DNA from: Mageeibacillus indolicus UPII9-5
GTDB lineage: Bacteria; Bacillota; Clostridia; Saccharofermentanales; Fastidiosipilaceae
NCBI RefSeq assembly: GCF_000025225.2
Contig: NC_013895.2
Span: forward strand, 620,001 to 684,000
Length of the DNA stretch: 64,000 nt
Direction of reading: 5' to 3'
The notes beneath the pieces were generated by a model. The model was not told where the DNA came from. It did no database searches and worked only from the letters and a program-made list of their open reading frames with translations. The position numbers and the translations under genes are program-made. The stretch's first letter is position 1; every line of letters starts with the position of its first letter. Positions 1-64,000 of the stretch are shown here, piece by piece.

Positions 1-417
1 CTGATAAGTTTTGGCCAAAGCCAGATGAAATTCACTGGTTTTTTGCCAATATTCCATAGGCGTTTTTATTGCGGTTTTATCCAGAGGAATAATTGTTTGA
101 CGGATTCGTTTATAGTCCTGAGAAGTGAATATATCAAAATTTTCTTCTAAATAGCTTGTTTCTATTTGTAGGCGAAAATGAATTATACTCAACAAATACT
201 TGCGATCTGTTAAATAAACACGGTAGCCGTAGCGCGGCAAACTTAGGAGGATTTGTTGGTTGCATAACTTAACTAAGGCTTCACGAACCGGTGATTTACT
301 AACTTTATATTTCTCAACCAATCCTCTTTCTGTCAAAAGAGTAGCCTGATTTATTTCTCCTTCAACTATGGATTTCACGATATCTTTATATATTTTATCA
401 CTAATTGTTGATGACAT
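1..417 (-). CDS. GntR-family transcriptional regulator (3' end cut by window edge)
   Basis: The minus-strand frame is open from ATG at 417 to the window edge, giving 139 codons without a stop. The N-terminus (MSSTISDKIYKDIVKSIVEG) and the following segment with VSKSPVREALVKL form a classic GntR winged-helix DNA-binding domain. The later part, with LALAKTY near the edge, would be the start of a helical FCD-type effector domain, but too little is visible to be sure. It is divergent from pfkA, separated by about 230 bp, so it may act on its own promoter or on this intergenic region. A partial palindrome (AGATC-N5-GATCT, near 512-526) is a possible operator. The effector is unknown. Confidence 0.85.
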   Translation of the reverse strand, partial: MSSTISDKIYKDIVKSIVEGEINQATLLTERGLVEKYKVSKSPVREALVKLCNQQILLSLPRYGYRVYLTDRKYLLSIIHFRLQIETSYLEENFDIFTSQDYKRIRQTIIPLDKTAIKTPMEYWQKTSEFHLALAKTYQ

Positions 418-563
418 TTTATTCCCTGTAGTTTTTTTATTTGTACCATTAGATGTTATTATATTGTTAACGCAAATTCAAGGAAAATGAACAAAACAGT
501 GAGATCGTACAGATCTACAATATTTTTTCAATGCAAAATAGAATGCATTAAATACTACTTTAA

Positions 564-592
564 TTGATTATCGCGGCTGTTTCCTTTATAAT
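564..592 (+). promoter_or_regulatory. Sigma-A type promoter of pfkA-pgsA
   Basis: TTGATT at 564-569 and TATAAT at 587-592 are separated by 17 nt, a near-consensus vegetative promoter. It lies about 57 nt upstream of the pfkA start codon. Confidence 0.75.
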
Positions 593-649
593 GCAAGTCT
601 AGGACTAGATTAAGCAGTCGACATTAAATACATGAAAGGAAGATTCAAT

Positions 650-1645
650 ATGGCTGAAGGAACAGAATTCTCGGAAAGAGAAACTAAGACAATCGGTGTT
701 CTGACAAGTGGCGGAGATGCGCCAGGTATGAATGCGGCGATAAGGGCTGTTGTACGTTACGGCATACATCAAGGCTATCAGGTTTTGGGCATAAATCGCG
801 GTTATCACGGTCTTTGCCGTGGCGAAATAATGGAATTGACCAAACATGACGTTTCGGAAAAGCTACAAAAGGGTGGAACGTTTTTGATGACAGCTCGCAG
901 CAAATCTTTCATGACTCCCGAGGGGCTGGCGCAAGCCGTATCGATGTCTAAAGTTTTTAAAATTGACTGCTTGGTGGTAATCGGCGGTGACGGGTCTTTC
1001 CGTGGGGCTGAGAATTTGGCCAAGGAAGGTTTGCCAGTTATCGGCATTCCGGGCACAATCGATAACGACATCGGTTGTACGGAATACACAATTGGCTACG
1101 ATACTGCTATGAATACGGCCATGGAATGTATTGACCGTTTGAAAGACACCGCATCTTCCCATGAACGTTGCTCTGTCATTGAAGTAATGGGGCGCCACGC
1201 CGGTTACATCGCTCTTAACGTCGGCATTTGCTGCGGCGCGGAAGTGGTACTTTTGCCTGAGGATCCCGGCGAATTCGATCAAGTCGTGATTAAACGTCTG
1301 TTGGAGTGCCGTAATGCAGGAAAAAATCACTATGTCGTAGTTGTTGCCGAAGGAGCCGGAAGTGCAGTTGACATTGCCAAAAAGATTGAAGAAAAGACCG
1401 GTATTTCTTCCCGCGCTACAGTGCTCGGCCATTTGCAACGCGGCGGCAGTCCAACGGTAAGAGATCGTTTGACGGCTAGTTTGATGGGTGTTCGTGCTGT
1501 AGAATGCATTAACCAAAACAGACTCAATCGAGTAATTGTTGAGCGCAATGGTCGAGTTGATGATTTAGATATATTTGAAGCTTTGGCAATCACTAAGAAT
1601 TTGGATGAAAAAGTTTTGGCTTACGCTGAAAGTATTGCTTTGTAA
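650..1645 (+). CDS. pfkA: ATP-dependent 6-phosphofructokinase
   Basis: This enzyme phosphorylates fructose 6-phosphate to fructose 1,6-bisphosphate, the committed step of glycolysis in the cytoplasm. Visible motifs are the nucleotide loop SGGDAPGMN near residue 20, GGDGSFRGA, the catalytic loop PGTIDNDIGC, EVMGRHAGY and LGHLQRGGSP near the C-terminus. Gly in GGDG and Gly in PGTIDND (instead of Asp and Lys) point to ATP rather than pyrophosphate as phosphoryl donor. Length (331 aa) is close to the 320 aa bacterial norm. I chose ATG 650 over the in-frame ATG 632 because AAAGGA (635-640) sits 9 nt before it. pgsA follows after 6 nt, so the two are probably co-transcribed. Confidence 0.95.
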   Translation: MAEGTEFSERETKTIGVLTSGGDAPGMNAAIRAVVRYGIHQGYQVLGINRGYHGLCRGEIMELTKHDVSEKLQKGGTFLMTARSKSFMTPEGLAQAVSMSKVFKIDCLVVIGGDGSFRGAENLAKEGLPVIGIPGTIDNDIGCTEYTIGYDTAMNTAMECIDRLKDTASSHERCSVIEVMGRHAGYIALNVGICCGAEVVLLPEDPGEFDQVVIKRLLECRNAGKNHYVVVVAEGAGSAVDIAKKIEEKTGISSRATVLGHLQRGGSPTVRDRLTASLMGVRAVECINQNRLNRVIVERNGRVDDLDIFEALAITKNLDEKVLAYAESIAL

Positions 1646-1651
1646 GGCTGG

Positions 1652-2218
1652 TTGTACAGATTAATGACTTGGAAAAAACAACTAACCGTACCTAACATTT
1701 TGACGACACTGAGGCTTTTGGCCATACCTGTGATGGCTTGGTGTATTTATTCGGATTATAACCGTTACTATACGTTTGTCATTTTTGCCGCTATTTGGCT
1801 GACCGACTGTATAGATGGTTATGTCGCGCGACATTTTAACCAAGTTTCTGATTTGGGTAAGGTACTGGACCCTTTAGTTGATAAGCTTTTTCAGCTAACC
1901 ACGGCGACGATGATGTTTGTGGTCGGCAAGTTGCCGCTATGGGTTCCGATTTTTATGTTCGCCAAAGAAGTCGTCATGATTGTAGGTGGGGCGATTTTGT
2001 GGCATCGGCGTACCGTTGTCAATTCACAATGGTTTGGTAAGTTGGCTACGGTTTTATTTGCTGCTGCCTTCGCTTCGTTGTTTTTTCTGCCGCATGAAAA
2101 ATCGTATTTGTCTAATTATATTTTCGTTGTCCCAATAGCTGCGTCGGCGTTGGCTTTAGTTAAATATGCTTTTTTTTATCTAGACAGTATTTGGCGGCAT
2201 CGCGCCAAAGACAGCTGA
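1652..2218 (+). CDS. pgsA: CDP-diacylglycerol-glycerol-3-phosphate 3-phosphatidyltransferase (PgsA-like)
   Basis: It makes phosphatidylglycerophosphate, the first committed step to phosphatidylglycerol and cardiolipin, in the cytoplasmic membrane. The CDP-alcohol phosphotransferase signature is complete: D-x2-DG-x2-AR-x8-G-x3-D-x3-D is seen as TDCIDGYVAR followed by GKVLDPLVDKL. Several hydrophobic segments surround it, as in the family, and the length (about 185 aa) is normal. The start is ambiguous: TTG 1652 lies 4 nt after an AAGG and ATG 1664 lies 16 nt after it. The gene follows pfkA by 6 nt. A relative such as phosphatidylserine synthase is less likely given the N-terminal VPNILTTLRL, which is typical of PgsA. 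Confidence 0.85.
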   Translation: MYRLMTWKKQLTVPNILTTLRLLAIPVMAWCIYSDYNRYYTFVIFAAIWLTDCIDGYVARHFNQVSDLGKVLDPLVDKLFQLTTATMMFVVGKLPLWVPIFMFAKEVVMIVGGAILWHRRTVVNSQWFGKLATVLFAAAFASLFFLPHEKSYLSNYIFVVPIAASALALVKYAFFYLDSIWRHRAKDS

Positions 2219-2343
2219 ATGGTTGAATGCTCAAACAGCCGATTGGGGGGCGGTAACGTTTGAACGATTGAGCGGAGCCGCAGGCTGGTATTTGCCGTCG
2301 TAGGCCGGTGGCGTGTTGATAAAATGGATTAAGTTTGTCGTGG

Positions 2344-2396
2344 CTCAGTCACAGCTCAGTCGAGCCTCAGTCGCGGCACAGTTGTGTTCAGTTGTG
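2344..2396 (+). repeat. Helically phased short direct repeats upstream of mutS2
   Basis: CTCAGTC occurs at 2344, 2355 and 2366, an exact 11-bp period. It is followed by CAGTTGTG at 2379 and 2389, a 10-bp period. The array lies in the 214-bp leader between pgsA and mutS2. No function can be assigned. Confidence 0.6.
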
Positions 2397-2432
2397 CCTA
2401 GGGCAAATCCTGTAAAATTTTATGAGGTGGTT

Positions 2433-4892
2433 ATGGACAGCAAAACTTTGGAAGTTTTGGAGTATGCCAAGATAATTCAGCAGTTGACTGAACTTTCGTT
2501 CTCTGAATTGGGCAAAAAATTGGTGGCCGAGCTCAGCCCCGGCACTGATTTGGAGGAGATTGCGGTTTGGCAAACCGAAACAGCTGACGGAGTCCAAGTG
2601 ATTCTACAAAAAACCACCCCACCGATTTACGGGGTGCACGATCTGACCCCGTATTTACAACGCAGTCGCACCGGAGCGGCGATGACTTGCCGTCAACTTT
2701 TGTTGGTTGATTCTTTTTTAAGAGCGGTTGAGCGAGTTCGTGGCTTTGCGATAAGTGACATAAAGCTACAGGATAATTCATATAATTGTTTAATGAAGGC
2801 CTTGCAGCCGATTCATTCTCTGCAACAAAGGCTCAGCAAAGCCATCATCAGTGAAGATGAGGTCGCCGATGCGGCCAGTCCAGCCTTGGCTCAGATTCGT
2901 CAGCAGCTGCGTCGAGCACAAGACAGCGTGCGGCAAATTTTAGAAAAATTGATGAAGATCCATGCCAAACATCTGCAGGAACAATTGATTACGATGCGCG
3001 GTAATCGTTATGTTTTACCGGTGCAGGATGTCTATCGCACCAATCTGACCGGCATAGTTCATGATACATCGGCATCAGGCCATACCCTATTTGTCGAACC
3101 GTTAGAAGTAGTAGAAGCGAATAATAAAATTCGGGAGCTGGAGGCAGCCGAACAAGAGGAAATTAATCGTATTTTAGCCGTTCTGACATCTGAGGTAGTT
3201 GCAATGGCAGATACGTTAAACTTGAACCAGAATATTTTAGCGAAACTTGACTTTATTACCGCCAAAGCTAGGTATGCCATAAAACTTGAAGCGCATCCGC
3301 CCAAACTCAATACCGTGGGCAAAATAAGACTTTTAAATGCAAGGCATCCACTTTTGCCGCTAAAAAAAGCTGTTCCGATAAGCTTGGCCTTAGGCGACAA
3401 AATTAAAACTTTACTTATAACTGGGCCTAATACTGGAGGAAAGACTGTTGCCCTGAAGACGTGTGGTTTGTTGACTTTAATGGCACAGTCGGGTTTGCAT
3501 ATACCGGCATCGGAACAGAGCGAAATAGCAATTTGCCAAAATATAACGGTTGATATCGGTGACGCGCAAAGTATCGAAAACAATCTTTCAACTTTTTCTT
3601 CACATATGCGTCAGCTGATCTATATGACGGAGCAAGCCGGCCCAGGTACCTTGATTTTGTCAGACGAGATGGGTTCGGGCACCGATCCGTTGGAAGGCGC
3701 CGCCTTGGCCCAGGCCATTCTTACTACTTGGCGGGAAAAAGGTGCAATTACTCTGGCCACCACTCATTACCGTGAATTGAAACTCTATGCGTTATCTACT
3801 GAGGGTGTAGAGAATGCTTGCTGTGAGTTGGATCCGGATACGTTGCAACCGACTTATCGAATCCTCATGGGCGCAGTCGGGGTGAGCCACGCGTTTACGA
3901 TCAGTGCTAGACTCGGGCTTGATCCGCAAATAATAGCCAAAGCTAAAGCTCTCTTATCAGAAGATGAGCAAAACTTGGAAAATATTATGCAAGATTTGAC
4001 CGCGGCCAAAATCAAAGCGGAAGCAGCGTTGGCCTCTGCCGCGCGTGACAGTGCTGCCGCTGCCGCTGCTAAACGGGAAGCCGAGACTTTGAGCGATCAG
4101 CTGCGCAACCGTCAACGCGCAATTGCGGCGGAAGAAAGGGAAAAGGCCAGAGACAAATATGGGGAAGGTCTACGGGAGATTGATCGTTTAATTCGGGAGT
4201 TGTCTGATTATTTAGATGAAGCCGAACGCCGCTCTTTGCTCAAGCGTACAGCCAAGTTGCGAAGCGAGGCTGGAGCAAATTATCATGCGATTGAAAATGA
4301 GATTGGTGCGGAAACTTTAGCCGGCATCCAGGCTGATGTCGACCCAGCCGGACGGGCACTGCAGCTTAAAGTCGGGGAACAGTACTACGCGCCAACTTTG
4401 GATTTAATCGGTAAATTGATGACTTTGCCGGACAACAAGGGCCGTTGTAAGCTCAGCTCCGGCACTGTACAAATTACGGTTAAAGCAGCTACTTTACAAG
4501 ATGTGAGCGCAGCACCGACTGCGAGTACAAATATGAGTTTGGCTGATAAGTCTGAATTTTATCGTCATAAGCAGAGAAATTCCGCTGCTTTCAAAGACAA
4601 ATCAAGCCCTAGGCCTTCGGATAGATCGAATGGAGCCGGAAAAACAGCTTTGCCTTTGGAATTGATGCTTTTGGGGGAAACGACATTGGATGCCATCGAG
4701 CTTTTGGATCGGCACATCGATAATTCGGTCATGGCAGGGGTTCACGAAATCAGGATTGTTCATGGCAAGGGAACCGGAGCCTTACGTAAGGCGGTACAAG
4801 ATTTTTTGCGCCGCGACCGAAGAGTGAAAGGTTTCCGCCTAGCAGGATACGGCGAGGGCGACAGCGGGGTAACAATAGCAGAGCTCAAGTGA
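2433..4892 (+). CDS. mutS2: MutS2-type ATPase with C-terminal Smr domain
   Basis: MutS2 proteins are dimeric ABC-type ATPases. In Bacillota they are linked to splitting collided ribosomes and to limiting recombination, not to mismatch repair. The order seen is a helical core and clamp (residues 1-310), the ATPase domain with Walker A GPNTGGKTV and Walker B LSDEMGSGTDPLEGAAL, a charged coiled coil (about 510-620) and an Smr domain at the end containing VHGKGTGALRKAV. The mismatch-recognition domain of MutS1 is absent, as expected. One oddity is that the Smr LDLRG-type motif reads LMLLGETT here, so the acidic and basic residues of that motif are missing. ATG 2433 is chosen because TGAGGTGG (2423-2430) precedes it; a longer frame from 2313 translates repetitive leader DNA. 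Confidence 0.9.
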   Translation: MDSKTLEVLEYAKIIQQLTELSFSELGKKLVAELSPGTDLEEIAVWQTETADGVQVILQKTTPPIYGVHDLTPYLQRSRTGAAMTCRQLLLVDSFLRAVERVRGFAISDIKLQDNSYNCLMKALQPIHSLQQRLSKAIISEDEVADAASPALAQIRQQLRRAQDSVRQILEKLMKIHAKHLQEQLITMRGNRYVLPVQDVYRTNLTGIVHDTSASGHTLFVEPLEVVEANNKIRELEAAEQEEINRILAVLTSEVVAMADTLNLNQNILAKLDFITAKARYAIKLEAHPPKLNTVGKIRLLNARHPLLPLKKAVPISLALGDKIKTLLITGPNTGGKTVALKTCGLLTLMAQSGLHIPASEQSEIAICQNITVDIGDAQSIENNLSTFSSHMRQLIYMTEQAGPGTLILSDEMGSGTDPLEGAALAQAILTTWREKGAITLATTHYRELKLYALSTEGVENACCELDPDTLQPTYRILMGAVGVSHAFTISARLGLDPQIIAKAKALLSEDEQNLENIMQDLTAAKIKAEAALASAARDSAAAAAAKREAETLSDQLRNRQRAIAAEEREKARDKYGEGLREIDRLIRELSDYLDEAERRSLLKRTAKLRSEAGANYHAIENEIGAETLAGIQADVDPAGRALQLKVGEQYYAPTLDLIGKLMTLPDNKGRCKLSSGTVQITVKAATLQDVSAAPTASTNMSLADKSEFYRHKQRNSAAFKDKSSPRPSDRSNGAGKTALPLELMLLGETTLDAIELLDRHIDNSVMAGVHEIRIVHGKGTGALRKAVQDFLRRDRRVKGFRLAGYGEGDSGVTIAELK

Positions 4893-4920
4893 GCCTGACA
4901 TGAATGCGGTTGTGGGTAAT

Positions 4921-5412
4921 TTACCAATGTAAATGATGCAGTGAGCCGGTGGCTTGTAAGGAAGGAAACCCATGCTGCCGTGCCACTTCATAAGCAATTA
5001 TCGCTACAGAATTGGAGAGATTTAGGGAGCGAATTTGCGGATACATCGGGATACGTATACAACGCTCGGGAAAGGGTAGGAGCATTTCTTCTGGTAGGCC
5101 GGCACTTTCTTTACCGAAAAATATCCAAGTTTCCGAGGGGTAAGAAACCTCCGCATAGGTATTTAAAGCTTTGGTTGTGGCGTAAAAAGGTTTTATATCC
5201 GGGTGTTTAGCGGTGAAATCGACTATGTTTTCATAAAATGTGTAGTTGAGATGCTGCCAGTAATCAAGGCCGGCCCGCCTGACCTGTTTTTCGTCAATGG
5301 AGAACCCCATCGGCCCGACCAAATGTAAAGCGGCTCCTAGTGCAACGCAGGTACGACCGATTGCGCCAGTATTATATGGAATTTCCGGTTCAACCAAAAC
5401 TATATTGAGCAT
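4921..5412 (-). CDS. trmL: tRNA (cytidine/uridine-34-2'-O)-methyltransferase, SPOUT family
   Basis: TrmL methylates the 2'-OH of the wobble nucleotide of certain Leu tRNAs using SAM. The 163-aa length is typical. SpoU/TrmD knot motifs are visible: PYNTGAIGRTC near the N-terminus, FGKESAGLP in the middle, and IPMYPQIRSLNLSNSVA near the C-terminus, where the trefoil knot binds SAM. The gene is convergent with mutS2 (28 nt apart) and divergent from the DUF1836 gene. The start at 5412 has a good upstream AGGAGG (5419-5424 on the complementary strand). Confidence 0.9.
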   Translation of the reverse strand: MLNIVLVEPEIPYNTGAIGRTCVALGAALHLVGPMGFSIDEKQVRRAGLDYWQHLNYTFYENIVDFTAKHPDIKPFYATTKALNTYAEVSYPSETWIFFGKESAGLPEEMLLPFPERCIRIPMYPQIRSLNLSNSVAIIAYEVARQHGFPSLQATGSLHHLHW

Positions 5413-5536
5413 TATTTTTCCTCCTCATGTCCGTAGTATTATAAGCCAAAATGGGCGTGTTGACAAAATTGGGCAAAAGCTGTACCATTTATATGGTTAT
5501 CATAACTATATATGTGGAGCGATAAATCAGAAGTTT

Positions 5537-6130
5537 ATGCATCCGATATTCAGTGAATTGAAAAATTTTGTTTTGCCGTCATGGGAAGAATTACCAAATA
5601 AAAAAATGTACGGTGAAGAGCTGAGCCGTTATGTGAATAATTTGATGCTGCCTTTGCAAAATGAACGCATTCATTTAACGACAACTATGATTCAAAATTA
5701 TTTGAAGTGGAATTTATTGCCGCCGGTAGAAGGTCGAAAATATGATCGTACCCATCTGGCTTGGTGCATCTGTATCACCTTGTACAAGCGGATAATCCCT
5801 CTAAAAGATGTTGCCACTGGCATTATGTTGCAACAGAAATTCATGAATGTTGCCGATGCATACAATAAATTAAGTGAGTTCATCAATAACGGGTTCAAAG
5901 CAATGTTGCACTCATTAGAAGAAAATGATGGTGTTCTCAGGTTGCCACAGCTGTACGTAAACCAAGCTACCATGTCATTGGCTTTGAGCGCGAACACGTT
6001 CGTTTTGCAATGCTTTTTAGACTGTATAGTTGCTGGTGGCGGCTTGGGACTGGCGACGAGTGACAAATTTGTGCAGAACGACTCCGTTATAACTATGAAA
6101 ACTAATAAGTACAATAAGGAAAGCAGGTAA
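5537..6130 (+). CDS. DUF1836-family putative transcriptional regulator
   Basis: The protein (197 aa) matches the DUF1836 pattern known from Bacillota. It begins with a short leader and LPSWEELP, then a MerR-like helix-turn-helix segment (TTTMIQNYLKWNLLPP, YDRTHLAWCICITLYKRI), followed by a mostly helical C-terminal half. The family is presumed DNA-binding but has no well-established ligand. It ends 5 nt before the acyl-CoA synthetase gene, so both are likely one operon and the regulator may control lipid or acyl-CoA metabolism; this is inference from position. The start ATG 5537 is the first that avoids overlap with trmL on the other strand, but no convincing ribosome binding site precedes it, so the start is uncertain. 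Confidence 0.7.
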   Translation: MHPIFSELKNFVLPSWEELPNKKMYGEELSRYVNNLMLPLQNERIHLTTTMIQNYLKWNLLPPVEGRKYDRTHLAWCICITLYKRIIPLKDVATGIMLQQKFMNVADAYNKLSEFINNGFKAMLHSLEENDGVLRLPQLYVNQATMSLALSANTFVLQCFLDCIVAGGGLGLATSDKFVQNDSVITMKTNKYNKESR

Positions 6131-6135
6131 ATACT

Positions 6136-8028
6136 ATGAATGTTCAATTCCCAAACTTTGCTGGACGCTATGATGATTTACGTCAAATTTTGACTGATTC
6201 GGTGTGCCATCATCCTGAAAGAATAGCTTATATAGAATTGCCACCGAATGCCGAGCCGATCAAACTTAATTACCGCGATTTACTACATCGTATCAATGCA
6301 CTCGGAGCGGCACTGGAACATCCTTGCTTTGCCGAAAAAAAAGAAGATTTTAATCCGGCTGAGATGCCGAATCTGGATAAACGGCGCCTAGCAATACTTG
6401 GCGATAATTCGATTGATTGGATAATTGCGCAAAACGCAGCTCTGTTTGGCGCAGGTTTGGCCGTACCATTGGATAAACAGCTCAGCGGAGTGGAAATGTC
6501 ACGGCTTTTGGAACGGGCCAGATGTCGCAAAATTTTTATAGACGCGGGTAAATATGAGCTAATAGATTATATTCTGCAAAATCCCGGCACGATTACCGAC
6601 CTTATTTTGATCGGCCACGCTGCACTAAAAGTCGAATGCACGCATGCGGCGGCTTATTTGGCCGAGACAGAGGATGAAACATGTTTAACAAATGAACTTA
6701 GTCCTGGCAAGAACGTACGTATTTGGCGTATCGCCGAACTTGAAGAGTACGGTTCAAAACGTTTGGCTGCCGGGAAGAGTGCGTTCCCGGACACATCTAT
6801 AGATCCGACTGCGCCGGCTGCCATATTTTTTACTTCTGGTACAACGGCGGCATCCAAGGGAGTGATGTTGAGTCATCGCAATATCTCGCATGTGGAATAT
6901 ATTTGCCGCACTTCCATCGACCTGCCTTGTGACGGCGCGGTTTTGTCGGTTTTGCCTTTGCACCATACGTTGGAAAATTCAGCCCAATATGTTATGTGGT
7001 CCCATCATCAGACTGTAGTTTTCAACAACGGGCTGCGTTATATAGGCACAAATCTGAAAAAATTTCCTATAGTTTTCGTCGTAACCGTACCACTGTTGCT
7101 TGACAATATCAAACGACAAATTGAACACAATGTGGCCAAACTTGGAAAAATGGAAAAATTCGAGTTTATGCGTCGCACCTGTCGTCGACTTCTGCGTTTG
7201 GGCATAGATTTACGTCCTTTTGTATTTAAAAAAGTACGCAAAGCGGTTGGCCCTGCTCTTTCAACTTTTATTGTCGGGGCTGCGGCTTTGAAACCAGAAA
7301 CGGAAACATTTTTTCAGGACTTGGGCTTTAACGTCTTCGTCGGTTACGGTTTGACGGAAACGGCGCCGATTCTCACTTGTAACTCGCAAAAATTGCAGGT
7401 GCAGGGTAGTGTCGGCGGCACGGCCACCGGGGTGGAATTGCGTATTGACGCGGATGGTGACGGAGAGGGCGAAGTTTTCGTGCGCTGTCCTAACTTGATG
7501 ATCGGATATTATGAAGATGAGGCGGCAACTAAAGCGGCTATTGATGAAGAAGGGTGGTTCCATACCGGTGATGTCGGATATCTTGATGCCAAAGGCGCAC
7601 TTTTTATTACTGGAAGAGTGAAATCTATGATCGTTTTGACCAACGGCAAAAAAGTGTTTCCGGAAGAAGTGGAGTCGTTATTTGAAGATCAGGATTTGAT
7701 CGATCAGGTAATGATTTTCGGGGGTAAAAGCAAACGTGATACGATTGATGTTTGCGCACTTCTCCGCTTACGGGCCGATCAAGTCGGTGAGGCGGAAGAA
7801 CTTCCGGCGGAGTGCAAAGCCAAAATTGAAGCTGAAATTGCCAGAATTAACTCGATTGTGCCGCCATACAAATCTATAAAATATTGGACTTGGACTACAG
7901 ATAATTTTGTCATGACTTCCACTTTAAAAGTAAAGCGTGAACCTACAATGACCAAATTGTTGAAAGGGTTGGGCGAAAATGAAGCTGCGTGGCGTGAGGT
8001 TTCGGGGCATAGAGTCAAACTTCGGTAA
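6136..8028 (+). CDS. AMP-binding acyl-CoA synthetase, long-chain fatty acid-CoA ligase type
   Basis: The protein belongs to the ANL superfamily, which activates a carboxylate with ATP to an acyl-adenylate and then usually transfers it to CoA. Motifs in order are the P-loop FFTSGTTAASKGVMLSHRN (residues about 231-249), GYGLTETAP, the WFHTGDVG motif, and the hinge GRVKSMIVLTNGKKVFPEEVE, whose Lys is needed for adenylation. Length (630 aa) and the N-terminal layout fit long-chain acyl-CoA ligases more than acetyl-CoA synthetase. No transmembrane segment is obvious. It overlaps in function with the adjacent DUF1836 gene only by inference. Acyl-ACP synthetase activity cannot be excluded. Confidence 0.85.
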   Translation: MNVQFPNFAGRYDDLRQILTDSVCHHPERIAYIELPPNAEPIKLNYRDLLHRINALGAALEHPCFAEKKEDFNPAEMPNLDKRRLAILGDNSIDWIIAQNAALFGAGLAVPLDKQLSGVEMSRLLERARCRKIFIDAGKYELIDYILQNPGTITDLILIGHAALKVECTHAAAYLAETEDETCLTNELSPGKNVRIWRIAELEEYGSKRLAAGKSAFPDTSIDPTAPAAIFFTSGTTAASKGVMLSHRNISHVEYICRTSIDLPCDGAVLSVLPLHHTLENSAQYVMWSHHQTVVFNNGLRYIGTNLKKFPIVFVVTVPLLLDNIKRQIEHNVAKLGKMEKFEFMRRTCRRLLRLGIDLRPFVFKKVRKAVGPALSTFIVGAAALKPETETFFQDLGFNVFVGYGLTETAPILTCNSQKLQVQGSVGGTATGVELRIDADGDGEGEVFVRCPNLMIGYYEDEAATKAAIDEEGWFHTGDVGYLDAKGALFITGRVKSMIVLTNGKKVFPEEVESLFEDQDLIDQVMIFGGKSKRDTIDVCALLRLRADQVGEAEELPAECKAKIEAEIARINSIVPPYKSIKYWTWTTDNFVMTSTLKVKREPTMTKLLKGLGENEAAWREVSGHRVKLR

Positions 8029-8074
8029 CTCTAGACGACGGAACCACAAGAAAATGCCGTGGCGTCCGCTTCAT

Positions 8075-8098
8075 CCGGGTGGGCTCAGCCAGACCCGG
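8075..8098. terminator. GC-rich hairpin between convergent genes
   Basis: CCGGGT (8075-8080) pairs with ACCCGG (8093-8098), with a second GGC/GCC pairing inside. There is no U-tract on either side, so it may be a structural barrier between the convergent synthetase and LysR genes and not a canonical terminator. Confidence 0.35.
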
Positions 8099-8119
8099 CT
8101 GCCGTTTCCCTCGGCCAAA

Positions 8120-9001
8120 CTATGTCTGGCTCAAAATCATTGCTTCCAGCTTTCTCGCTGCCATACTAAGCGGTTGATCCTTACGCCTGATCAGGACCAA
8201 GCGGCGCATCGGAACTTTTTCTATCAGGTCGATTTGATGCACGCCTTCAGTTCCTTTTAAAAATTCCCGCGGTACAAAGCCGATACCCAAATCGGCTTTT
8301 ACCATTGGCAATATTTGGTCGGCGGTAAAGGCTTCAATATCCGGCTTGTATTTTAAATTGTGTTTAGCAAAAAAATCAGCGTAAAACTCAAATGATTTGG
8401 TATCTTGTCCTAGTGAAATTAAGGGATAACCTGTCAAGTCGGCCAAGTTTATGCGGCTGTCCAGCAGTGCTCCAAAATAAGACGAACAAACGGCTACTTC
8501 CTGCACATTTTTTACGGTTGTTTCAGTTAGCGATGCTGTTGGCACGGTTGGCGTAGTAACTACGGCCAAGTCGGCACTCCCGTCTTTCAAGGCCTCGATA
8601 GCTTGAGGTGTAGAATGATTACTGATTCGAATATGTATCCCTGGATATAGTAGACGATATTGCTTTATAAGTGGTAATAACAGGCAGTGCAAAGCTACTT
8701 CGCTGGCGGCAATGTAAATTTTGCCGTTTTGCAGATTACGATTTTCGGTCAATTCCTGTTCTCCGGCGTTGATATGGCGCATGGCGACACATAAGTGGTC
8801 ATACAGCTGCCGGCCTTCGGGCGTTAATTTCATTCCTCGGCGTGAACGCAAAAACAGCGGACAGCCAAGCTCCGATTCCAGTTTTTTTATTGTTCGAGTA
8901 AGATTGGGCTGGTTGCTTAGAAGAACTTCAGCAGCACGAGAAACATTGCCGTACTTAGCAACGTAATAAAAAATACGATAGTAGTCATAACTTATATACA
9001 T
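8120..9001 (-). CDS. LysR-family transcriptional regulator
   Basis: The N-terminal winged helix-turn-helix is clear (YYRIFYYVAKYGNVSRAAE, then LLSNQPNLTRTIKKLESELG, then FLRSRRGMKLTPEG). The rest (residues 90-293) has the two-lobed substrate-binding fold typical of LysR proteins, for example KIYIAASEVALHCLLLPLI. It is divergent from the degenerate aminotransferase gene with 204 bp between starts, the standard arrangement for a LysR regulator that controls its divergent neighbour. The coinducer is unknown. ATG 9001 is used; the ribosome binding site is weak. Confidence 0.9.
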   Translation of the reverse strand: MYISYDYYRIFYYVAKYGNVSRAAEVLLSNQPNLTRTIKKLESELGCPLFLRSRRGMKLTPEGRQLYDHLCVAMRHINAGEQELTENRNLQNGKIYIAASEVALHCLLLPLIKQYRLLYPGIHIRISNHSTPQAIEALKDGSADLAVVTTPTVPTASLTETTVKNVQEVAVCSSYFGALLDSRINLADLTGYPLISLGQDTKSFEFYADFFAKHNLKYKPDIEAFTADQILPMVKADLGIGFVPREFLKGTEGVHQIDLIEKVPMRRLVLIRRKDQPLSMAARKLEAMILSQT

Positions 9002-9065
9002 GCTTCTTACCTAACCTTTTGATTCAGTGTTGACTTAGTGTTTGTCTTGGTATGAATTTTATTAT

Positions 9066-9115
9066 ACATGTGAAATTGATATCGTGCATATGTCTAACAT
9101 GTATTTTACACATGT
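9066..9115. promoter_or_regulatory. Candidate LysR operator: repeated ACATGT palindromes
   Basis: The hexamer palindrome ACATGT occurs at 9066, 9097 and 9110 in the divergent intergenic region, with a further partial copy (CATATGT) near 9087. LysR regulators bind clustered, partly palindromic sites in such positions. Assignment is by position only. Confidence 0.4.
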
Positions 9116-9205
9116 ACTGGTCTGTATCATAATGTATGCAGTCTTGAAGATAAATGAACAATAGGTTCATACAGAATAAATTTAAATACTGTTGTTGGTG
9201 AGATA

Positions 9206-10495
9206 ATGGACTATTTGAGAGCAACTCAAACTGATTTGATCAAAGAGCGGGATACGGCGCGAGAACTTTTGGCGGAGATGGCCTCTGAAGGCTTGCAGGT
9301 CGATTTCTCCGTAATAAGACCGTCAACGGCTCAGCTTGATCTATCTTTGCCGATGCTTAACGTCATTGACAGCCACAGCGTACTTGATAGTGAAAACGGG
9401 CAAGATTGCCGCAATTACGGTAGCACAGATGGTATCCCGGAGGCGCGTCGCTTGATGGCTCATATGCTGGGAACTCATGTTGTACATACGATTGTCAGCG
9501 GTAACAGCGGCTGGAACCTTATTTATCAGGTTTTGTCGCATGCTATGCTAGACGGAGTGTGTGGCGGTAAACCGTGGAAAGATGTTGAGGGACGGCGTTT
9601 TATTTGCCCCGTTCCGGGCGCATTGAACCATTGGCGATTGGCCAAGCAGTTTGGATTTACTTTATTGACCGTTCCGATGCGGAGCGATGGACCGGATATG
9701 GATATGGTGGAAGAACTTATAAAAGACAGTCGGGTAAAGGGTATGTGGTGCACTCCTAAGTATCAAAATCCGACAGGAACAGTATACAGTTCAGCAGTTA
9801 TACGCCGTCTGGCTTCACTTAAACCGGCAGCCAAGGATTTCCGCCTATTTTGGGACAACGCGTATGCGGTGCATGATTTTGGCAAAAACGTCGCCACCAT
9901 ACCGGACATTATAGAAGAAAGCGAAAAAGCAGGAAATCCGGAAATAGTGTACGAATTTGGCACCACCGATTTAATCACTTTTCCCGGATCAGGGTTGGCG
10001 GCAGTGGCCGCCGGCTCGGCAAATTTGATTGATATCAGACATTTCGTTGAAATGGCGACAACCGGAGCCAACAAAATAAATCAGCTGCGCCATGTGCGTT
10101 TCCTGAAAGGAAGCTCTGGCTTAAACGCTCACATGAAGAAACATGCAGCAATTTTGCAGCCTAAGTTTAAACTGGTTGAAAACATTTTAGCTCGCGAGTT
10201 GGCGAGCGGCGGTTTGGCGAAATGGACTGTGCCGAAAGGCGGTTATGTTATTTTGTTGCAGACCATTGAAGGTACGGCGAAAAAGATTATTCAAACGTGC
10301 GCCGCCGCTGGAGTCAAACTACCGCTGGCCGGATCCGCCTACCCCAATTGCAATGACCTGACAGACAATCATATCAGCCTGTGTCCGGCGGCTGAAAACA
10401 TCGATAAAATTGGCAAAGCAACCAAAGTTATTGCCTATGCAATAAGATTAGTTGGAACCGAGGCAATTTTGGCTGCCAAGGCAGGAGGACGTTAA
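9206..10495 (+). CDS. Aspartate aminotransferase-like fold protein (group 1c / MocR-type) lacking catalytic residues
   Basis: The whole 429-aa protein follows the fold-type I aminotransferase family of Pfam PF12897. Landmarks kept are YGSTDGIPEAR (71-81), GNSGWNL (99-105), a VPM-xx-DGPDMD segment (156-166), PKYQNPTG (184-191) and WDNAYAVHDF (216-225). The PLP Schiff-base motif, usually S-T-S-K-I-T, reads T-T-D-L-I-T here (253-258), so the lysine is Leu256. The substrate-carboxylate Arg (usual I-R-I-A-P) is Ser391 in ISLCP, and the usual GYDRHF is GALNHW (138-143). The reading frame is intact. Normal transamination is therefore unlikely; a binding or regulatory role is inference. GGTGAG (9196-9201) precedes ATG 9206. 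The yoaK-like gene follows 1 nt after the stop. Confidence 0.8.
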   Translation: MDYLRATQTDLIKERDTARELLAEMASEGLQVDFSVIRPSTAQLDLSLPMLNVIDSHSVLDSENGQDCRNYGSTDGIPEARRLMAHMLGTHVVHTIVSGNSGWNLIYQVLSHAMLDGVCGGKPWKDVEGRRFICPVPGALNHWRLAKQFGFTLLTVPMRSDGPDMDMVEELIKDSRVKGMWCTPKYQNPTGTVYSSAVIRRLASLKPAAKDFRLFWDNAYAVHDFGKNVATIPDIIEESEKAGNPEIVYEFGTTDLITFPGSGLAAVAAGSANLIDIRHFVEMATTGANKINQLRHVRFLKGSSGLNAHMKKHAAILQPKFKLVENILARELASGGLAKWTVPKGGYVILLQTIEGTAKKIIQTCAAAGVKLPLAGSAYPNCNDLTDNHISLCPAAENIDKIGKATKVIAYAIRLVGTEAILAAKAGGR

Positions 10496-10496
10496 C

Positions 10497-11174
10497 ATGA
10501 AAATGCTTAAACCATTTGGCGGCCAGATGTCGGAAAGCTTTCTCACGGCGTTGTTCATTATTTTATCGGGCGGGTTTCAAGATGCGTATACGTACGTGTG
10601 TCGCAACGAAGTATTCGCCAACGCCCAAACTGGCAATATCGTTTTGCTGAGTACGGCGATTTTTAAAAATGATTGGACTACGTTTTGGCGATATTTAATA
10701 CCTGTACTTTCTTTCTTTATTGGCACGGCTGCAGCGGAATCAATACACATGCGGCTGAAACTGCACGAAAAGATACATTGGCGACAGCTTATTTTGCTTG
10801 GGGAGATCATTATTTTGTTGGGAGTCGGGTTCATTCCTGCTTCTGTGGAAATACCGGCTAATGCCTTAGTGTCGTTTGTGTGCGCTATGCAGGTGCAAAC
10901 TTTTCATAAAGTGCGCGGCCATGCTTACGCAAGTACAATGTGTATCGGCAATCTTCGCTCGGGCGTTGAGGCGTTATGCATTTATGCACGTTGCCGCGAG
11001 CGGGAAATATTGCTGAAGTCACTTACTTATTTTGCGGTAATTTTGGTTTTCGCTGTAGGAGCTGGGCTTGGCAGTGTACTTACGCAGGCCTTAGGCTGCC
11101 GGGCTATATGGATTTGCTGTGTTCTGCTTAGCATCAGTTTTGGGCTGATGTTTAAGCGTTGTGAATATAATTGA
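10497..11174 (+). CDS. YoaK-family (DUF1275) membrane protein
   Basis: The 225-aa protein has about six hydrophobic segments and the DUF1275 hallmarks: an N-terminal SGGFQDAYTYV and FANAQTGNIVLLS, and a central AMQVQTFHKVRG followed by YASTMCIGNLRSG. The family is widespread in bacteria. It is annotated as a possible small-molecule permease but has no proven substrate. ATG 10497 is preceded by AGGAGG (10483-10488). Its start lies 1 nt after the aminotransferase-like gene, so the two are translationally coupled and probably functionally linked. atpB starts 26 nt downstream without a visible terminator. Confidence 0.85.
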   Translation: MKMLKPFGGQMSESFLTALFIILSGGFQDAYTYVCRNEVFANAQTGNIVLLSTAIFKNDWTTFWRYLIPVLSFFIGTAAAESIHMRLKLHEKIHWRQLILLGEIIILLGVGFIPASVEIPANALVSFVCAMQVQTFHKVRGHAYASTMCIGNLRSGVEALCIYARCREREILLKSLTYFAVILVFAVGAGLGSVLTQALGCRAIWICCVLLSISFGLMFKRCEYN

Positions 11175-11200
11175 GAAAAAACAGTGAAAGGAGAAGAAGC

Positions 11201-12013
11201 GTGGATAAAAGAAAACTTAAGCATTTTCTAATAGCTTGGTGTACCTTGGTAGTGATTGCTTTGGTGGTATCGCTTTTGTTGCGGCATAATCCGCGGACTG
11301 AGACAATCCAGATAGCCATGCGTGACGCCGTGCTACATGAAAAGAATAAAATTAATTTTTTGGGCTTGATTGCGGTTAATCCGTCATTCATTTCTGGCGT
11401 CATAATGACCGTGATTTTGTTGGTCCTGTCGGCGGTGTTACGTTTGACGGTTATTCGTAGAATGAAAGTTACGCCCGGGAAATTACAACTGTGTTTGGAG
11501 GGTGTTGTCGGTTATTTTTCTCATTTGGCCGAAAGCAACAGTCCGCATCGCAACAAATTTTTGGGCGCCTATGTATTTGGTGCCGGCGTATATATTTTTA
11601 CCGGGACATTGTTTGAACTGTTCGGTGTGCAAATGATTTCAACCGCCGGAAATCCCGTCAATCTTTCAGCTCCATTAGCCGATATCAACGGAGCGATCGC
11701 TCTCGGATGCTTTTCTTACTTAGTGATTATGTCGGGAGGCTTGGTCTCTAATGGAGTGAGAGGTGTGTTGCTGACACTTAAAGAATTTTCCCTGCCGATT
11801 TCACTCAGCTTCCGTTTGTTCGGAGCCTTGTTGAGTGGACTGCTGGTTACGGAATTAGTTTACTATTACCTTAGCCTGAGCTTTATTTTGCCGGTTGCAG
11901 TTGGCGTGATGTTCACCTTGATGCACGCTTTCATCCAAGCATATGTTTTGACCATGTTGACAGCGTTGTTTTATGGCGAAGTCAGCAAACCGCCGTTGAA
12001 AAAGCATACGTAA
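11201..12013 (+). CDS. atpB: F-type ATP synthase subunit a
   Basis: Subunit a forms the two proton half-channels next to the c-ring in the membrane. The protein (270 aa) has a cytoplasmic basic start, about six membrane spans, and the essential arginine in LSFRLFGALLSGLLV, followed by the C-terminal helix FTLMHAFIQAYVLTMLTALF. I chose GTG 11201 because AAAGGAG (11187-11193) is spaced 7 nt from it; TTG 11171 would overlap the preceding gene. No atpI gene precedes it. The cluster order is a, c, b, alpha, gamma, beta, epsilon, with delta missing as a separate gene. Confidence 0.9.
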   Translation: MDKRKLKHFLIAWCTLVVIALVVSLLLRHNPRTETIQIAMRDAVLHEKNKINFLGLIAVNPSFISGVIMTVILLVLSAVLRLTVIRRMKVTPGKLQLCLEGVVGYFSHLAESNSPHRNKFLGAYVFGAGVYIFTGTLFELFGVQMISTAGNPVNLSAPLADINGAIALGCFSYLVIMSGGLVSNGVRGVLLTLKEFSLPISLSFRLFGALLSGLLVTELVYYYLSLSFILPVAVGVMFTLMHAFIQAYVLTMLTALFYGEVSKPPLKKHT

Positions 12014-12086
12014 CAGCAAAAATGTAGAGGGTAAACAATACGGATAATGCGATACGCAGATTAAATTTTAATTTTTGGAGGAAATT

Positions 12087-12467
12087 ATGAAAAACATGAC
12101 GCGCAAAATTATAGTGATGAGCATCTTGATGCTGGTTTTGGGATCTTTAGGCGGCCTGTCGGTTTATGCCGTTTCAAATAGTGGGAATAAGGCCGACGCC
12201 GCTCCTGCTGCACAGAATATAACTGCTACTCAGGCGGCGAACGCCGGTGGAAATAAAGCTTTGGCCGCAGGTATTTGCGTAGGTTTAGCGGCAGCCGGTG
12301 GTGGTATCGGCATGGGCCTTTCAGTTGGTAAATCAACCGAAGCTATTTCACGTCAGCCAGAAGCGCTTAATAATATTCGTACCACACTTATGCTCGGATT
12401 GGTGTTCATAGAAACGGCAATTATCTATGGCTTAATCGTGGCAATATTGGTAATATTCGTGCTTTAA
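12087..12467 (+). CDS. atpE: F-type ATP synthase subunit c with N-terminal extension
   Basis: The last 70 residues form the normal c-ring hairpin: a Gly/Ala-rich first helix (AAGICVGLAAAGGGIGMGL), the polar loop with SRQPEA, and a second helix carrying the ion-binding Glu in FIETAIIYGL. The glutamine used by sodium-type c subunits in helix 1 appears to be Met here, so proton coupling is more likely; this is an alignment by eye. Unusually, the protein is 126 aa because it begins with a basic residue cluster, a hydrophobic segment (about 9-26) and an Ala/Asn-rich linker. This may be a signal peptide removed after insertion. TTGGAGG (12075-12081) precedes ATG 12087. Confidence 0.85.
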   Translation: MKNMTRKIIVMSILMLVLGSLGGLSVYAVSNSGNKADAAPAAQNITATQAANAGGNKALAAGICVGLAAAGGGIGMGLSVGKSTEAISRQPEALNNIRTTLMLGLVFIETAIIYGLIVAILVIFVL

Positions 12468-12479
12468 GGGGGGACTCCT

Positions 12480-12965
12480 ATGGGTGTACCGTTAAACATA
12501 GATTGGCAGCAAATACTTTTACACTTGTTCAATTTCTTCATTCTTGCCGGCGGCCTTTATATCTTGCTATATAAACCGATAAAGCAATATATGTCGGAAC
12601 GGCAAAAGCATTTTGCTGATATTGATGCCGCGGCACAAGAAAAGCTGCAGGCGGCTGAGGCACAAAAACAACAATATGCCGACCGCATGAAAGATGTTGA
12701 GAAAGAAATCAGCGCCATGAAAAATGAGGCGATGACGGCGGCAAAGAAAGCGGCCGCGGAAGAAATAGCGGCGGCAAAAGCGGAACGATTGAATATCATT
12801 GAGCAGGCCAAGTCGGAAGCGGAGCGGGAAAAAGCGAAGATTATTGCTGGAGCCGCTACAGAAATTGAAAACATGGTGAGCGAGGCGATTGATAAAGTTT
12901 TGGTAAGCGCGAAAGCTGATCCGTTGGACGATTTCCTGAACAAAGTGGAACGGGGGCGTGATTAA
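12480..12965 (+). CDS. atpF: F-type ATP synthase subunit b
   Basis: Subunit b is the peripheral stalk that holds F1 against rotation. It has one N-terminal membrane helix ([19 protein letters not shown]) and then a long charged, alanine-rich coiled coil to the C-terminus (161 aa). The C-terminal end would normally bind the delta subunit. Here the next gene carries a delta-like domain on alpha, and the stop of atpF overlaps its ATG by one base (12965). The ribosome binding site is an AAGGGGGG run just upstream of ATG 12480. Confidence 0.9.
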
Positions 12966-14840
12966 TGGCGGAACATGAAATCCGTAAAATTGAACTGGAA
13001 GCGTATTTGTACAGCGCGACTCCTCCTACTGCCCAGCAAAAGGAACGTTTAATCGCTTATTTATCGCAAAAATATCAAAAGAATGTGGCTTTGGTCTGGC
13101 GGGAAGATAAGACAGTAAAAGATGGACTGCGCATTGAACTCGGCACGGCCGTTTACAGATGGAACTTGGATGAGATTTACGATTGGACGCCGGCCGGTAA
13201 AGGACAGCAACTGAAAGAAAAGATCACTGCTGCAATCAATGCAAGCCTCAAGCAAAAAGCGGAGGACGCATCGGAAAAAGCCGCCCGAGAAAAAAATATT
13301 GTGCCTTTGGTTAAGCAGGCACTGAACGACTTTACGCCTGTCCCAGGTGGCGATGAAGTCGGTACGGTGCAAGAAGTCGGTGATGGAATAGCTATTATCA
13401 GCGGCTTGAGCATGGCAGCGTACGGTGAGATCGTGTCGTTCAATTCTGGCATTAAGGGTATGATACTTGATCTGCGAGAAAACCAAATCGGTTGTGTAAT
13501 TTTCGGTGATGAAAGTGAAATTACTGAAGGCAGCATTGTTAAGCGTACCGGTAAAACAGCCGGTATCCCGGTTGGCGAAGGCTTTTTGGGCCGGGTAGTC
13601 AACGCATTGGGCGAGCCTGTCGATGACGCCGGTGACATTTGTGCCGTCGACTATTACCCGATTGAGAATCCTGCCCCGGGCATTATCCAACGGCAACCGG
13701 TCAACCGTCCTATGGAAACTGGCCTTTTGGCCATTGATTCCATGTTCCCTATAGGCTGCGGGCAGCGGGAACTTATCATAGGCGATCGACAAACCGGTAA
13801 GACGGCAATTGCCCTGGATACGATCCTAAACCAAAAGGGTAAGGACATTGTCTGTATTTATGTCGCCATTGGACAGAAGGCATCATCCGTGGCACAGTTG
13901 GTCGAAACCTTGCGGCAACATGATGCACTGAGCTATACAATTGTCGTTAATGCGACAGCTGGTGAGTCAGCGACTCTGCAATACATTGCTCCGTACTCCG
14001 GCTGTGCGCTGGGCGAATATTTCATGCATAAAGGCCGTAATGTTCTTATTGTTTACGATGATTTGTCCAAACATGCAATTGCTTATCGTACTTTGAGCCT
14101 TTTGCTGGAAAGGTCCCCTGGACGTGAAGCTTATCCTGGCGATGTATTTTATTTGCACTCCCGTTTGTTGGAACGTTCAGCCAACTTAGCCCCGGAATAC
14201 GGTGGCGGCAGCATGACTGCATTACCGATTGTCGAGACGCAGGCTGGCGATGTTTCCGCTTACATACCGACAAACATAATTTCAATTACTGATGGACAGA
14301 TATTCCTCGAAAGTGATCTGTTCCACTCAGGACAAAGACCGGCAGTTAACGTTGGACTTTCTGTATCGCGGGTAGGCGGTGCGGCACAAACCAAAGCAAT
14401 GAAAAAAGCGGCTGGGGCCATCCGGTTGGATTTAGCGCAGTACCGTGAAATGGAAGTTTTTATGCAATTTTCCAGTGACTTGGATGAAACTACCAAACGT
14501 CAATTGCGCTATGGTCAAGGTTTGATGCGCCTGCTGCGGCAAAATCAGTACAAACCATATAAACAGCATGAGCAAGTCGTCTTGCTTACAGCAGCTTTGA
14601 ATAAAGTCTTTATTGATCTGGATGTGGATGATATACCGGTGGCAAGTCAACGGGTGCTGCAGGCGGCGGATCTTGAGTTGGCAGATCTATGCCACAAAAT
14701 AGACCGTGACGGCATTTGCGAGCCGGAAGATTTTGAAAAGATCTTGACTCTTTCGCGTCGAGTGGTCGCGGAAATAGTGCAGAATAAAACTGCCGAGTCG
14801 GAACCGGCAATTGCGTCTCTTATGAAAGGTGAGATTAAAG

Positions 14841-14854
<14 letters not shown>
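12965..14854 (+). CDS. atpA: ATP synthase subunit alpha fused to a delta-type C-terminal domain
   Basis: Residues from about 110 to 629 are a normal alpha subunit: [13 protein letters not shown], Walker A GDRQTGKT (283-290), [20 protein letters not shown] and the arginine-finger region [14 protein letters not shown]. Alpha contributes regulatory nucleotide sites to F1. The first about 105 residues are extra. Residues 19-75 ([19 protein letters not shown], then [10 protein letters not shown], then [20 protein letters not shown]) match the C-terminal domain of subunit delta (AtpH), which normally binds subunit b. A charged Ala/Lys linker (80-109) joins both. The six-helix N-terminal domain of delta, which normally grips the alpha N-terminus, is not encoded anywhere in the cluster. 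A covalent fusion could replace that contact. The start overlaps the atpF stop. Confidence 0.85.
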
Positions 14855-17158
<2,304 letters not shown>

Positions 17159-17167
17159 GGTGATAAA

Positions 17168-17587
17168 ATGAATACATTCAAAGTTCATATTTTGGCTGCG
17201 GATAAAACTTTTTATGACGGTGATTGTGAATCTTTAATTTTGCCGACAATCAACGGGCAGTATGGCATTTTGGCCGGCCACTGCAACATGATAAGTGCTG
17301 TGGTTCCGGGCAAGCTGACCTATCGTCAACCCGGCGGCCAAAACAAGCTGGCTGCGGTATCTTCCGGCTTGGTTAAGGTTGAGAATAACGAAGTCTTGGT
17401 TTTGGTTGACAGTGCCGAACGTCCGGAAGACATTGATATCATAAAGGCTAAACGTGCTGCCGATAACGCCAAAGAAGCCTTGTTGCAAAAACAAAGTATT
17501 CGCGAGTACCATACCGCACAAATGGCCTTGGCCAGAGCAATTGCCCGATTGCGGGTAAAGAACAGCAGTGGAAAAGTAAATAACTGA
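17168..17587 (+). CDS. atpC: F-type ATP synthase subunit epsilon
   Basis: Epsilon binds the foot of gamma and inhibits ATP hydrolysis. The N-terminal beta-sandwich is recognisable by FKVHILAADKTFYDGDCESL, the conserved GQYGILAGHCNMISAV and an SSGLVKVENNEVLVLVDSAE stretch, and the C-terminal half is a two-helix arm ending in ARAIARLRV. Length is 139 aa. It is the last gene of the atp cluster and is followed by a Rho-independent terminator. Confidence 0.92.
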   Translation: MNTFKVHILAADKTFYDGDCESLILPTINGQYGILAGHCNMISAVVPGKLTYRQPGGQNKLAAVSSGLVKVENNEVLVLVDSAERPEDIDIIKAKRAADNAKEALLQKQSIREYHTAQMALARAIARLRVKNSSGKVNN

Positions 17588-17615
17588 ATTAAAAAACAAG
17601 TACAGAATATTAATT

Positions 17616-17653
17616 AACGGCATGTCGTCTATCAAGACGCTGCCGTTTTTTAT
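17616..17653 (+). terminator. Rho-independent terminator of the atp operon
   Basis: AACGGCA (17616-17622) pairs with TGCCGTT (17641-17647), with an inner GTCGTC/GACG stem, and is followed by a T-run. Confidence 0.85.
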
Positions 17654-17703
17654 TGTTGACGATTTAAATTAAGCGATTTTACGAATATCATTCAAAAATT
17701 ATC

Positions 17704-17765
17704 TTGACATAGGGAAAATATTTGCTAAAATGATTTATGCAAATGAGAATGAGTCGCAATTGCGA
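17704..17765 (+). promoter_or_regulatory. Promoter and possible metalloregulator site upstream of the zinc receptor gene
   Basis: TTGACA (17704-17709) and TAAAAT (17726-17731) are 16 nt apart. Just downstream lies a Fur/Zur-like AAATGAGAATGAG tract (17741-17753) and a perfect 12-bp palindrome TCGCAATTGCGA (17754-17765). The position over and after the likely transcription start would suit a repressor of the Fur/Zur class, but the sequence is not a clear match to a known box. Confidence 0.5.
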
Positions 17766-17827
17766 AAAGCCGATTGACGCCGGTCCGGTGAATATAGGCT
17801 AATAAAAATATATAGAAAGTGGTATTT

Positions 17828-18823
17828 ATGAATAATAAAAAATTGATTTCATTAATTTTATCTGCTGCGCTTGTAACTGTTCTGCCGTTTAGCCTTGCAT
17901 CGTGCTCCACTCCTGCCGGTAATGGTGCTGTATCGAAGGAAGCTACAGCCGCGTCAAACGCTGATTCATCGAAAAAGTCGGATGCAGGAACCTCGGAAAA
18001 ACCGCTTGTTTATACAACCTTTTATCCGGTTTATGATCTAACCAAAAGGATTGTTGGCGACAAGATGAATGTTAAGATGCTGATCAAGACAAGCGAAGAA
18101 CCGCATGATTTTGAACTTAAGGCCAGTGACATGCAAGATTTGCTTAAAGCGGATTTAATTGTTTATAACGGTGCCGGTATGGAAAACTTTATCCCAACCT
18201 TGAAGAATTCAATGAAAAAAGACGAACGTTTCTTAGATTTGTCACAGGGCTTGACCTTGCTGGAAAACAAATCTGATTTGGATGACGGCAAACATGAAGC
18301 TGTTAATCCGCACACATGGCTAAGCGTAAAAAACGCTATGGAACAGCTTGACACGATTTATCGTAAAATAAGTAGTATTGACCCTCAGAACAATGACTAC
18401 TATAAAGAAAACCTTGAAAAATCTTTAAAAGAATTCAAGGCTTTGGACGAAAAATTCACCACTGAGCTCGGCAAAATCAAGAAAAAAGACAAGTATTTTA
18501 TTGTTTCACACGCTGCATTCAATTATTTGGCCAACGATTACGGCTTGAAGCAAATTGCTGTTACCGGAATATCTCCGGAAGATGAGCCGACAGCCGCCCA
18601 ATTAAAAAAGATTGCGGACTTTGTAAAACAACATGGAATTAAGACTATTCTTTTCGAAGGGAAAGCGACGCCTAAGGTTGCGAAAACATTGGCCGATAAT
18701 ACAGGTGCCAAGACGGGCACGATTTACACTTTGGAAAACCTGACGCCGGAAGAAACCGAACTTGGCTATATTAAATTGATGGAACTAAATTTACAGACCT
18801 TGGCAACGGTGTTGGCAGAGTAA
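17828..18823 (+). CDS. Zinc/manganese-type ABC transporter substrate-binding lipoprotein (ZnuA/AdcA-like)
   Basis: This is a cluster A-I metal receptor anchored outside the membrane. A lipoprotein signal peptide ends at Cys26 (lipobox LASC). After a Ser/Ala-rich linker, the fold begins at PLVYTTFYPVYDLTKRI. Candidate metal-ligand histidines are in EEPHDFEL, NPHTWLSV and VSHAAFNYL, and the motif GISPEDEPTAAQL is typical of zinc receptors. The His-rich loop of many ZnuA proteins is nearly absent (only DGKHEAVNPH). No permease or ATPase gene for it lies nearby. ATG 17828 is 6 nt after GAAAGTGG. The histidine-triad gene follows after 24 nt, strongly suggesting joint zinc acquisition. Confidence 0.88.
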   Translation: MNNKKLISLILSAALVTVLPFSLASCSTPAGNGAVSKEATAASNADSSKKSDAGTSEKPLVYTTFYPVYDLTKRIVGDKMNVKMLIKTSEEPHDFELKASDMQDLLKADLIVYNGAGMENFIPTLKNSMKKDERFLDLSQGLTLLENKSDLDDGKHEAVNPHTWLSVKNAMEQLDTIYRKISSIDPQNNDYYKENLEKSLKEFKALDEKFTTELGKIKKKDKYFIVSHAAFNYLANDYGLKQIAVTGISPEDEPTAAQLKKIADFVKQHGIKTILFEGKATPKVAKTLADNTGAKTGTIYTLENLTPEETELGYIKLMELNLQTLATVLAE

Positions 18824-18847
18824 GCGGATAAAAGGACAGGAGGATTT

Positions 18848-20884
18848 ATGAATAATAAAATAAGAGTTTTATCGATATTTGTGGCCATGAGCCTTGCTTT
18901 AACTTCATGTGCTGTTCCCAAAAAGGTTTCAAATGAAAAAAGTGTTGGCTCTCAAGTCGAGGTAACCGCCGCTAAGTCGGATGCTGGTACGGACAAAGCG
19001 GACGTGTTTGTTGAAAAACAAACCAAATATGCTCAAGATAAAACAACTGAAGTTTTGATCGACAATGAGATAAATTTCGAGGATATCAAAAAGATCGTGA
19101 AACACGGGGATCATTGGCATGTTTTTACCAAAGACGGTCGCGAAAGAATAACTTATACCGATCCTAATTTGTTGAAAAAAGTTGCAAAAATTTCGGCTGG
19201 AAAAAATTCTCGGCTAAATCAGTCTGCCCCACGGCTTGAATTTGTCAGCGTAATAAGTTTGGATCAACTGCGTGAGTTGCCGATCACGGTCATCAAAAAG
19301 CACGGCGATCACTATCACTGCTATACGGCTGATGGCACGGAATATATCACTTATGAAAATCCTTCCGCTGCTTTCCCCAATATTACAATCACGAAATATG
19401 TTGGTAGTCACGGGCATGGTCATGGCCACGGGCAAAATAATGCCAATAATATCCAGCTTTCAATGCGGGGAGGTAATTATGGCGAAGAAATAAACGGTGG
19501 ATATGGTGTAGGTGCTTCCACATCGGGAAGGTCAGGCGATGATGTAGTTCAGATTTTGCGGCACGGCGACCATTGGCACGTGTACACAGCCGATGGAAGT
19601 GAATTTATCACTTACGATGATCCGACTTCCATGTATCCTAACGCAAGCGTAGGTGTGTACCACGGCAGTCACGGTAGTCATGGTGGTCACGGCGGCCATG
19701 GTACGACTCCAGCTCCGGCACCTCAATACCAGGATAGTGATGATAGCGGCAGCGCTGGCAGCGAGGGTTCATCCGGTGGGCACAGCTCGGTGAAACCGCA
19801 TATTAAACGAATTTATCCGATCAAACCTTCTCAGATGAAGGAAAAGGGCATCGTTAAAATTTTAAAACATGAAGACCACTATCATGTATATGATGCAAAT
19901 GGGAAGGAATACATCATTTTTGACAGTAATGACGATGAAATCAAGCAGAATTGTCCTGACGTCACTATCGGCGACTACGAGAAAGAAAAACACGGCAAGG
20001 GTGAAAACCACGAAAATGACAGTGATTGCTCTTTAACTGCGATTCCCCAAGATCCGAATGATCCGAACCGCATAACAAGAATACTTAAGCATGGTTCACA
20101 CTGGCATTTGTATAAGGCTAACGGTGACCCGGCTGGTATTGAATACTGTGATGCCCAAATACTGTATCCAGATGCAACGGTTGGTGACTACGAGGAAGAA
20201 ATGAGAAAGCAGGAGGAGAAGGTGAAAGAGGCGGATATCGACTCAGCCAATACCGATCTAAAGATAGCGTTCCTCAAGCAGCACTACAGTGGCTGTGAGA
20301 ATGTCTTGAATATTGGGGCGACTTTCTACGTATACTTCTCAGAAGACAAATACGAAAGTGACTCTATTACAGTTGAAGCGACAAGCTTGAAAGTTAGCGG
20401 CGGCGTCGTTACGGTGGCGGACGGAGCTTCATTGCCGGAGGCCCCAAAACTTAAAGCAGTGGCCAAACCTGATAATGCTGTCGATCCAGCTACTACGCCA
20501 GCCAAACCTGCCAAGCCTGCAGAAAACAATGATGGCCAGATCACAAATGGCGAATCTACCGCTGCACCTACAGAGAATGGCCACGTTGCTCCTGGTGACC
20601 ACTCCCGAGATAATGCCAGCACGGCTGGTAATGCGGCCGGAGCAGTGCCGGCACAGCCGGAGATCAGCCAAAATAATAACAAGCCTGAGCAACAGCCGGC
20701 ACCCGGCAGTGAAACTGCTGCCCCGGTAAAAGAAAAGCCCGTTGAAGGAAGCAATTCAGCAAATAGCAACAAAGAAATGGAAAAAGAAGCTGAAGTTAAT
20801 AATGGATCGCCCGCTGTTTCATCTGAACCTGCACCTGACGGCAAACCAAGTGAAACTCCATCTGAAAATGATTCAAACAACTAG
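18848..20884 (+). CDS. Histidine-triad (HxxHxH) surface lipoprotein, Pht-like
   Basis: The 678-aa protein has a lipoprotein signal (lipobox LTSC, Cys21) and five histidine-triad modules. Each has H-x2-H-x-H followed by a Y/F-x-x-D/N-G-x-E tail: H86/H89/H91, H152/H155/H157, H239/H242/H244, H341/H344/H346 and H415/H418/H420. Between modules lie Gly/His-rich spacers (GSHGHGHGHG near 187 and GSHGSHGGHGGHG near 273). The C-terminal 170 residues are Pro/Ala/Glu-rich and look unstructured. In streptococci Pht proteins bind zinc through this motif and hand it to AdcAII; the same role here is inferred from the motif and the adjacent zinc receptor gene. ATG 18848 has AGGAGG upstream. A terminator follows. 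Confidence 0.88.
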   Translation: MNNKIRVLSIFVAMSLALTSCAVPKKVSNEKSVGSQVEVTAAKSDAGTDKADVFVEKQTKYAQDKTTEVLIDNEINFEDIKKIVKHGDHWHVFTKDGRERITYTDPNLLKKVAKISAGKNSRLNQSAPRLEFVSVISLDQLRELPITVIKKHGDHYHCYTADGTEYITYENPSAAFPNITITKYVGSHGHGHGHGQNNANNIQLSMRGGNYGEEINGGYGVGASTSGRSGDDVVQILRHGDHWHVYTADGSEFITYDDPTSMYPNASVGVYHGSHGSHGGHGGHGTTPAPAPQYQDSDDSGSAGSEGSSGGHSSVKPHIKRIYPIKPSQMKEKGIVKILKHEDHYHVYDANGKEYIIFDSNDDEIKQNCPDVTIGDYEKEKHGKGENHENDSDCSLTAIPQDPNDPNRITRILKHGSHWHLYKANGDPAGIEYCDAQILYPDATVGDYEEEMRKQEEKVKEADIDSANTDLKIAFLKQHYSGCENVLNIGATFYVYFSEDKYESDSITVEATSLKVSGGVVTVADGASLPEAPKLKAVAKPDNAVDPATTPAKPAKPAENNDGQITNGESTAAPTENGHVAPGDHSRDNASTAGNAAGAVPAQPEISQNNNKPEQQPAPGSETAAPVKEKPVEGSNSANSNKEMEKEAEVNNGSPAVSSEPAPDGKPSETPSENDSNN

Positions 20885-20929
20885 CTAGACAATTGTTTTA
20901 CGGTAAATTAATGTTCAGCAACTGGATTG

Positions 20930-20962
20930 GAGCGAAGATCGGCAACGATTTTCGCTCTTTCG
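20930..20962 (+). terminator. Rho-independent terminator after the histidine-triad gene
   Basis: GAGCGAA (20930-20936) pairs with TTCGCTC (20951-20957), with ATCG/CGAT inside, followed by TTTCGTTT. Confidence 0.75.
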
Positions 20963-20981
20963 TTTGCAAGAAAATGTGAAG

Positions 20982-21038
20982 CAGATCAGGACATTTTCAT
21001 TTGTGGTATATCAGGACATTATCATTTGTGTCTCATAA
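20982..21038 (+). repeat. 57-nt dispersed repeat, copy 1 (upstream of tRNA-Ala)
   Basis: This 57-nt block is identical in 56 of 57 positions to 44971-45027. Internally it contains two near-copies of GGACATT(T/A)TCATTTGTG, 25 nt apart. It ends exactly 27 nt before the -35 box of the tRNA-Ala promoter. The internal repeats resemble subterminal repeats of transposon ends, but no transposase is present. Confidence 0.9.
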
Positions 21039-21065
21039 TTTACGTGGTCGAAGTCATTAAATCTC

Positions 21066-21094
21066 TTGACAAAGAGAAATTAAAGTGCTAGAAT
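21066..21094 (+). promoter_or_regulatory. tRNA-Ala promoter
   Basis: TTGACA (21066-21071), 17-nt spacer, TAGAAT (21089-21094), 12 nt before the mature tRNA 5' end. Confidence 0.85.
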
Positions 21095-21106
21095 AAACGA
21101 GTCCTT

Positions 21107-21182
<76 letters not shown>

Positions 21183-21185
21183 AGT

Positions 21186-21226
21186 AAGGAAGCATATTTT
21201 GATAGAAAAGTGTGCTTCCTTTTTTA
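21186..21226 (+). terminator. Terminator after tRNA-Ala
   Basis: AAGGAAGCA (21186-21194) pairs with TGCTTCCTT (21214-21222; allowing G-T at the loop) and runs into a T-tract. Confidence 0.75.
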
Positions 21227-21561
21227 TTGCTGAAAAGCCTTGATTGCAGGGAATTTAATCATTTTAAGGCATAAAGCAGTCCGCCCTGAGGTTGATTTCG
21301 GGACGGGCTTTTCTTGTTTTCGGCGGTCTGCGAGGTTAGGTTTAAAAGTAAAAGTTTGCTTTGTGGGTATATCGTTTGACTTGCTTTACGGAGGAATCAA
21401 ATAGCATCCTTTATACATGCGGCACAGGCTGTGAATTCGCAGAACGGCAAGGTAAAACTCGTCTGCCAGTTCAAAATTTGTTCAATATGTAGTCTGTAAA
21501 GTGTGTTATAATACAGTATTATATGTTAGACTTGCTTAACTAAAATTTGAGGTGATTGAAT
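21227..21561 (+). other. Gene-poor stretch between tRNA-Ala and the hydrolase remnant
   Basis: No convincing complete gene is seen. A hairpin with T-rich tail lies at about 21281-21320 (CCGCCCTGA pairing with TCGGGACGG with one mismatch). A stop-free stretch at about 21400-21495 would encode a peptide containing HAAQAVNSQNGKVKL, but it has no start and may be a gene fragment. TATAAT at 21507-21512 could drive the downstream remnant. Confidence 0.4.
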
Positions 21562-21690
21562 ATGATTATGCATGATTGGAACAGCGAAAAGAAAGATGTC
21601 ATTCTGCTGATCCATCCGATGCTTTCGTCAGCAAATGGAATGAAAACTTACGTTGACGACATTATCGGGAATGGTAAATATAGTCAATAA
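21562..21690 (+). pseudogene. N-terminal remnant of an alpha/beta hydrolase
   Basis: The 42-codon frame starts with a good context (GAGGTGATTGAAT before ATG) and reads MIMHDWNSEKKDVILLIHPM followed by LSSANGMKTYVDDII. The ILLIHPMLSSANGM segment is the first beta strand and oxyanion-loop region of an alpha/beta hydrolase. The frame then stops after GKYSQ, so the nucleophile elbow and the rest of the fold are gone. A methyltransferase gene follows after 62 nt, so a deletion probably joined the two. Confidence 0.6.
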
Positions 21691-21752
21691 ATTAAATAAA
21701 AATAATAAAACAAACCCGTCAGAAGTTGAAGTTTTATGATAAAGGAGAATTT

Positions 21753-22367
21753 ATGGGATTTTTTCAAAACACAGCAAAACCCATCGGCTTTGGAGGAAAG
21801 TTGATGGTTAAACTTATGAATATTGGGCATGCTAAAGTAGCTGAATGGGGCTTCTCTCATGTTAATATTCCTTCGTCTGCAACTGTCCTTGACATAGGTT
21901 GCGGTGGCGGATCGAATGTGGCAAGCTGGATAAAGCGCTGTCCAAAAGGTCATATAACAGGATTAGACCACTCTCCTGTAAGCGTAGCTGCTTCACAAAA
22001 ATACAATCAAAAAGCCATTTCAGAGAATCGCTGTCAAATTGTTGAGGGCGATGTTTCCCGTTTGACTTTTGCCGAAAATACCTTTGATGCAGTTTCCGCT
22101 TTCGAGACCGTTTATTTCTGGCCCGGGCTTGAAAACTGCTTTCAAGAAGTATTCCGCGTGTTAAAAAAGGGTGGAACATTTCTTATTGTCAATGAGGTGG
22201 ACGGAACTAATCCCAAGCAGGACAAATGGATGAATATCGTCGAAGGACTAAAAATTTATAAGGAGAGCGACTTGACAAAGAGACTTCAAAAGGCCGGATT
22301 TTCTAATATAAGAGCATTTCACACAGACAAACATTGGCTTGCCATCCTGTGTGAAAAAACTTTATAA
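21753..22367 (+). CDS. Class I SAM-dependent methyltransferase (UbiE/Methyltransf_11 type)
   Basis: The 204-aa protein has motif I VLDIGCGGGSNVASW, an acidic residue for the SAM ribose in GLDHSPVSVA, motif II region VEGDVSRLTFAENTFD, and the post-motif FRVLKKGGTFLIVNE. This is the standard Rossmann methyltransferase; the substrate cannot be read from sequence. ATG 21753 is chosen because AAAGGAG (21741-21747) precedes it by 5 nt. It is flanked by a hydrolase remnant and by a small truncated membrane ORF that resembles another methyltransferase, suggesting a decayed or transferred patch. Confidence 0.85.
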   Translation: MGFFQNTAKPIGFGGKLMVKLMNIGHAKVAEWGFSHVNIPSSATVLDIGCGGGSNVASWIKRCPKGHITGLDHSPVSVAASQKYNQKAISENRCQIVEGDVSRLTFAENTFDAVSAFETVYFWPGLENCFQEVFRVLKKGGTFLIVNEVDGTNPKQDKWMNIVEGLKIYKESDLTKRLQKAGFSNIRAFHTDKHWLAILCEKTL

Positions 22368-22400
22368 CATTTTTCAAAGTGCAGATGGGGTGAGTCTTGC

Positions 22401-22556
22401 TTGAGTGAACAAAAAATGAGCCAATGGGGAGTTGGCCCGATTTTTGTCGGAGTTCTTATTTTTACTACAGCATTGGGAATCTTACTGAGCTACACTAATC
22501 TTTTTCCTTTTGTTGCTGCGATCCAAGCTTTGATTACTGGGTTGATAGGAAGATAA
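22401..22556 (+). CDS. Small hydrophobic ORF, possible remnant of a membrane methyltransferase
   Basis: A 51-codon frame (TTG 22401; ATG 22416 is an alternative) encodes MSQWGVGPIFVGVLIFTTA followed by a second hydrophobic half. The WGVGPIF start followed by a membrane helix resembles the N-terminus of isoprenylcysteine or phospholipid methyltransferase-like proteins of about 200 aa. The remainder is missing. It could be a pseudogene fragment or a genuine small membrane protein; I cannot decide. Confidence 0.4.
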   Translation: MSEQKMSQWGVGPIFVGVLIFTTALGILLSYTNLFPFVAAIQALITGLIGR

Positions 22557-22617
22557 TTTTTCGGGTTGTTTATCTAAATTATGGAAATGCTTCTATCAAA
22601 ATGCAGAAAATGGGGCT

Positions 22618-22664
22618 GCACCCACACCCTTTGGATTGCACCCACGGATATCAATTTGCACCCA
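22618..22664. repeat. Three GCACCCA direct repeats with exact 20-bp period
   Basis: GCACCCA is found at 22618, 22638 and 22658. The last two are extended to TTGCACCCA or ATTGCACCCA. The 20-bp spacing puts them on the same helix face. They lie between the small hydrophobic ORF and a terminator. Confidence 0.65.
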
Positions 22665-22712
22665 TAGGCTGAAATTCTATTAGTATATGATTTATTTTCC
22701 AACAAGAAGAAT

Positions 22713-22751
22713 ATTGTATGGCTGCTGTTGCCAGCAACCATACAATTTTTT
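22713..22751 (+). terminator. Strong Rho-independent terminator
   Basis: TTGTATGG (22714-22721) pairs with CCATACAA (22738-22745), with TGCTG/CAGCA inside, followed by TTTTTT. It would end transcription from the methyltransferase patch. Confidence 0.85.
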
Positions 22752-22759
22752 ATCATGAT

Positions 22760-22861
22760 TTAACCGCCAAATGAAAGTCTGCTTAAATCTGCATTGAATT
22801 TAAATAAAAATCTCATAGTATCATTAAAAAGCTTCTCTGCAATGTCTTCTGTTGTCGCCAT
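22760..22861 (-). CDS. Putative 33-aa small protein
   Basis: On the minus strand AAAAGGAGAATTT leads into ATG at 22861, a near-ideal ribosome binding site. The frame encodes MATTEDIAEKLFNDTMRFL followed by FKFNADLSRLSFGG and stops at 22760. It is an amphipathic, helix-prone peptide with no recognised family. It lies directly downstream of the terminator of the membrane-protein gene, so expression would need readthrough or its own promoter. Confidence 0.4.
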   Translation of the reverse strand: MATTEDIAEKLFNDTMRFLFKFNADLSRLSFGG

Positions 22862-22883
22862 AAATTCTCCTTTTCCCACTTAG

Positions 22884-22916
22884 ATAAAAAAAGCGGACTA
22901 CTTATAGTCCGCTTAA
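22884..22916 (-). terminator. Rho-independent terminator of the orphan membrane-protein gene
   Basis: AAGCGGACTA (22891-22900) pairs perfectly with TAGTCCGCTT (22905-22914). On the minus strand it is followed by a T7 run. Confidence 0.9.
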
Positions 22917-22939
22917 AAAGTTGTTTTTACTTTTATTCA

Positions 22940-23659
22940 TTATACTTCACTTGTATTTTTACTTTCCTGATCAACAACTGATACCTCGGTTTCAGTAGAT
23001 GTTTTATTTTTATTTTTGTTTACAACATCTATCATCCACATAATACCATATCTCGTTTTTTCATATAATTCCTTACATGTTTTCCAAAGAGACACACGCT
23101 CATATTCGTATTCATTGTTCTTATCAAAGTAATGGCTGTATATATAATTAAACGCCGTTATTCGCACCCACCAACTAGCATATGTTAAAACGATTGATAA
23201 AATGATAAATCCGACGGTATTCGCAGTAGGACTTGTAAACACTATGATTTTATCTGCTTTAGAATTGAAAATTTTCACAAATTCGAGGGCAAACATTGGA
23301 ACAAATCCGTAGCAACCCACAAAAGATATGAAAAGATTCAACAATCTGCTCAGCAAATAACAAAACTTATTAAGCAGGGTAAAAAGGCCTACATAAGCAA
23401 CCGTGATAATTCCTTCAATAAGCAAAACTGCAAAAAAAGTAAGCCACCAAGTTGAAAAGTGCGAACTTAAAATAGACCCGATTTTAAGTCCAGATCCAAG
23501 CCAAATGTAAAGTAAATCAGGAACTAAAAATGATGTACCAATCATGATGACAAAAAAACCAAGAACAAAAATTAAACACCATTTCATCAATTTTAACCAA
23601 GACGCAAATGTTAAAATATTGATTGCGGTATCCCTATCGCACCTAATTTTAAAACTCAT
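22940..23659 (-). CDS. Orphan multi-pass membrane protein of unknown function
   Basis: I do not recognise this 239-aa protein. It has a short cytoplasmic start, then about five or six hydrophobic segments (for example CLIFVLGFFVIMIGTSFLV, WWLTFFAVLLIEGIITVAYV, ANTVGFIILSIVLTYASWWV), and a hydrophilic Lys/Glu/Thr-rich C-terminal tail of about 50 residues. The start at 23659 follows GGAGGAG by 6 nt; an upstream TTG (23674) is part of the Shine-Dalgarno itself. Codon use is AT-richer than in the housekeeping genes, which fits acquired DNA. It has its own strong terminator and no operon partner except the 33-aa ORF beyond it. Confidence 0.65.
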   Translation of the reverse strand: MSFKIRCDRDTAINILTFASWLKLMKWCLIFVLGFFVIMIGTSFLVPDLLYIWLGSGLKIGSILSSHFSTWWLTFFAVLLIEGIITVAYVGLFTLLNKFCYLLSRLLNLFISFVGCYGFVPMFALEFVKIFNSKADKIIVFTSPTANTVGFIILSIVLTYASWWVRITAFNYIYSHYFDKNNEYEYERVSLWKTCKELYEKTRYGIMWMIDVVNKNKNKTSTETEVSVVDQESKNTSEV

Positions 23660-24026
23660 ATTCAACTCCTCCAATTAATCTGTAATTAACCCTTTTTCAA
23701 ATTATACAATACGGCAATGTTCTTTTAACTTGTGCGTCCAGTGAAGTAAATGATTAAAATGATTGATAAAATGATTGATAAAATGATGAATCCAAGTGAT
23801 TGATTGAGTGTATAAAAAACGACTGTAGCTAAATTGCATCGTTTCAATGAAGGAGAGTGCCGCTCTAGGATACGGCCACTTCCAATTCTATGCAGTCGGC
23901 TGTAAGTAAAAGATCTAGCTCTGCCAAAATTCTAGGGGGTTTTACTTTTAGATTTTATGACAAACTGTCTGCATGCTTCCGGCATTTCAGATACAGCCGC
24001 TTTATATGCACTCAATCTTCATCGCG
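23660..24026. other. Gene-free stretch with tandem repeats and a hairpin
   Basis: No gene seen. About three copies of a 12-bp unit ATAAAATGATTG lie at 23753-23789. An imperfect hairpin (AGTAAAA, CTAG pairing with CTAG, TTTTACT at 23905-23946) with T-rich flanks may terminate the repressor half on the minus strand or act both ways. Confidence 0.5.
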
Positions 24027-24401
24027 TTAAGGCTTTACCCATCCGACCACCTTTCCCAATACCGTGGTATAGTCCAGTTCTGCACCGGTGACTACGTGCG
24101 CAGGCCAATTTGGGCAATCGCACCTTAAAACCAAGCGCTCATCACCAAAAACAATGCGTCTGATGAACGCATAACCTTCAATATCAATTAAATATATCTC
24201 ATTATCTGTCCTAGCAAACTCACGTCTGATCAAAGCGATATCATTTTTTGCAACTGTCGGTTCCATAGATTCACTGAAATTTTGAGTGGTATAGTCGTAA
24301 ACTGGTACACGTGAATCGAAATCTGATTTTCCGCTTGCATTTTCCGGCATAGTTACTTTGCGCGCCGATATTGTGTCTATGCTTATTCCGGCATTTATCA
24401 A
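24027..24401 (-). CDS. S24/LexA-like C-terminal repressor domain, separated from its HTH half
   Basis: The 124-aa product is the C-terminal domain of a CI/LexA-type repressor. The serine of the S24 site is present (FSESMEPTVAKND), and the fold continues through EIYLIDIEGYAFIRRIVFGD to VLGKVVGWVKP. The catalytic Lys position, normally T-V-K-R-L, reads F-I-R-R-I, so Arg replaces Lys and self-cleavage is doubtful. The same frame is open upstream to 24530, where a TGA stands one frame away from the TAA that ends the HTH gene. A single-base change would thus join both into one repressor. The TTG start at 24401 has no ribosome binding site; the true start, if translated alone, is unknown. Confidence 0.65.
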   Translation of the reverse strand: MINAGISIDTISARKVTMPENASGKSDFDSRVPVYDYTTQNFSESMEPTVAKNDIALIRREFARTDNEIYLIDIEGYAFIRRIVFGDERLVLRCDCPNWPAHVVTGAELDYTTVLGKVVGWVKP

Positions 24402-24526
24402 TCTGTTGTTTCTTGAATCTAGGTACGGTTCCGGTGATGCAAAACTGCAATCATCATTGCTTCCACTCAGCTTGTTATCAATATTTTCTTGTCCAGGCAG
24501 AGTTATTTGTTTATCCAGAAATGTGT

Positions 24527-24961
24527 TTATTCAGACTGATCTTGCCGCATTAAAGAACAAACATCGTATCTACCGGTTAATTTTAACAGTTGTGCTTGCT
24601 GCAAAACCAACTGTCTGCCGACAGAATTTAACTCACACATTAATTTTACGGTGGTCTTGATTGCCAAATCAAATGCGAATTTATGCTCTAAAAGCTTGGT
24701 CAATTCTTCATGCTCTTCTTCAGATGATTTACTACGAGGATCGATATCTTTATGATCCACGTTCAAGGCTTCAGCAATTCTTTTAATTTGCTCCGCATTG
24801 GGAGTTGAACGAAACGAAAGATACCCTGATAAAGTTGAGGCAGGTATGCCGGTTAGCTCAGAAAGTTGTTTTTGAGTCATATCTTTCATGAGATAATTTA
24901 AATTAGTCGCTATTTCTCTTCTCAAATGTTTATCAAAATCTGATAACTTATTTCGTCCCAT
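24527..24961 (-). CDS. XRE/Cro-CI family DNA-binding regulator (HTH half of a split repressor)
   Basis: The N-terminus (MGRNKLSDFDKHLRREIATN) and the HTH with TQKQLSELTGIPASTLSGYL and STPNAEQIKRIAEALNV are typical of phage-like CI repressors of Bacillota. After IDPRSKS there is a helical extension up to residue 144 with LLEHKFAFDLAIKTTVKLM. In relatives a C-terminal S24 domain often follows; here that domain lies immediately downstream in another frame. ATG 24961 is 5 nt after GGAGG; a second ATG lies one codon upstream. It is divergent from the radical SAM gene, with an inverted repeat between them that could be its operator. Autoregulation is likely but inferred. Confidence 0.8.
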   Translation of the reverse strand: MGRNKLSDFDKHLRREIATNLNYLMKDMTQKQLSELTGIPASTLSGYLSFRSTPNAEQIKRIAEALNVDHKDIDPRSKSSEEEHEELTKLLEHKFAFDLAIKTTVKLMCELNSVGRQLVLQQAQLLKLTGRYDVCSLMRQDQSE

Positions 24962-25053
24962 CATTGCCTCCTTCATCGAAAACTTTTATAATTCGTTCTT
25001 GTGCTGATAATAATAAATTAACAATAAAGGTTCAATATCTTTTAAAAATATTA

Positions 25054-25080
25054 ATTAGTTTATGCGTTTAATAAACTAAT
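25054..25080. promoter_or_regulatory. Inverted repeat in the XRE/pflX divergent region (candidate operator)
   Basis: ATTAGTTTAT (25054-25063) and ATAAACTAAT (25071-25080) form a perfect 10-bp inverted repeat with a 7-nt spacer. Further CGTTTAT copies follow at about 25086 and 25098. Confidence 0.5.
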
Positions 25081-25108
25081 TAATACGTTTATTTATTCGT
25101 TTATATTT

Positions 25109-26053
25109 GTGGAAAGACGAGGCTATAGTTTGTTTAAACAATTAGATTTATACAAAGAATGCAAGTTGTGCCCGAACGACTGTGGAATTGATAGACTGGC
25201 CGGAAATAAAGGTCGCTGCCGCATGAATTCTACGTTAAAAGTTGCCCGTGCCGGCCTACATATGTGGGAAGAACCGCCACTTTCCGGCGAACGGGGGTCA
25301 GGAACAGTATTTTTTTCAGGTTGCCCACTTCGTTGTGTTTTTTGCCAAAACCGACCGGTTTCCGGTGGTAAAGCCGGTGAAGAGATCACTATAGAACAAC
25401 TTGTGTCTATATTTTTACGCCTGCAGGAACTTGGTGCTCATAACATAAATCTTGTTACAGCGGTTCACTATATTCCGCATCTTTTGATTGCTTTACCTGA
25501 GGCAAAACGGCAGGGGTTAAGTTTACCGATTGTTTACAATTCCTCTGGCTGCGAATCGGCGGAAGCACTAAAGCTGTTAGATGGATTGATTGATATTTAT
25601 TTGCCTGATTTTAAATATTGGTCAGACAGTACGGCTGCTCGTTACTCTGGTATAAGTAAATATGTTGAGCCGACTAAAAATGCTATAGCCGAAATGGTGC
25701 GTCAAGTCGGGCCGTGCAAATTTTCTTCAGACGGGATAATGCGGTCGGGTATAATTTGTCGCCATCTGCTGCTACCTGGTCGCTTGGATGAAGCTTGTCA
25801 GATTATGAATTATTTACATGCTACCTACGGCGATGCCATATATCTCAGCCTAATGAGCCAGTTTACCCCATTCAACATACCGGATTCTTGTAATGAAATT
25901 AACCGAAAAATAGATATGGCCGATTACGAAAAATGGGTTGATTTTTGTGTGGATAAAGACATAATAAATGCGTTTGTTCAGGAAGGTGAAGCTGCTTCGG
26001 AAAGTTTTATCCCGGATTTCTACAGTTGGCACGTTAAAGACTTTCTAAAATAA
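25109..26053 (+). CDS. Radical SAM protein, PflX/PflA-like
   Basis: The protein (about 310 aa) matches the COG1313 (PflX) group of radical SAM enzymes. It has an N-terminal cysteine cluster (CKLCPNDCGIDRLAGNKGRC), then the 4Fe-4S/SAM motif C-x3-C-x2-C as FSGCPLRCVFCQN, and a DIYLPDFKYW segment typical of glycyl-radical-activase relatives. The family is uncharacterised; activation of a glycyl-radical enzyme is a guess, and no such enzyme lies in the window. The start is either GTG 25109 or TTG 25130, which has GAGG 6 nt upstream; the latter would keep all motifs. It is divergent from the XRE gene. Confidence 0.85.
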   Translation: MERRGYSLFKQLDLYKECKLCPNDCGIDRLAGNKGRCRMNSTLKVARAGLHMWEEPPLSGERGSGTVFFSGCPLRCVFCQNRPVSGGKAGEEITIEQLVSIFLRLQELGAHNINLVTAVHYIPHLLIALPEAKRQGLSLPIVYNSSGCESAEALKLLDGLIDIYLPDFKYWSDSTAARYSGISKYVEPTKNAIAEMVRQVGPCKFSSDGIMRSGIICRHLLLPGRLDEACQIMNYLHATYGDAIYLSLMSQFTPFNIPDSCNEINRKIDMADYEKWVDFCVDKDIINAFVQEGEAASESFIPDFYSWHVKDFLK

Positions 26054-26119
26054 ATTGACGCGGTCGGGCATCCGAATCACTATTTACCTTAAGAAATTTT
26101 TGCGTTAGAATAAATGATA

Positions 26120-26204
26120 CATTGAAGGGGAGCTTTAATCGGCTGAGAGTAGATGCGTTCTAGACCCATAACCTGATTTGGATAATGCCAACGTAGGGAA
26201 AATG
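26120..26204 (+). promoter_or_regulatory. TPP (thi-box) riboswitch
   Basis: The conserved TPP aptamer elements occur in order: GGGGAGC, CGGCTGAGAG, GACCC, AACCTGAT, then GGATAATGCCAACGTAGGGA. The outer CATT/AATG pairing closes P1. It lies about 135 nt before thiD. A small GCACTC/GAGTGC hairpin follows at 26214-26229 but has no T-run, so control may be at translation or through a structure I cannot resolve. Confidence 0.95.
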
Positions 26205-26337
26205 ATTTATTGCGCACTCGTTTGAGTGCTATTCAGTTTGTGAACTCCTAATCGATGTAGATATTGCTGCAGCGGCATACCGGGGGCACCACCTTATGTC
26301 GCTTAAGAAAATGATGTTGAATTCGAAAGGAGCATTT

Positions 26338-27171
26338 ATGTTTACAGCATTAACAATCGCCGGTAGCGATTCCGGCGGAGGCGCCGGTATTCAAGCGGAT
26401 ATCAAGACGATGCAAGCCAATGGGGTTTTTGCCACAAGTGCGATTACGGCCTTGACAGCACAAAATACCCTGGCAGTTACCGGCATTATGAACTCGACGG
26501 CCGAATTTTTAGGCCAACAACTTGACGCGGTGTTTAGCGATATTTTCCCGGATGCAGTGAAAATAGGCATGGTTTCCTCAACGGACCTGATTAAAATGAT
26601 CGGCAAAAAGTTACGCGAATATCGGCCGAAGTACATCGTTGTTGACCCGGTGATGGTCGCCACGAACGGTGCCAAGTTGATTGACGACGACGCCATTGCT
26701 TGCCTGAAATCGGAATTGTTCCCTCTGGCAACACTTCTTACTCCGAATATTCCCGAGGCGCAAATTTTATCCGGCCTGCAAATTGAATCAGCCGATGCAA
26801 TGGTTGCAGCGGCAGAAAAAATCGGCAGTGCCTATAACTGCGCCGTTTTGTGCAAGGGTGGACATAATCTCTGCGATGCTGACGACTATTATTATGGCGC
26901 TGATAATAAAAACAGCCAATGGTTGCGCGGCAAACGGATCGACAATCCGAATACACACGGTACAGGTTGCACATTATCAAGTGCTATCGCCGCAAACTTA
27001 GCCAAGGGCTTCACCCTGCTTGAGTCGGTAAAAAGGGCCAAGGAATACATTTCAGCGGCTTTGGCAGATGGCTTGAATCTTGGCCATGGGGCTGGGCCAC
27101 TTAACCACGGATTTAATATAGCCGGTTATTTTGCTGCTACCAAAGCAGACATGAAAAGTGAGGATAACTAA
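26338..27171 (+). CDS. thiD: Hydroxymethylpyrimidine / phosphomethylpyrimidine kinase
   Basis: ThiD phosphorylates HMP to HMP-P and then HMP-PP for thiamin synthesis. The ribokinase-fold motifs are present: ALTIAGSDSGGGAGIQADIK at the N-terminus, DPVMVATNGAKLI in the middle, TPNIPEAQIL, and the anion hole/catalytic NTHGTGCTLSSAIAANLA near the end. Length (277 aa) is typical. ATG 26338 is chosen because AAAGGAG (26326-26332) precedes it; an upstream in-frame ATG at 26296 lacks a site. TPP riboswitch control and the adjacent cytX transporter indicate salvage of HMP. Confidence 0.95.
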   Translation: MFTALTIAGSDSGGGAGIQADIKTMQANGVFATSAITALTAQNTLAVTGIMNSTAEFLGQQLDAVFSDIFPDAVKIGMVSSTDLIKMIGKKLREYRPKYIVVDPVMVATNGAKLIDDDAIACLKSELFPLATLLTPNIPEAQILSGLQIESADAMVAAAEKIGSAYNCAVLCKGGHNLCDADDYYYGADNKNSQWLRGKRIDNPNTHGTGCTLSSAIAANLAKGFTLLESVKRAKEYISAALADGLNLGHGAGPLNHGFNIAGYFAATKADMKSEDN

Positions 27172-27172
27172 T

Positions 27173-28366
27173 ATGAGTGAAACTGCAACAAAACGCACCT
27201 CGTTGCTTGATAATGGACTTATCTGGTTCGGAGCCGGCGTCTCAATTGCTGAAATTATTACCGGCACATATTTTGCGCCGCTTGGTTGGAAAACAGGATT
27301 GATGGCCATATTGCTGGGACATTTAATCGGTGGAATACTTTTTTATTTAGTCGGACTAATGGGTGGAAAAATTCGTTCAAGTTCGATGGAAATTGTTAAA
27401 CGTAGTTTTGGTCAACAGGGTGGGCAGTTATTTGCCATTTTGAATTTCATTCAGCTAGTTGGCTGGACGGCAATCATGATTTATGATGGGTCGTTGGCGG
27501 CTAATGAAGTCCTTGGAGTAGGCAGCTGGTTATGGAGTATAGTTATTGGTGCCCTTATTCTGATTTGGATTGCGGCTGATATATTTAGGTCTGGCAAGAT
27601 CAGTACCGTGGCCATGGTTGCCCTGTTCATTTTGACTTTGTTATTGAGTAAAGTAATATTTATAGATAATGCCATAGGAGGAACGGCGGTATCGGGTGAA
27701 GCCATGAGTTTTGGAGCCGCGGTTGAGCTGGCTATAGCAATGCCATTGTCTTGGTTGCCTTTGATCAGTGATTACACACGTGAAGCGGTTTCCGGCAATA
27801 AAGCAACTTTAGTCAGTACTTTGTCGTACAGCATCGTAAGTTGTTGGATGTACTTCATCGGTATGGGAGCGGCTATCCTGACTACTGAGTCTGACATTGC
27901 CAAGATAATGTTGAAAGCTGGTCTTGGTATTGTTGGTTTGCTTATTATAATTTTTTCTACTGTTACAACTACTTTTCTCGATGCCTTTTCCGCCGGTATT
28001 ACAAGCGAATCGGTACTTTCTAAAGTTAACGGTAAATGGATAGCCCTGGGAGTGACTGTGATCGGAACGATAGGCGCGATTTGTTATCCTATGGATGATA
28101 TAACCGAATTTTTATATTATATAGGGTCGGTATTCGCCCCGATGGCTGCTGTGCAAATTGCAGATTTCTATATTTTACGTCATAGCTGTGGCAGCAAAAA
28201 GTTTGACTGGGTAGGTTTGGCAGCTTGGCTAATCGGATTCGGTGTCTATCGTTGGTTCATGAATTTGGATTTGTCGATAGGAAGTACTTTGCCGGCAGTG
28301 GTAGTAACATTAATCGTTACGATTGTTTTGCACAAAATAATTAAACCGGCCGGACAGACGATGTAG
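27173..28366 (+). CDS. cytX: Hydroxymethylpyrimidine transporter, NCS1 family (CytX-like)
   Basis: This is a nucleobase:cation symporter-1 protein with about 12 membrane helices (397 aa). The N-terminal region GLIWFGAGVSIAEIITGTYF and later AMPLSWLPLISDYTREA are typical of CytX, the predicted HMP transporter that occurs with thiD under TPP riboswitches. ATG 27173 lies 1 nt after the thiD stop and is preceded by GTGAGG; a GTG at 27158 would overlap thiD. Substrate assignment rests mainly on the riboswitch and operon partner. Confidence 0.88.
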   Translation: MSETATKRTSLLDNGLIWFGAGVSIAEIITGTYFAPLGWKTGLMAILLGHLIGGILFYLVGLMGGKIRSSSMEIVKRSFGQQGGQLFAILNFIQLVGWTAIMIYDGSLAANEVLGVGSWLWSIVIGALILIWIAADIFRSGKISTVAMVALFILTLLLSKVIFIDNAIGGTAVSGEAMSFGAAVELAIAMPLSWLPLISDYTREAVSGNKATLVSTLSYSIVSCWMYFIGMGAAILTTESDIAKIMLKAGLGIVGLLIIIFSTVTTTFLDAFSAGITSESVLSKVNGKWIALGVTVIGTIGAICYPMDDITEFLYYIGSVFAPMAAVQIADFYILRHSCGSKKFDWVGLAAWLIGFGVYRWFMNLDLSIGSTLPAVVVTLIVTIVLHKIIKPAGQTM

Positions 28367-28714
28367 CCGACGCATGGAGCAATTGCATCAGCGGTAATAT
28401 ATCGCTGACACCAGGACAGTAAATAAGTACTGTAGATTAGTACTGGAGCTCAGCACTGATAGTAAGCGGCAGTAAATTGTTGTTTCAAATAAGATGAGAA
28501 ATTAACAATTTACTGCCGCGTTTTATTATCAATTAGTTCGTATACATAACAGTAGCTAATTTATTAATTGAATATCGCCTAACTATTTTGTAAAACAAAT
28601 AAATTAAACCTAGTTTCCCGTAAATTCATCAAAAAGTCATGAATTTTTTTGCGCCTGTCGGTATAATTTAACCATGAATTGAATATATATTTGTTAGTTC
28701 TGAAGGTAAGTTTT
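28367..28714 (+). other. Intergenic region with 13-bp phased repeats and terminator
   Basis: No gene seen. AGTACTG-like heptamers occur at 28413 (AGGACAG), 28426, 28439 and 28452 (AGCACTG), an exact 13-bp period. A terminator follows at 28466-28525. The MMPL promoter must lie in the AT-rich 28540-28710 segment but is not distinct. Confidence 0.6.
28466..28525 (+). terminator. Rho-independent terminator of the thiD-cytX operon
   Basis: GCGGCAGTAAATTGTT (28466-28481) pairs perfectly over 16 bp with AACAATTTACTGCCGC (28504-28519), followed by GTTTTATT. Confidence 0.9.
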
Positions 28715-30784
28715 ATGCGCAAAGTGGCTGAGATAATTACTAAAAGATATAAGCTGGTTTTAATATTGTCTTTAGTAGTGGCAATAGCTTGCTTAGCCAT
28801 GACTTTGACCGTCAAAGTTAATTATAATTTGGTTGAATACTTACCGAGTGATGCAGATTCAACGCGAGCCATCAAGATTATGCGGGATGAATTTGGCAGC
28901 GGTATACCTAATGCTGATTTCTACATGCCCGATATTGATTTGCAACAGGCCGTCAGTTTGAAAGAACGGCTCAGAGAAATCCCGGGGGTGCAGGCCGTCT
29001 ATTGGCTTGACGACAGCTGGGATATAAGCAAACCGCTTGAGCTTGCGCCGTCAGACCTACTAAATAATTTCTATAAAGATAATGGAGCTCGATTTATTGT
29101 AACGGCTTCTACGGCTGACAGCCTGGGTACAACAGCGGCTTTGCAAGCTTTGGCTGGCAAAAACGGAGCTGTAAGCGGCGATTTGGTCAATTTGGCGGCC
29201 GCACAAAAAAGTTCAGCTGATGAGATCATGAAAATATTTTGGTTGATTTTGCCGACGGCTTTGATAATTCTGGCCTTGGCCACGACTTCATTTGTTGAGC
29301 CAGTGCTGCTTTTGCTGTGCATACTTTTTGCGGTTCTCCTTAATATGGGAACAAATATATTTTTTAAAAATATATCATTCCTTACTAATTCGGTTGCACC
29401 AATTTTGCAGATGGCGGTTTCTATGGACTATGCTATTTTCCTACTGCATAAGTATGAATCATACAAGCAAGCTGGAATGGGGGATCGTGAAGCTTTGATT
29501 GCCGCTGTGCCGAAGGCAAGTGTTGCTGTTTTGTCGTCGTCATTGACCACTATATTCGGATTTTTGGCTCTGCTGTTTATGCGTTTCCGCATCGGGGCTG
29601 ACTTAGGTATAGTATTGGCAAAAGGTGTATTATTCAGTCTATTGTCGGTAATAATATTTTTCCCGGCTTTGATCATGCTTACAGGAAAGTTGATTTTTAA
29701 GCTGCAGCATCGCCCTCTTTTGCCAAAATTCAATATTTTTTCAAAGGTTGTGCTGAAATTACGTCTGCCTTTCCTGATTTTGGTCTTTTTATTGGCGGTT
29801 CCAGCATATCTGGCTCAGTCTAATTTAGATTTTCGCTATGGTATGGACGGCTTAAAAGACAATTCACGGGAAGCACATGACCGGGAAGTTATCACCGAAG
29901 CTTTCGGCAAAGCAAAACAGCTGGCCGTCGTCGTGCCGCGCGGCAACTTGGCTAAGGAGAACGAGCTTGAACAGAAATTGCAAAAAATTCCGGAAATTAC
30001 TTCGATAATCAGCTATAACAATCAAGTAAGCCGGGCAATACCCCAGGATTTTGTGCCGCCGAAAAAATTGAGTCAGTTACTTTCCCCGCACTACGCCCGC
30101 CTTATTTTGACCACATCTATGCCGGCTGAAGGGAAAAAGACCTTTGAGGTGATGAGCCGCATTAAGGCGGAGACCAAGGCAGTGTTTGGAGATTCCGCTA
30201 CGGTGGCTGGCGAAGCTGCCAGCATGCTGGATATGCGTAATACGGTCAGTCGGGATACACTTATTGTCAACGGCTTGGCCATTTTGGCCATTGGGCTAGT
30301 TTTGGTGGCGGCCTTTAGATCATGGTCAATCCCTCTCATGCTTTTGCTGACTATTGAAAGTTCTATATGGATAAATCTGGCTGTACCGTATTTTGAAGAT
30401 CTGCGCTTAAGCTTTATAGGTTATTTGGTGATTAGCACTGTACAGCTTGGTGCAACTGTAGACTACGGCATCCTGTTTGTGCAAAACTACATCGAATTGC
30501 GTCAAAAGTATTCCAAACGACAAGCTTTGCTTGAGACAGTTCGACAGACAGCTCCAAGTCTATTGCCTCCGGCAATGATTCTAATTGCTGCCGGAATTTT
30601 TTTGAGTACCGTATCATCTATGGATATTATTCGTGAACTTGGCACAGTTTTGGCTCGAGGAGCATTTTTATCATTACTGAACGTTTTAGTATTTTTGCCG
30701 GGGTTCCTCTACTACTTTGACAGGTTTGCCCGAGGGGGATTTATAGGAAGGAAGATGAGAAATGCGTATCAATTTAAAAAATAA
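28715..30784 (+). CDS. MMPL/RND-family membrane transporter
   Basis: The 689-aa protein has the RND layout: one helix, a large outside loop (residues 25-165), a bundle of helices containing MAVSMDYAIFLLHKYES, a second outside loop, and a second bundle with QLGATVDYGILFVQNYIE. The G/S-x-x-x-DY sequences in both halves are the proton-relay motif of MMPL transporters, which export lipids or lipid-like molecules, or peptides, in Gram-positives. ATG 28715 follows GAAGGTAAG. The next gene overlaps its 3' end by 23 nt and encodes a likely exported partner, so they probably work as one export system. Confidence 0.88.
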   Translation: MRKVAEIITKRYKLVLILSLVVAIACLAMTLTVKVNYNLVEYLPSDADSTRAIKIMRDEFGSGIPNADFYMPDIDLQQAVSLKERLREIPGVQAVYWLDDSWDISKPLELAPSDLLNNFYKDNGARFIVTASTADSLGTTAALQALAGKNGAVSGDLVNLAAAQKSSADEIMKIFWLILPTALIILALATTSFVEPVLLLLCILFAVLLNMGTNIFFKNISFLTNSVAPILQMAVSMDYAIFLLHKYESYKQAGMGDREALIAAVPKASVAVLSSSLTTIFGFLALLFMRFRIGADLGIVLAKGVLFSLLSVIIFFPALIMLTGKLIFKLQHRPLLPKFNIFSKVVLKLRLPFLILVFLLAVPAYLAQSNLDFRYGMDGLKDNSREAHDREVITEAFGKAKQLAVVVPRGNLAKENELEQKLQKIPEITSIISYNNQVSRAIPQDFVPPKKLSQLLSPHYARLILTTSMPAEGKKTFEVMSRIKAETKAVFGDSATVAGEAASMLDMRNTVSRDTLIVNGLAILAIGLVLVAAFRSWSIPLMLLLTIESSIWINLAVPYFEDLRLSFIGYLVISTVQLGATVDYGILFVQNYIELRQKYSKRQALLETVRQTAPSLLPPAMILIAAGIFLSTVSSMDIIRELGTVLARGAFLSLLNVLVFLPGFLYYFDRFARGGFIGRKMRNAYQFKK

Positions 30785-33305
30785 ATTGTTAAATAAATCT
30801 TTATCTGTGTCTGTGGCTTTGATAATTTTATTCAGCCAGATCGGTAGCTTTACAGTTTGGGCTGAATATGGCGGCAAAGCGGCTGCAGTGAAAAAGGAAA
30901 CGGAAAACCAACCCGAAAAAGATGAAATTATATATGCCAAATTGGCAACGGACGGTACTTTAACTAATGCCTATGCGGTTAATCGTTTTCTCATCAAGCA
31001 AGAACGCTCGGTGGTTGACTACGGTATTTATGACCAGGTAATTAACTTGACTGACCAGCGAGATTTAGAACGTCAAGGCGATCGTGTTGTTTTTAAAGGA
31101 AAACCTGGGGCATTTTTCTACCAAGGCAACTTGGGGCGTAGACCTATGCCATGGGATTTTAAGCTGACTTATCGCCTAAATGGCAAAGATATGGCACCGC
31201 AGGATATAGTTGATCATGACGGACAACTTACGATAATGATTGAGATAAAGCGTAACAAATCTGAAAAAGAGTTTGCTCGTTTCCATAGATCTTTTATGCT
31301 TCAGACAACGGTAAAGCTGCATGGCGAAAATGTTGAAATTATTAATGCAGCACAAGCCACACCGTCGTTTGCTGGGAGCAAAAAACAGTTGAATTATATA
31401 TTGTTCCCGAACACGGATGCAAAATACGTAATTAATGCTAAAGGCGAAAAATGGCAAATTGAACCAGTACAAATAGCCGGCATACCATATAAACTTGACC
31501 CGGGAATTAAGCTGCCTAACGCGAAAGAGATAGCCAAACAGTTTGCTCCTTTGCACACGGGTCTAGCGCAGCTTGCCGATGGTATGAGGCAACTTGCGGA
31601 TGGGATAAATGAAGGCCAAAATGGTGTTGCTGAATTGGATGATGGTATGCATCGCTTGGCTGATAACGGTTATAAAATATCCGACGGCATATATAGTTTG
31701 GCGAACGGCCTTAATACGCTAGATAATGGCATGGGTCAATTTTCTGACGGGTTGCAGCAGCTGGCTGATGGCAGCGGAGAACTTGCCGGCGGCATTCGTA
31801 TGATGAATGATGAACTGGATAAAGTTGTTTCTCCGGAAAATTTGGACAAATTGGGTAAGACTATCAAAAGAATAATTGATGATTTAAAGAAAGTTTTGGG
31901 CGATTTTTTACCGCCGGATAATGCGAGTCTACGGGAAATGAAGAAAACTGTTTCTGAGCGGTTACCGGATCTAAAAAATTGGGCCAAAAACTTAAATGCA
32001 TGGCAAACCAAACTTTCGGAGTTGGATAATAGCTTAGCGGCAATGAATGCTTTGCAGACGGCGGATAAGACCGGTGCAGCTGTGGTAACCTCGACGGCGG
32101 CTGATGCTGATCTGGCGGAGCTGAAGGGTATGTTGAATGAGCTGAAACAGAAAGTGGCGGCGAACACAGAAACGACTACTATAACGGTGAAGTCGGCAGC
32201 GGGAAATGACAAAGTTGCGTCAGCGGTTAGTGATAAGCCGGCAGCAACGAACGAAAAATCTGTGTCAGATAGTAACGAAAAGTCAGTAGCAGTGGATGAG
32301 CAGGGCGCGGTAAAGGTCAACAATACTGTTCCTGCTAATGACAAAGCGATGGCACCGGTAGAGGCACCAAAAGCTCTGCTCAATGAACAGCCATCTCAGA
32401 CGGACACGCAACACTACGCTACCCATACAATAAAATCTATTGATCCGCAAATTAATGCTTTGATCGCTAAAATCGAACAACAAGTGGGCAAGTTAGAAGA
32501 AGCGGTAAAAATTGAACGCCAAGAAAGCAATAAAATGCGCCAGGCTGAACATGCCAAAGTAGAAAAACTGACAGCGATGGCGGCAAAAGTACGGAACATA
32601 AGCTCCGAGTTGCGAAAAAATTCCGATGAAATGAGTAAGTTTTCGCTCGACGAACTATTAAAACAGGTTGAGAAGACGTTAAATTCCGTAGACAAATACC
32701 TAAACGGCGGTAACGATATAAGTGAGGTTCTCGGCAACCTACGTGAATTACGTAAGTATTTAAATAAGGACTTTAACTTGAGTGAAGTAATAGACAAGCT
32801 TAAAGAATTCAAGTCAGGTGTCAGCAAATTGGCAGACGGTGCTGAACGATTACATGAGGGCGCGGTTAAGCTTAACGCTAATTTCGGCTTAATGTACAGC
32901 GGTGTTGGCCAAGCGGAAAAAGGAGCATGGCAACTGTATGGTGGATTTAACAGCTATCTAGACGGTGTTAACCAAGCCGCCGGCGGCGTAGATAAATTGA
33001 ACGATGGCATGACAAAATTGGCGGGCGGCGCAACGGCCTTAGCTGATGGAAGCAAACTTGCCGCTGATAAAACCGCTGATCTGTCCCCAATTATTGAGCG
33101 CGAGATGAAAAAAATTACCGCTAATCTCATGCCGGAGAACTATAAAGCGGAATCGTTTATCAGCCAACACAATTTGACGATCCGCAGCGTGCAGTTCGTT
33201 TTTATGAGTGAAGAACCAGCTAAAGCGCCGGTTAGTCCTAAACCAGATGTTTCAGGTAGCAAAACTTTGTGGCAACGGCTGAAATCACTTTTCGGCCTTA
33301 AATAG
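30762..33305 (+). CDS. Exported coiled-coil protein partnered with MMPL transporter (YhgE-like repeats)
   Basis: The 847-aa protein begins with a signal-like segment (SVSVALIILFSQIGSFTVWA). After an N-terminal beta-rich region (residues 55-260) come two blocks of heptad-like repeats of the type LADGMxxLADGI / LxDGMxxL (about 265-345 and 680-770), with long helices and a Lys/Ala/Glu-rich linker between. Such L-x-x-G repeats are seen in YhgE/Pip-type proteins and in partners of MMPL transporters. There is no obvious C-terminal membrane anchor. It overlaps the MMPL gene by 23 nt, and its 3' end overlaps the convergent glycosyltransferase gene by 21 nt. Function is inferred only from context. Confidence 0.75.
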   Translation: MRINLKNKLLNKSLSVSVALIILFSQIGSFTVWAEYGGKAAAVKKETENQPEKDEIIYAKLATDGTLTNAYAVNRFLIKQERSVVDYGIYDQVINLTDQRDLERQGDRVVFKGKPGAFFYQGNLGRRPMPWDFKLTYRLNGKDMAPQDIVDHDGQLTIMIEIKRNKSEKEFARFHRSFMLQTTVKLHGENVEIINAAQATPSFAGSKKQLNYILFPNTDAKYVINAKGEKWQIEPVQIAGIPYKLDPGIKLPNAKEIAKQFAPLHTGLAQLADGMRQLADGINEGQNGVAELDDGMHRLADNGYKISDGIYSLANGLNTLDNGMGQFSDGLQQLADGSGELAGGIRMMNDELDKVVSPENLDKLGKTIKRIIDDLKKVLGDFLPPDNASLREMKKTVSERLPDLKNWAKNLNAWQTKLSELDNSLAAMNALQTADKTGAAVVTSTAADADLAELKGMLNELKQKVAANTETTTITVKSAAGNDKVASAVSDKPAATNEKSVSDSNEKSVAVDEQGAVKVNNTVPANDKAMAPVEAPKALLNEQPSQTDTQHYATHTIKSIDPQINALIAKIEQQVGKLEEAVKIERQESNKMRQAEHAKVEKLTAMAAKVRNISSELRKNSDEMSKFSLDELLKQVEKTLNSVDKYLNGGNDISEVLGNLRELRKYLNKDFNLSEVIDKLKEFKSGVSKLADGAERLHEGAVKLNANFGLMYSGVGQAEKGAWQLYGGFNSYLDGVNQAAGGVDKLNDGMTKLAGGATALADGSKLAADKTADLSPIIEREMKKITANLMPENYKAESFISQHNLTIRSVQFVFMSEEPAKAPVSPKPDVSGSKTLWQRLKSLFGLK

Positions 33306-34268
33306 TTTAGGTGACCGTAATTGTTTAATAACGCCGTTGAATCCGATAATTAAGCGACTGATCTTATGTAGTCCGTGACCGTTGAGATAAGCGATGATAC
33401 GGCGTTTAAATGGTAAATTGCGAAAAGTCTGTGATGTTGCCCAGTCGGGGAACTTGTTCTTTACGTATAAGCGTATCGTTGCGATAACGTTGTTTTTTGC
33501 TCGATTGTGCATGATGGCGAGGCGATTGATAGTTGATATGAGCAAGGTGTCCAAATAGATATACTCATATTTTTCTCTTATTGCTGTCGGAAGCGGCTTG
33601 GGATATAGACTCTCAATGTAATTGCAAATAAAGAGAATGTCTAAATTTTGGAGGGCGTTATCGTTAAACATAGTAGAAACCGGCCGGCAATGACAGTTGT
33701 AAGTAGTACTTGTTGTGTAGGCGATGACCGGATTACGACTGAGCAAAGCATGAAAGAAACCGAAATCTTCATACCAACGGCCTTCTTGAAACCTTAAGTC
33801 GCCGATTAAATTACGCCGAAAAAGCTTGTTGCAGACGCTGGGGGTGATTTTAAAAGGATCGGTATTTGCAGCATAATCATGTCTAACGACGTTTTGTTTA
33901 CTATAATAATCTGACATTGATGCACAAGCTATGCTTGCCCCATTTTTTTGGCAGCAGTTGTACAATTCTTCAATGAAATTCGGATCATACCAGTCATCAC
34001 TGTCGATAAAGCCTATGTAGTTGCCCGAGGCGTGGGCGAGGCCGACATTTCTTGCGGCCGCTTGTCCGGCATTGCGTTGATGGAACACGATAATGTTAGG
34101 ATATTCCGCGGCATACTTATCAATTAGTTCAGGACTGCGATCGGTTGAACCGTCGTCGATAATGATAAATTCATCAACCGACCTGGTTTGATGCAGGACG
34201 GAAAGAATACATTCTTCGAGTAATTCTTCGGTATTGTACGCAGCCAAAATGACAGAAAATTTATCCAT
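33285..34268 (-). CDS. Family 2 glycosyltransferase
   Basis: The GT-A fold of CAZy GT2 is clear: FSVILAAYNTEELLEECILS at the N-terminus, EFIIIDDGSTDRSPELI, then QRNAGQAAARNVGLAHASG and the metal-binding FIDSDDWYDP. The acceptor region contains RWYEDFGFFHAL, comparable to the catalytic ED motif. Length is 327 aa. It would transfer a sugar from a nucleotide sugar during cell-surface glycan synthesis; donor and acceptor cannot be told. It stands alone, convergent with the exported coiled-coil gene. Confidence 0.88.
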   Translation of the reverse strand: MDKFSVILAAYNTEELLEECILSVLHQTRSVDEFIIIDDGSTDRSPELIDKYAAEYPNIIVFHQRNAGQAAARNVGLAHASGNYIGFIDSDDWYDPNFIEELYNCCQKNGASIACASMSDYYSKQNVVRHDYAANTDPFKITPSVCNKLFRRNLIGDLRFQEGRWYEDFGFFHALLSRNPVIAYTTSTTYNCHCRPVSTMFNDNALQNLDILFICNYIESLYPKPLPTAIREKYEYIYLDTLLISTINRLAIMHNRAKNNVIATIRLYVKNKFPDWATSQTFRNLPFKRRIIAYLNGHGLHKISRLIIGFNGVIKQLRSPKLFKAEK

Positions 34269-34382
34269 AATTAAGCATCCTTACAGTTCATAATATTGAG
34301 TTGATGAGCCGCAATTCAACGGCCGTCTGGGGTTGGGCAAATAGGCCGATCCGACAATATATAAACATAAAGAAGATATAAT

Positions 34383-34410
34383 AAAAGAGCTTTGGTTACA
34401 AAGCTCTTTT
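34383..34410 (-). terminator. Terminator of tRNA-Pro
   Basis: On the minus strand AAAAGAGCTTTG pairs with CAAAGCTCTTTT with a TAAC loop, then ATTATAT. It directly abuts the tRNA 3' end. Confidence 0.75.
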
Positions 34411-34485
34411 GGTCGGAGTGACTGGACTTGAACCAGCGGCCTCTTGGTCCCGAACCAAGCGCTCTACCACCTGAGCCACACCCCG
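34410..34485 (-). tRNA. tRNA-Pro (anticodon CGG)
   Basis: A 76-nt cloverleaf on the minus strand. The acceptor arm CGGGGTG pairs with CACTCCG, the anticodon stem CTTGG/CCAAG encloses loop TTCGGGA with anticodon CGG, and the T-arm is CTGGTTCAAGTCCAG. The CCA end is encoded. Confidence 0.95.
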
Positions 34486-34807
34486 TTAGCTCGTTAAGTC
34501 TAACACAGTTAACGTTACTATGCAAGAGGAAAAAATAATAATTTAGCTCTAAAGTATAGATGTTGAGCATATAAAATTTTTACTGGGCATGAATGGACGG
34601 CTGCATTCGAAGACATGTTACGTCGACCCGGAGAAATAAATAAGATTGCCAAAATCCATTGAAAAAAGAAAAAATGTGTTAATAAAATGTTTCCAATGAA
34701 CAAATCTGCTTTATTTCAACTAACTTTTAGCTAAATTTCGCAAAAGTACTTGTCAAATTAACTAAAAATCATTATCATTGTCATAGATACATTTGGAGGT
34801 TAATCAC
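34486..34807. other. Intergenic region between tRNA-Pro and the MGS-like gene
   Basis: On the minus strand TTGCAT (34520-34525) and TAGACT (34497-34502), 17 nt apart, form the tRNA-Pro promoter. On the plus strand TTGTCA (34750-34755) and TATCAT (34773-34778), 17 nt apart, may drive the MGS-like gene and overlap a Fur-box-like ATCATTATCATTGTCAT tract. Nothing else is apparent. Confidence 0.5.
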
Positions 34808-35194
34808 ATGAAAATCGCACTTTTGGCGGATACGCGCAAAAACGAGCTTTTGGTTAATTTTTGTATCGCATACAGCCATATACTCGCCAAACATGACTTG
34901 GTTTCTTTTTTTTCGACATCGCGTATTTTAGAAATTAACGTGAACTTGTCGGCTTCGGCATTGGTTGGAAACAGCGTAGCAGCTATGGGGCAATTGGCTT
35001 CACGGGCTATGTACAATGAATTGGATGCGATTATATATTTGCGCGATACACAACTCGGGGATAATGAGGATTGCAACGTTCTTTTCCGGGCTTGTGACGA
35101 TAATAACATTCCGTATGCGACCAGCCTTGCATCAGCGGAAATACTGGTTTTGGCTATTGACCGCGGTGATCTGGATTGGCGCGAATTGATTTGA
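34808..35194 (+). CDS. Methylglyoxal synthase-like protein, active site not conserved
   Basis: The 128-aa protein follows the MgsA fold from start to end: MKIALLADTRKNELLVNFC, AYSHILAKHDL, the ELDAIIYLRD strand and CDDNNIPYATSLASAEIL all align. Genuine MgsA converts dihydroxyacetone phosphate to methylglyoxal. The defining residues are altered, however: the phosphate-binding TGTTG is FSTSR (35-39), the catalytic Asp of the GGDQQ-type motif is Asn55 in VGNSV, the AHD near the N-terminus lacks His, and the His of QPHEPD is gone. It is therefore probably not a methylglyoxal synthase. GGAGG precedes ATG 34808, and a terminator follows, so it is transcribed alone. Confidence 0.75.
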   Translation: MKIALLADTRKNELLVNFCIAYSHILAKHDLVSFFSTSRILEINVNLSASALVGNSVAAMGQLASRAMYNELDAIIYLRDTQLGDNEDCNVLFRACDDNNIPYATSLASAEILVLAIDRGDLDWRELI

Positions 35195-35228
35195 GTGCTG
35201 CGCTGCTTTAGACATGAAAGTTGAATTG

Positions 35229-35257
35229 GCCGGATTTGTTGAAATTCCGGCTTTTTT
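35229..35257 (+). terminator. Terminator after the MGS-like gene
   Basis: GCCGGA (35229-35234) pairs with TCCGGC (35246-35251), extended by AAT/ATT-type pairs, followed by TTTTTT. Confidence 0.85.
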
Positions 35258-35274
35258 ATGCTATCTTAGTTACG

Positions 35275-35458
35275 ATATGTTGATGAAGACAAGTAGGTTT
35301 TGCCCGACCGGTTACAGAGAGATGACGGTGCTGTGAGTCATTACCGGATCAAAGCTGAATTTCACTTCGGAGTATCAATATATGCGATGAGCGCCGGCTT
35401 AAGCCGGAACTCGGGTGGTACCGCGGTAAATCCGTCCCGAACAGGGATGGTTTTTTTA
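35275..35458 (+). promoter_or_regulatory. T-box leader (Phe-specific) of pheST
   Basis: Stem I features AGAGAGATGACGGTGCTGTGAG are present, and a likely specifier TTC (Phe) occurs in GCTGAATTTCACTTC. The T-box core GGGTGGTACCGCGG is at 35413-35426. A terminator hairpin CCGTCCC/GGGATGG (35432-35450) with T7 competes with the antiterminator. Uncharged tRNA-Phe would switch on pheS-pheT. The 5' boundary is approximate. Confidence 0.93.
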
Positions 35459-35486
35459 TGCGATAAATCAGCACTGGGAGGTTTAA

Positions 35487-36518
35487 ATGTCCGATTTAAT
35501 AGAACATCTTAAGGAGATGCGCGAAAGATATTACAGAGCTTTAGAATCTGCCGAATCGTTAAGCGATTTAGAGGCTATCCGTGTCAAACTGCTGGGTAAA
35601 AATGGGGAATTAACGGCTGTTTTACGTAGTATGGGCAAATTGAGTCCAGAAGAACGGCCTAAGGTTGGCGATCTAACCAACGGAATTAGGACAGCAATTG
35701 AAATAATGCTAAACAAGCAGAAGAATGTATTACGTCAAGAATCTCAAAAGAAGCAAATGCAAGATGAAATGATTGATATCACCATGCCAGGTGTAGGTCA
35801 AAGGCAAGCTACATCCCATCCGATTAGCAAAGTAATCGAAGCCATTGAAACTATTTTTATTGGCATGGGGTATTCGGTTGTCGAAGGCCCTGAAGTAGAG
35901 CTGAGTAGTTACAATTTTGACCGTTTGCGTATACCACAAGGCCATCCTGCCCGTTCGGCGCACGATACTTTTTATATAACTGACGACGTTCTGTTGCGCA
36001 CCCAAACTTCTCCGGTTCAAATACGTGTTATGGAGCAACAAAAGCCGCCGATCAAGATAATCGCTCCGGGTAAAGTCTATCGCCCCGATACACCTGATGC
36101 CACGCACTCGCCAATTTTCCATCAAATTGAAGGCCTGGTTGTGGACAAAGGTGTTGCGATGAGTGATTTAGTGGGAACATTGAAACTTTTTGCGCAAAGG
36201 CTGTTCGGCGAAGATACGCAAATCCGCTTGCGGCCGCATCATTTCCCGTTTACTGAGCCTAGCTGTGAAGTTGATGTTACTTGTTGGAGTTGTGGCGGGC
36301 ATGGCTGTCGAACCTGTAAAGGCGAAGGTTTTGTCGAAGTCTTGGGGGCCGGAATGGTGCATCCTTGGGTTTTGGAGCAGTCCGGTATTGATCCGGAGAT
36401 TTATAGCGGTTTTGCGTTCGGTATAGGAGTTGAACGTACGGCGATGGCCAGATTCAATATTGAAGATATCCGCTATTTCTATGAAAATAATCTGCAGTTT
36501 TTGCGGCAATTTAAATAA
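35487..36518 (+). CDS. pheS: Phenylalanine-tRNA ligase alpha subunit
   Basis: PheS forms the catalytic half of the (alpha-beta)2 class II enzyme that charges tRNA-Phe. An N-terminal coiled coil (1-85) is followed by the class II catalytic core with motif 1 around VEGPEVELSSYNFDRL, motif 2 YRPDTPDATHSPIFHQIEG and motif 3 in the terminal GFAFGIGVERTAMARF. It also has CWSCGGHGCRTCKGEG, a cysteine-rich loop seen in many Bacillota PheS. Length is 343 aa. GGGAGG precedes ATG 35487. pheT follows after 11 nt. Confidence 0.97.
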   Translation: MSDLIEHLKEMRERYYRALESAESLSDLEAIRVKLLGKNGELTAVLRSMGKLSPEERPKVGDLTNGIRTAIEIMLNKQKNVLRQESQKKQMQDEMIDITMPGVGQRQATSHPISKVIEAIETIFIGMGYSVVEGPEVELSSYNFDRLRIPQGHPARSAHDTFYITDDVLLRTQTSPVQIRVMEQQKPPIKIIAPGKVYRPDTPDATHSPIFHQIEGLVVDKGVAMSDLVGTLKLFAQRLFGEDTQIRLRPHHFPFTEPSCEVDVTCWSCGGHGCRTCKGEGFVEVLGAGMVHPWVLEQSGIDPEIYSGFAFGIGVERTAMARFNIEDIRYFYENNLQFLRQFK

Positions 36519-36529
36519 GGAGGGGCAAT

Positions 36530-38977
36530 ATGTTAGCACCGATTGAATGGTTGAAGCAGCTGGTCGATGTTCCGGAAAATATACATGATTTTTGCAATCG
36601 GCTGACGCTTTCTGGTTCTAAAGTTGAAGGCGTAACTTGGTTCGGGGAAGATGTGTCGGGTGTTGTTACTGGTCGAATTGAAACAATAGAGAGGCATCCT
36701 AATGCAGATAAGTTAGTTATTTGTCAGGTGAATGTCGGCGAGCAAAAAAATTTACAAATTGTTACTGGAGCTTCCAATGTCAAGGTCAATGACATCGTCC
36801 CGGTTGCGTTGGATGGATCACATGTTAATGGGGGCAAGCAAATTAATACCGGCATGTTGCGCGGTGTAAAATCTGAGGGCATGCTTTGCTCTTTGGCTGA
36901 ACTCGGTATTATGTCGGAATTGTTTCCGGAAGCCGTTACTGACGGAATCTTTATTTTGCCTGATGACTTAGCTCTTGGCGAGCCGGTACTCAAAGCATTG
37001 AAACTTGAGGGCGGAACGATTGAATTTGAAATAACTTCCAACCGCCCGGACTGCTATTCAATTGAAGGTCTGGCGCGGGAAGCTGCCATAACCTACCGGC
37101 ATGAATTCCATTTGCCGGAGCCGGAGGTGAAAGCTGACGGTCTCAATAGGACTTCGGATGCCTTGAAAGTTACGGTTGCGGAGCCTGCCCTGTGTTCACG
37201 CTATTGTGCTGTGCGCATTGATAAAGTTAAAATTGAACCTTCACCTTTATGGATGCGGCGTCGCTTGGCTATGTCTGGGGTCCGCCCGATAAATAACATT
37301 GTGGACATAACAAATTATGTGATGTTGGAGTTGGGACAGCCAATGCATGCGTTCTCCGCTGATTGTATTAGAGGGGGAGAAATTACCGTACGTCGTGCCG
37401 CCGGGCAGGAAACCTTTACCACTTTGGATGACAAAAAATATGTCTTGGATGACAGTATGCTTGTCATTGCGGATAAAGCGGGGGCTGTAGCACTGGCCGG
37501 TATAATGGGCGGTGCAAATTCTTGTATTAATCCGGGTACGGATACGGTGATTTTTGAAGCAGCCTGTTTTGCGCCTGATTCGGTGCGACAAACAGCGAGT
37601 GCCTTGGGCATCAGGACGGAATCTTCCGCTAGGTTTGAACGAATTGTTGATGGATGGAAAACGCTGCGTGCTTTGAAACGTGCTTGTGAATTGGTCGAAA
37701 AGTTGGGCTGTGGCCTTGTTTCATCTGATTTTATAGATATCAATAATCTGCCGTCCACGAAGCCACATATTAAATTGGATTTTAATCGCGTTAATACTTT
37801 TTTGGGATTACAGTTGGCAACTTCGGAAATGATCGCAACGTTGGAGGCTGTAGGCTGTAATTTGACGGTTGATTCGGGAAATTTGACGGCTGATGTTGTC
37901 GCACCGAGCTTTAGGCCGGATCTCGAAGGCTTTGCCGATTTGGCGGAGGAAGTTGCCCGTTTTCATGACTATAACAATATTCCGCCTACCTTGCTGCCGG
38001 CAGCGGAAACGACGGTCGGCGGCCGTAGCACTAAGCTTAATATTAAGCGTCTGATAGCTGAAATTATGATTTCGTCCGGTTTTTACGAAGCCTATACATA
38101 TTCTTTCATGAGTGCGAAAGAACCGGATAGACTTGGTTTGGCACCTGATTCGCCGCTGCGGAAAATGTTGAAAATCCGTTACGCACCGGAAGACACTTCC
38201 TGTCTTAGGACAACTCCTTTACCGGCCTTGCTAAATATTGCTCATAATAACAGCTCTAGAGCTGAGGAGTCCGCCGGTCTGTTTGAGATAATGCGTTGCT
38301 ATCATCCGGTAGATGGGCAGAAATTACCTAACGAACGGGAAGTGGTGGCGGCAATTGTTTACGACAACACGACTGCTAAGGATAATGGTCGGCTGTTCTA
38401 TGAACTTAAACACATTGTTGAAGAGATTTCTCAGCAAACCGGTATTAAGGACGTTGAATTTTTGTCTCTAGCAGCGTCGAGTGAGGTTAATGCTCCGGCG
38501 GAAGCTCCTTGCTTCCACCCTTATCGTTCAGCTAGTTTGGTTGTCAATCGTAAATCATTTGGCCTGATAGGTTATCTGCATCCGGATATTGCTGAAACAT
38601 ATGATCTACCGCGCTGCACCGCTGTCTTGCTCCTCGATTTGGCAACAGTGGTTGAATTGCACAATTTTAAGCGTACGCAAAAACCTTTGCCTAAGTATCC
38701 GGCGGTTACGCGTGACTTGGCGGTTGTGGTTGACCGTTCTACTCCGGTCGGAGAGATAGAAAAAAATATTTATGCTCACTCTGAAGACCTTCTGGCCGAA
38801 CTGGCGTTATTTGATGTCTATGAGGGCAAAAATTTGGGTCATGATAAGAAGTCGGTTGCTTTCAGTCTAAAATTCCGTTCGCAGACTGGAACACTTAATG
38901 ATGCTGCGATAAACCCGATAATGAATCGAATAATTGAGGCGTTGCATGAAACTTTGCATGCTGAACTGCGGCAATAA
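36530..38977 (+). CDS. pheT: Phenylalanine-tRNA ligase beta subunit
   Basis: The 815-aa protein contains the usual domains: an N-terminal EMAP-type tRNA-binding domain (GRIETIERHPNADKLVICQV), the B3/B4 editing domain (ITSNRPDCYSIEGLAREAA, then the RRRLAMSGVRPINNIVDITN region), B5, and a C-terminal ferredoxin-like anticodon-binding domain (KYPAVTRDLAVVVDRSTPV to the end). It supports tRNA binding and hydrolyses mis-charged Tyr-tRNA-Phe. AGGAGG precedes ATG 36530. The gene ends with a strong terminator. Confidence 0.96.
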   Translation: MLAPIEWLKQLVDVPENIHDFCNRLTLSGSKVEGVTWFGEDVSGVVTGRIETIERHPNADKLVICQVNVGEQKNLQIVTGASNVKVNDIVPVALDGSHVNGGKQINTGMLRGVKSEGMLCSLAELGIMSELFPEAVTDGIFILPDDLALGEPVLKALKLEGGTIEFEITSNRPDCYSIEGLAREAAITYRHEFHLPEPEVKADGLNRTSDALKVTVAEPALCSRYCAVRIDKVKIEPSPLWMRRRLAMSGVRPINNIVDITNYVMLELGQPMHAFSADCIRGGEITVRRAAGQETFTTLDDKKYVLDDSMLVIADKAGAVALAGIMGGANSCINPGTDTVIFEAACFAPDSVRQTASALGIRTESSARFERIVDGWKTLRALKRACELVEKLGCGLVSSDFIDINNLPSTKPHIKLDFNRVNTFLGLQLATSEMIATLEAVGCNLTVDSGNLTADVVAPSFRPDLEGFADLAEEVARFHDYNNIPPTLLPAAETTVGGRSTKLNIKRLIAEIMISSGFYEAYTYSFMSAKEPDRLGLAPDSPLRKMLKIRYAPEDTSCLRTTPLPALLNIAHNNSSRAEESAGLFEIMRCYHPVDGQKLPNEREVVAAIVYDNTTAKDNGRLFYELKHIVEEISQQTGIKDVEFLSLAASSEVNAPAEAPCFHPYRSASLVVNRKSFGLIGYLHPDIAETYDLPRCTAVLLLDLATVVELHNFKRTQKPLPKYPAVTRDLAVVVDRSTPVGEIEKNIYAHSEDLLAELALFDVYEGKNLGHDKKSVAFSLKFRSQTGTLNDAAINPIMNRIIEALHETLHAELRQ

Positions 38978-39030
38978 AAAATCTTCTGATGCGCAGCGTT
39001 GAGGGCTGTGCGCGATATATGAAACAATTG

Positions 39031-39067
39031 ACGGCATAACAGAAATAATCTGTTGTGCCGTTTTTTT
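39031..39067 (+). terminator. Rho-independent terminator of pheST
   Basis: ACGGCA (39031-39036) pairs with TGCCGT (39056-39061), with AACAGA/TCTGTT inside, followed by T7. Confidence 0.9.
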
Positions 39068-39133
39068 ATTGCGCTGATTAGCAGGAAGTTTTCACGGAAA
39101 TCTAGCCGAACGAAGTCGGGCGAGCGATCGTGA

Positions 39134-39172
39134 ATTGTCGTAATTTGTTGTCATTTGTTGAAATTTGTCGGC
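39134..39172 (+). repeat. 10-bp phased ATTTGTTG repeats upstream of the TadE-like genes
   Basis: Four octamers ATTGTCGT/ATTTGTTG/ATTTGTTG/ATTTGTCG start at 39134, 39143, 39153 and 39163, a period of 9-10 bp. They lie 75-110 bp upstream of the first TadE-like gene. Confidence 0.6.
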
Positions 39173-39246
39173 TGCAAAAAATCTTTTCTCAGGTAAATTG
39201 TCAGTAAGAAATTAAACTACGCCAGGCGCAGGAGAAAGGATTTAAT

Positions 39247-39519
39247 ATGGCCAACAGTTTGGAAGCTGCATTAGTTACAACGGCAATTCTATTCGTTTTT
39301 ATCTTGTTTATATTTCAGGGGCCGGCCTGCTTTAAGCAATTGGAAAGCTATGTTGCCGGAGAACTACGTTTTGCTGCCGAATGGACGGAAAACGGGCCGA
39401 TAATCGAATTTACTTCCTACAAAGGACGAAGAAATGTCAAAACACGGCCGGAGCGATTGATTGCGTTGGTTGATTTGACCCAGGACTTAGCGAGGCAGGG
39501 ATATGAAAAATTCCATTAA
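39247..39519 (+). CDS. Small TadE/pilin-like membrane protein
   Basis: The 90-aa protein begins MANSLEAALVTTAILFVFIL. The polar-LEAA-hydrophobic pattern resembles the start of TadE-type pseudopilins (compare VTLEAAIVTPVL in the third gene of this cluster). Only one membrane segment is present, and the rest (about 60 residues) is soluble and basic with Arg-rich TSYKGRRNVKTRPER. GAGAAAGGA precedes ATG 39247. It overlaps the next gene by 17 nt. Its function is unknown; assembly of a minor surface structure is a guess. Confidence 0.65.
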   Translation: MANSLEAALVTTAILFVFILFIFQGPACFKQLESYVAGELRFAAEWTENGPIIEFTSYKGRRNVKTRPERLIALVDLTQDLARQGYEKFH

Positions 39520-40861
39520 AACATTTATTCAAGACTCCCGCGCGGCAGTTACGCTGTTGGCAACGATTACAACCTCCGGGATACTAATTTTCGCTTTAAT
39601 TATGCACCAAATAGCCGGCCTGCGTATTTTTCAAGTTGAAGTCGGCGAGGCGTTGTCAGTGCAAACCGGAGTCACTATGGCAAAATTTGACCGCACTTTA
39701 GAAGAACGCTACGGATTGTGGGGGATTCGAGCCGAGGCCGCTAACACGGCGATATTCGACCGAATTACCAAAGATATTGCGCGCATGCCTTTGCTGCCGC
39801 CTACCAAGGTGACTGCCACGACAGACTGCACCGATCCTTTGAGCGAAGCGGAATTTGCTAAACCGCAAATCCATGCATATATGCGTTTGCGTGCACCTGT
39901 TGGCCTAGTTAAAGAAATTTACGAGCGAGTCCAGAGCGCCAAACATGCAATTACGCCAAACCTTAAGCAAGGAAAGAGTAAGCTTGGTGTTGCTAAAGAT
40001 GCATGGCAGCGGCACCGGAAAAGTATCCTTGATTTTAAAGACAAGGCGATTCCTTCAAAAGTTCGTCCTTTCCTTGAGCCGGTATTCAAATTTTTAGCGA
40101 TGGAAGAAAATGAAGCCGGCGGTGAAAGCTGGCAAAAAGTATTGGCGCAAATGAGCAATGTGGAAAATGCTTTGAGCATCAATTCTATACCTGTTTATGA
40201 TGCTTTACTCGTTAACGAGTATGCTATAGACAGCTTCAGTAATGCGGCCGGCAAGTTTGGCGAATCGACCACTTTTGGCAAAACCTGGGGCGGTTTCAGC
40301 AAAGCCGCTTTAAAAACTGTAACCCCTTATGAAGTTGAATATATAATTACAGGGATAGAAGACAAGGAAAAAGCCGCTAAACGGGTTAAATTATATTTAA
40401 GACTTTTGCGCTGGGTTCAACATATTATCGGTATATACAGTAAACCGATGAAAAGAGCTGTTTATCGCACTGCCGCCATAGCAACAACCGCCTTGGTTTT
40501 TGCCTTTTCAGGCGGAACCGTATATATACCGTCTGCTGTTTTTGAAGCAATTTTTATTGCAGTCAGGGCATTTACGAAATCCGGCAAGGATGTGAAAACC
40601 TTGCTGGCCGGGAAAACGGTTCCTTTGCAACCCGGATATAACGAAGTAATACAGGTGTATTATAAAGACTTTTTGCGGCTGTTTTTATTGCCAGTAAGTG
40701 AAGATAATAAGGTTAAACGTGCGGTCGAATTGATTGAGGCTAATCTGTCCGGGCATTTTTTTACCGGCGTAGTTGTAAATGCCGATATTACTTGCGGGAG
40801 GTGGCAAGGTGGCAGGGTTGGAAGGAAGGAGAACTATGAGTTACTACGAGCAAAAAAATGA
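39503..40861 (+). CDS. TadG/DUF5702-like membrane-anchored protein
   Basis: The 452-aa protein starts with a basic stretch and one hydrophobic helix (LLATITTSGILIFALIMHQIAG), followed by the segment MAKFDRTLEERYGLWGI. That helix-then-D-x-x-L-x-x-x-Y-G-L-W/F pattern resembles DUF5702/TadG proteins in Clostridia, where Tad-like proteins sit with TadE genes. The rest is large, helical and presumably outside, with another hydrophobic stretch near residues 325-345. It overlaps its neighbours at both ends, so the three genes are co-translated. No known enzymatic motif is seen. Confidence 0.6.
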   Translation: MKNSIKTFIQDSRAAVTLLATITTSGILIFALIMHQIAGLRIFQVEVGEALSVQTGVTMAKFDRTLEERYGLWGIRAEAANTAIFDRITKDIARMPLLPPTKVTATTDCTDPLSEAEFAKPQIHAYMRLRAPVGLVKEIYERVQSAKHAITPNLKQGKSKLGVAKDAWQRHRKSILDFKDKAIPSKVRPFLEPVFKFLAMEENEAGGESWQKVLAQMSNVENALSINSIPVYDALLVNEYAIDSFSNAAGKFGESTTFGKTWGGFSKAALKTVTPYEVEYIITGIEDKEKAAKRVKLYLRLLRWVQHIIGIYSKPMKRAVYRTAAIATTALVFAFSGGTVYIPSAVFEAIFIAVRAFTKSGKDVKTLLAGKTVPLQPGYNEVIQVYYKDFLRLFLLPVSEDNKVKRAVELIEANLSGHFFTGVVVNADITCGRWQGGRVGRKENYELLRAKK

Positions 40862-41840
40862 GAGGTGGAAGCATAAGGCTTTGAACGGTAGTGTGACTTT
40901 GGAAGCGGCTATAGTTACACCTGTGCTTATTATCACACTGTTGGTAATGATTCTTACTCTTTACGCTCGCAGCGCAATGTTTTGTTGGCAGGCTGCCGCC
41001 AATAAGATGGCACAAGAGCAGAAATTGGCCTTTGTTTTAGCTTCTAGCGCGGTAAATTTAACCGGATTGAATGAAGCGGCGAACAGACAGCTTAACGAAA
41101 TACCGGCGGTATGGCGCAGTCAAGTAGTTAACCTCGGTACTACGATAATGACAGGGCGGTATTTGGGCGGTCAAGTTAATAAATGGTTTGACAGAACCAC
41201 CGGCGGGTCTCGGTTGCTTGGAAAACTTATTCGCAATCGAAAATTTTATGTGGAAAAAGATGCGGAAAATAACGTACTTTGGCTGAACAGCTATTATAGT
41301 ATCCCACTTGGTTTGGGCACGATAAAAGGTCAAGCACATACGCCTATTCCTTTGTGGACAGGCATAGATAATTTAAACGAGGAGGAAGACGAAAGCAAAT
41401 CTGATGATAATTCCAAAAATTTTTGGGACTGGCACAATTTTAAAAGAGGTGCCTATTTACGTGAACAAAACGGTGGCAATCTGCCGCACAATTATCCTGT
41501 TATATCGCGTTTCAAATCAGGCGAAGCCACAATGATAAAAAGTATTGACCTGACAGCACCAACGTGGCAGAATCCAGATAACATAACTGAACAAGCTAGT
41601 CGAATGGTCAAAAATTTAGCCGGATTTAACGGAACCCCGGAACTTTGGGGAAAAGATCGCATCAGCATCCGAAATGGCGATATAAAATCTCGTAAAATTA
41701 TTATAGTTGTCCCGGAAAATAGTCCACCACAAGCTTTGGCCGCATTAAGAAATGCTTTGGCAGCCGGGGCCGGACAGGGTGTTTTTTATGAAATTATTCA
41801 ATCGGAAATCAGCCGAAAATACACCAAGCCGAAAGTCTGA
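40836..41840 (+). CDS. TadE-like pseudopilin-type protein
   Basis: A 334-aa protein. After a short hydrophilic start comes GSVTLEAAIVTPVLIITLLV and LTLYARSAMFCWQAA, the classical TadE/TadF N-terminus. The exposed part (residues 60-334) ends with an RKIIIVVPENSPPQALAALRNAL segment resembling the nucleotide-like or peptidase-free end of some DUF proteins, which I cannot assign. ATG 40836 follows GAAGGAGAA; it overlaps the preceding gene by 26 nt. No TadA ATPase, prepilin peptidase or TadB/C is present in the window. Confidence 0.65.
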   Translation: MSYYEQKNERWKHKALNGSVTLEAAIVTPVLIITLLVMILTLYARSAMFCWQAAANKMAQEQKLAFVLASSAVNLTGLNEAANRQLNEIPAVWRSQVVNLGTTIMTGRYLGGQVNKWFDRTTGGSRLLGKLIRNRKFYVEKDAENNVLWLNSYYSIPLGLGTIKGQAHTPIPLWTGIDNLNEEEDESKSDDNSKNFWDWHNFKRGAYLREQNGGNLPHNYPVISRFKSGEATMIKSIDLTAPTWQNPDNITEQASRMVKNLAGFNGTPELWGKDRISIRNGDIKSRKIIIVVPENSPPQALAALRNALAAGAGQGVFYEIIQSEISRKYTKPKV

Positions 41841-41978
41841 TCATTCCGCTGGTGGGATGAAATTATCACTGATTACCCACAAACTATAATTATTTGCTTG
41901 TAAGCTGTGAAATTCTAATGTAATATTATATAAGTAAAATTTTGCCGATGTGAATTAATCATAATAGGAAGTATAGTC

Positions 41979-44789
41979 ATGAATTTATTGAATAAAATTT
42001 TCGGTACTCATAGTGAACGTGAAATTAAGCGCATAATGCCGTTGGTAACGGCTGTTGAAGCTAAAGAAGATGAATATCGCCAACTTAGTGACCATGAATT
42101 GCGTGGACGCACGGAATGGCTGCGCGACCGCTTAAAGGCCGGGGAAACGTTAGATGATATTTTGCCAGATGCCTTTGCTACAATCCGTGAAGCGGCCTGG
42201 CGAGTGCTAGGAATGCGTCATTATCGGGTGCAGATTATCGGTGGTATTGTTTTGCACCAGGGACGTATTGCGGAGATGAAAACCGGTGAAGGTAAAACCT
42301 TGGTGGCGACATTGCCAGTTTATTTAAATGCCCTTACCGGACAAGGCGTTCACGTAGTTACGGTCAATGATTATTTGGCCACCCGTGACTCGGAGTGGAT
42401 GGGTAAGGTTTATACATACCTAGGACTCACCGTCGGTTTGATTGTTCATGGTTTGGATAATGATGCGCGGCGGCAAGCTTATGCTTCAGATATCGTTTAC
42501 GGTACAAATAATGAGTTCGGCTTTGATTATTTGCGTGATAACATGGTTACGCATAAGAGTGAAATGGTGCAGCGGGAATTACAATTTGCGATTGTCGATG
42601 AGGTGGACTCAATTTTGATTGACGAAGCGCGAACCCCTTTAATTATATCTGGCCAAGGCGAAGCATCGACAGATATGTATAAAAAGGTCAACAGCTTTGT
42701 CACGACCCTCAAACCGTTTGTAGTTGCAGAAACTGATAGCAAGGAAGACCAGGATGAACTGGCCGGCGATGCCGATTATATTGTTGATGAGAAGGCCAAG
42801 ACGGCGGTTATGACTCGCAACGGGGTAAGTAAGGCTGAACAATACTTCCAAGTTAATAACTTGGCCGATGAGGAAAACTACGACTTGCAACATTATATAA
42901 ATAATGCGTTAAAAGCTCATGGCACTATGCATCGTGATGATCAGTACGTTGTGCAAGACGGCGAAGTTATTATTGTCGATGACTTTACCGGACGCTTGAT
43001 GTACGGTCGCCGCTACAGTGACGGCTTGCATCAGGCTATTGAAGCCAAAGAAGGTGTAAAAGTAGAGAATGAGAGTAAAACATTGGCTACGATTACTTTT
43101 CAGAATTATTTCCGCATGTATGCTAAACTTTCCGGTATGACCGGTACGGCCTTAACGGAAGAAGATGAGTTCAGAAGTATTTACAGTTTGGATGTAATTT
43201 GCATTCCTACCAATCGTCCGATTGCTCGGTTGGATGAACATGATAGCATATATAAAACTGAACGCGGCAAATATAAGGCTATTATAGAAGAGGTCAAGAA
43301 AGTTCATGCACAAGGCCAGCCGGTGCTTATCGGTACAGTTTCTGTTGAAAAATCAGAGCTGTTGTCGGATCTGTTTACTCGCGTTGGGATAAAACACAAT
43401 GTCTTAAACGCCAAACAGCATCAACGTGAAGCGGAGATTGTTGCTCAGGCCGGACGCTATGGAGCGGTAACCATTTCCACGAACATGGCTGGACGTGGTA
43501 CGGATATTCTGCTCGGCGGTAATCCGGAATATATGGCTAAAGCTGAGTTGCGAAAACAAGGATTTGAGCCGGAGTTAGTTGAGCAATCTACAACTCATAA
43601 TGAGACTGACGATCCTTTGATTTTGGATATCCGCCAGCGTTATCAGGAACTGGAAAAAAACTTCTCTGACAGTATTAAAGACGAAAAAGATAAAGTTATA
43701 AAAGCTGGAGGACTGTACATACTAGGCACGGAAAGGCATGAATCACGCCGCATCGACAACCAATTGCGCGGACGTGCCGGCCGTCAAGGTGATCCGGGTA
43801 AGTCCAAATTTTACCTTTCGTTAGAAGATGATTTGTTGCGTCTTTTTGGCGGCGATAGAATGACTAAATTGTTTAACAGTTTGGGTGTCGATGAAGACAT
43901 GGAACTGCAAAACAGAATGCTGAGTAAACAAATAGAAAATGCTCAGAAAAAAGTTGAAGGCCGCAACTTTGGTATCCGTAAGCATGTGCTTGAATATGAT
44001 GATGTTATGAACAAGCAACGTGAAGTGATTTATGCTCAACGTCGGCGTGTATTGGAAGGCGAAGACTTACAGGATACATATCGCAATATGATTGAAAGCA
44101 CCCTTAAACGAGTGTTTGCCAAATACTGCAATCCTGATGAGCCGGCTGAAGAGTGGGAGATAAGCGGACTTACCGCCAATCTTTTGGACATTACAGGCCC
44201 GATTGATCCAGTCCTGAAGTTAAAAGAATTAATTGCCCAAAACAACACTTTGGACGAAATAATTGACATTACCGTTCAAGCTGCCTTAGATCGTTATGCT
44301 TCGCGTGAAGATGAGCTTGGTTCACCTGAGCTGATGCGTGAAATAGAACGTGTGATTCTTTTGCGTTCGGTTGATCAAAAATGGATGGATCATATTGACT
44401 TAATGGATGACCTGCGCGATTCGATCGGTATGCGCAGTTATGCACAGCACGATCCAGTCATGGAGTACAAGATGGAAGGCTTCCAAATGTTTGAAGAGAT
44501 GAATAATTCGATTCAGGAGGCCGCCGTCCGTATGATTCTGCGAGCTAATTTCCGCCCGGAGGAGCCAATTAGACGTGAAAATTCATTGCGCCGGATAGAA
44601 GAACATAAAGCTGCTGAAAGCTCCTTCGCGGAGGCGAAAGCCGCCGCTGGACAGTCGGAACGTCAAGGTGAAGTGAACAAGGATGCAAATCACAAGCCGC
44701 TTATACGTGATAAAAATAAAGTCGGTCGTAACGATCCCTGCCCATGTGGTAGCGGTAAAAAATATAAAAATTGTTGCGGGCGCGGTTAA
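41979..44789 (+). CDS. secA: Protein translocase ATPase SecA
   Basis: SecA drives post-translational export through SecYEG. The DEAD-like motor is complete: MKTGEGKTLVATLPVYLNAL (Walker A), FDYLRDNM, VDEVDSILIDEARTPLIISG (Walker B), TITFQNYFRMYAKLSGMTGT, and TNMAGRGTDILLGGNPEY in the second motor domain with QLRGRAGRQGDPG. The C-terminus has the SecB/lipid-binding zinc motif DPCPCGSGKKYKNCC. Length is 936 aa, typical. ATG 41979 follows AATAGGAAG. It stands alone between the TadE-like genes and a region with the second 57-nt repeat. Confidence 0.97.
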   Translation: MNLLNKIFGTHSEREIKRIMPLVTAVEAKEDEYRQLSDHELRGRTEWLRDRLKAGETLDDILPDAFATIREAAWRVLGMRHYRVQIIGGIVLHQGRIAEMKTGEGKTLVATLPVYLNALTGQGVHVVTVNDYLATRDSEWMGKVYTYLGLTVGLIVHGLDNDARRQAYASDIVYGTNNEFGFDYLRDNMVTHKSEMVQRELQFAIVDEVDSILIDEARTPLIISGQGEASTDMYKKVNSFVTTLKPFVVAETDSKEDQDELAGDADYIVDEKAKTAVMTRNGVSKAEQYFQVNNLADEENYDLQHYINNALKAHGTMHRDDQYVVQDGEVIIVDDFTGRLMYGRRYSDGLHQAIEAKEGVKVENESKTLATITFQNYFRMYAKLSGMTGTALTEEDEFRSIYSLDVICIPTNRPIARLDEHDSIYKTERGKYKAIIEEVKKVHAQGQPVLIGTVSVEKSELLSDLFTRVGIKHNVLNAKQHQREAEIVAQAGRYGAVTISTNMAGRGTDILLGGNPEYMAKAELRKQGFEPELVEQSTTHNETDDPLILDIRQRYQELEKNFSDSIKDEKDKVIKAGGLYILGTERHESRRIDNQLRGRAGRQGDPGKSKFYLSLEDDLLRLFGGDRMTKLFNSLGVDEDMELQNRMLSKQIENAQKKVEGRNFGIRKHVLEYDDVMNKQREVIYAQRRRVLEGEDLQDTYRNMIESTLKRVFAKYCNPDEPAEEWEISGLTANLLDITGPIDPVLKLKELIAQNNTLDEIIDITVQAALDRYASREDELGSPELMREIERVILLRSVDQKWMDHIDLMDDLRDSIGMRSYAQHDPVMEYKMEGFQMFEEMNNSIQEAAVRMILRANFRPEEPIRRENSLRRIEEHKAAESSFAEAKAAAGQSERQGEVNKDANHKPLIRDKNKVGRNDPCPCGSGKKYKNCCGRG

Positions 44790-44970
44790 AAAGTTGGTAG
44801 GGGGCGTCATGCTGTTACTCTTGCGTGGGCCAGTTGAGGAAAGGGTTGTTTGGCCGTTCCACATTCTATGCGCCCTGCGCACTGTCCCGCACCGTCTCGC
44901 ATCGTCCTGCGTCCCATTCCTACTTTTCCGTCTTACCAATCTGGTTTAATACTGAAGGATGATTCTATCA

Positions 44971-45027
44971 CAGATCGGGACATTTTCATTTGTGGTATAT
45001 CAGGACATTATCATTTGTGTCTCATAA
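44971..45027 (+). repeat. 57-nt dispersed repeat, copy 2 (upstream of tRNA-Leu)
   Basis: It differs from copy 1 (20982-21038) at a single position and likewise ends exactly 27 nt before the TTGACA of a tRNA promoter. The downstream 27 nt share only a short GGTC-AAGT-like core, so the similarity ends with the element. Confidence 0.9.
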
Positions 45028-45054
45028 ATGCGCGGTCAAGTTGAATTTTAGGTG

Positions 45055-45083
45055 TTGACAAAAGAAAATAAATGGTGTATATT
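45055..45083 (+). promoter_or_regulatory. tRNA-Leu promoter
   Basis: TTGACA (45055-45060), 17-nt spacer, TATATT (45078-45083), 15 nt before the tRNA. Confidence 0.85.
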
Positions 45084-45098
45084 TTGCTAGTACGATTT

Positions 45099-45185
45099 GC
45101 CGGCGTGATGGAATTGGCAGACGTAGTGGACTCAAAATCCACCGGTGGTGACACCGTGCCGGTTCGAGTCCGGCCGCCGGCACCA
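45099..45185 (+). tRNA. tRNA-Leu (anticodon CAA)
   Basis: An 87-nt type II tRNA. The acceptor arm GCCGGCG pairs with CGCCGGC, the anticodon stem GTGGA/TCCAC encloses loop CTCAAAA with anticodon CAA, the variable arm is long (GGTGGTGACACC), and the T-arm is CCGGTTCGAGTCCGG. CCA is encoded (45183-45185). Confidence 0.96.
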
Positions 45186-45186
45186 A

Positions 45187-45214
45187 GCCAACTTCTGAGG
45201 AAGTTGGCTTTTTT
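45187..45214 (+). terminator. Terminator after tRNA-Leu
   Basis: GCCAACTTC (45187-45195) pairs perfectly with GAAGTTGGC (45200-45208), then TTTTTT. Confidence 0.92.
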
Positions 45215-45257
45215 ATTTGCGCAAATCTTATATGCATGTAAGGATTATTAAATTTTA

Positions 45258-45291
45258 TTGACACTACTATAGCTGTACTATAGTATATAAT
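45258..45291 (+). promoter_or_regulatory. Promoter with overlapping YtrA-type operator
   Basis: TTGACA (45258-45263) is followed by ACTATAG-CTGTA-CTATAGT (45266-45284), a perfect 7-bp inverted repeat, and then TATATAAT. The repeat sits between the -35 and -10 boxes, so binding of the GntR/YtrA product should repress its own operon. Confidence 0.7.
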
Positions 45292-45307
45292 TCAAAGGAG
45301 GTTGATT

Positions 45308-45688
45308 ATGTTTGCCATTGATTTTCGCAGTCGTGAGCCGATTTATATGCAGATAAAGCAACAGATTATTAAGTTGATTTTGACCGGTGTTCTGAAAGAG
45401 GATGAACAACTTCCTACGGTAAGACAGGTTTCTTTGGATTTGAATGTAAATCCTAACACTGTTCAAAAAGCATATCAACAACTTGATGAGGCTGGATTTA
45501 TTTATTCGTTAACCGGAAAAGGTAGTTTTATTGCGCCGCTAAAAAATAAGAACGAAGTCATCGAAAGAAAAATAACGCAGGAGCTGAGTAAAGGCGTCAG
45601 TCAAGCGCTTACTTATGATTACACGCCCAAGAAAATTCATGAAAAAACTGATGAGTGCATAGATGACTGGAAAAACCGGAATGCTTAA
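45308..45688 (+). CDS. YtrA-subfamily GntR transcriptional regulator
   Basis: A short (126 aa) GntR protein with a winged helix-turn-helix (EPIYMQIKQQIIKLILTGVL, LPTVRQVSLDLNVNPNTVQK, AYQQLDEAGFIYSLTGKGSF) and only a small dimerisation tail. This is the YtrA architecture, which regulates adjacent ABC transporters, often in response to cell-envelope stress. AAAGGAGG precedes ATG 45308. An inverted repeat overlaps its promoter, and the ABC ATPase gene overlaps its 3' end by 26 nt. Confidence 0.92.
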   Translation: MFAIDFRSREPIYMQIKQQIIKLILTGVLKEDEQLPTVRQVSLDLNVNPNTVQKAYQQLDEAGFIYSLTGKGSFIAPLKNKNEVIERKITQELSKGVSQALTYDYTPKKIHEKTDECIDDWKNRNA

Positions 45689-46586
45689 GGCCGACAAACT
45701 GACTAAATCATTTGACGGGAAGCCGGCGGTACATGATATCAGTTTTACTATGCAAAGCCATACGATTTACGGCTTACTTGGGTCAAACGGAGCTGGTAAA
45801 AGCACCTTGATGCGTTTACTTTGTGGCATTTATAAACCTGACAGCGGTACAGTTTTTTATGATGGAGAGTCAGTGTACGACAATCCTAATGCCAAGCACA
45901 AGATGTTTTTTGTGCCAGATACACCCTTCTATTATCCTGATTTTGATATGGCGCAGATGGGTGAGTTCTACAAGACAGTATACAAGTCTTGGTCGGACCA
46001 GCTTTACCATGATCTTTTGCGTGTTTTGGATTTGCCTGAGCACCTCAGCATGCACAAGTTTTCCAAAGGAATGTTGCGTCAAGCGGCTTTAGTATATGGA
46101 CTCAGCACTTTGCCGAACTTTTTGCTCATGGATGAAGCATTCGACGGGTTGGATCCGATTATGCGTCAAGCTGTGCGCAAGCATGTTATCCGACAAGTTG
46201 CAGAACTGGAAAACACCGTTTTGATATCATCTCATAATTTGCGGGAGATGGAAGATTTTTGTGATCATGTAATTTTTTTACATAGGGGAGAGCAGATTTT
46301 GACAGCCGATATGGACGATTTGCGTCAACTGGCTTACAAAGTTCAGATTGTCTGGTCGCCGAAAAATAAGCCTGAAATCGAAAAATTGCCGCTGAATATT
46401 CAAAAACTAAAGCGGCACGGTGTCTTGGAAACGTACATCATCAAAAATTCGGAAGATGAGATTAGGAGTGTTTTATCCGAATTTTCCCCGGTCGTCTTGG
46501 AAATAATTCCTTTGACGTTGGAAGAAGTGTTTTTCTATGAGTTGGCTCGGAAGGAATATGCGGTTGAAAACCTTATCGGATGGTAA
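45663..46586 (+). CDS. ABC transporter ATP-binding protein (YtrB-like)
   Basis: This ATPase has Walker A GLLGSNGAGKSTLMRLL, the signature FSKGMLRQAALVYGL (a divergent LSGGQ), Walker B FLLMDEAFDGLD and the H-loop LISSHNLREMED. It powers an ABC-2-type exporter with the membrane protein encoded next. The C-terminal 90 residues form an accessory domain. The first ATG (45663) overlaps the regulator gene; ATG 45681 is an equally possible start. The locus resembles Bacillus ytr operons, where the substrate is still debated. Confidence 0.9.
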   Translation: MTGKTGMLKADKLTKSFDGKPAVHDISFTMQSHTIYGLLGSNGAGKSTLMRLLCGIYKPDSGTVFYDGESVYDNPNAKHKMFFVPDTPFYYPDFDMAQMGEFYKTVYKSWSDQLYHDLLRVLDLPEHLSMHKFSKGMLRQAALVYGLSTLPNFLLMDEAFDGLDPIMRQAVRKHVIRQVAELENTVLISSHNLREMEDFCDHVIFLHRGEQILTADMDDLRQLAYKVQIVWSPKNKPEIEKLPLNIQKLKRHGVLETYIIKNSEDEIRSVLSEFSPVVLEIIPLTLEEVFFYELARKEYAVENLIGW

Positions 46587-46634
46587 TTCGGGCTGAGGCA
46601 TTTATAATTTTACAGAAGTGTGTGGGAGATGAGC

Positions 46635-48458
46635 ATGATCAAGGAAAATATTAAGTGGCAGCTTAAACGAAATTTACCGCAGTTTATACTTTTTTCCATT
46701 CTGAATCTCATCACACCGGTTTTAATGTTACTGGCTTTTCTTGAGCCTATAAAAAATGGGGCTTTGGTTTTGACGGAAACGGCGCCATGGTATTTTTGCT
46801 ATCTGATAACTTATATTGTCAATTTTATATGGATTAATATAATTTTAAAGCGCCTTTATGGGTATATGCATAAGCGCAACGCGGTGGATACAATTAACAC
46901 AATTCCTATAAAACGTTCTACTTTTTTCGATGCACTTAATCTTACGGCCGCTACTCTGTTGGCTGGGGCGATAATTTTGCGCGCCCTGTTTACTATCCTA
47001 GGCCTATTTTATTTGGCTCCGGCATATTCAAATGAATATCTTTATAATGTTATCTGGGAACATTTATCTTTACTTGTTTTTTGCTATGCATATTATGCCT
47101 TTGCTTTGCTTATTCATTGTTGGGTAGGGAAATCATCGGATGGGACTTTGCTTGCATTGGCCTATAATATGGCCGTACCGGCAATAGTTATCGGATATTT
47201 CTTATACCGAGATCTTTTGTGGCCTCGGTTGGTCTCCAATTTATTTGTCACCTCCGATACACTTAAACAATTGCTTAACGCTCTGCTATATGTATGTCCT
47301 GTGCCGATTGCGGCTGGATTTTCGGTGATCTTAAACCACTCCAATATAATTTATTGGTTGTTTATCGGAACGGCTTTCCTCTGCTTGGCAAGATTCTTTT
47401 TTATTCGCCGGCCGGCCGAGCGGGCTGAAACTTCGGCTGCACAAAGTCCGTTTTTTTATATTATCGCCACGTTGGTTGTGCTTACTTTTGCTATGTTTTT
47501 CGGCGGTATTATGGCAATTATGTTAGGCTCACTGCGATACGTGAGTCTGGTTTTAGGCGGAATTATAGGCGGTAGCTTGAGTTATTTGACTTTAATTATT
47601 ATCTTTATACGAAACAAAAATAAATGGCGTCAAACCTTGCCGGTTTTAATTGTTCCTATTGCAATTTTTTCGCTGATTTTGGCCGGTGTAAAATATAATT
47701 TTGCCGGTATGGTTGTTCCGCATATCGAGGCTGGTTCAACGCACCGAATAACACTAATCGATCAAAATAAAATTGAAGCTACATTTTCGCGTCCAGAAGA
47801 AATTGCTTACTGGATAAAAGTATACAAATTATGTCATTCCTACGATTACACAGATAACTTAAATGAACGCTTATATTTGCTTCGTGATTCTAGCGAGGAA
47901 CTGAGCATGAAAGCTGATTCAACGCGGCGAAGAATGGACATCATATACACTAAAGAAATTTTACGAAAGGCCGGCACCATGCCACCTCGGGTGAAAGATT
48001 ATATAGCTTTAAGAGGTAAGCTGAAAACTGGTTTAGCTTTCGTGATTACTGATGGCAAGTTCATCAAACATCTTGATATAGAAGATGACAACTCTATGTT
48101 TAATTCTTTGTTGGAAGACTTGGAGTCAAGACGCCTAAAAACACCTACCATTTCCGATGAACTGTCTGAAGCAACTTCGGTTGAAAAAGCTCAAATAAGG
48201 TTATTGCTTTTAGAATATAAGGGAGATAAAAATTTTTATTCTTCATTAAGTGAAATACGACGTATTTTGAACGCTTATTATGATGATCTTATGGGCCTTG
48301 AGTTGGAGGAAAATGCAAGCAAAAAAAAGAAAGAACCGAATGATTGGAAAGAGGGTTCATTTCCAGTTGAGGGTTGGCAAGTGGCTGAAGCAATAAAGTA
48401 TCCTGTCGATAGCAAAATAGGAAAATATTTTCGGAAGATATTTTCGGTGAGGGGCTGA
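46635..48458 (+). CDS. ABC transporter permease with large extracytoplasmic C-terminal part
   Basis: A 607-aa membrane protein. About nine hydrophobic segments lie in the first 360 residues (for example FILFSILNLITPVLMLLAFL, YFCYLITYIVNFIWINIIL, YIIATLVVLTFAMFFGGIMA). The remaining 240 residues are soluble, Leu/Glu/Arg-rich, and probably outside or a cytoplasmic sensor. It pairs with the preceding ATPase and forms the transmembrane part of a YtrA-regulated exporter; similar permeases carry DUF6449-type tails. ATG 46635 follows GGGAGATGAG. Confidence 0.8.
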   Translation: MIKENIKWQLKRNLPQFILFSILNLITPVLMLLAFLEPIKNGALVLTETAPWYFCYLITYIVNFIWINIILKRLYGYMHKRNAVDTINTIPIKRSTFFDALNLTAATLLAGAIILRALFTILGLFYLAPAYSNEYLYNVIWEHLSLLVFCYAYYAFALLIHCWVGKSSDGTLLALAYNMAVPAIVIGYFLYRDLLWPRLVSNLFVTSDTLKQLLNALLYVCPVPIAAGFSVILNHSNIIYWLFIGTAFLCLARFFFIRRPAERAETSAAQSPFFYIIATLVVLTFAMFFGGIMAIMLGSLRYVSLVLGGIIGGSLSYLTLIIIFIRNKNKWRQTLPVLIVPIAIFSLILAGVKYNFAGMVVPHIEAGSTHRITLIDQNKIEATFSRPEEIAYWIKVYKLCHSYDYTDNLNERLYLLRDSSEELSMKADSTRRRMDIIYTKEILRKAGTMPPRVKDYIALRGKLKTGLAFVITDGKFIKHLDIEDDNSMFNSLLEDLESRRLKTPTISDELSEATSVEKAQIRLLLLEYKGDKNFYSSLSEIRRILNAYYDDLMGLELEENASKKKKEPNDWKEGSFPVEGWQVAEAIKYPVDSKIGKYFRKIFSVRG

Positions 48459-48460
48459 GA

Positions 48461-48486
48461 GAAACATAAGCCGGAAACATAAGCCG
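48461..48486 (+). repeat. Perfect 13-bp tandem duplication
   Basis: GAAACATAAGCCG occurs twice in direct succession (48461-48473, 48474-48486), just after the permease stop codon. Confidence 0.85.
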
Positions 48487-48577
48487 TGAGGCGGGGGGCA
48501 ATGCTCAAGGCTGCCCCGATTATTTTAAGGCTATCCCTTTTATTAGGTGCTTACTACTCGCCTCGCTGTATGCCAAT

Positions 48578-49003
48578 TTATTCGTTCTGGCAGCTTAAGC
48601 TATTTTGAATAAATTTATTAGCTTCGATTAATACAGCGCGGTCATTACTGAAGGTAAGTTGTTCAAGGGCAGCATTATATTCGAACCACCCAAGTGTACG
48701 CAGTTCAGATTCCTGTGGTGTGGCTTCGCCGGAAACATAGCTGGCAACAAAATATATCACTTCTTTGATGTGGTTGACACAGGGCCGGTATTCAATTCTG
48801 CGACGAAAATTTGGCAAAATATCTATCTCGACACCAGTCTCTTCATGTACTTCGCGTAATGCTGTCTCCAACTCTTTTTCATTGCGCTCGACGTGTCCCT
48901 TGGGGAAACCCCAGTGTCCGGAACGGTGCTGCACTAATAGAAACTGTCGTTCATCGTTGTGAGTCCAAAATATTACCGCTCCGCATGATTTTTCTTTTTT
49001 CAT
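48578..49003 (-). CDS. Nudix hydrolase, diadenosine tetraphosphatase type
   Basis: The Nudix box G-x5-E-x7-REV-x-EE-x-G is complete (GHVERNEKELETALREVHEETGVEI, given here as GHVERNE, LREVHEETGV). It is preceded by SCGAVIFW and the HRSGHWGFPKG segment characteristic of asymmetric Ap4A hydrolases. Such enzymes cleave dinucleoside polyphosphates to AMP and ATP. Length is 141 aa. The start ATG 49003 has AAGGAAGGATG upstream on the minus strand. It is monocistronic by appearance. Confidence 0.87.
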   Translation of the reverse strand: MKKEKSCGAVIFWTHNDERQFLLVQHRSGHWGFPKGHVERNEKELETALREVHEETGVEIDILPNFRRRIEYRPCVNHIKEVIYFVASYVSGEATPQESELRTLGWFEYNAALEQLTFSNDRAVLIEANKFIQNSLSCQNE

Positions 49004-49181
49004 GGCACATCCTTCCTTATAGGCATAAATTAACAATATTTTAGCACTTTGGGCGAATAAAAAACAGCCGGAATATAGACAATATATTGTGATTTTGGTC
49101 TGGCTACTGTTTTCAATTGAAAAAACGTATTATAAGCCCTGTGATTTTAGAAGTGCCGATCTACAGCTCTGCGATGTTTGA

Positions 49182-49241
49182 AAGAACTGCACCTATTAAA
49201 TCTGCCCTAAGATAAGCACAAATTTAAGTGATGCAGTTCTT
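49182..49241. repeat. Perfect 10-bp inverted repeat between nudix and xpt
   Basis: AAGAACTGCA (49182-49191) and TGCAGTTCTT (49232-49241) are exact inverted repeats, 40 nt apart. On the minus strand the structure lies just after the xpt stop, but no T-run follows. Confidence 0.6.
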
Positions 49242-49280
49242 CAAAAGCTATGGTTTCTTTAATCGGTAGAGAAGTGACGA

Positions 49281-49856
49281 CTATCGATCCTTAAATTTTA
49301 CGGTGTTGTTTACAAAATTTTCAATCATGGCTTGACTGTAAACGTCATAACCTAATTTACGGAAATAATCTCCGCCGTTTTGGAATACTTTTTCGATTGC
49401 GATGCCGAAACCAACAATTTTCGCACCTGCTTGCTGACATATTGAAGTCATTCCCCGAAGGGCTTCCCCTGTGGCCAGAAAGTCGTCGATAATTAAAACA
49501 TTGTCGTTAGCGGTGAGAAATTTCTTATCAACTCGAATTGTGTACTCCGTTTTTTTGGTATAAGAAGTAACTTTAGCCGTGTAAAGATCGGCGGCAAGGG
49601 TGACAGAAGCGGTTTTTTTGGCAAACACCAGGGGTACATTGAGATAGATCGCAGCGGCCATAGCTACGGCAATGCCGGAAATCTCAATTGTCAAAATTTT
49701 ATTTATGCCTTTGTCAGCAAAATGATTGGCAAAATCACGTCCCATGGCCAACATAAGCTGTGGATCAATCTGATGGTTGAGAAAATTGTCAACTTTCAAA
49801 ATATTATTGGGGAGAACGGTCCCGTCTTGTAAAATTCTGTCTTCAAGCAGTTTCAT
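49281..49856 (-). CDS. xpt: Xanthine phosphoribosyltransferase
   Basis: Xpt converts xanthine and PRPP to XMP, the salvage entry to GMP. The PRPP-binding loop VLIIDDFLATGEALRGM is evident, and the N-terminus MKLLEDRILQDGTVLPNNIL followed by LKVDNFLNHQIDP is typical of Xpt. Length is 191 aa. It overlaps the upstream pbuX gene by 14 nt, so both are one operon under a purine riboswitch. The order pbuX-xpt is the reverse of that in Bacillus subtilis. Confidence 0.95.
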   Translation of the reverse strand: MKLLEDRILQDGTVLPNNILKVDNFLNHQIDPQLMLAMGRDFANHFADKGINKILTIEISGIAVAMAAAIYLNVPLVFAKKTASVTLAADLYTAKVTSYTKKTEYTIRVDKKFLTANDNVLIIDDFLATGEALRGMTSICQQAGAKIVGFGIAIEKVFQNGGDYFRKLGYDVYSQAMIENFVNNTVKFKDR

Positions 49857-51270
49857 TGCCAGCCTCCTTGCTGATCACCTTAGGTTTACGTAAAACAATA
49901 TTTAAAATTAATGCAGCTAAAGTACCGGTGGATATTCCCGAAGATAATATCATTTTTAAAGCCAATGGCAAACCGTCCAGAATTTCCGGCTTAACCGTAA
50001 CGCCTATTCCTAAAGCGAAAGCCACGGAGATGATTAACAGTTCGCGATCGCCAAGTTTGATACTGGCTAAAGTTTTTATACCCTGGGCCGCGACCAAACC
50101 GAACATTATAACTCCAACTCCACCGAGAACCGGCGGCGGCATAACGGCAATCAACGCACTTAGTTTAGGGAAAACACCTAATACGGTTAACAACAGTCCG
50201 GCCAGCACCATTACGTGACGGCTGGCAACTTTAGTTAACGTTATTAAGCCGACATTTTGCGAAAAGGCGGTATTCGGACCAGCACCGAATATACCTGCAA
50301 TCATGGAGCCGAGACCGTCACACAGAACGCCATTGGCGGCCCGTTCACCGGATACTTTTGTATGGGAAGCTTCACCGATTGCCATAACAATTCCTACTGT
50401 ACCTATGGTTGATACGATATAGGCCGGGACAAATGATAGAGTAGCAGCAAAGTCAAAATGGAATCCAAAACGGAAAATATTGGGAATGGCAATCCATTTA
50501 GCCGCTGCTACGGAACTTAAATCAACCATTCCGAGAGGCAGGCACAAAAGGTAACCTGCGACCATGCCGATGAAAACGGCGGCCGTACTAAGCATGCCTT
50601 TGCCGTAGTGATTGAGAAACAAGGTAAAAAGCATAATTGCGAAAGCAACAGCTAAGTTCCGCAAGGAACCGTAGTCAGCGGATCCGAAGCCGCCGGCAGC
50701 CCAGTCTATGCTGACCGGAAGTAAGGTGATACCAATAAGAGATACAACAGTTCCGGTTATTAAAGGCGGGAAAAATTTAAGCAGCGATTTTATAAAACGG
50801 CTCAAGACAATCTCGACCAAGGAGCCGGTGATAGTCGCGCCGACAATTCCGGCCAAGCCGAACCTGCTTCCGACGCTTATCGAAGGATTTACAAAAGTAA
50901 AATCTGTTCCCATCATTCCGGCAAGTCGCGATCCGATCGGCCCGACGCCGCGTGACTGAAGCATTGTCGTAATTCCAGAAACAAAAATAGTGGCGGCTAC
51001 CATTATTGAGGTTTGCTCGACACTAAGATGAAGGGCTGTACAAACGACCAGCGGTACGGCGATAATCCCGGCAAAAGCCGCCAAGATGTGTTGAATAGCC
51101 AAAACCAACGACACGCCTAAGGGAGGTTTAGATTCAAGCGGATAAAGCAATTTATCCTTAGTTTGCATCGATGTGTTGGCTGACTCGACAGCGGCAGATG
51201 CAGCAGGTGCGGTTCCGGACAGCGGCTCGCTATTCTCAATGGCCGGTCGGATTGAAGATGTTGTTTCCAT
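49843..51270 (-). CDS. pbuX: Xanthine/uracil-type permease, NCS2 family
   Basis: The 475-aa protein has about 14 hydrophobic segments and NCS2 hallmarks: AIQHILAAFAGIIAVPLVV at the start of the membrane domain, a GLAGMMGTDFTFV-like segment, and the signature GFGSADYG/NVGLITLTKVASR in the second half (FGAGPNTAFSQNVGLI). It is a proton-coupled purine importer; xanthine is inferred from the xpt partner. The hydrophilic N-terminus of about 50 residues is longer than usual. AGGAGG precedes the start at 51270. Confidence 0.93.
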   Translation of the reverse strand: METTSSIRPAIENSEPLSGTAPAASAAVESANTSMQTKDKLLYPLESKPPLGVSLVLAIQHILAAFAGIIAVPLVVCTALHLSVEQTSIMVAATIFVSGITTMLQSRGVGPIGSRLAGMMGTDFTFVNPSISVGSRFGLAGIVGATITGSLVEIVLSRFIKSLLKFFPPLITGTVVSLIGITLLPVSIDWAAGGFGSADYGSLRNLAVAFAIMLFTLFLNHYGKGMLSTAAVFIGMVAGYLLCLPLGMVDLSSVAAAKWIAIPNIFRFGFHFDFAATLSFVPAYIVSTIGTVGIVMAIGEASHTKVSGERAANGVLCDGLGSMIAGIFGAGPNTAFSQNVGLITLTKVASRHVMVLAGLLLTVLGVFPKLSALIAVMPPPVLGGVGVIMFGLVAAQGIKTLASIKLGDRELLIISVAFALGIGVTVKPEILDGLPLALKMILSSGISTGTLAALILNIVLRKPKVISKEAGNETA

Positions 51271-51770
51271 ACTTCCTCCTAAAAAATAGAATTCAATTCA
51301 CATGAATCTCAGCATCATTGAGAGTATCCGACAATTAAGAAGTGACCGCCGCAACTGACAGACGGTACCGCAGAATATCTCATAGTCTAAGATTAGGTCT
51401 TAGGTAGAAACGCCTTGCCGAATTCAAGGTTTATATGAGCTTCCATTCCAACTGTGAATAGGCCAACATTATAACTCTTTTTGCTCGGAATGTATATCGC
51501 TGATTATGCCATAAATATCAGGCGAAATATCAATAGACGATATCTGTAGAAAAAAAGGATGCGGCGATATCGTTTGATTGCCCTAAAGTTAACTTGAAAG
51601 CATTTAACTTGACGAATGAAACTGCGCTTTGCACATAAATTAAACTACGTTTAACTGTAAAATAGTGCAAATTGTCGGAACTTTTTTGACTAAGAGAAAT
51701 CTTTGGCGTATTATTGAAAAAGGACTCGATTGAGGGATCCGATCCAAAATATTCAAGGAGGACGTTGAGT
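51271..51770. other. Divergent intergenic region pbuX / peptide receptor
   Basis: It contains the purine riboswitch (51379-51439). Between the riboswitch and pbuX lies a GC-rich segment likely to hold its expression platform. The rest (51440-51770) is AT-rich and should carry the promoters of both operons; TTGACG near 51610 is one candidate but not distinct. Confidence 0.5.
51379..51439 (-). promoter_or_regulatory. Purine (guanine-class) riboswitch of pbuX-xpt
   Basis: On the minus strand the aptamer begins CTCATATAA and ends GACTATGAG, closing P1. P2 (CCTTG/CAAGG) and P3 (CTAAGA/TCTTAG) and the junction TTTCTACC are present. The C in GACTATG is the specificity base that selects guanine, hypoxanthine or xanthine over adenine. 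It should reduce expression when these purines are abundant. Confidence 0.95.
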
Positions 51771-53417
51771 ATGAAAAAATTGCTGAAACTTACAGCTGCC
51801 GTGACCATGACTGCGATGTTGCTGACGGCAGTCGGCTGCAGCAAACAAGGGAAGAACTCAGGCAAAACGGCTGAAGAGAGCAAAACCGCGGCTACCGGAC
51901 TGATTGTCGAAGGCAGTGATAAGGCGGCCAAGTCAAAGGATAATGATTTGGTAATTGCTATGGAAGGTGCAGTAAGCTCTATGGACCCGGCCAATATACC
52001 TGATACCAGTGCTATCTCGGCCACACGCGGCATTTACGAAACTCTGGTTAAATTTGATTCTGCTAATAAGTTGGTCGGAAGTTTGGCCAAAAGCTGGGAG
52101 ATTTCCGACGATTCTTTAACATACACATTCCATCTGAATGAAGGCATAAAATTCCATGACGGAACAGAATTTAACGCGGAAGCAGTACGGTCAAACTATG
52201 ATCGTGTTTGCAACAAAGACAATAAATTGCGGCAGCGTCGCACATTCATCGTTGTGAACAAAGATAAGTCTGAAGAACCAAGAGTTGCCTCTCTGGAGAC
52301 ACCGGATGCCAAAACTGTCGTTTTCAAACTGACCAAGCCATGGAGCCCGTTTATTAACCGACTAACTCAATTTTGTATAATCAGTCCTAAAGCAATTGAG
52401 AAATACGGCAATGACATTATGTATCATCCTTGCGGCACCGGACCTTATGAATTCGTTGAGTGGAAAGAAGGAGACCATACTTTATTCAAGCGTTTTGAAG
52501 GCTATTGGGGCGAAAAACCGGGTGTAGATACCGTAATGATGAAAACGGTTCCGGAAGCCGGAGCACGTACGGCTATGTTGCAAACCGGTGAAGCCGACTT
52601 GGTTTATCCTATGCCTGCCGACCAAATCAAAGCTCTTGGCAATACCAAGGATGTTAACGTACTTGCCACTCCGTCCAATATCATGCGTTATGTAACTTTA
52701 AATATGAACTTGCCACAGCTGAAGGATCTTAAGGTCCGTCAAGCTATGAACTATGCGATTGATAAAGATGCTTATGTTAAGGTTATGTACGATGGCCATG
52801 CTACTGTGGCTGGCTCGGTTGTACCTTCGATAATTCAAGGTTATGTAGAGCAGCCGGCTTACAAATACGATATTGCCAAAGCCAAAGCTTTGATGAAAGA
52901 GGCAGGCTATGAAAAAGGGTTCGATTTGACAATTTGGGGTGACAATACCACCCAAGAAATTAAAGGAATGACCTTTATCAAGCAACAGCTGGAACAGATA
53001 GGTATAAAGGTTGATGTACAGGCTATGGATCCGGCAACGGTCGGCGATAAAATTTATGTGCCCAAAGAAGAAGCCAAAATCAATATGTGGTATGTAAACT
53101 GGTCAGCTTCCGACTATACCATGGACGGTTCAATGCGCGCCCTTCTGTACAGCAATATGGCACCCCCAGTAAGCGCGAACACCCCATACTTTGACAATCC
53201 GGAATTCGACAAAGCTTTGGATGAAGGCTTGGCCAATGCCGATCCCCAAAAACAGGCCGAGTTATATGGAAATGCGCAAAAAATTGCTTGGGAAGCTTGT
53301 CCTTGGTTATTCTTGGCTAACGATCAGATTATTTATTCGGCCAAGAATTACTTGAGCAATGTCTATGTTGCGCCGGACGGTTCGATTAACTACGCGACCG
53401 CTAAACTGAATCATTAA
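51771..53417 (+). CDS. Solute-binding lipoprotein of an oligopeptide/oligosaccharide-type ABC transporter (SBP family 5)
   Basis: The 548-aa lipoprotein (Cys23, lipobox AVGC) is a cluster C receptor: SLAKSWEISDDSLTYTFHL and NEGIKFHDGTEFNAEAV, then later GTGPYEFVEWKEGDHTLFKR and RQAMNYAIDKDAYVKVMYD, are family signatures. It captures the substrate for the permease and ATPase genes that follow. Family 5 receptors bind peptides, nickel, opines or oligosaccharides; the ligand is not evident. AAGGAGG precedes ATG 51771. A hairpin after the gene may make it more abundant than the membrane subunits. Confidence 0.93.
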   Translation: MKKLLKLTAAVTMTAMLLTAVGCSKQGKNSGKTAEESKTAATGLIVEGSDKAAKSKDNDLVIAMEGAVSSMDPANIPDTSAISATRGIYETLVKFDSANKLVGSLAKSWEISDDSLTYTFHLNEGIKFHDGTEFNAEAVRSNYDRVCNKDNKLRQRRTFIVVNKDKSEEPRVASLETPDAKTVVFKLTKPWSPFINRLTQFCIISPKAIEKYGNDIMYHPCGTGPYEFVEWKEGDHTLFKRFEGYWGEKPGVDTVMMKTVPEAGARTAMLQTGEADLVYPMPADQIKALGNTKDVNVLATPSNIMRYVTLNMNLPQLKDLKVRQAMNYAIDKDAYVKVMYDGHATVAGSVVPSIIQGYVEQPAYKYDIAKAKALMKEAGYEKGFDLTIWGDNTTQEIKGMTFIKQQLEQIGIKVDVQAMDPATVGDKIYVPKEEAKINMWYVNWSASDYTMDGSMRALLYSNMAPPVSANTPYFDNPEFDKALDEGLANADPQKQAELYGNAQKIAWEACPWLFLANDQIIYSAKNYLSNVYVAPDGSINYATAKLNH

Positions 53418-53479
53418 ATAAGTTGCGGCGGGATGAAGTTGCATGTCAGCTTGTCTCACATTATTGCCTGTTAAAAAAT

Positions 53480-53506
53480 AGAACTGCCATTCGGTATGGC
53501 AGTTCT
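53480..53506 (+). terminator. Intercistronic hairpin after the receptor gene
   Basis: AGAACTGCCAT (53480-53490) pairs perfectly with ATGGCAGTTCT (53496-53506). The T-tract is short (ATTT), so partial termination or 3'-end protection of the receptor mRNA is more likely than full stop. Confidence 0.6.
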
Positions 53507-53591
53507 ATTTAAATCAAGCTAAAATATGGCTCAGCCGTACATCCAACTACTTAAAGCCGGTAACGGAAACTACCGCAGCTTAGGAGGAACG

Positions 53592-54512
53592 ATGGGAAAA
53601 TATGCTGTAAAACGGATAGCTGGAGCAATTCCGCTCCTGTTGGTGATATCTTTTTTGGTGTTCATGTTCATTCACCTTATCCCGGGTGATCCGGCAAGGC
53701 AAATTGCCGGAAAAGATGCAACGATTGCCGATGTTGAACTGGTCAGAAGCCAACTTGGCCTGAATAAACCGTTGCTGAATCAATATATAGACTATATGCG
53801 CGGCTTGGTGACGGGAGACTTGGGTCAATCGATAAAGAACGGTAAAACGGTTGTCGACACGATTGTGCCGTGCTTTTATCCTACTATTATGCTTACTTTT
53901 TGTTCCATGGCTTGGGCGGCGGTTATCGGGGTGCTCATCGGCATTGTTTCTGCTGTAAAGCGTGGGAGATTCATGGATTATCTCGGTATGATAATTGCTA
54001 TTTCTGGAATATCGTTACCTTCATTTTGGCTCGGCTTGGAGCTCATCCAATTTTTTTCGGTGGAAATCGGAATTTTACCGACCGGAGGTTTGGACGGTTG
54101 GCGGAATTACATATTGCCCTCACTGACGATGGGTTCAGGTATTATGGCTGTTTTAGCCCGTTTCACCCGTTCTTCGATGTTGGAATCGCTGAAAGAAGAT
54201 TATGTTCGTACGGCCAGAGCCAAGGGTCTCGGCGAGTATTTAGTCGTGATGCGTCATGCTTTTAAAAATTCTCTGATCGAAATAGTGACTGTTGGGGGAC
54301 TGCAAATCGGCGGGCTTTTATCTGGGTCAGTTATGACGGAAACGGTTTTTTCGATACCGGGGCTTGGGCGATTATTAGTTGATTCAATAAATTTTCGCGA
54401 CTATAAAGTTGTACAAGCTTTATTACTGTTCTTTTCCGTTGAATACATACTTATAAATTTAATCGTTGATCTGCTTTACGGAGTTATAAATCCTAAAGTG
54501 CGATATAATTGA
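53592..54512 (+). CDS. Peptide-type ABC transporter permease 1 (DppB/OppB)
   Basis: A 306-aa inner-membrane subunit with six helices. The N-terminus YAVKRIAGAIPLLLVISFLV, the conserved HLIPGDPA, and the EAA loop (EYLVVMRHAFKNSLIEIVTV with preceding VRTARAKGLG) are typical of OppB/DppB. It forms the channel with the next gene product. ATG 53592 follows AGGAGG; a longer frame from 53526 lacks a site. Confidence 0.93.
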   Translation: MGKYAVKRIAGAIPLLLVISFLVFMFIHLIPGDPARQIAGKDATIADVELVRSQLGLNKPLLNQYIDYMRGLVTGDLGQSIKNGKTVVDTIVPCFYPTIMLTFCSMAWAAVIGVLIGIVSAVKRGRFMDYLGMIIAISGISLPSFWLGLELIQFFSVEIGILPTGGLDGWRNYILPSLTMGSGIMAVLARFTRSSMLESLKEDYVRTARAKGLGEYLVVMRHAFKNSLIEIVTVGGLQIGGLLSGSVMTETVFSIPGLGRLLVDSINFRDYKVVQALLLFFSVEYILINLIVDLLYGVINPKVRYN

Positions 54513-54522
54513 GAGGTGAAAG

Positions 54523-55485
54523 ATGAACAATAACAAAGCTGTTAATTCTAATCCAGCGGGGCGAAAAGGTTTATCCTCGCATCCCTCATCACTTCCGCCG
54601 GCGGCAGGATCAGCTGCCTTAGCTGCGGCCGAGGCCTTGCCTTTGGCGAAAAATAAGTATAAGGAATTTGTCAAAAAATTTATCCGGCGCAAGACAGCAG
54701 TAGTTGCCCTTATATTTATACTATTTTTGCTTATTGTGGCGGCTTTAGGTCCAGAAATTGCGCCTTACGATGCGAATCAACCGGATTATAATAATCTTCT
54801 TTCACCCCCCAGTGCCGAGCATATTTGGGGCACGGACGAATTTGGTCGCGATATTTTTAGCCGACTGCTGGCCGGAACACGGCTCTCTCTTCTGTCAGCA
54901 CTCAGTGCGACGATAGTGGGGGCATCAATCGGAATTATTCTGGGACTTTTGGCCGGATATTACGGCGGCTGGATCAATGCTTTGGTTATGCGCGGCAGTG
55001 ATGTGCTTTTTGCTTTCCCGGATATTTTGCTGGCTATTGCCATTGTGGCGATAATCGGTCCAGGCATGGTAAATGTCGTCATCGCAGTGGCCGTATTCAC
55101 GATACCATCCTTTGCCCGTATCGTGCGAAGTGCGACGTTGACAGTTAAGGAAGCACCGTATGTAGAAGTTGCCCGTTCAATCGGGTGTAAAGACAGGCGT
55201 ATTTTATGGATACATGTTTTCCCCGGTACTGTTCAATCGATGATCGTCAATTTTACTATGCGGGTAGGCACGGCGATTTTGGCTGCATCCTCCCTAAGCT
55301 TTTTAGGATTCGGTGCTAATGTTACGGAACCGGACTGGGGGGCAATGCTTTCACAGGGCCGCAATTATCTCAATACAGCTCCGTATATCGTGCTTTTCCC
55401 TGGCATGCTTATCTTTTTAACGGTTCTGGCGTTTAACTTGTTGGGTGACGGGTTGCGTGACACCCTTGATCCTAAACTCAATTAG
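54523..55485 (+). CDS. Peptide-type ABC transporter permease 2 (DppC/OppC)
   Basis: A 320-aa permease. After a Pro/Ala-rich cytoplasmic start of about 45 residues come the OppC landmarks HIWGTDEFGRDIFSRLLAGT, and the EAA loop VEVARSIGCKDRRILWIHVF. The C-terminal FNLLGDGLRDTLDPK is the family's usual end. It pairs with the preceding permease. AGAGGTGAAAG precedes ATG 54523. Confidence 0.93.
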   Translation: MNNNKAVNSNPAGRKGLSSHPSSLPPAAGSAALAAAEALPLAKNKYKEFVKKFIRRKTAVVALIFILFLLIVAALGPEIAPYDANQPDYNNLLSPPSAEHIWGTDEFGRDIFSRLLAGTRLSLLSALSATIVGASIGIILGLLAGYYGGWINALVMRGSDVLFAFPDILLAIAIVAIIGPGMVNVVIAVAVFTIPSFARIVRSATLTVKEAPYVEVARSIGCKDRRILWIHVFPGTVQSMIVNFTMRVGTAILAASSLSFLGFGANVTEPDWGAMLSQGRNYLNTAPYIVLFPGMLIFLTVLAFNLLGDGLRDTLDPKLN

Positions 55486-55494
55486 GAGGACGTA

Positions 55495-56496
55495 ATGAGT
55501 AACAAATTGTTAGAAGTAAACAATCTGCGCACGGAATTTAAGCGAGATAAAACTTGGGTAACGGCGGTTAACAAAGTTTCGTTTGACCTTGAGCAGGGAG
55601 AAATTGTCGGTTTGGTCGGCGAGTCAGGCTGCGGAAAATCGGTTACGTCTTTGTCAATAATGCGCCTTTTAGCACAGGAATCAAGTCGCATAAGTGCTGA
55701 TAGCATTCGGCTTAATGGTGAGGACATATTGCATTTGGGCAGGCGTGAGATGCGCGATGTGCGCGGTCATCGTATGGCGATGATTTTTCAAGAACCTATG
55801 AACTCTTTAAATCCGTGTATGCGCATTGGAAAGCAGATTATGGAAGCTGTTTTGCTCCATAATTCTATAAGCAAAGCGGCTGCTTACGAAAAAGCACATC
55901 AGTCGCTTAAGCTGGTCGGAATACCTGAACCGGACATGACTTTGAATAGTTATCCTCATCAGCTTTCAGGTGGGATGTGTCAACGGGTTATGATTGCTAT
56001 GGCGATGTCGTGTGAGCCGGAACTTTTGATTGCTGATGAACCGACAACTGCCTTAGATGTAACGATTCAAGCTCAAATCTTGGAGCTTATGGAAGGCATA
56101 AGAGAAAAAAAGGGGACAGGCATTTTGCTCATTACGCATGATCTAGGAGTGGTGGCCGAGATGTGTTCCCGGGTCATCGTTATGTATGCTGGCAGAATTG
56201 TCGAAGAAGCAAAGGTAAATGACTTGTTCGAAGCTCCCTTGCACCCTTATACTTGCGGTTTGATTGAGTCCGTGCCGAAACTGGGCAGTAATGTGACGCG
56301 GCTTCCTTCCATTCCTGGCAGTGTGCCGGATTTGGCCGCAATGCCGCAAGGCTGCAAATTTGCACCGCGCTGTCGTTTTGCTCAGGAAATATGTTTCCAT
56401 GAAGAACCGGAATTACAGGTCGATAAGACGGACACAGGGCGAAAATGTCGTTGCCATTTGGCAGGCAAATTAAAACTTGGTCTGGAGGTGAGATGA
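55495..56496 (+). CDS. Peptide-type ABC transporter ATPase (DppD/OppD)
   Basis: The 333-aa ATPase has Walker A GLVGESGCGKSVTSLSIM, signature YPHQLSGGMCQRVMIAMAM, Walker B LLIADEPTTALDVT and H-loop LITHDLGVVAEM. The C-terminal region with MPQGCKFAPRCRFAQEICF carries the Cys motif that binds an iron-sulfur cluster in Dpp/Opp ATPases. It follows the permease by 9 nt. Confidence 0.94.
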   Translation: MSNKLLEVNNLRTEFKRDKTWVTAVNKVSFDLEQGEIVGLVGESGCGKSVTSLSIMRLLAQESSRISADSIRLNGEDILHLGRREMRDVRGHRMAMIFQEPMNSLNPCMRIGKQIMEAVLLHNSISKAAAYEKAHQSLKLVGIPEPDMTLNSYPHQLSGGMCQRVMIAMAMSCEPELLIADEPTTALDVTIQAQILELMEGIREKKGTGILLITHDLGVVAEMCSRVIVMYAGRIVEEAKVNDLFEAPLHPYTCGLIESVPKLGSNVTRLPSIPGSVPDLAAMPQGCKFAPRCRFAQEICFHEEPELQVDKTDTGRKCRCHLAGKLKLGLEVR

Positions 56497-56500
56497 GACT

Positions 56501-57475
56501 ATGCCGAAAGAATTGGTAAAAGTTGAAGATTTGACCAAAGTTTTTACAGTAAATACCGGTATGTTCGGCAACAAAAAGCAGGTTCATGCGGTTAATGGTC
56601 TGAATTTTTCCATCCTGCAAGGCGAAACATTCTCTTTAGTTGGGGAATCAGGCTGTGGCAAGTCTACGACCGGACGGCTGATTAATCGCTTGCTTAAACC
56701 GTCATCCGGGCGAGTATATTTTTCCGATAGGGAAATTACCAATCTCGATGAGCGTTCTATGCGCAGCTTGCGTTCCGAAATCCAGATGATTTTTCAAGAT
56801 CCTTACGGATCGCTTAATCCGCGGATACGGGTGCGGGATCTGATTGCTGAACCACTGCTGATTCATACTAATTTAAGTGCTGGTGAGCGGCTTAAAAAGG
56901 TACATGAATTATTGGAAGTGGTCGGCTTAAGTCCAGCACATGGCGAGCGTTATCCCCATGAGTTTTCTGGCGGCCAACGGCAACGTATCGGTATAGCCCG
57001 TGCGTTATCGGTGCAACCGCGCCTAATTATAGCGGATGAACCTGTTTCGGCTTTAGATGTTTCAATTCAAGCTCAGGTGCTGAACTTATTACAAGATTTG
57101 CAACATCAATATAATCTTACATATCTCTTCATTTCGCATGATTTAAGCGTGGTGGAGATGATTTCCGACCGAATTGCAGTAATGTATTTAGGCACGATTG
57201 TGGAAGTGGGAAATAAGACGGAGTTATATTCGCATCCGGTTCATCCGTATACGAGGGCGCTTTTATCTGCTGTGCCTATACCCGATCCTCATGGAAAACG
57301 TGAGCGTATTATTCTACATGGAGATCTGCCGAGTCCGACAGATTTGCCGCGGGGGTGCTTATTTCAAACCAGATGTCGTTATTGCACTGAAAAATGTCGC
57401 AAGGAAGTCCCGTCAGAGGTTAAGCTTACGGCTACTCATATGGTCAAGTGCCATTATCCGCTGACGAGCGAGTGA
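56501..57475 (+). CDS. Peptide-type ABC transporter ATPase (DppF/OppF)
   Basis: The second ATPase of the heterodimer (324 aa): Walker A SLVGESGCGKSTTGRLIN, signature PHEFSGGQRQRIGIARAL, Walker B LIIADEPVSALDVS, H-loop FISHDLSVVEMI, and the terminal FQTRCRYCTEKC cysteine motif. GGAGGTGAG lies upstream of ATG 56501. The operon continues with a fucosidase gene 105 nt downstream without an obvious terminator. Confidence 0.94.
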   Translation: MPKELVKVEDLTKVFTVNTGMFGNKKQVHAVNGLNFSILQGETFSLVGESGCGKSTTGRLINRLLKPSSGRVYFSDREITNLDERSMRSLRSEIQMIFQDPYGSLNPRIRVRDLIAEPLLIHTNLSAGERLKKVHELLEVVGLSPAHGERYPHEFSGGQRQRIGIARALSVQPRLIIADEPVSALDVSIQAQVLNLLQDLQHQYNLTYLFISHDLSVVEMISDRIAVMYLGTIVEVGNKTELYSHPVHPYTRALLSAVPIPDPHGKRERIILHGDLPSPTDLPRGCLFQTRCRYCTEKCRKEVPSEVKLTATHMVKCHYPLTSE

Positions 57476-57579
57476 AAAGTGATTGCTGGTCCTTGTCGAC
57501 CAATTATGTTCGACTGCTGGAATACTTTACAACGATTACTTACTTTTACAATAAATACTTATTTTTGAAGAGGAACAAC

Positions 57580-58884
57580 ATGTATAAATTTGATAAAGAA
57601 GAGTATTTGCGACGTACGGCTTGGTATCGTGAGGCCAGATTCGGCATGTTCATTCACTTCGGTTTGTATGCGATTCCGGCTCGTGGCGAATGGGTTCGCA
57701 GTACTGAAGAAATGAACCGCGAAGAATATATGAAATATTTCGACGAGTTTAATCCGTTGGAATATGACCCGCGAAGTTGGGCCGAACAGGCAAAGGCGGC
57801 CGGTATGAAGTACATCGTTCTTACGGCCAAACACCATGACGGTTTTTGCTTATTTGATAGCAAGTACACCAATTTTAAAGTCACCAATACCAAGTATAAG
57901 CGTGACATGATTAAGGAATATGTCGAGGCGGTACGGGCGGTGGGGCTGCGCGTAGGTTTGTATTTCAGCTTGCTCGACTGGTATCATGATGATTTCCCGC
58001 ACTACGGTGACTTATTTCATCCCATGCGCCACAATGCTGCTTATTCAAACGAAAAAAGAAACTTTGCCAATTATATCAAATACATGCATAACCAAGTGGA
58101 AGAACTTTGCAGTAATTATGGCAAGATAGATATTCTATGGTTTGATTTTTCCTATAAAGGAATGCGCGCGGAGCAGTGGGAAGCTGAACGTCTGATTCAA
58201 ATGGTGCGACGTTTACAGCCGGAAATTATTATTGACAATCGTTTGGAAGTCAGCGGTGAAGGCTATGGCTCACTTGCGACTGCCAATCCTACCCCGTATC
58301 ACGGGGATTTTGTCAGTCCCGAAAAAATTATTCCGCCTCAAGGTATTAAAGGTGAGGATGGCACAGATTTGCTTTGGGAAGCTTGCATCACAATGAACAA
58401 CAATTGGGGTTATTGCGCTACGGACAGCTATTATAAGCCTGCTTCGATGCTAATCAAAAAACTGGTGGAGTGTGTTTCCAAAGGTGGCAACATGTTGCTG
58501 AATGTCGGTCCCGATGCCAAGGGCGTTTTTCCGCCGGAAGCCCAAAATATTTTGCACGAAATAGCAGCTTGGATGCATTTAAATGAAGATTCTGTTCATG
58601 GATGCGGTAAGTCGATTCTCCCTAAACCGGAATTTGGGCGGATTACGGCCAAAGAAGGTAAGCTTTATTTTCACGTTTTTGATAATACCGTAGGCCCGTT
58701 GCCGTTGATTGGTATACCGGTGGAAAAAATTTGTTCCATAAGATATCTAGCTACCGGGGCTGAGATACCAGTGTCAACCAGCTGGACGCACAGCGACTAT
58801 CCGGACATCGTTTTTGCTGATTTAGGGCCTAATCCGGTCTTGCCGGATCAGACGGATACGGTCATTGAGGTAACCACAAGGTAG
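57580..58884 (+). CDS. Alpha-L-fucosidase, GH29 family
   Basis: The 434-aa protein fits GH29: RFGMFIHFGLYAIPARGEW near the start, AKHHDGFCLF (83-92) and the likely nucleophile Asp189 in ILWFDFSYKG. It hydrolyses alpha-linked fucose from glycans, and some GH29 members have broader specificity. There is no signal peptide, so it probably acts in the cytoplasm on imported oligosaccharides. ATG 57580 follows GAAGAGGA; the frame is open much further upstream but without a start signal. Its position after an Opp-type transporter suggests a glycan-uptake unit (inference). Confidence 0.88.
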   Translation: MYKFDKEEYLRRTAWYREARFGMFIHFGLYAIPARGEWVRSTEEMNREEYMKYFDEFNPLEYDPRSWAEQAKAAGMKYIVLTAKHHDGFCLFDSKYTNFKVTNTKYKRDMIKEYVEAVRAVGLRVGLYFSLLDWYHDDFPHYGDLFHPMRHNAAYSNEKRNFANYIKYMHNQVEELCSNYGKIDILWFDFSYKGMRAEQWEAERLIQMVRRLQPEIIIDNRLEVSGEGYGSLATANPTPYHGDFVSPEKIIPPQGIKGEDGTDLLWEACITMNNNWGYCATDSYYKPASMLIKKLVECVSKGGNMLLNVGPDAKGVFPPEAQNILHEIAAWMHLNEDSVHGCGKSILPKPEFGRITAKEGKLYFHVFDNTVGPLPLIGIPVEKICSIRYLATGAEIPVSTSWTHSDYPDIVFADLGPNPVLPDQTDTVIEVTTR

Positions 58885-58934
58885 TTTGCGGACAATTTAT
58901 AAGACAATTTACCAAGTGATTTACGCAATTGCGA

Positions 58935-58970
58935 ACGATAATAGTAAACGATAATAGTAAACGATAAGTA
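58935..58970 (+). repeat. 13-bp tandem repeat upstream of cutC
   Basis: ACGATAATAGTAA is at 58935-58947 and 58948-58960, with a partial third copy ACGATAAG from 58961. A looser AATTT-rich series precedes it (58893-58925). Confidence 0.8.
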
Positions 58971-59008
58971 GAAGAAAAACGTGCGTCAAATGAAAGGATA
59001 TTATTTGT

Positions 59009-59794
59009 ATGGAAAAAATTTTTCGCAAAGATAAGTTCGTTTTAGAAGCTTGTATTGATTCCTATGCTTCGGCACTGGCAGCTTGTGCCGGCGGGGCCGA
59101 TCGAGCCGAATTGTGTGCGAATTTGATCATCGGTGGAACCACGCCTTCCGGATTTCTGTATAAAAAAATTGAGGATGATTGTGGGTTAGCTTGCAATATT
59201 TTAATCAGACCTCGTTTTGGTGATTTTTGTTATAATGCGGTGGAGTTGAGCGAAATTGGTGCTGCTGTGACCATGTTTCGGAAGTTGGGCGCGGCAGGTG
59301 TGGTTGTCGGTTGTCTTACGCCGGAAGGGGAGCTTAATGTGCCGGCAATGGCTAAGTTACGTGAGCTTGCCGGACCGAACATGCATTTTACGTTGCATCG
59401 AGCTTTTGACATGGTGCGCGATCCCGAAGAAACTTTGCGCAAGGCCATAGAATTGGGGATTGATACTGTTTTAACTTCAGGAAAGCAAAATTCGGCATTA
59501 AACGGGGCTGATCTCTTGCGAAAACTGGTCAAGTTGGCAGAAAATAAAATAAACATACTAGTCGGCGGCGGAGTCAGTCCGGTGAATATTGCCGAGCTTC
59601 ATCAAAAAACCGGGGCCACAAATTACCATATGTCAGGAAAAATGATAATTGACAGCCCGATGCGATATCGTAATCCGAAGGTTAACATGGGATTACCAGG
59701 CCTAAGTGAATACGAAATTTGGCAGACCGACACGCAAAAAATAAAGGCGGCCAAAGCTATTTTGGCTGAACTTGCAGGTAAACAAGGCAATTAA
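59009..59794 (+). CDS. cutC: CutC-family protein
   Basis: CutC proteins are TIM-barrels annotated as copper homeostasis factors, but their biochemical role is unproven. The start FVLEACIDSYASALAACAGG and ADRAELCANLIIGGTTPS is characteristic, as are FTLHRAFDMVRDPEETL and ILVGGGVSPVNI. Length (261 aa) is standard. It begins 124 nt after the fucosidase gene and may be co-transcribed. AAAGGATA precedes ATG 59009. Confidence 0.88.
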   Translation: MEKIFRKDKFVLEACIDSYASALAACAGGADRAELCANLIIGGTTPSGFLYKKIEDDCGLACNILIRPRFGDFCYNAVELSEIGAAVTMFRKLGAAGVVVGCLTPEGELNVPAMAKLRELAGPNMHFTLHRAFDMVRDPEETLRKAIELGIDTVLTSGKQNSALNGADLLRKLVKLAENKINILVGGGVSPVNIAELHQKTGATNYHMSGKMIIDSPMRYRNPKVNMGLPGLSEYEIWQTDTQKIKAAKAILAELAGKQGN

Positions 59795-59838
59795 AATCAG
59801 TAACGCCGGTTGTTGGTACAAGTAATTTTATTTTGCGA

Positions 59839-59903
59839 GATTACACATCGACATTACACAGCTAGATTACACAGCTAGATTACACATTGAGGTTACACAT
59901 GGA
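59839..59903 (+). repeat. Five-copy 13-bp tandem repeat running into the transglutaminase start codon
   Basis: Units GATTACACATCGA, CATTACACAGCTA, GATTACACAGCTA, GATTACACATTGA and GGTTACACATGGA occupy 59839-59903 without gaps. The final unit contains the ATG (59899), and its neighbour provides the GAGG ribosome binding site. The TTACACA core recurs every 13 bp. Confidence 0.95.
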
Positions 59904-62637
59904 CTTTCTAAGCCGAAATAAGCTTAAAATTGAAGAAGACTATCAAAAACGTCGGCAAATTTGGCCGGAGCTTTATTCAAATATTGACAATAGTTTGCAA
60001 AAAATAACAGACCATGATTTACAAACGGCTTTGAAGTATCTCTATGCTTATATGCCGGACAGTGACGCAGCTAACGGCGAATTTGAATGTTATGAAGATT
60101 TTGCTAAGGTAGCCGTCAGTTTGTGGCAAAGTGAACAATCAGTACGGGCATTGCCGGAAGAAATATTTTTGGAGTATGTTTTGTCGCATCGGGTAAATGA
60201 TGAAGAAATACGGCCTTGCCGCAGTGTGTTCAGGTGTGACTTGACCCGATATTTGAAAGAGATTGAACCGGCGTTCCAACTTGACACGATAGACACGGTA
60301 CTGGAGGTAAATTTTTGGTGCGCGAGGGAAATAACTTATAAAAGCACGGATGACCGAACTTTATCTTCAATAGCGGTTTATCGGCGCGGTAACGGACGCT
60401 GCGGGGAAGAATCGAGTTTCCTAGTGCAGGCTTTACGAAGCATCGGCATTCCGGCGCGTCAGGTTTACGCGCCTCGCTGGTCACATTGTGACGACAATCA
60501 TGCGTGGGTTGAAGTTTACATTAAAGGCCAATGGTATTTTATGGGGGCGGCTGAACCTCAACCGATAATTAATCTCGGCTGGTTTAACAGTGCAGCTTCA
60601 CGTGCCATGCTGATTCATTCACGCTGTTTCGGGCCTTTTGCGGTTGAAACGGCTAACTTGATAAGTACGTCAAGCACGGCTTTAAGTCTAGATGATATTC
60701 GTCTGAATTCGCCGGTAATGCGGCCTGAAATCGGTTCAAAACTTACTTTGCTTAATCAACTGCCACGTTATGCTTTGACAAAATTGATTACGATCCGAAT
60801 CAAGAAATCGGACGGCCAAGCGGCAAGTGGCGCGCGGGTTAATATCGCTGTACTTAACTATAGCAGATACATAAACATTGCTGCTTTGATAAGCGATGCC
60901 GCCGGTGAAGTTAAATTGGTGACCGGCTACGGCAGTCTATATTTGTCTGCCCAAAGTGAGGATGAGCTGGTAGAAACTATGATTGATGCTGAGAAGCAAT
61001 CTTCATTTGAATTGACTTTGATCCCGAATTTTTTCCGACAAAAGGTTGCTGATCAAAATGATCTGACAACCTATGTCAAGTTCAAGGCTCCGCATGACGC
61101 CCCGGTTCAGGAGAAAAGGCCGACTGTAGAAATGGCTGCGGCGACTAAAAAAAGATTGCATGAATTGGCTGTGGTACGGCAGCAAAAAGAAGTAAACTAC
61201 ATAAACCCGGCTTTGACTGAGTTCAAACAAAAACGCGCTAATAATGTTGCTCTTTCAGTTTCCAGTAATGCAGCAAGCAATGCGATAGATAATGCTACAA
61301 GCAATGCTGCAGGAAATAGGGAAGGTTCCGCCGCCGCGCCAGATTCCCTCGATGATATTTTAAAAAATGCCTTGACCGCTAAAGATTTGACCGATATCAC
61401 GCTACCTGTTTTGATTGACCATTTCGGGGGTGATTTGTCGAACTGTTCCGGTTACGCCGAAGAAATTTTTGTTAAGTATATTTTAAGTCCACGTATCTAC
61501 AATGAAATATTAAGTGCGTTTCGCGTTAAACTAAAAAAGGCTGTCGGTGAAGAAGTATTGGCGAAGTGGCGAAGACAACCGCGAACGGTTACTACTTGGA
61601 TAGCGGAGAATATTGTTGTTCCGGTTGAAGATAATGCGGATAAGTTGCCTATTTTGCCGGCAGCGGCAGTGAAATATGGACGGGTTAATAACCGGCTCAG
61701 TTACAAATTATTGACGGTTGCCTTGCTGAGAACGGCAGGTGTTCCGGCCCGCTTAAATCCGGTAGATTTCACGGTTGAATATTATTTAAACAGCGTTTTT
61801 GAACCACTAGAATCAACCTTGACCAAACTTCCCTTGATCATCCGTAAAACTGGAGAAAGTGACTGGACTTACGGGCAAAATTTCAGCTTGACCAAAGTGG
61901 ATACAACAGATATTACGGAAGCAAATATTGACTTGTGTGGTTGCCAATTTAAACAAAACGAGTTGTACACGGTTTTGCCGCAAGGAATATATCGCCTGTT
62001 GATGACAACTAGGCTGCCGAACGGTGATCAATATGTCGCGCAAAAATTAATTGCCTTATGTGACGGCGATTGTAAGCGTGAAGGCAAGAAAAATGATAAG
62101 GGCAATGGTGATAGCCGCAGCGCAAGCCAGGGGCAAGGCGAACAGATAACTGTGGTAAGCTTGCTTGAACATCACTTAACCACTGAAGAATTACAGGTGA
62201 AGCTAAGCTTGCCACCGATTTTCCTCGGCCTAAATTCAGAAATAAATTTAACAAGTTTAATTCATGCCGGCAAGCGTATCTTTATCTGGCTGGAAGAAAC
62301 ACGTGAGCCTACTGAACATCTTTTAAATGAAATGGCGGAAAACAAAACTGCTATGGCGGCCTATGAGGGAAAGGTGGTTTTCTGCCTACGTTCGAAAAAT
62401 GCTGCAACTGACAGAAATATTAGCCGAATTTGCCGTATTTTCCCACAAATAAAATTGGAAGTTGATCCTGACTTTAGCCAAATTGAGAAGGTGGGGCGCA
62501 GAATGTATGTAAATCACGAAAACTTGCCGCTACTGCTGCTAACCGACGGAGACAATAATGGCATTTATTGTACTTCAGGTTACAATGTCGGCAGCATAGA
62601 TATGTTGCTTAAAGTAATTCGGCAGGCTTCGCTATAA
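59899..62637 (+). CDS. Large transglutaminase-like protein with second degenerate domain and thioredoxin-like end
   Basis: In this 912-aa protein, a transglutaminase core has Cys168 in YRRGNGRCGEESSF, then IGIPARQVYAPRW and His201 in CDDNHAWVEVYIKGQW, followed by FMGAAEPQP, where Glu219 stands near the usual Asp position. A carboxypeptidase-like beta region follows. A second, similar segment (about 595-620, YKLLTVALLRTAGVPARLNP) lacks the Cys and is probably non-catalytic. A low-complexity Asn/Ala stretch (about 455-475) separates them. The C-terminal 130 residues (KRIFIWLEETREP to SGYNVGSIDMLLKVI) look thioredoxin-like. Such proteins are predicted cytoplasmic peptidases or amidases of unknown substrate. 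No signal peptide is seen. ATG 59899 lies within the tandem repeat. Confidence 0.75.
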   Translation: MDFLSRNKLKIEEDYQKRRQIWPELYSNIDNSLQKITDHDLQTALKYLYAYMPDSDAANGEFECYEDFAKVAVSLWQSEQSVRALPEEIFLEYVLSHRVNDEEIRPCRSVFRCDLTRYLKEIEPAFQLDTIDTVLEVNFWCAREITYKSTDDRTLSSIAVYRRGNGRCGEESSFLVQALRSIGIPARQVYAPRWSHCDDNHAWVEVYIKGQWYFMGAAEPQPIINLGWFNSAASRAMLIHSRCFGPFAVETANLISTSSTALSLDDIRLNSPVMRPEIGSKLTLLNQLPRYALTKLITIRIKKSDGQAASGARVNIAVLNYSRYINIAALISDAAGEVKLVTGYGSLYLSAQSEDELVETMIDAEKQSSFELTLIPNFFRQKVADQNDLTTYVKFKAPHDAPVQEKRPTVEMAAATKKRLHELAVVRQQKEVNYINPALTEFKQKRANNVALSVSSNAASNAIDNATSNAAGNREGSAAAPDSLDDILKNALTAKDLTDITLPVLIDHFGGDLSNCSGYAEEIFVKYILSPRIYNEILSAFRVKLKKAVGEEVLAKWRRQPRTVTTWIAENIVVPVEDNADKLPILPAAAVKYGRVNNRLSYKLLTVALLRTAGVPARLNPVDFTVEYYLNSVFEPLESTLTKLPLIIRKTGESDWTYGQNFSLTKVDTTDITEANIDLCGCQFKQNELYTVLPQGIYRLLMTTRLPNGDQYVAQKLIALCDGDCKREGKKNDKGNGDSRSASQGQGEQITVVSLLEHHLTTEELQVKLSLPPIFLGLNSEINLTSLIHAGKRIFIWLEETREPTEHLLNEMAENKTAMAAYEGKVVFCLRSKNAATDRNISRICRIFPQIKLEVDPDFSQIEKVGRRMYVNHENLPLLLLTDGDNNGIYCTSGYNVGSIDMLLKVIRQASL

Positions 62638-62718
62638 GAACTTGGTTACAAAGTTGGTTAATTGTGCTAAAATAAAAAACTATAAATTCAAATTTAAAAC
62701 GGAAATCGAGGAGCAATT

Positions 62719-63711
62719 ATGAAAGAAACAAATGAAATTCGTCGCCCGAAAACCATGCCGAGAATTTCCAACCCTGAGTCGGCAAAAGCTTTCATTACCG
62801 AACAAGTTGAGTTGATTCGTCGCCAAGTAGGAGATAATAAAGTTTTATTAGCTCTTTCAGGCGGGGTAGATTCATCCGTAGTAGCAGCATTGCTCATTAA
62901 AGCTATCGGCCGTAATTTGGTCGCTGTACACGTCAATCACGGCTTATTGCGCCAAGGCGAACCAGAACAAGTTATTGAAGTTTTCCGTAACCAAATGCAA
63001 GCCAACCTGATTTATGTCGACGCAACTGATAGATTTTTAGATAAGTTGGCTGGTGTCGCCGATCCGGAAACTAAGCGCAAAATAATCGGCAGTGAATTTA
63101 TAGATGTGTTCGCTGAAGAAGCACGTAAACTTTCCGATATCCGTTTCTTGGCTCAGGGCACGATTTGGCCTGATATACTCGAAAGCGAAGAAGGAATTAA
63201 GTCGCACCACAATGCCGGCGGCTTGCCGTCAGACCTGAAATTTGAATTGGTCGAACCGGTGCGTATCCTGTTCAAAGATGAAGTACGTGTAGTTGGCAAA
63301 GCCCTCGGCTTACCTGATAGTATGGTAAATCGTCAACCTTTCCCGGGTCCTGGACTTGGAGTCCGTTGCCCCGGAGCCATTACCCGTGACCGCTTGGCGG
63401 CAGTGCGTGCATCGGATGCGATATTACGCGAAGAATTTGCCAAATGCGGCCTCGATCAAAAGGTTTGGCAGTATTTCACTGTAGTGCCGGATTTCCGTTC
63501 AACCGGTATCCGCGACGGCAAACGTACATTTGAATGGGCGGTAATCGTTCGTGCTGTCAATACTAAAGATGCCATGTCGGCGACCGTTGAGCCGCTACCA
63601 TTTGAACTTATGTCCTGTCTGACCGCCAGAATAACCTCTGAGGTGAAAGGTGTTAATCGGGTGCTGTATGACTACACACCTAAGCCGACTGCAACAATCG
63701 AGTTTGAATAA
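62719..63711 (+). CDS. guaA: GMP synthase ATP-pyrophosphatase subunit (no glutaminase domain)
   Basis: GuaA aminates XMP to GMP. The 330-aa protein contains the ATP-PPase domain with PP-loop ALSGGVDSSVVAALL, VNHGLLRQGE and AQGTIWPDILES, and the dimerisation domain ending YDYTPKPTATIEFE, with RQPFPGPGLGVRCPG between. The usual N-terminal class I glutamine amidotransferase domain (about 190 aa) is missing: the protein starts directly with an about 25-residue leader. It needs either a separate amidotransferase subunit or free ammonia. None is encoded nearby. GAGGAG precedes ATG 62719. Confidence 0.92.
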   Translation: MKETNEIRRPKTMPRISNPESAKAFITEQVELIRRQVGDNKVLLALSGGVDSSVVAALLIKAIGRNLVAVHVNHGLLRQGEPEQVIEVFRNQMQANLIYVDATDRFLDKLAGVADPETKRKIIGSEFIDVFAEEARKLSDIRFLAQGTIWPDILESEEGIKSHHNAGGLPSDLKFELVEPVRILFKDEVRVVGKALGLPDSMVNRQPFPGPGLGVRCPGAITRDRLAAVRASDAILREEFAKCGLDQKVWQYFTVVPDFRSTGIRDGKRTFEWAVIVRAVNTKDAMSATVEPLPFELMSCLTARITSEVKGVNRVLYDYTPKPTATIEFE

Positions 63712-63727
63712 TCCCAAGCTCTATGGG

Positions 63728-63926
63728 TGACCGATGCTTTTGCATCGGTCATTTTCGAGACGAGGCAAAGCTGAGTCCGAAAAACTAAGCGAGAGGCCAA
63801 AGCCTCGATAGGAATCGCAAGCGATGTTTTTTATGTCAGCCACATATATCGAGCACGAAGTGCGAAGATGGATGGCTGCCCTTTTGCAGGGAAGAAAAGC
63901 CGACGCGACGAAAAGAAGCGTTGGCT
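63728..63926 (+). ncRNA. Hairpin-dense segment, candidate structured RNA ending in a terminator
   Basis: Several strong hairpins occur in series: TGACCGATGC/GCATCGGTCA (63728-63751), GAGGC/GCCTC (63793-63806), ATCGC/GCGAT (63814-63825, then T6), a nested CAGCCA/TGGCTG (63837-63877) enclosing ATC/GAT and GCAC/GTGC, and a last hairpin AGCCGACGC/GCGTTGGCT (63898-63925) followed by T6. The density is far above the rest of the window. It could be an independent small RNA, a guaA 3' element, or a mobile repeat; no known family was recognised. Confidence 0.45.
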
Positions 63927-63931
63927 TTTTT
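63898..63931 (+). terminator. Rho-independent terminator at the end of the hairpin series
   Basis: AGCCGACGC (63898-63906) pairs with GCGTTGGCT (63918-63926), with one mismatch, and continues into a T-tract. Confidence 0.8.
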
Positions 63932-63945
63932 GATTCGTTAATGGG

Positions 63946-63972
63946 CTTGAAAATCACGGCGTGATTTTCAAG
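63946..63972. repeat. Perfect 12-bp inverted repeat near the window end
   Basis: CTTGAAAATCAC (63946-63957) and GTGATTTTCAAG (63961-63972) form a perfect hairpin with a 3-nt loop, followed by AT-rich DNA (TATGATATAGA). It has no T-run and could be an operator or structural repeat. Confidence 0.7.
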
Positions 63973-64000
63973 TATGATATAGACTCACTCAAACGAAGAG

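Follow-up and report, generated by a model that had tools for sequence, protein, structure and literature searches.

The window, by which we mean the whole 64,000-nucleotide stretch of the Mageeibacillus indolicus UPII9-5 genome analyzed here (G+C content 43.7%), contains an open reading frame for an aspartate aminotransferase-like protein that runs from ATG to TAA through 429 codons with zero internal stops and lies between a divergent gene for a LysR-family regulator and the genes for the YoaK membrane protein and ATP synthase (Table 1). The protein matches PF12897 over almost the complete profile (positions 4-416 of 421; E = 1.1e-121; 407 bits against a cut-off of 27) and also scores 466 bits, with a cut-off of 435, against the equivalog-level NCBIfam model NF053594, 'aspartate aminotransferase type Ic'. 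Its codon use is ordinary, ranking 28th of 37 from the low end among the window ORFs of at least 200 aa. The whole-length family match, the intact frame and the normal-looking codons that a first-pass annotation of this DNA had described are all borne out by these results. A profile search of the whole 1,809,746-base genome recovered a single PF12897 protein, the one in the window, and profile searching detected no DNA-binding domain in its 429 residues. The AlphaFold2 model, built with 36 homologues, is confident (pLDDT 91.6, pTM 0.89), and the nearest solved structures are type Ic aspartate aminotransferases with TM scores of about 0.95, the best being 5hxx, 5iwq, 3ppl and 6u7a. Such confidence is to be expected of any recent derivative, and the model says only that the fold can accommodate this sequence.

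Table 1. Features of the LysR-aminotransferase-yoaK-atp locus, with positions in the window
Feature	Positions	Strand	Basis or remark
LysR-family regulator, divergent, 293 aa, intact	8120..9001	-	ORF and profile match
Candidate LysR operator, inverted repeat TACATGTGAAA ... TTACACATGTA	9065..9116	.	sequence repeat
Promoter-like TTTACA-17-CATAAT	9105..9133	+	promoter scan
Aspartate aminotransferase-like ORF, type Ic / PF12897, 429 aa, pocket predicted dead	9206..10495	+	ORF call, profile match, alignment
Val-Ile for Arg-Gly (codons 36-37)	9311..9316	+	alignment
Ala-Leu-Asn-His-Trp for Tyr-Asp-Arg-His-Phe (codons 139-143)	9620..9634	+	alignment
Asp-Asn-Ala-Tyr motif retained (codons 217-220)	9854..9865	+	alignment
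Thr-Thr-Asp-Leu for Ser-Thr-Ser-Lys (codons 253-256)	9962..9973	+	Schiff-base Lys lost
Leu256 for Schiff-base Lys (codon TTA)	9971..9973	+	alignment
Ser391 for conserved Arg (codon 391, AGC)	10376..10378	+	alignment
AGGAGG, Shine-Dalgarno-like, for yoaK, within last aminotransferase codons	10483..10488	+	by eye
yoaK, DUF1275 (PF06912) protein, intact	10497..11174	+	profile match
atp genes (a, c, b and alpha chains)	11201..14854	+	start 26 nt after yoaK

The stop codon of the aminotransferase-like gene (10493-10495) and the start codon of yoaK (10497-10499) are separated by one base. The interval from yoaK to the a-chain gene of ATP synthase contains neither a terminator-like site nor a promoter-like site on the + strand; the region's two terminator-like sites both lie inside yoaK, fewer than the 5.3 seen in shuffled sequences. 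The promoter-like sequence ahead of the aminotransferase gene comes from a scan that yielded 5 promoter-like sites in the region, compared with 6.8 expected from shuffles, and a similar sequence, TTTACA-17-TATAAT, occurs upstream of the LysR genes of two other genomes, G313 and G551 (identified by eye in G551). Together with the divergent arrangement, this similarity makes the previously proposed control of the aminotransferase gene by LysR plausible. ACATGT, an element of the candidate LysR operator, is missing upstream of the four other LysR orthologues inspected.

Two further observations concern other parts of the window. The ATP synthase alpha chain (12965-14854) is 629 aa long and starts 2 bases after the last translated b-chain codon (12962). 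Its N-terminal region gives a match to no more than the end of the delta/OSCP profile (positions 102-157), at 22.6 bits with a cut-off of 22.3, so that a delta-alpha fusion is possible. A T-box leader (35271-35442) and a purine riboswitch (51363-51458) were matched above the gathering score.

Homologues and gene neighborhoods

Orthologues were sought in overlapping sets of 12 genomes of the M. indolicus family, 188 of its order, 391 of its class and 398 of its phylum, as well as in 51 genomes of the order of G335 and 95 of the order of G551; the search of genome contigs covers the best 80 of at least 582 relatives. The closest homologue, with 50% identity, is found in G335 (locus L119), a genome of the same class and another order. 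Among the matches listed, no other orthologue exceeds 420 bits, the next best score being 419 bits and the identity of the next best homologue 47%. Gaps in the alignment of the window protein with the G335 orthologue amount to merely 1, 1 and 3 residues, and there is no frameshift.

The gene order in G335 is that of the window, with a divergent LysR gene (51% identity), the aminotransferase gene and yoaK (45%), making it the one other genome in which the same YoaK neighbor recurs. The state of the two downstream genes is reversed, however: the G335 aminotransferase is intact, with all 14 of the pocket residues defined below, whereas the yoaK behind it (L119:844-1431) is open in no frame. The G335 gene, intact in the same gene order, thus provides a natural before-and-after pair for experiments. 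None of the remaining 11 genomes in the M. indolicus family yielded a copy above 40% identity; in the family of G335, which counts 38 genomes, G335 alone has such a copy (another 36 have matches of at most 47 bits); and viral contigs gave no match. The aminotransferase gene thus occurs sporadically and has probably been moved horizontally.

From the shared order, co-inheritance of a LysR-aminotransferase-yoaK cassette would be expected, but it is not simply backed by the LysR tree, into which 10 of the 14 LysR loci were entered (L189-L192 being left out) and which carries no support values. The LysR of G335 is not the nearest relative of the window's LysR, whose affinity is greater with the regulators of G313 (66% identity) and G551 (63%), and these two LysR genes have no aminotransferase or yoaK alongside. 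In G313, LysR directly adjoins the atp genes, an arrangement like that of the window minus aminotransferase and yoaK, and the interval between LysR and the atp operon contains no detectable relics of either gene (best E-values of 0.19 for yoaK and 0.51 for the aminotransferase). Separately, the presence of a LysR-type regulator (66% identity) divergently beside atp genes in two distant genomes (window 8120-9001 and L193:3352-4840) suggests an old link between this regulator and ATP synthase.

Loss and retention of active-site residues

The full alignment comprises 152 homologue rows (150 distinct), namely those nearest to the query with fetched loci, which represent a part of the family. The Schiff-base lysine at position 256 and the conserved Arg391, presumably the alpha-carboxylate arginine, are present in 152/152 of these rows and in all four further loci that bring the residue survey to 156 homologues; no listed match beyond these exceeds 47% identity, and a first survey had found both residues in 145 of 145 other loci. 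The substitutions of the window protein recur in none of these 156 homologues. The arginines at positions 36, 141 and 391, each invariant across the 152 rows, are replaced by valine, asparagine and serine, respectively, the equally invariant Tyr139 is replaced by alanine, and Ser102 of the homologues is replaced as well; we take Tyr139 and Ser102 to lie on the ring side and the phosphate side of the cofactor. Overall, the pocket has lost three arginines, one lysine and one aspartate (Asp140) and gained an aspartate at position 255, and the replacements at the lysine, the three arginines and Tyr139 are mostly small or hydrophobic residues. Tyr71, Asn188, Asp217 and Tyr220, which we assume to be the cofactor-holding residues of fold type I enzymes, are retained, as in 152/152 homologues, and so is the complete DNAY motif (217-220), to which we ascribe a role at the cofactor ring. 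The pocket segments contain no new lysine, those specific to the query being located solely at positions 125, 147, 227 and 401. Hence, the reading of Leu256 for lysine, Ser391 for arginine and GALNHW (residues 138-143) given by the first-pass annotation stands against 152 homologues.

A published active site is available for Rv3722c (PDB 6U78, 6U7A, 5C6U), which is likewise a full-length match to PF12897 and NF053594 and which the predicted fold of the window protein resembles with TM scores of 0.93-0.96. The ligand-binding account in PMC7181641 names Arg36, Asp140, Arg141, Lys257, Tyr69* and Ile287*, where Arg36 is a mobile arginine that moves in to the ligand, Asp140 pairs with Arg36, Arg141 binds the side-chain carboxylate, and Tyr69* and Ile287* are ligand contacts from the second monomer. 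In the alignment with 6u78, the counterparts of these residues are Val36, Leu140, Asn141, Leu256, Tyr71 and Thr286, respectively, so that 5 of the 6 sites are changed (p = 0.003, testing only the sites named in that account). The window protein thus shares with Rv3722c the Tyr69* counterpart and the DNAY motif, and differs in the counterparts of Lys257, Arg36, Asp140, Arg141 and Ile287* and in the conserved Arg391. With the replacements of Arg36, Asp140, Arg141, Ile287* and Tyr139, the loss is wider than had initially been described.

As judged from the sequence, the loss of transamination by the known mechanism is well supported. Automatic annotation would nevertheless label the product an aspartate aminotransferase at the equivalog level (NF053594), and metabolic models would consequently credit M. 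indolicus with an enzyme that is apparently absent from it. A PLP- or PMP-dependent enzyme whose chemistry has changed so as to be independent of the lysine, as in the ColD dehydratase with a histidine in place of the lysine, seems to us scarcely probable: Asp217, Tyr220, Asn188 and Tyr71 are all kept, as this explanation would predict, but the replacement is leucine rather than histidine or another base, the pocket segments have acquired no lysine elsewhere, and both Tyr139 and Ser102 have also been lost.

Pattern of change: pocket and scaffold

We compared the pocket with the rest of the protein using 88 near-invariant columns, defined as those in which at least 97% of the homologues have one residue. 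Of these 88 sites, 22 are changed in the window protein and 2 in the G335 orthologue (Y194F and P397A, both outside the pocket list), the homologues having a median of 0 and a maximum of 11. When the sites were divided by a 14-site pocket list, consisting of 6 sites from PMC7181641 and 8 general aspartate aminotransferase contacts and drawn up with knowledge of the changed sites, 10 of the 14 pocket sites were changed compared with 12 of the 74 others (p = 7.8e-5). Outside the pocket, the most divergent lysine-bearing homologues deviate at 11/76, 11/76, 9/76 and 8/75 sites (each scored with itself left out), values that the window protein about equals and slightly exceeds. S255 and T373 are probably near the pocket as well, yet fall outside the 14-site list. 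Pocket deviation is absent in 148 of the 152 homologues, and the other four show G37C, I286V, I286L, or S102T together with I286L; two of the homologues most divergent outside the pocket carry conservative pocket changes. The longest unchanged stretch in the window protein comprises 27 near-invariant sites between residues 150 and 243 (permutation p = 0.0014), and the 22 changes cluster (close pairs, p = 0.0095), both tests having been chosen after the change list was seen.

Change is not confined to the pocket. At sites of middling conservation, the window protein is altered at 13/37 and 22/60, compared with 1/25 and 6/44 for the G335 orthologue, and its branch of 0.89 substitutions per site is about three times longer than the 0.30 of this sister (clade support 0.992). 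The longer branch and the more frequent change at middling sites point to a general relaxation in addition to the pocket-specific loss. In a neutral simulation, the G335 gene received random point mutations, with no indels, and each run ended once 22 near-invariant residues were altered. Reaching this point took a median of 163 substitutions, and only 4 of 2000 runs were then free of stop codons. The rarity of stop-free runs, together with the ordinary codon use, makes it likely that selection acted on the frame while at least some of the loss took place. Such selection could have acted without regard to the protein itself, given that the yoaK start, its Shine-Dalgarno-like sequence and the atp genes lie right downstream.

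This consideration underlies the main alternative, a possibility that we rate as lesser but substantial: the gene might be decaying and without a job, having lost catalysis first and kept its frame because stops or frameshifts would hurt the expression of yoaK and atp. The single base between stop and start, the ribosome-binding-like sequence of yoaK inside aminotransferase codons and the 26 nt from yoaK to the a-chain gene, free of terminator-like sites and of promoter-like sites on the + strand, fit this explanation, as do the three-fold longer branch, the raised change at sites of medium conservation and the existence of an intact orthologue in G335. However, selection for the frame alone predicts an even spread of changes, whereas the changes here are concentrated in the pocket and leave the 27 core sites untouched. 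Moreover, the coupling of transcription to translation is considered loose in Firmicutes, which weakens the argument from polarity.

The concentration of the losses in the pocket, with the frame and the core block kept, favors a pseudoenzyme over random decay. We therefore think it probable, by a narrow measure, that the gene encodes a fold-retaining pseudoenzyme derived from a type Ic aspartate aminotransferase, with a non-catalytic role based on the fold, and the dimer is probably retained. The 'preserved pseudoenzyme' of the first-pass annotation is accordingly supported in part, by the pocket-concentrated loss and the kept frame and core; its preservation would be no more than a possibility, given the three-fold acceleration of the branch and the lack of its substitutions in all 156 homologues. 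The same annotation had taken orthologues that possess the residues as a sign of mere decay; this is in part what we see, in that the only close orthologue, that of G335, has all of them.

Candidate roles and known parallels

The pseudoenzyme would descend, through loss of the pocket, from a horizontally carried and active aminotransferase like that of G335, and with its present substitutions it is known from one genome only among the homologues examined. Transcription from a divergent promoter under LysR control would yield it first, on a transcript that continues into yoaK and perhaps into atp. The protein should form no internal aldimine and bind no dicarboxylic amino acids, and it may act, if at all, through non-covalent ligand binding or protein contact.

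As a more specific proposal, which we consider unlikely but worth stating, the lysine-less fold could serve as a non-covalent sensor: its partly hydrophobic pocket would bind free PLP or another aromatic metabolite, and binding would be relayed to YoaK and the downstream ATP synthase operon. Such a role would suit the retention of the cofactor-ring residues and the place of the gene as the first behind a putatively LysR-controlled promoter. The aminotransferase fold has been reused for ligand sensing in the MocR/GabR/PdxR regulators, and GabR appears in the fold search of the window model with a TM score of about 0.65. Going by its PDB titles, GabR is a PLP-dependent activator, which distinguishes it from the window protein, where the DNA-binding domain was not found.

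The earlier suggestion of a dedicated partner or sensor for the YoaK membrane protein appears very improbable. Its basis is adjacency, with the two genes one base apart and the order repeated in G335, but the intact aminotransferase of G335 is accompanied by a broken yoaK, and LysR-YoaK pairs occur in G475 and G425 without an adjacent aminotransferase. Thus, the recurrence of the neighbor stands, and the partnership drawn from it is weak.

Because active sites are shared between the subunits of fold type I enzymes, the window protein could instead pair, as a regulatory or structural subunit of a mixed dimer, with some active aminotransferase, an arrangement that we also judge improbable, if slightly less so. 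LCB1/SPTLC1 (PMC3794620) provides a precedent, being a subunit of serine palmitoyltransferase that, as a PLP-enzyme homologue without the PLP lysine, resembles the window protein and forms its dimer with LCB2. Tyr71, the counterpart of the second-monomer contact Tyr69* in the Rv3722c account, is retained, as would be expected of a mixed dimer, but the other such contact, Ile287*, corresponds to Thr286. Unlike LCB1, which has a lysine-bearing partner from its family, the window protein is the sole PF12897 protein of the whole genome, so that no lysine-bearing family partner was found there, and the seven that were scanned of the nine other aminotransferase-fold proteins in the genome fit other families.

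Lysine-less relatives of PLP enzymes are already known, LCB1 (PMC3794620) being one and Rv3778c (PMC12910592) another. The latter, a cysteine-desulfurase-like protein without the PLP lysine that its source calls expressed and noncatalytic, is, like the window protein, a bacterial lysine-less PLP-enzyme homologue; the two belong to different families and are likened by the loss of the lysine alone. None of the three open-licence papers found to name PF12897 describes an inactive member, as judged by titles and the beginnings of abstracts. If the window protein is used by the cell, it would be the first lysine-less PF12897 member found, within the open-licence literature searched, and a clear case of a pocket that was emptied while the scaffold was kept.
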